9,219 bases of DNA, from NCBI GenBank assembly GCA_021812735.1, contig JAKAMV010000338.1:1-9219 (forward strand), in the 5' to 3' direction. Below are positions 1-9,219 of this stretch, piece after piece; within the stretch, counting starts at the first letter, position 1, and each line of letters begins with the position of its first letter. The stretch comes from Chloroflexota bacterium. Its GTDB lineage: Bacteria > Chloroflexota > Limnocylindria > Limnocylindrales > CSP1-4. The notes under the pieces were generated by a model. That model did not search any database, was not told the origin of the DNA, and saw only the letters and a list, made by a program, of their open reading frames with translations. The translations under genes were made by a program, and so were the position numbers.

Positions 1-293
1 GACGCCCCGACCGCCAGGGCGCCCGGGCGCACGAATGGCGCGTCGGCGGCGGCGCGCCGGCCGCCGAGGATCAGGACGCGGACCACCCGGGGCAGGATGA
101 CCGTCATGCCAACGACGTACACGCCCGCAACGGCGCCCAGAAGGGCCTGCGCACCCGATGCGCTCGCGTGGGTCGGGAGGTAGACGGTCGCGATGAGGAC
201 GAAGGCGATGGCGCCCGGAACCAGCAGCGAGCGAGCGCTGCCGGCGGTCGCGCCAGCACGATGGGCCGGACCGCCGCCGCGCGCGCCACTCAT
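1..293 (-). CDS. Partial small membrane protein, last visible gene of the cytochrome b operon
   Basis: This frame runs off the left edge, so only about 97 N-terminal residues are visible. The ATG at 291-293 overlaps the TGA of the preceding gene (290-292) as ATGA, which fixes the start and implies translational coupling. A Gly/Arg/Ala-rich N-terminus is followed by a hydrophobic segment at about residues 22-40 (LLVPGAIAFVLIATVYL), a short polar turn, a second one at about 48-66 (ALLGAVAGVYVVGMTVIL), then a basic stretch. Two helices with a basic flank suggest an inner-membrane protein. I do not recognise the family. Its place behind cytochrome b and two other membrane-associated proteins suggests an accessory role for that respiratory unit, but this rests only on position. 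Confidence 0.6.
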   Translation of the reverse strand, partial: MSGARGGGPAHRAGATAGSARSLLVPGAIAFVLIATVYLPTHASASGAQALLGAVAGVYVVGMTVILPRVVRVLILGGRRAAADAPFVRPGALAVGA

Positions 294-829
294 CTAGGTG
301 TCTCCCGGATCGCCTGGGAGGCCTTCACCGCCCGGCTGAGCCGCTCCGCCCTCCACGCCACGAGGCCGCCCGCGACCGCCAGCACGGCGACGAGGAGGAG
401 GATTGCCGCCTCCTCGAGTCCGGACCTCGAACGGCCGACCACGGTCTCGGCCGCGGTCGTCGAGGTGCTCGCCGAGCCCGCGGCGGCGGAGACCTGGAGC
501 GACGCCGTCAGTGTCTCGTCGCCGATGGCGCGGAGCTCGAAGGCTCCGGTCGGGACGTGCGCGGGAATCTGGAGGTCCTTGCTGAACATGCCGGTGGCGT
601 CGGTCTTGACGACGCCGAAGTCGATGACCATGCCGTCGCCTGCGAGGACGAGGTCCCGGTCGCTGTCGGGCTCGAGTCCGGTCCCGGCGAACACGACGGT
701 GGCGCCTGCGTCGACCGACGCGGGCTCGACCTGGACGGAGGCCTCGCCAGAGCCGCTGTGCGCGGTGACGATGCCGATGGGGACGACCAGGGCGGCCAGC
801 GCGGCCGCGAGGACGAGGGTGCGGCGCAT
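290..829 (-). CDS. Secreted, membrane-anchored Ig-like (IPT/TIG-like) protein
   Basis: The 179-residue product has an Arg-Arg N-terminus and hydrophobic core forming a signal peptide (about 1-23, possible cleavage after VTA). A beta-rich domain at about 28-112 follows, with the repeated G-x-V-x-F-x-G and T-D-A-x-G-x-F patterns of bacterial Ig-like or IPT folds. Then come a Ser/Thr/Ala linker (113-138), one hydrophobic helix (about 140-160) and a basic tail. The topology is therefore an extracytoplasmic domain tethered by a C-terminal anchor. The start codon overlaps the upstream stop as TGATG, and AAAGGA lies about 9 bases before it. No cysteine or heme-binding motif is visible, so it is not an electron carrier by itself. 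It may be a structural or assembly partner of the cytochrome b encoded two genes earlier. The family assignment comes from sequence pattern only. Confidence 0.75.
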   Translation of the reverse strand: MRRTLVLAAALAALVVPIGIVTAHSGSGEASVQVEPASVDAGATVVFAGTGLEPDSDRDLVLAGDGMVIDFGVVKTDATGMFSKDLQIPAHVPTGAFELRAIGDETLTASLQVSAAAGSASTSTTAAETVVGRSRSGLEEAAILLLVAVLAVAGGLVAWRAERLSRAVKASQAIRETPR

Positions 830-1026
830 CAGCGCTGTTCCTTTCTGCGAGCATCGCCTAGGAGGGGCCGCATGAACCCCGCGGACCCGGCGGCGATGCC
901 TGCGAGCCCGGACGCGAGGAGGAGGACGGCGGCGAGCGGCGCGGTGCCGGGTCCGCCGCCGATGGCGATCTCGACGAGGCCGAGGCCCACGCCGAGCAGG
1001 AGGACCCGCAGGACGAGCGTGCTCAT
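829..1026 (-). CDS. Small two-helix membrane protein between cytochrome b and the Ig-like gene
   Basis: This is a 65-residue hydrophobic protein with helices at about residues 4-23 and 27-50, a short linker containing GGGPGTAP, and a charged C-terminus ending DARRKEQR. ATG at 1024-1026 overlaps the TGA of the cytochrome b gene as ATGA, and its own stop joins the next start as TGATG, so it sits tightly coupled inside the operon. AGGGGG lies about 6 bases before the start. The frame is open further upstream, but that part lies inside the cytochrome b gene and reads as arginine/proline-rich shadow sequence. I do not recognise the family. Small two-helix proteins often act as accessory subunits of membrane respiratory complexes, which is the likely role here by inference. 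Confidence 0.7.
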   Translation of the reverse strand: MSTLVLRVLLLGVGLGLVEIAIGGGPGTAPLAAVLLLASGLAGIAAGSAGFMRPLLGDARRKEQR

Positions 1027-2111
1027 CCCATCGCCCCCTGCACGTGGGCCACCGGCACCGTCACGAGCGCGTACAAGACGAGCAGCACGGCCGCGATTGC
1101 GGCGAGGGCGCCGATCGCCATCACGAGCCGACGTCGACGGGGCGAGCGGTACGGGCTGCGGTCGAGGAACGGCAGCGCCGCGAGCGCCGCGAAGACGACT
1201 GCCGGGACCCAGAGCAGGGCGGGCAGGCCGAACCAGTCCTCGAACGGGTAGAAGACCAGGAACATCCAAGGCGGCTTCGTGGTCTCAGTGCCCGGGATGG
1301 GGCGGTCGCCGAGTGGGGCGGGGACGACCGCGGCCAGCACGACGGCGACCGCGAGCAGGACGAGCCCGAACCCGGCCATCCGCACGATGTGGGCGACGAA
1401 CGTCGACCCGGTGCGCTCCGGCGCGGGGCCGCCGTCGACGGCCACGTCGGCCTCGGCCGGCAGGGAGGGGATCCCGTGGCGCTTGACGAGCAGGAAGTGC
1501 GGGATGAGCAACAGCATCCCGATCGCCGGCAGGATCACCACGTGGGCGAGGTAGAGCCGTCCGATGATGGGCAGAGTCGCCGCGAAGTCGGTCGAGAACC
1601 AGGTGCCGAAGGCGCCGATCAGATTGCCGATCTCGACGTTGTGGCCGAGCGCCTCGTAGCCCTCCTGGTCCCACTTGAGGACGGTGCCGGTGAAGATGAG
1701 GCCGAGGGTCACCGCGAGAAGGCCGAGGCCGATGAGCCAGTTCGCCTCGCGCGGGCGCTTGTAGGCCGCGGTCGTGAAGACCCGGCCGAAGTGGAGGAGG
1801 ACGGTCGCCATCACGATGTTCGCGGTCCAGAAGTGGACGCCGCGGACAATGTCCCCAAACGGGACGGTGTTCATGATGTAGACGACGCTCTCGCGCGCGG
1901 TCGCTGCCGTCGGGTGGTAGTACTGCGCGAGCCACACCCCGCTGGCCGCGAGGATCAGGAACCCGAAGAACGAGATCCCTCCGAGGATGTAGCCGATGCC
2001 GTTCGCGTGGGCGGGCACGGGATAGGCGAGGCCGCTGATGCCCAGCCGCTCGTCGATTGCGGCCCAGCTCAGGCGGCGCCGCCGGGGCGCTGCGACTGCC
2101 GCATTGGCCAT
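1023..2111 (-). CDS. Cytochrome b of a bc/b6f-like quinol-oxidising complex
   Basis: This 362-residue membrane protein carries the diheme core of cytochrome b. Likely axial ligands are H93 and H107 on one helix (GVHFWTANIVMATVLLHFGR) and H190 and H205 on the fourth. The 15-position spacing of the second pair is that of cytochrome b6 rather than mitochondrial cytochrome b. Helices fall near 43-63, 92-112, 125-145, 186-208, 240-262, 294-314 and 326-352, so b6 and subunit IV-like parts are fused. The Qo-site PEWY motif appears as PPWM (280-283), without the glutamate. There is no cysteine anywhere, so a b6-type covalent heme c(n) cannot form through Cys. AGGAG lies about 8-10 bases before the ATG. 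No Rieske protein or cytochrome c gene is adjacent in the window. A four-unit operator array lies 66 bases upstream. Confidence 0.9.
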   Translation of the reverse strand: MANAAVAAPRRRRLSWAAIDERLGISGLAYPVPAHANGIGYILGGISFFGFLILAASGVWLAQYYHPTAATARESVVYIMNTVPFGDIVRGVHFWTANIVMATVLLHFGRVFTTAAYKRPREANWLIGLGLLAVTLGLIFTGTVLKWDQEGYEALGHNVEIGNLIGAFGTWFSTDFAATLPIIGRLYLAHVVILPAIGMLLLIPHFLLVKRHGIPSLPAEADVAVDGGPAPERTGSTFVAHIVRMAGFGLVLLAVAVVLAAVVPAPLGDRPIPGTETTKPPWMFLVFYPFEDWFGLPALLWVPAVVFAALAALPFLDRSPYRSPRRRRLVMAIGALAAIAAVLLVLYALVTVPVAHVQGAMG

Positions 2112-2177
2112 GGTTGCCGATCTCCTGTCTGACTACGGTGGGCGCTCAGTGGCCCACGACGAAGTTCAGCCGCCGAG

Positions 2178-2216
2178 GCTGAATCCCTGATGAGCGCGGT
2201 CTGAACGGTCGGTGAG
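2178..2216 (-). promoter_or_regulatory. Four-unit 11-bp tandem repeat array upstream of cytochrome b (putative response-regulator operator)
   Basis: On the + strand, NNTGA(A/G) units start at 2178 (GCTGAA), 2189 (GATGAG), 2200 (TCTGAA) and 2211 (GGTGAG), all exactly 11 bp apart. On the gene's own strand they read CTCAC, TTCAG, CTCAT and TTCAG. The array ends 66 bases before the cytochrome b ATG. The 11-bp period, about one helical turn, is typical of sites bound in tandem by OmpR/PhoB-family regulators. The same unit and spacing recur at 2464, 5293 and 7574, the last upstream of an OmpR-family gene. Binding and the sign of regulation are inferred, and I could not place a confident -10 element. 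Confidence 0.6.
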
Positions 2217-2275
2217 GAAGTGACGGCACCTGGTCGCGGCCCGGGTACGGCTCGCTCAGGCGTGTGGAAACGGAG

Positions 2276-2311
2276 GCGGGCGGGATCCGCACCGAGGTGG
2301 ATCCCGCCCGC
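2276..2311 (-). terminator. Strong GC-rich hairpin, probable terminator on the minus strand
   Basis: A perfect 13-bp inverted repeat (arms 2276-2288 and 2299-2311, arm core CGGGCGGGATCC) surrounds a 10-base loop. Read on the minus strand, it is followed by CTCCGTTTCC, a weak pyrimidine tract; the + side has no T run. It lies about 200 bases after the stop of the DUF1461-type gene and about 155-185 bases after the array at 2464-2496. It could therefore end either a read-through transcript or a short RNA started at that array, and would insulate the cytochrome b promoter. GC-rich bacteria often have terminators with poor U-tracts. Confidence 0.55.
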
Positions 2312-2463
2312 TCGGCGGCCCATCGCAGGAGCCGCGTGGACGGCGGCCCGGGGGGAGGCCAGGCACGTCCGGTCGACAGTCGGTGGCGTGCCCGTGTCCG
2401 ACGACCGGTCCACCGCCTGCCGCCCTCTGAGAGGGAGAGGACGACGAGAGTCTCGGGCGGCGG

Positions 2464-2496
2464 TCTGAGCGCAGCCTGAATTGCGGCTGAGACTTG
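2464..2496 (-). promoter_or_regulatory. Three-unit 11-bp tandem repeat array with no obvious gene directly downstream
   Basis: On the + strand, TCTGAG (2464), CCTGAA (2475) and GCTGAG (2486) lie exactly 11 bp apart. The last is followed by ACTTG, giving GCTGAGACTTG, which matches the end unit at 7596 (GCTGAGACTCG) and 5315 (CGTGAGACTTG) almost base for base. On the minus strand the repeats read CTCAG, TTCAG, CTCAG. The array partly overlaps the right arm of the hairpin at 2484-2520. What it controls is unclear: the next minus-strand gene, cytochrome b, starts 350 bases away and has its own array. The alternative is an RNA starting here. Confidence 0.55.
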
Positions 2497-2520
2497 CGCG
2501 CATCGCGCGGGTCTCAGCCG
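2484..2520 (-). terminator. Long hairpin overlapping the stop codon of the DUF1461-type gene
   Basis: Outer arms CGGCTGAGAC (2484-2493) and GTCTCAGCCG (2511-2520) are a perfect 10-bp inverted repeat. Inner arms GCGCG (2496-2500) and CGCGC (2504-2508) pair around a three-base loop, with a 2x2 mismatch between them. The hairpin includes the TGA of the gene at 2514-2516. Position and stability suggest a transcription terminator or mRNA 3'-end protector, although no T tract follows on the minus strand. Its left arm also contains the end unit of the operator array at 2464-2496, so the same bases may serve both functions. Confidence 0.5.
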
Positions 2521-3200
2521 AGGTGGATCTCGAGCCGCGATGCGAGGTAGCGGCTGCCCAGCCACAGGGCGAGCGAGATCGAGACCCCCACGATGAAGAC
2601 GGCGGCGGCCGACTCAGTCCAGAACGACGTCGGGAATAGCTGGGTCAGGCGCTCCACGCGCGGGTCGAACGAGAAGTTGCCCTCCGGGAAGAAGACCTGG
2701 TGGAACGCCAGCCACGCCGCGTCGAAGAACGCAACGAACAGGACCCCTGCACTTGCGCCGACGGCGGCCGTCGCGAGCGCCGCGCGGCTGACCGACCGCC
2801 ACCACCGCGCGTTGCGGCAGCTCTGGATACCCGAACCGATCATGGCCGCGGCCGCGAGCGCCACGACCACCTCGAAGGCGCGCACCACGCCGAAGACGTC
2901 GCGCATGTGCCCGCGTTCGGCGGCGTCGAGGACGGGCGTGCCGCCGATGGCGACCACGAAGTCCGGCGGGCCAATGGTCGCGTCGCTGATGAGGGCCTTG
3001 GTGATCCGCGCCACCTCCGCTTCCGGTAGGCCGGCGATGCCCGCCACCCCCGCCCGCTGCTGGGCCGGGAGGACCCACCACGGGTTGAACAGCAGGGCGA
3101 GGCTCGCGCCCGCGATCAGGACCGGCGTGGCGGCCGCCGCGAGCCAGGCAGCCCGCCGTGCTTCCCGCGGCGGGCGGGCGGCGGAATGCTGCTTGCTCAT
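2514..3200 (-). CDS. DUF1461-type (TIGR01906-like) integral membrane protein
   Basis: The product is a 228-residue membrane protein with helices at about 19-38, 107-126, 138-160 and 198-218. A large loop (about 40-100) contains RGHMRDVFGVVRAF, like the H-x-x-D-V block of this family. The signature region at 163-194 (LAFHQVFFPEGNFSFDP followed by LTQLFPTSFW) closely resembles the conserved FH-x-x-FF-P-x-G-N...L-x-x-LFP-x-x-FW block of DUF1461 proteins, whose function is unknown. I chose ATG at 3198-3200 (MSKQHSAAR) over an upstream extension to 3266 because a GAGG-like site lies about 6-7 bases before it and the extension reads as arginine-rich filler. It is divergent from the cysteine-rich gene at 3284, with 83 bases between starts. 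A role in membrane or envelope stress is possible but not shown. Confidence 0.8.
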   Translation of the reverse strand: MSKQHSAARPPREARRAAWLAAAATPVLIAGASLALLFNPWWVLPAQQRAGVAGIAGLPEAEVARITKALISDATIGPPDFVVAIGGTPVLDAAERGHMRDVFGVVRAFEVVVALAAAAMIGSGIQSCRNARWWRSVSRAALATAAVGASAGVLFVAFFDAAWLAFHQVFFPEGNFSFDPRVERLTQLFPTSFWTESAAAVFIVGVSISLALWLGSRYLASRLEIHLG

Positions 3201-3222
3201 GGCTGCCTCATGCCTGGCTAAG
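3195..3222 (+). promoter_or_regulatory. Candidate three-unit 11-bp repeat array upstream of the cysteine-rich gene
   Basis: On the + strand, GCTCAT (3195), CCTCAT (3206) and GCTAAG (3217) lie exactly 11 bp apart. They read CTCA along the direction of the + gene, which starts 61 bases further on, as the other arrays do for their genes. Units one and two share CTCATG and the third is degenerate. The first unit contains the start codon (CAT) of the divergent DUF1461-type gene, so part of the match is forced by coding. If bound, the site would sit on that gene's start. This is weaker than the arrays at 2178, 2464, 5293 and 7574. Confidence 0.35.
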
Positions 3223-3283
3223 CGTTCGAGGCGACGTTCGGATCCGGGGATAAGGCCCCGACCCACGCCTACAGGAGGTTCTC

Positions 3284-3556
3284 ATGCAGCTGATTGAGCT
3301 CACCGTTGTCGATTCGGAGGGCCAGCCCGCTGCGGATTGCGCCACCTGCGGCTCGCCCGTGCCCCCTGGGTCGGGCGTGACGGCGGTGTTCCACGGCCGC
3401 ACGCTGCGCTTCCGGTGCGAGGGCTGCTTCTCCCGGTTCGTGCTCGACGCCGACCACGCGCCAGACGGGGTGGCCGCGTCATGCTGCAGCGGCGACGCCG
3501 ACCACGAGTCCGCAGCGGCGCCAGGCTCGACGCCGTTCACCGAGTGGTGCATCTGA
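3284..3556 (+). CDS. Small cysteine-rich putative metal-binding protein
   Basis: This is the only convincing + strand gene. A strong AGGAGG (3272-3277) lies 6 bases before the ATG. The 90-residue soluble product has seven cysteines: C19-x2-C22 (CATCG), C45-x2-C48 (CEGCFSRF), the pair C67-C68, and C89 in the C-terminal TEWCI. The two CxxC pairs, separated by about 22 residues of beta-like sequence, suggest a zinc-ribbon or TRASH/YHS-like metal site. The second knuckle with its F-S-R-F-V-L-D-A-D tail resembles YHS-type proteins. There is no signal peptide, so it is probably cytoplasmic. Next to HMA and YHS genes, a role as metal chaperone, buffer or sensor is plausible. The exact family and the metal are not identified. 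It converges on the Lgt-like gene, with 23 bases between stops. Confidence 0.8.
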   Translation: MQLIELTVVDSEGQPAADCATCGSPVPPGSGVTAVFHGRTLRFRCEGCFSRFVLDADHAPDGVAASCCSGDADHESAAAPGSTPFTEWCI

Positions 3557-3579
3557 TCTGCTCGTCGCCAGGGTCCCGG

Positions 3580-4767
3580 TCAGGCGGCACCTGGCCCCTG
3601 CGCAGCGCGGCGCCACGAGAACCGCCGTGTCTCGGCGCGAACCCTGAGCAGACCCTGGCGTGCCGCGACGTACAGGGCGATCGAGGCGACGAACACCAGG
3701 CCAGTGCCTTGGGCGACCCGACCCAGCACGAGCGCAGCCGTCAGGAGCGACAGCGCCAACCCGACAGCCGACTCGATCAGCTGCGCGGGGACGCGTCGGG
3801 CGCCAACCCGCCGGTCGGAAGACCAGATGCCCCGCCCCGCGGTGATTCGGCCTGCGCAGCACCCCGTGAGGAAGCAGCCGACTCGCCCCACGGCGACCGC
3901 GAGGAAGATCGTCGGCGCGACCGCGTCGAGGTAGCCGCCGATCGGCACCCCGAGGACGAGGGCGGAGGTCAACGCAGCGATGGGGGCCGACACCAGGAAG
4001 CCGTCGACCGACCAGCCCTCGCGCAGGGTCGCCCGGCTCGGGCCCTTCAGGCCCATGTACCAGCCCTTGGCGCCCGCCACGCCGATGAGCATCGCGAGCA
4101 CCGATGCGAGGATGGCCGGGCCGACCGGAACGCCGTGGTGCGTCAGGAAGAGCGGCTGCGCCGCGATGGATCCCGCCAGCGCGATGGTCGCCGCGGCGAG
4201 GAAGCTGCCGGTCAGGACGCCTGGCGCCGCGGCGAGCGGCGCGGTCAAGGCCCAGCGGGTCCTCGCGGGTCCCGCCACGCCGACCATTTCCCAGCGGCGC
4301 CAGGACCACCCGACAAGCGGCAGCGCAGCCGGGTTGGCCGCGCGGGCGCGCTCGGGACCGACGACCTCGGCCGTGACGTCCCACTCGCCACCGGAGACGC
4401 CGTACACCCAGGTCGTGGTCGACATGGGAGTGCTCCCGGGAACGACCCCTGCGATCGTCTCGGTTCTGGAGAATGCGTCCGCGGGGGCCGGGACGCCGAC
4501 AACGCCGCGGCGGCGCCCTGCCAGTCGGATCGTCGCCGTGTACGCAGGCCCGCCGGCCGGACCAGGGTCGAACCGGTGCGATACCACGAGCGCCTGCGGC
4601 TCGCCCTCAATGGCCGCCTCGGCCGCGGTACCGTGCTGCGTGGCCGCGGATGACGGCGTCGGCGACGGACCGGGGCCCGCACCACTGGGCTGCGTCGGCA
4701 CGACCCCCGCGGAGGACCGGGCAGGTGCCGAGCGCGCCCGCCGTTGGGGTCGGCGCTTGGAGCTCAC
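3580..4767 (-). CDS. Lgt-like membrane protein with an extra N-terminal domain (not a canonical Lgt)
   Basis: The product has up to 395 residues. The C-terminal half has several helices (about 180-205, 212-235, 256-275, 282-300, 330-350, 354-370) and the signature GRVGCFLTGCC (294-304), which aligns with the G-R-x-G-N-F-x-N-G-E region of prolipoprotein diacylglyceryl transferase (Lgt). PAQLIES (327-333) matches the Lgt P-x-Q-L-Y-E block. The conserved Arg is R295, but the essential His of Lgt (H103 in E. coli) has no equivalent that I can see, and the N-x-E positions are cysteines. Residues about 55-165 form a separate beta-rich domain ending in a Trp-rich segment (GWSWRRWE). I used GTG at 4765-4767; the Pro/Ala/Ser-rich first 50 residues make a later start possible. 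It is last in the HMA-YHS operon, 30 bases after the YHS stop. It may transfer a lipid group or have been recruited to another role. Confidence 0.7.
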   Translation of the reverse strand: MSSKRRPQRRARSAPARSSAGVVPTQPSGAGPGPSPTPSSAATQHGTAAEAAIEGEPQALVVSHRFDPGPAGGPAYTATIRLAGRRRGVVGVPAPADAFSRTETIAGVVPGSTPMSTTTWVYGVSGGEWDVTAEVVGPERARAANPAALPLVGWSWRRWEMVGVAGPARTRWALTAPLAAAPGVLTGSFLAAATIALAGSIAAQPLFLTHHGVPVGPAILASVLAMLIGVAGAKGWYMGLKGPSRATLREGWSVDGFLVSAPIAALTSALVLGVPIGGYLDAVAPTIFLAVAVGRVGCFLTGCCAGRITAGRGIWSSDRRVGARRVPAQLIESAVGLALSLLTAALVLGRVAQGTGLVFVASIALYVAARQGLLRVRAETRRFSWRRAAQGPGAA

Positions 4768-4797
4768 CTGGGAACGCCATGCGGCGACCCAGCCGCT

Positions 4798-5019
4798 CTA
4801 GCCATGGTGGGTCGCATCGGTCTCGTCGTGGTCGTGGGTCAGCGGCGCGCCATCGGCCCACCGCGTCGGGTCCTCGCGGAAGGTGGACGCGCAGGCGGGG
4901 TCGCAGAACCAGTAGGTCGTACCCTCGAACACGGCCGACGGTGATCCGCCGGGCGCGACCTTCATCCCGCAGACGGGATCGGTCGCGCGGTGGTCATGGT
5001 GACGTCCGTGAGCGTGCAT
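4798..5019 (-). CDS. YHS-domain metal-binding protein with histidine-rich ends
   Basis: The 73-residue product centres on a YHS domain: DPVCGMKV (14-21) followed by YWFCDPACASTF (36-47), giving C17, C39 and C43 as likely metal ligands. Both tails are histidine-rich: MHAHGRHHDH at the N-terminus and THDHDETDATHHG at the C-terminus. YHS domains occur as tails on copper and other heavy-metal ATPases and as stand-alone metal-binding proteins. The His-rich ends strengthen a soft-metal or copper/zinc binding role, probably in the cytoplasm since no signal peptide is present. GGAG lies about 8 bases before the ATG. It lies 18 bases after the HMA gene. Its TAG stop is in the same frame as the Lgt-like gene that follows. 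Confidence 0.85.
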   Translation of the reverse strand: MHAHGRHHDHRATDPVCGMKVAPGGSPSAVFEGTTYWFCDPACASTFREDPTRWADGAPLTHDHDETDATHHG

Positions 5020-5037
5020 GCACTGAGCTCCGAGTGG

Positions 5038-5271
5038 TCAGGATTCGACGGGTCGACCGGCGTGGTAGCCGGCACGGTGGATTACTCGCATCAGCGTCCA
5101 GGTGTCGACGGCCCCGGGCTCGGACCGCACGTATGCCGTCTCGGTCGCGGGGTTCACGTAGACGCTGCGGACGCCGGGCACTGCCGCAAGCGCGCGCTCG
5201 AGCGTGGTCGCGCCTGCGCCGCCACACCCGAGGCCGTACACCGGGATCCTGAGTTGAGGAGAACTGTCCAT
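5038..5271 (-). CDS. HMA-like metal-associated protein with a single cysteine
   Basis: The 77-residue product fits the heavy-metal-associated (HMA) ferredoxin-like fold. It has a beta strand (LRIPVYGL), a loop GCGGAGA at the usual GMxCxxC position, helix TTLERALAAVPGV, strand SVYVNPATETAYV, and the final helix and strand TWTLMRVIHRAGYHA. Only C16 remains, because the second cysteine of CxxC is alanine (A19). This one-Cys version is seen in some HMA proteins, but binding strength and metal cannot be read from sequence. It is first in the HMA-YHS-Lgt-like operon. No ribosome-binding site is visible before the ATG at 5269-5271, and a short hairpin (5272-5288) lies there. An operator array ends 21 bases upstream. 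This layout would suit a very short leader or a leaderless message. Confidence 0.8.
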   Translation of the reverse strand: MDSSPQLRIPVYGLGCGGAGATTLERALAAVPGVRSVYVNPATETAYVRSEPGAVDTWTLMRVIHRAGYHAGRPVES

Positions 5272-5288
5272 GGCCCGATGCTCGGGCC
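5272..5288 (-). repeat. Perfect inverted repeat immediately before the HMA start codon
   Basis: GGCCCGA (5272-5278) and TCGGGCC (5282-5288) are perfect 7-bp arms around TGC. It directly abuts the ATG of the HMA gene and lies between that start and the operator array at 5293-5325. It could be a dyad bound by a second regulator or an RNA hairpin limiting translation, or have no function. No Shine-Dalgarno sequence is visible within it. Confidence 0.4.
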
Positions 5289-5292
5289 GCAG

Positions 5293-5325
5293 GCTGAGAG
5301 CCAGATGAGCCTCTCGTGAGACTTG
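5293..5325 (-). promoter_or_regulatory. Three-unit 11-bp tandem repeat array upstream of the HMA-YHS-Lgt-like operon
   Basis: On the + strand, GCTGAG (5293), GATGAG (5304) and CGTGAG (5315) lie exactly 11 bp apart. The last continues as ACTTG, matching the end units at 2486 and 7596. On the gene strand the units read CTCAC, CTCAT, CTCAG. The array lies in the 90-base gap between the sensor kinase stop and the HMA start, so the metal operon probably has its own promoter rather than relying on read-through from the kinase. Likely bound by the OmpR-family regulator encoded at 6765-7448 (inference). Confidence 0.6.
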
Positions 5326-5361
5326 GGCTCGGCCGGACGGCCTACTGAGGAGCGCGTTGCC

Positions 5362-6768
5362 TCAGTCCGCTCTGGCTGGCAGCACGATCTCCACCCGCGT
5401 GCCTCCCTCAGCGCGAGGCGAGAGCGTGATCGTCGCGCCGTGGGCGTCGGCGATCCAGCGGGCGATTGCAAGGCCCAGGCCCGTGCCCGAGGGGCGAACC
5501 TGGCGCGCCCTGCGTCCGCGGAACAGCCGCTCGAACAGGTGGTCTGCGTCCTCCTCGTCGATCCCGATGCCCGTGTCGTCCACCGTCACCACCGCCGTCT
5601 CATGGAGCGTCGCGAGGCGCGCGGTGACGCTGCCGCCGGTTGGGGTGTACCGCGCCGCGTTGTCCAGGACGATCCCGAACAATTCGCGCAGGCGGTCTGC
5701 ATCGCCCTCGACGACAACGGGCTCCACGGCGGCCACCGACATCCGCACGTGCGTCGCTGCCTGTCTCTGCCGGCGGACGCAGTCCACCAGGAGCGCATCG
5801 AGCTCGACCGGCAGGAAGGTGAGCCGGGCCCCGGACTCGGCCCTCGCGAGCGAGAGGAGGTCGGCGATGAGTCGGCCCATCCGTTCGGCCTCATCCCGGG
5901 CGTCGTCGAGGATGGACGCCCGCTCTGCGGCGTCGAGGCCGGGACGTGTCGCGAGGTCGAGGTTGGCCCGGATCACGGTCAGCGGGGTGCGGAGCTGGTG
6001 CGAGGCGTCGCCCAGGAACCGCTGCAGCGCGTGGTGGCTGGACTCGAGAGCGGCCAGCATCTCGTTGAACGCGGCGGCGAGCTCGCCCACCTCGTCGGGC
6101 ACCTCCGGGCGCTCAACGCGCGCCCCGAAGTCGCCCGAGAGCGCGATGGCGCGTGCCGTCTCGGTCACGTCGGCCACGGGCGTGAGCGCTCGGCGCGCGA
6201 GGAGCAGTCCGGCGACGAGCGCCAGCAGCGTCACCGCCAAGCCTCCCAGGAGGAGCGCGACCCGCACGGTGTCCAGCAGCGATCGCAGCGGTCGGGTGCT
6301 GTCCGCCCAGACGACGTACCCGAGGGTCGCCCCGCTGGGCGCGAGGACAGCCTGCACGGTGACGCGGAGGACGTCTCCCTGCACCGGGTGCTCGTGGATG
6401 TAGTGGTCGTGGCGGTCCGCGGCTGCAAGGTCGTCGGGCGTGACCGGGAGGGCCGGCTCCGCGGCGGGAGCGGAGTCGGCGATCTCGCGCCCGGCGGGGT
6501 CGAGCACGAGGATCCTCCCGCCGGTCGAGGCCAGCTGGGACACGAGCCTGGGCGTCGGCGACAGATTCCCGGCCGCGTCCACGTCCTGGCTCACGGCCCC
6601 GGCCGCGTGCTCGGCGTTGGCGACGAGCGAGTCGTCGAAAGACATCTGGAGCTCGCGGCTCAGGACGACGTACATGCCGCCGCCGAACGCGGCCAGGGCC
6701 GCGGCGAGAAGGGCCGCGTAGAGGAGCGCGAGCCGCAGGCGGATCGTGAGCGGCGGGAGGCGGATCAC
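5362..6768 (-). CDS. Two-component sensor histidine kinase with a His-rich extracytoplasmic loop
   Basis: The product has 468 residues from a GTG at 6766-6768 that overlaps the regulator's TGA as GTGA. TM1 is at about 11-36, an extracytoplasmic domain at about 37-165, TM2 at 168-190 and HAMP at about 190-243. The HisKA box SHQLRTPL has phospho-acceptor H257. The ATPase domain shows N box DNAARYTP (369-376), G1 DDTGIGID (397-404), F box LFERLF (411-416) and G2 GTGLGLAI (428-435). All motifs look intact, so it should autophosphorylate and signal to the adjacent regulator. The sensor domain contains a histidine cluster, [10 protein letters not shown] (119-128; H120, H122, H125, H127), a plausible metal-binding site. 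That would suit a copper or other metal signal, given the HMA and YHS genes just downstream. The signal itself is not shown. The frame is open far upstream but that part is the shadow of the regulator gene. Confidence 0.93.
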
Positions 6769-7448
6769 CCGTCCTTGAGCACGTAGCCGGCGCCGCGCAC
6801 CGTGTGGATCAGCCTCGGCTCGCCACCGCCCTCGAGCTTCCCCCGCAGGTAGCGGACGTACACCTCGAGGACGTTCGACTCGCCGTCGAAGTCGTAGGAC
6901 CACACGTGGTCCATGATCACGTCCCGGGTCAGCACCTTGCGCGGGTGGCGCATGAACAGCAGCAGCAGGTTGTACTCGGTCGTCGTGAGCTCGATCCGGC
7001 GCGCCCCGCGGCGCGCCTCGCGCGCGTCGACGTCGAACTCCAGGTCGGCGAACCGGAGGACCTCGCCCGCCGGGGCGGTGCGGCGGCGCAGGAGCGCGTG
7101 GACGCGCGCCAGCAGCTCCTCGAAGTTGAACGGCTTGACCAGGTAGTCGTCGGCGCCGGTCTCGAGGCCCTCCACCCGGTCGCGCACCTCGTCGCGCGCG
7201 GTGAGCATCAGGATGGCGACCTCGTCGCCGGCCGCGCGCAGCCGGCGCGTGACCTCGAGCCCGTCGATGCCGGGCATCATCACGTCGAGGACGACGAGGT
7301 CGGGCAGGTGCTCGCGCGCCTTCTCGAGGCCCTCCTCGCCCGTGGCGGCCTCGACGACGCGGTACCCCTCGTAGGCGAGGCCGCGGCGCACCACGGTCCT
7401 GATCTTGGGGTCGTCGTCGACGACCAGGATGCGCGTGGGGTCGGCCAT
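6765..7448 (-). CDS. OmpR/PhoB-family response regulator
   Basis: The product has 227 residues. The receiver domain (about 5-120) has acidic residues D11-D13, phospho-acceptor D55 in [10 protein letters not shown]83 in LTARD and K105 in LVKPF. The winged-helix DNA-binding domain (about 130-226) has the family pattern [22 protein letters not shown], then [11 protein letters not shown], and ends [13 protein letters not shown]. It pairs with the overlapping sensor kinase. The start at 7446-7448 ([10 protein letters not shown]) is supported by AGGAGG at 7461-7466; the longer open frame to 7787 lacks sense before this point. Regulators of this family bind direct repeats at 11-bp spacing as head-to-tail dimers. 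Such repeats lie 125 bases upstream of this gene and before other operons here, so it probably controls itself and its neighbours (inference). Overall pattern is MprA/PrrA-like. Confidence 0.95.
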
Positions 7449-7510
7449 AGCGGCGAGGTGCCTCCTGCGGTGACTGCGCCGCCGGACCGATGAGTCCGCC
7501 AGTCGCGGCG

Positions 7511-7520
7511 ATCGTACGAT
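7511..7520. promoter_or_regulatory. 10-bp palindrome in the response-regulator leader, possible -10 region
   Basis: ATCGTACGAT is a perfect palindrome in an otherwise GC-rich leader. Read on the minus strand it contains TACGAT, a good -10 hexamer, about 63 bases before the regulator start. No clear -35 lies 17 bp away (CGACGG at 7534-7539). It may be a promoter element or a separate dyad operator. Evidence is sequence shape only. Confidence 0.3.
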
Positions 7521-7573
7521 GTCGCGCTCGGCGCCGTCGCCCGTGGTGGCACGGTCGCAGAGTGCGCTCCGAA

Positions 7574-7606
7574 TCTGAGAGCAGTCTGAGCGCCCGCTGA
7601 GACTCG
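7574..7606 (-). promoter_or_regulatory. Three-unit 11-bp tandem repeat array upstream of the response-regulator gene
   Basis: On the + strand, TCTGAG (7574), TCTGAG (7585) and GCTGAG (7596) lie exactly 11 bp apart, the cleanest copy in the window. On the gene strand this reads CTCAG three times, preceded by GAGT as in the other arrays. It lies 125 bases before the regulator start, in the gap between the small ORF after nuoN and the two-component genes. The family of the adjacent regulator and the repeat period both point to autoregulation, which is inference. Confidence 0.65.
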
Positions 7607-7662
7607 TGGCGTGCCGGCCCGGGGCGTTGCCGCAAACACTCCGTTGGTTCAGCATGCGCGAC

Positions 7663-7875
7663 TCAGCGGGGCCCGATCGGACGGGCCTCCCGAGGGACGA
7701 GGATGGTCCCGGGCCGCAGGGGCCTGGCGGTCGCGGGCCCCGCCGGCGTGGGAGGGGCCGCGGCCGGAGGAGGGGGCGAGGGCACATCCGAATCCAACGG
7801 TGCGCGTGCGGCGACGTGGAGGTCGGCGAGGCGGACCGCGTCGCGGACGGCCGCGCGGTCCGCGTCAGGCGCCAT
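7663..7875 (-). CDS. Small proline-rich protein encoded directly after nuoN
   Basis: The 70-residue ORF starts 12 bases after the nuoN stop. Its AGGAGG ribosome-binding site overlaps that stop (TAGGAGG), 8 bases before the ATG, which strongly supports translation and coupling to nuoN. The first 25 residues are charged and helix-like ([18 protein letters not shown]), residues 27-56 are rich in Pro and Ala ([16 protein letters not shown]), and the end is basic. No signal peptide, membrane segment or cysteine is visible. I do not recognise the family. It may be a lineage-specific small protein linked to complex I expression or assembly, or a translated but non-essential tail ORF. Confidence 0.5.
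7668..7689 (-). terminator. Weak hairpin at the 3' end of the proline-rich ORF
   Basis: GGCCCG (7670-7675) and CGGGCC (7682-7687) pair around ATCGGA, with one wobble and one further pair possible at the base. It overlaps the last codons of the small ORF and has no T tract. It is the only hairpin I see that could end the complex I operon before the two-component promoter, so the call is tentative. Confidence 0.25.
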
Positions 7876-7887
7876 CGCCGTGGCCTC

Positions 7888-9219
7888 CTACCGCCCCGGC
7901 GCCGCGGCCGCGAAGGCGGCCACGAGCGGCTGCGCCAGCACGCCGGTGATCACGAGCGCGGCCGCCGATGCGACCGTGACCGATGCGGCGGCGGCGCCGA
8001 GCGTGCGCATGCGCGCGGTCGCCGCGGCGAAGTAGACCGGCGCCAGCACCCGGACGTAGTAGAAGATTGAGATGACGGTGTTCACGGCCGCGAAGACCGC
8101 TAGCCACGCGAAACCGGCCTGGATCGCGACCGCGAACAGGAGTAGCTTCGCGACGAACCCGGAGAGCGGCGGCACGCCGATGAACGAGAGGAAGCTGAGG
8201 GCGAGGGCCGCCGCCTCGGCCCGGTGCTGGTCGGCCAGACCCGGGTAGTCGGCGAGCGCGGTCCGCCCGCGGAGCGTCGTGACGACGCCGAACGCGGCCA
8301 GGTTTCCCGGCACGTATGCGACGAGGAAGTACAGGAGCGCGACCATCGCGAGGTCGCTCCGCCCCAGGGCCGCTACGGCCATCAGCCCGTAGCCCGTCTG
8401 CGACACGGCCGACCAGCCCAGCAGCCGCCGCACGTCGTCCTGCCACAGGCAGGCCAGGTTGCCGAGGGTCATCGTGGCAGCCGCGCCCACGGCGACCATC
8501 GCGGCCCAGCCCAGCTCTTGCGCCGGGAGCGCCAGCACGAACCTCGCTAGGAAGACGAAGGCGCCCACCTTGGGCACGGCGAGCAGGAACCCCGCGACTG
8601 GCACGGGGGCGCCCTGCGCAACGTCGGGCACCCACACGTGCACCGGCACTCCGCCGACCTTGAACATCAGCCCGGCCATCACGAGCGCCACCGCGACGGC
8701 CGCGACCGGCCCCGCGGTCGGCGGCAGGCCGGGCAGGCGGTCGAGCGTCGTCCCCCCGGCGAGCCCGTACAGGAGGGCGACCCCCATCAGCATCGCCCCG
8801 TTCGCGAGCGCGCCCACCAGGTAGTACTTGATCGCGGCTTCGGCAGAGGCCGACGACCGCCGGTGGTAGGCGGCCAGGACGAACCCGGTGGCCGAGGAGA
8901 GGAGCATGGCGACGACGAGCTCGCTCAGCGATGTCGCGCCGGCGAGGAGCATCGCGCCGAGCGCGGAGTAGAGGAGCAGCGTGTAGTACTCGCCGTGGCG
9001 CGGGTCGCGCCTGAACCACGGCACCGACAACACGATGGTGACTGCCGTCGCCAGCAGGACGATCACGCGGGCGATCGCCGCGGCGTGGTCGCGGGCGTAG
9101 GTGCCCGCGAATGTCAGCCGCCCGGGCTCGATCAGCGCCGGCACGGTCAGGGCGAGGGCGACCGCGGTCGTCGCCAGCGCGATCCACGCGGCGCCGGCCT
9201 GACGGCCGCGCCGCGCGGC
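7888..9219 (-). CDS. nuoN: NADH-quinone oxidoreductase subunit N (complex I proton-pump subunit), 5' end outside the window
   Basis: At least 443 residues are visible and the frame stays open to the right edge with sensible protein sequence ([16 protein letters not shown]), so the true start lies outside; a GTG at 9142-9144 is internal. It is a polytopic antiporter-like subunit of complex I, in the cytoplasmic membrane, coupling quinone reduction to proton translocation. Diagnostic blocks are [11 protein letters not shown], the [16 protein letters not shown] helix with its lysine, [49 protein letters not shown] and [17 protein letters not shown], all typical of NuoN. The stop (TAG, 7888-7890) overlaps the ribosome-binding site of the next small ORF. 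NuoN is usually the last gene of the complex I operon, which fits this position. No inactivating change is visible. Confidence 0.95.

Follow-up and report, generated by a model that had tools for sequence, protein, structure and literature searches.

Tandem CTCAG arrays and a CopRS-like two-component system in Chloroflexota: a putative promoter code for a genome-wide copper regulon

The PHO box overlaps the -35 region of the promoter, and PhoB-type activators are placed likewise. The SARP activators of Streptomyces, a different protein family without a receiver domain that acts on antibiotic genes, also use direct repeats at 11-bp spacing that overlap the -35 region and stand at a fixed distance from the -10 element. 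In the accessible parts of the sources, PhoB is described as binding two 11-nucleotide direct repeats head to tail, and the PHO box is defined as two units, the number of units being variable in Streptomyces according to a review (PMC4415409, PMC10294691). The CopRS system of Corynebacterium glutamicum binds an 11-bp direct repeat, TGAAGATTTgaTGAAGATTT, located before its own operon; the model given in the accessible part of that report has the system control a copper ATPase and a multicopper oxidase besides its own genes (PMC3140484).

The window considered here is a stretch of 9,219 nucleotides from a Chloroflexota bacterium. At 99.8% identity it matches a section of contig JAJZRG010000060.1, which belongs to a Chloroflexi metagenome bin (locus L001, genome G001), and genome-wide counts for its organism were taken from the genome of this near-identical locus. 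The window holds a sensor-regulator pair and several arrays of short tandem repeats, most likely promoter switch sites by which the pair turns on its own genes together with many copper-handling genes. As judged from sequence, these arrays very probably define a genome-wide copper regulon of an OmpR-family regulator resembling CopRS/CusRS, in which the regulator would bind the arrays, activate transcription in the manner of PhoB and respond to copper. The control system is a new example of a familiar kind, found in a poorly known group of Chloroflexota.

The two-component system and the arrays around it

The window pair consists of a receiver plus C-terminal winged-helix regulator adjoining a HAMP/HisKA/HATPase kinase, the composition expected of the OmpR/PhoB family (Table 1). 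The best NCBIfam match of the regulator among 101 families was cztR_silR_copR (TIGR01387), at 242.1 bits and below the curated cut-off of 279.2, and that of the kinase among 78 families was cztS_silS_copS (TIGR01386), at 201.5 bits and below the cut-off of 292.55. The best NCBIfam match of the HMA protein was a CopZ family, also below cut-off; the YHS and LGT-like genes lie on the same strand and are perhaps each in one operon with the HMA gene. Further genes of the window are of NADH-dehydrogenase/antiporter type and Lit-like. Proteins resembling the TRASH-like one by eye are encoded behind arrays in G082 and, as second gene, in G003. Metal sensing through the periplasmic loop of the kinase was considered and set aside, since a His-rich stretch of the loop is unconserved in three of four relatives (L120, L003, L002) and copper sensing can therefore not be read from the sensor. 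Locus L001 carries two insertions that are absent from the window (13706-15139 and 16333-17708), with genes resembling Mutator/IS256-type transposases by eye; one is inserted within the TRASH-like gene and the other at the edge of the cytochrome b array.

Motif scoring of the window recovered every array named in the original prediction. Three arrays reach at least 13/15 at 11-bp spacing, compared with a shuffle mean of 0.029 and 0/1000 shuffles giving three, so that the exact spacing is indeed beyond chance; no array of this quality was found in the window at spacings of 7-10 or 12-15 bp. A looser count of seven at 12/15 includes one wrong-strand array and two registers of a single array, and is not relied on. 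The supposed common orientation holds for the four minus-strand arrays and fails for the array at 3196-3222, which is on the plus strand and faces the plus-strand gene at 3284. The shared end unit AAGTCTCA or GAGTCTCA exists in the window, whereas among 132 aligned arrays only the T preceding the repeats is clearly conserved there (66%).

Each array is followed by a putative -10 element, whose A and T are both present in four of the five promoters (regulator, HMA, distal and TRASH-like); the fifth, that of cytochrome b, keeps the T only. Transcription of the regulator gene is predicted to start at 7552, leaving a leader of 104 nt. The predicted start of the HMA promoter, 5271, is the first base of the start codon, and this message is predicted to be leaderless. 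That of the distal array lies 331 nt ahead of the cytochrome b gene. The possibility that the interval from the distal array to cytochrome b encodes a protein was rejected, as no frame was conserved by eye in all three loci compared, which suggests an RNA. The fold z-score of positions 2262-2442 is -2.56, and stretches similar to 2268-2442 occur in G126, G082 and contig C20 of G001; the stretch was found in 3/177 genomes. Its terminal 13-bp hairpin has two compensated pairs in the C20 version, and the stretch shows C-rich loops by eye. A covariance model of the stretch matched only its source loci or the near-identical L001 (3/177 genomes, under stricter filters), which indicates a lineage-specific element, and a search of the window against Rfam returned no family at the gathering threshold. 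The stretch is a possible candidate for a regulator-driven small RNA.

Table 1. Genes, putative promoter elements and candidate RNA of the window
Feature	Position	Strand	Details
Putative activator array before response-regulator gene	7575..7601	-	3 exact CTCAG units, 11 bp; 15/15; 17/17 with -10 positions
Putative -10 element CACTCT, regulator promoter	7559..7564	-	A and T at fixed positions
OmpR/PhoB-family response regulator gene	6765..7448	-	227 aa; Response_reg and Trans_reg_C
Histidine kinase gene	5362..6768	-	468 aa; HAMP, HisKA, HATPase_c
Putative activator array before HMA metallochaperone gene	5294..5320	-	13/15; 15/17 with -10 positions
Putative -10 element GAGCAT, HMA promoter	5278..5283	-	
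HMA-domain metallochaperone gene	5038..5271	-	77 aa; PF00403
YHS-domain metal-binding protein gene	4798..5019	-	PF04945
LGT-like membrane protein gene	3580..4767	-	PF01790
Small cysteine-rich TRASH-like protein gene	3284..3556	+	90 aa; PF24273, below cut-off
Putative -10 element GACGTT, TRASH-like promoter	3233..3238	+	predicted transcription start 3245
Weak putative activator array facing TRASH-like gene	3196..3222	+	CTCAT, CTCAT, CTAAG; 14/17 with -10 positions
Distal putative activator array	2465..2491	-	14/15; 16/17 with -10 positions
Putative -10 element GAGACT, distal array	2449..2454	-	predicted transcription start 2442
Candidate array-driven non-coding RNA or leader	2268..2442	-	ends at 13-bp hairpin; fold z-score -2.56 for 2262-2442; in 3/177 genomes
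Four-unit putative activator array before cytochrome b gene	2179..2216	-	CTCAC, TTCAG, CTCAT, TTCAG; 13/17 in best register
Putative -10 element TGAACT, cytochrome b promoter	2163..2168	-	T kept, A replaced by G; predicted start 2156
Cytochrome b gene	1023..2111	-	362 aa; PF13631 and PF00033

Genes behind arrays across the class

Placement and targets were studied in 49 loci with matches or the regulator from 20 genomes (19 regulator-bearing genomes plus G135), which gave 151 arrays with at most two mismatches; 12 further loci with isolated matches from G001, G002 and G003 bring the total to 163. As loci were chosen for their matches, array density in them is meaningless and placement informative. 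Genes were called by a rough script of our own. The 12 isolated-match loci are excluded from the target list, the -10 logo and the offset test, to which they would add one array with the A and T pair.

After removal of L001:12132-12299, a likely gene-caller error, from 119 listed genes, the 118 first genes behind arrays comprise 16 response regulators, 15 cupredoxins, 11 P-type ATPases, 10 multicopper oxidases, 10 HMA proteins, 6 YHS proteins and 5 cytochromes b, one protein possibly counting in several families. Among 120 controls drawn at random from 574 other genes of the same loci were 10 kinases, 9 cupredoxins, 8 LGT proteins, 4 response regulators, 4 YHS proteins and 3 P-type ATPases, so that the controls are themselves rich in copper proteins; multicopper oxidase, HMA and cytochrome b were absent among the 25 of 96 control families listed, down to two members. 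Sites of the regulator's type are present before copper ATPase, multicopper oxidase and the system's own operon, the arrangement by which a CopRS-like system is recognized. The PHO-box half-site differs from CTCAG, the half-site found here, and no phosphate-uptake family is named among the 25 of 67 families listed behind arrays. Metal, respiratory and signalling genes, which the original prediction had linked, all stand behind arrays, and the genes behind arrays are rich in metal functions, as anticipated; copper handling is a stronger theme than respiration.

The target set fits copper detoxification together with envelope repair; cyclopropane synthase, ZIP, DoxX, M23 and M48 peptidases and methyltransferases are also encoded behind arrays. 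These non-copper targets, and a sensor loop that lacks a conserved metal-ligand pattern, are what would be expected if the same system served a general envelope-stress or redox regulon with a signal other than copper. Such a signal is unlikely, given that copper ATPase, multicopper oxidase, cupredoxin, HMA and YHS proteins are the commonest non-regulator families behind arrays. The likelihoods assigned here to rival explanations are not exclusive, for a general envelope-stress regulon would share everything but its signal with the copper regulon favored here, whose signal may be copper or a consequence of copper stress.

A protein of about 71 residues with a WPGLDR.KLTR.CGDP motif recurs behind arrays in G109, G128 and G072 (L157 7748, L162 10078 and L159 18277). 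Together with the 90-aa TRASH-like protein, it is among the small proteins of unknown function that the promoter code points to copper handling.

Association of arrays with the regulator

The regulator is cleanly delimited, its copies being at least 81% identical and the next relatives 64%; protein searches scored the 16 to 19 top-ranked first-look candidates of each genome and could have missed a copy. Triple matches with at most two mismatches number 33 in G001, 28 of them on six contigs (17 for the reversed-pattern control), 21 in G003 (3) and 7 in G002 (1). With at most one mismatch, at least two matches were found in 18/19 regulator-bearing genomes and in 12/132 others of a set of 151, the reversed-pattern controls summing to 11 and 21. 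The full promoter pattern, YTCAB N6 YTCAB N6 YTCAB N11 ANNNT, was then searched in 177 genomes of the class. It occurs in 22/23 regulator-bearing genomes (160 matches, median 6) vs 20/154 others (43 matches), and its reverse gave a single match in the 177 genomes; the Mann-Whitney p of 4e-22 exaggerates the strength of the association, since both traits are shared among related genomes. The regulator-bearing genomes G163, G166, G171 and G174, which were naive to the pattern, have 6, 6, 12 and 8 matches. Matches are often clustered (6/6 on one contig in G072, 19/20 on two in G082), and are scattered in G171, with 12 on nine contigs. G002 carries the regulator, yet has no match to the promoter pattern genome-wide. 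A single operator family goes with the two-component system, as had been proposed, and the presence of its arrays follows that of the regulator. Instead of being local, as first described, the regulon is genome-wide, for the 22 regulator-bearing genomes with matches have 1 to 23 full promoter matches each, which makes a copper regulon predictable genome by genome.

Enough upstream sequence is available for 27 of the 28 regulator copies, and an array with its -10 element scoring at least 13/17 lies within 300 bp of 24/27 of them, compared with 2/27 at six other spacings. In the other three (G052, G005 and G072), the regulator gene begins about 17 bp after a gene that has its own array (14, 16 and 16 of 17). 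The best match of this preceding gene in G072 is a copper-resistance multicopper oxidase family, below cut-off; that of G005 resembles it by eye, and that of G052 is similar in size and place. Five of the 23 genomes (G001, G003, G082, G095 and G174) have two regulator copies on separate contigs, which may be duplicated islands or reflect mixed bins. The second copy in the G001 bin belongs to a diverged version of the region (L111, contig C20), 73-80% identical, in which the regulator, HMA and cytochrome b genes again have arrays upstream and the distal array recurs as well; C20 may be a second island or come from another strain in the bin.

A different OmpR-family regulator of the same genomes as the binder of the arrays, with the window's regulator as just one of its targets, is improbable. 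Many of these genomes have dozens of first-look candidates, and in G003 another regulator gene directly follows the kinase gene (L120:2641-3333). Well-placed arrays also occur without the window's regulator: ten regulator-negative genomes have at least two promoter-pattern matches, and in four of them (G161, G084, G100 and G135; L200 to L203) 9/10 arrays are intergenic and 7/8 lie on the strand of the next gene. Such genomes may be bins lacking the regulator's contig, or may use another regulator. Against a different binder, the gene of the window's regulator is the first or second behind an array in 27/27 testable copies, and array counts track the presence of this regulator.

Promoter architecture and relation to known systems

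In DNA called 83% coding, 151/163 arrays are intergenic, in agreement with the expected scarcity of the motif in coding sequence (12/163), and 135/147 arrays with a known next gene are on the strand of that gene. Without the 12 isolated-match loci these figures become 144/151 and 133/141; the 12 arrays of those loci, five of which are in coding sequence, two of six on the strand of the next gene and one followed by A and T, look like chance matches. In eight loci of four previously unused regulator-bearing genomes, 17/17 arrays are intergenic, 16/16 of those with a known next gene are on its strand and 9/14 have A and T, most of these loci having been picked by the promoter pattern, so that only the placement is independent. 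Tandem direct-repeat half-sites about one helical turn apart before genes are as expected for the OmpR/PhoB family.

When the 132 arrays are aligned with the first C as position 0, two positions stand out beyond the three repeats and the preceding T, namely A at +38 (73%) and T at +42 (81%). This pair, 12 and 16 bp past the last repeat, is present in 87/122 arrays (84/122 when register ties of long arrays are broken differently) and in 0 to 7 at 19 other offsets between -12 and +7. In 14 of the 35 arrays without it, the pair is displaced downstream by exactly 11 bp, as would be the case if the proximal unit were a fourth, weaker one. The two positions presumably correspond to A(-11) and T(-7) of a -10 element, which would place the transcription start at +49. 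A start codon falls exactly on this predicted start in 11/122 arrays and within 2 bp of it in 20 (19 in a rerun), which points to leaderless messages. Distances of the other arrays are in phase with a period of about 11 bp (Rayleigh p 6e-5, best of five periods), a pattern that longer arrays could also cause. Among 26 arrays without a fitting gene within 280 bp, at least nine precede small genes that the gene caller missed or mis-started, as recovered by eye (HMA, TRASH-like, YHS and the ~71-aa family). The arrays are accordingly read here as parts of promoters, made of repeats and a putative -10 element at a fixed distance, and look like activator boxes, a feature that had escaped the original prediction.

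Arrays that cover the -35 region near the predicted transcription start could also be repressor operators, at which the regulator would stay bound and keep RNA polymerase out until released by a signal. This is slightly less probable still than a different binder, as the half-sites stop at a fixed 11 bp before the -10 element and the region holds no other strongly conserved -35 candidate, which fits an activator replacing the -35 element; on this ground we infer activation. The chance that the arrays are a neutral tandem-repeat family spread by duplication or by a mobile element is negligible, despite several copies within the window and matches on few contigs in many genomes, for arrays are rare in coding sequence, are directed at genes and stand at a constant distance from the -10 element. 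Four arrays are common to the window and L111, and in these 44/48 YTCA positions are identical vs 64/104 spacer positions (p 9e-5), a comparison biased by the fact that 3/4 L111 arrays were found by motif.

In the favored copper regulon, the phosphorylated regulator (6765-7448) would occupy the tandem half-sites in head-to-tail arrangement, along a single face of the DNA, and bring in RNA polymerase, the bound protein taking the place of the -35 element. The promoter would read as three half-sites, mostly YTCAG at 11 bp or about one helical turn, then 11 bp, A(-11)NNNT(-7) and a start 7 bp on. The system would thereby activate itself and a genome-wide copper-handling and envelope set that includes copper ATPase, multicopper oxidase, cupredoxins, HMA and YHS proteins and cytochrome b. 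This amounts to a readable promoter code, with activator box, spacing, -10 element and a predicted, often leaderless start, for a two-component system of uncultured Chloroflexota.

Whether the code extends further was considered among distant relatives. Paenibacillus pinistramenti has a 47%-identical regulator whose gene is preceded by an array of the same kind with the same -10 geometry; a divergent array lies close by, and the gene behind it encodes a large membrane protein without an evident role in copper handling. Among 77 regulator loci beyond the three close relatives, mostly from Streptomyces, an array of at least 13/15 was found only in P. pinistramenti, and the Streptomyces relatives, at about 50% identity, have no CTCAG triple of that quality upstream. 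An old, phylum-crossing grammar of one regulator lineage (YTCAG three times at 11 bp, then 11 bp and ANNNT), with half-site quality setting the threshold of each promoter, is doubtful, as the single array among the 77 distant loci and the membrane-protein gene of P. pinistramenti both count against it. If true, the copper response of a genome would be readable and rankable from its sequence alone, and the code would also drive the candidate structured RNA before cytochrome b in the close relatives of the window. As separate observations, Streptomyces sp. Ru73 (L208 1501, +) has a CTCAG, CTCAG, CTCAT array with matching -10 directly before a gene resembling an HtrA/PepD-type protease by eye, a single match that may be due to chance, and upstream of the Streptomyces regulator relatives L012, L014, L020 and L046, oppositely oriented GTGAG...GTAAG repeats at a distance of 11 bp were seen by eye.

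A literature search, with most subscription journals outside its coverage, found no description of the CTCAG-array motif. The motif reported for Streptomyces CutR in the accessible part of its source, TAWATAAA, is different from the arrays (PMC12802291), and the accessible part of a source on the mycobacterial MprA box yielded no sequence for comparison (PMC5855569). Both window proteins resemble the heavy-metal subfamilies TIGR01387 and TIGR01386 by best match, and differ from their members in scoring under the curated cut-offs. Unlike PhoB, whose signal is phosphate and whose box is defined by two units in the sources as far as accessible, the present system would respond to copper and has three conserved units. 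The closest functional match found is CopRS of C. glutamicum, which, as described in the accessible part of the report, differs in its half-site and in having two half-sites where three are present here, and is likewise a two-component system with 11-bp direct repeats and the same types of targets (PMC3140484).
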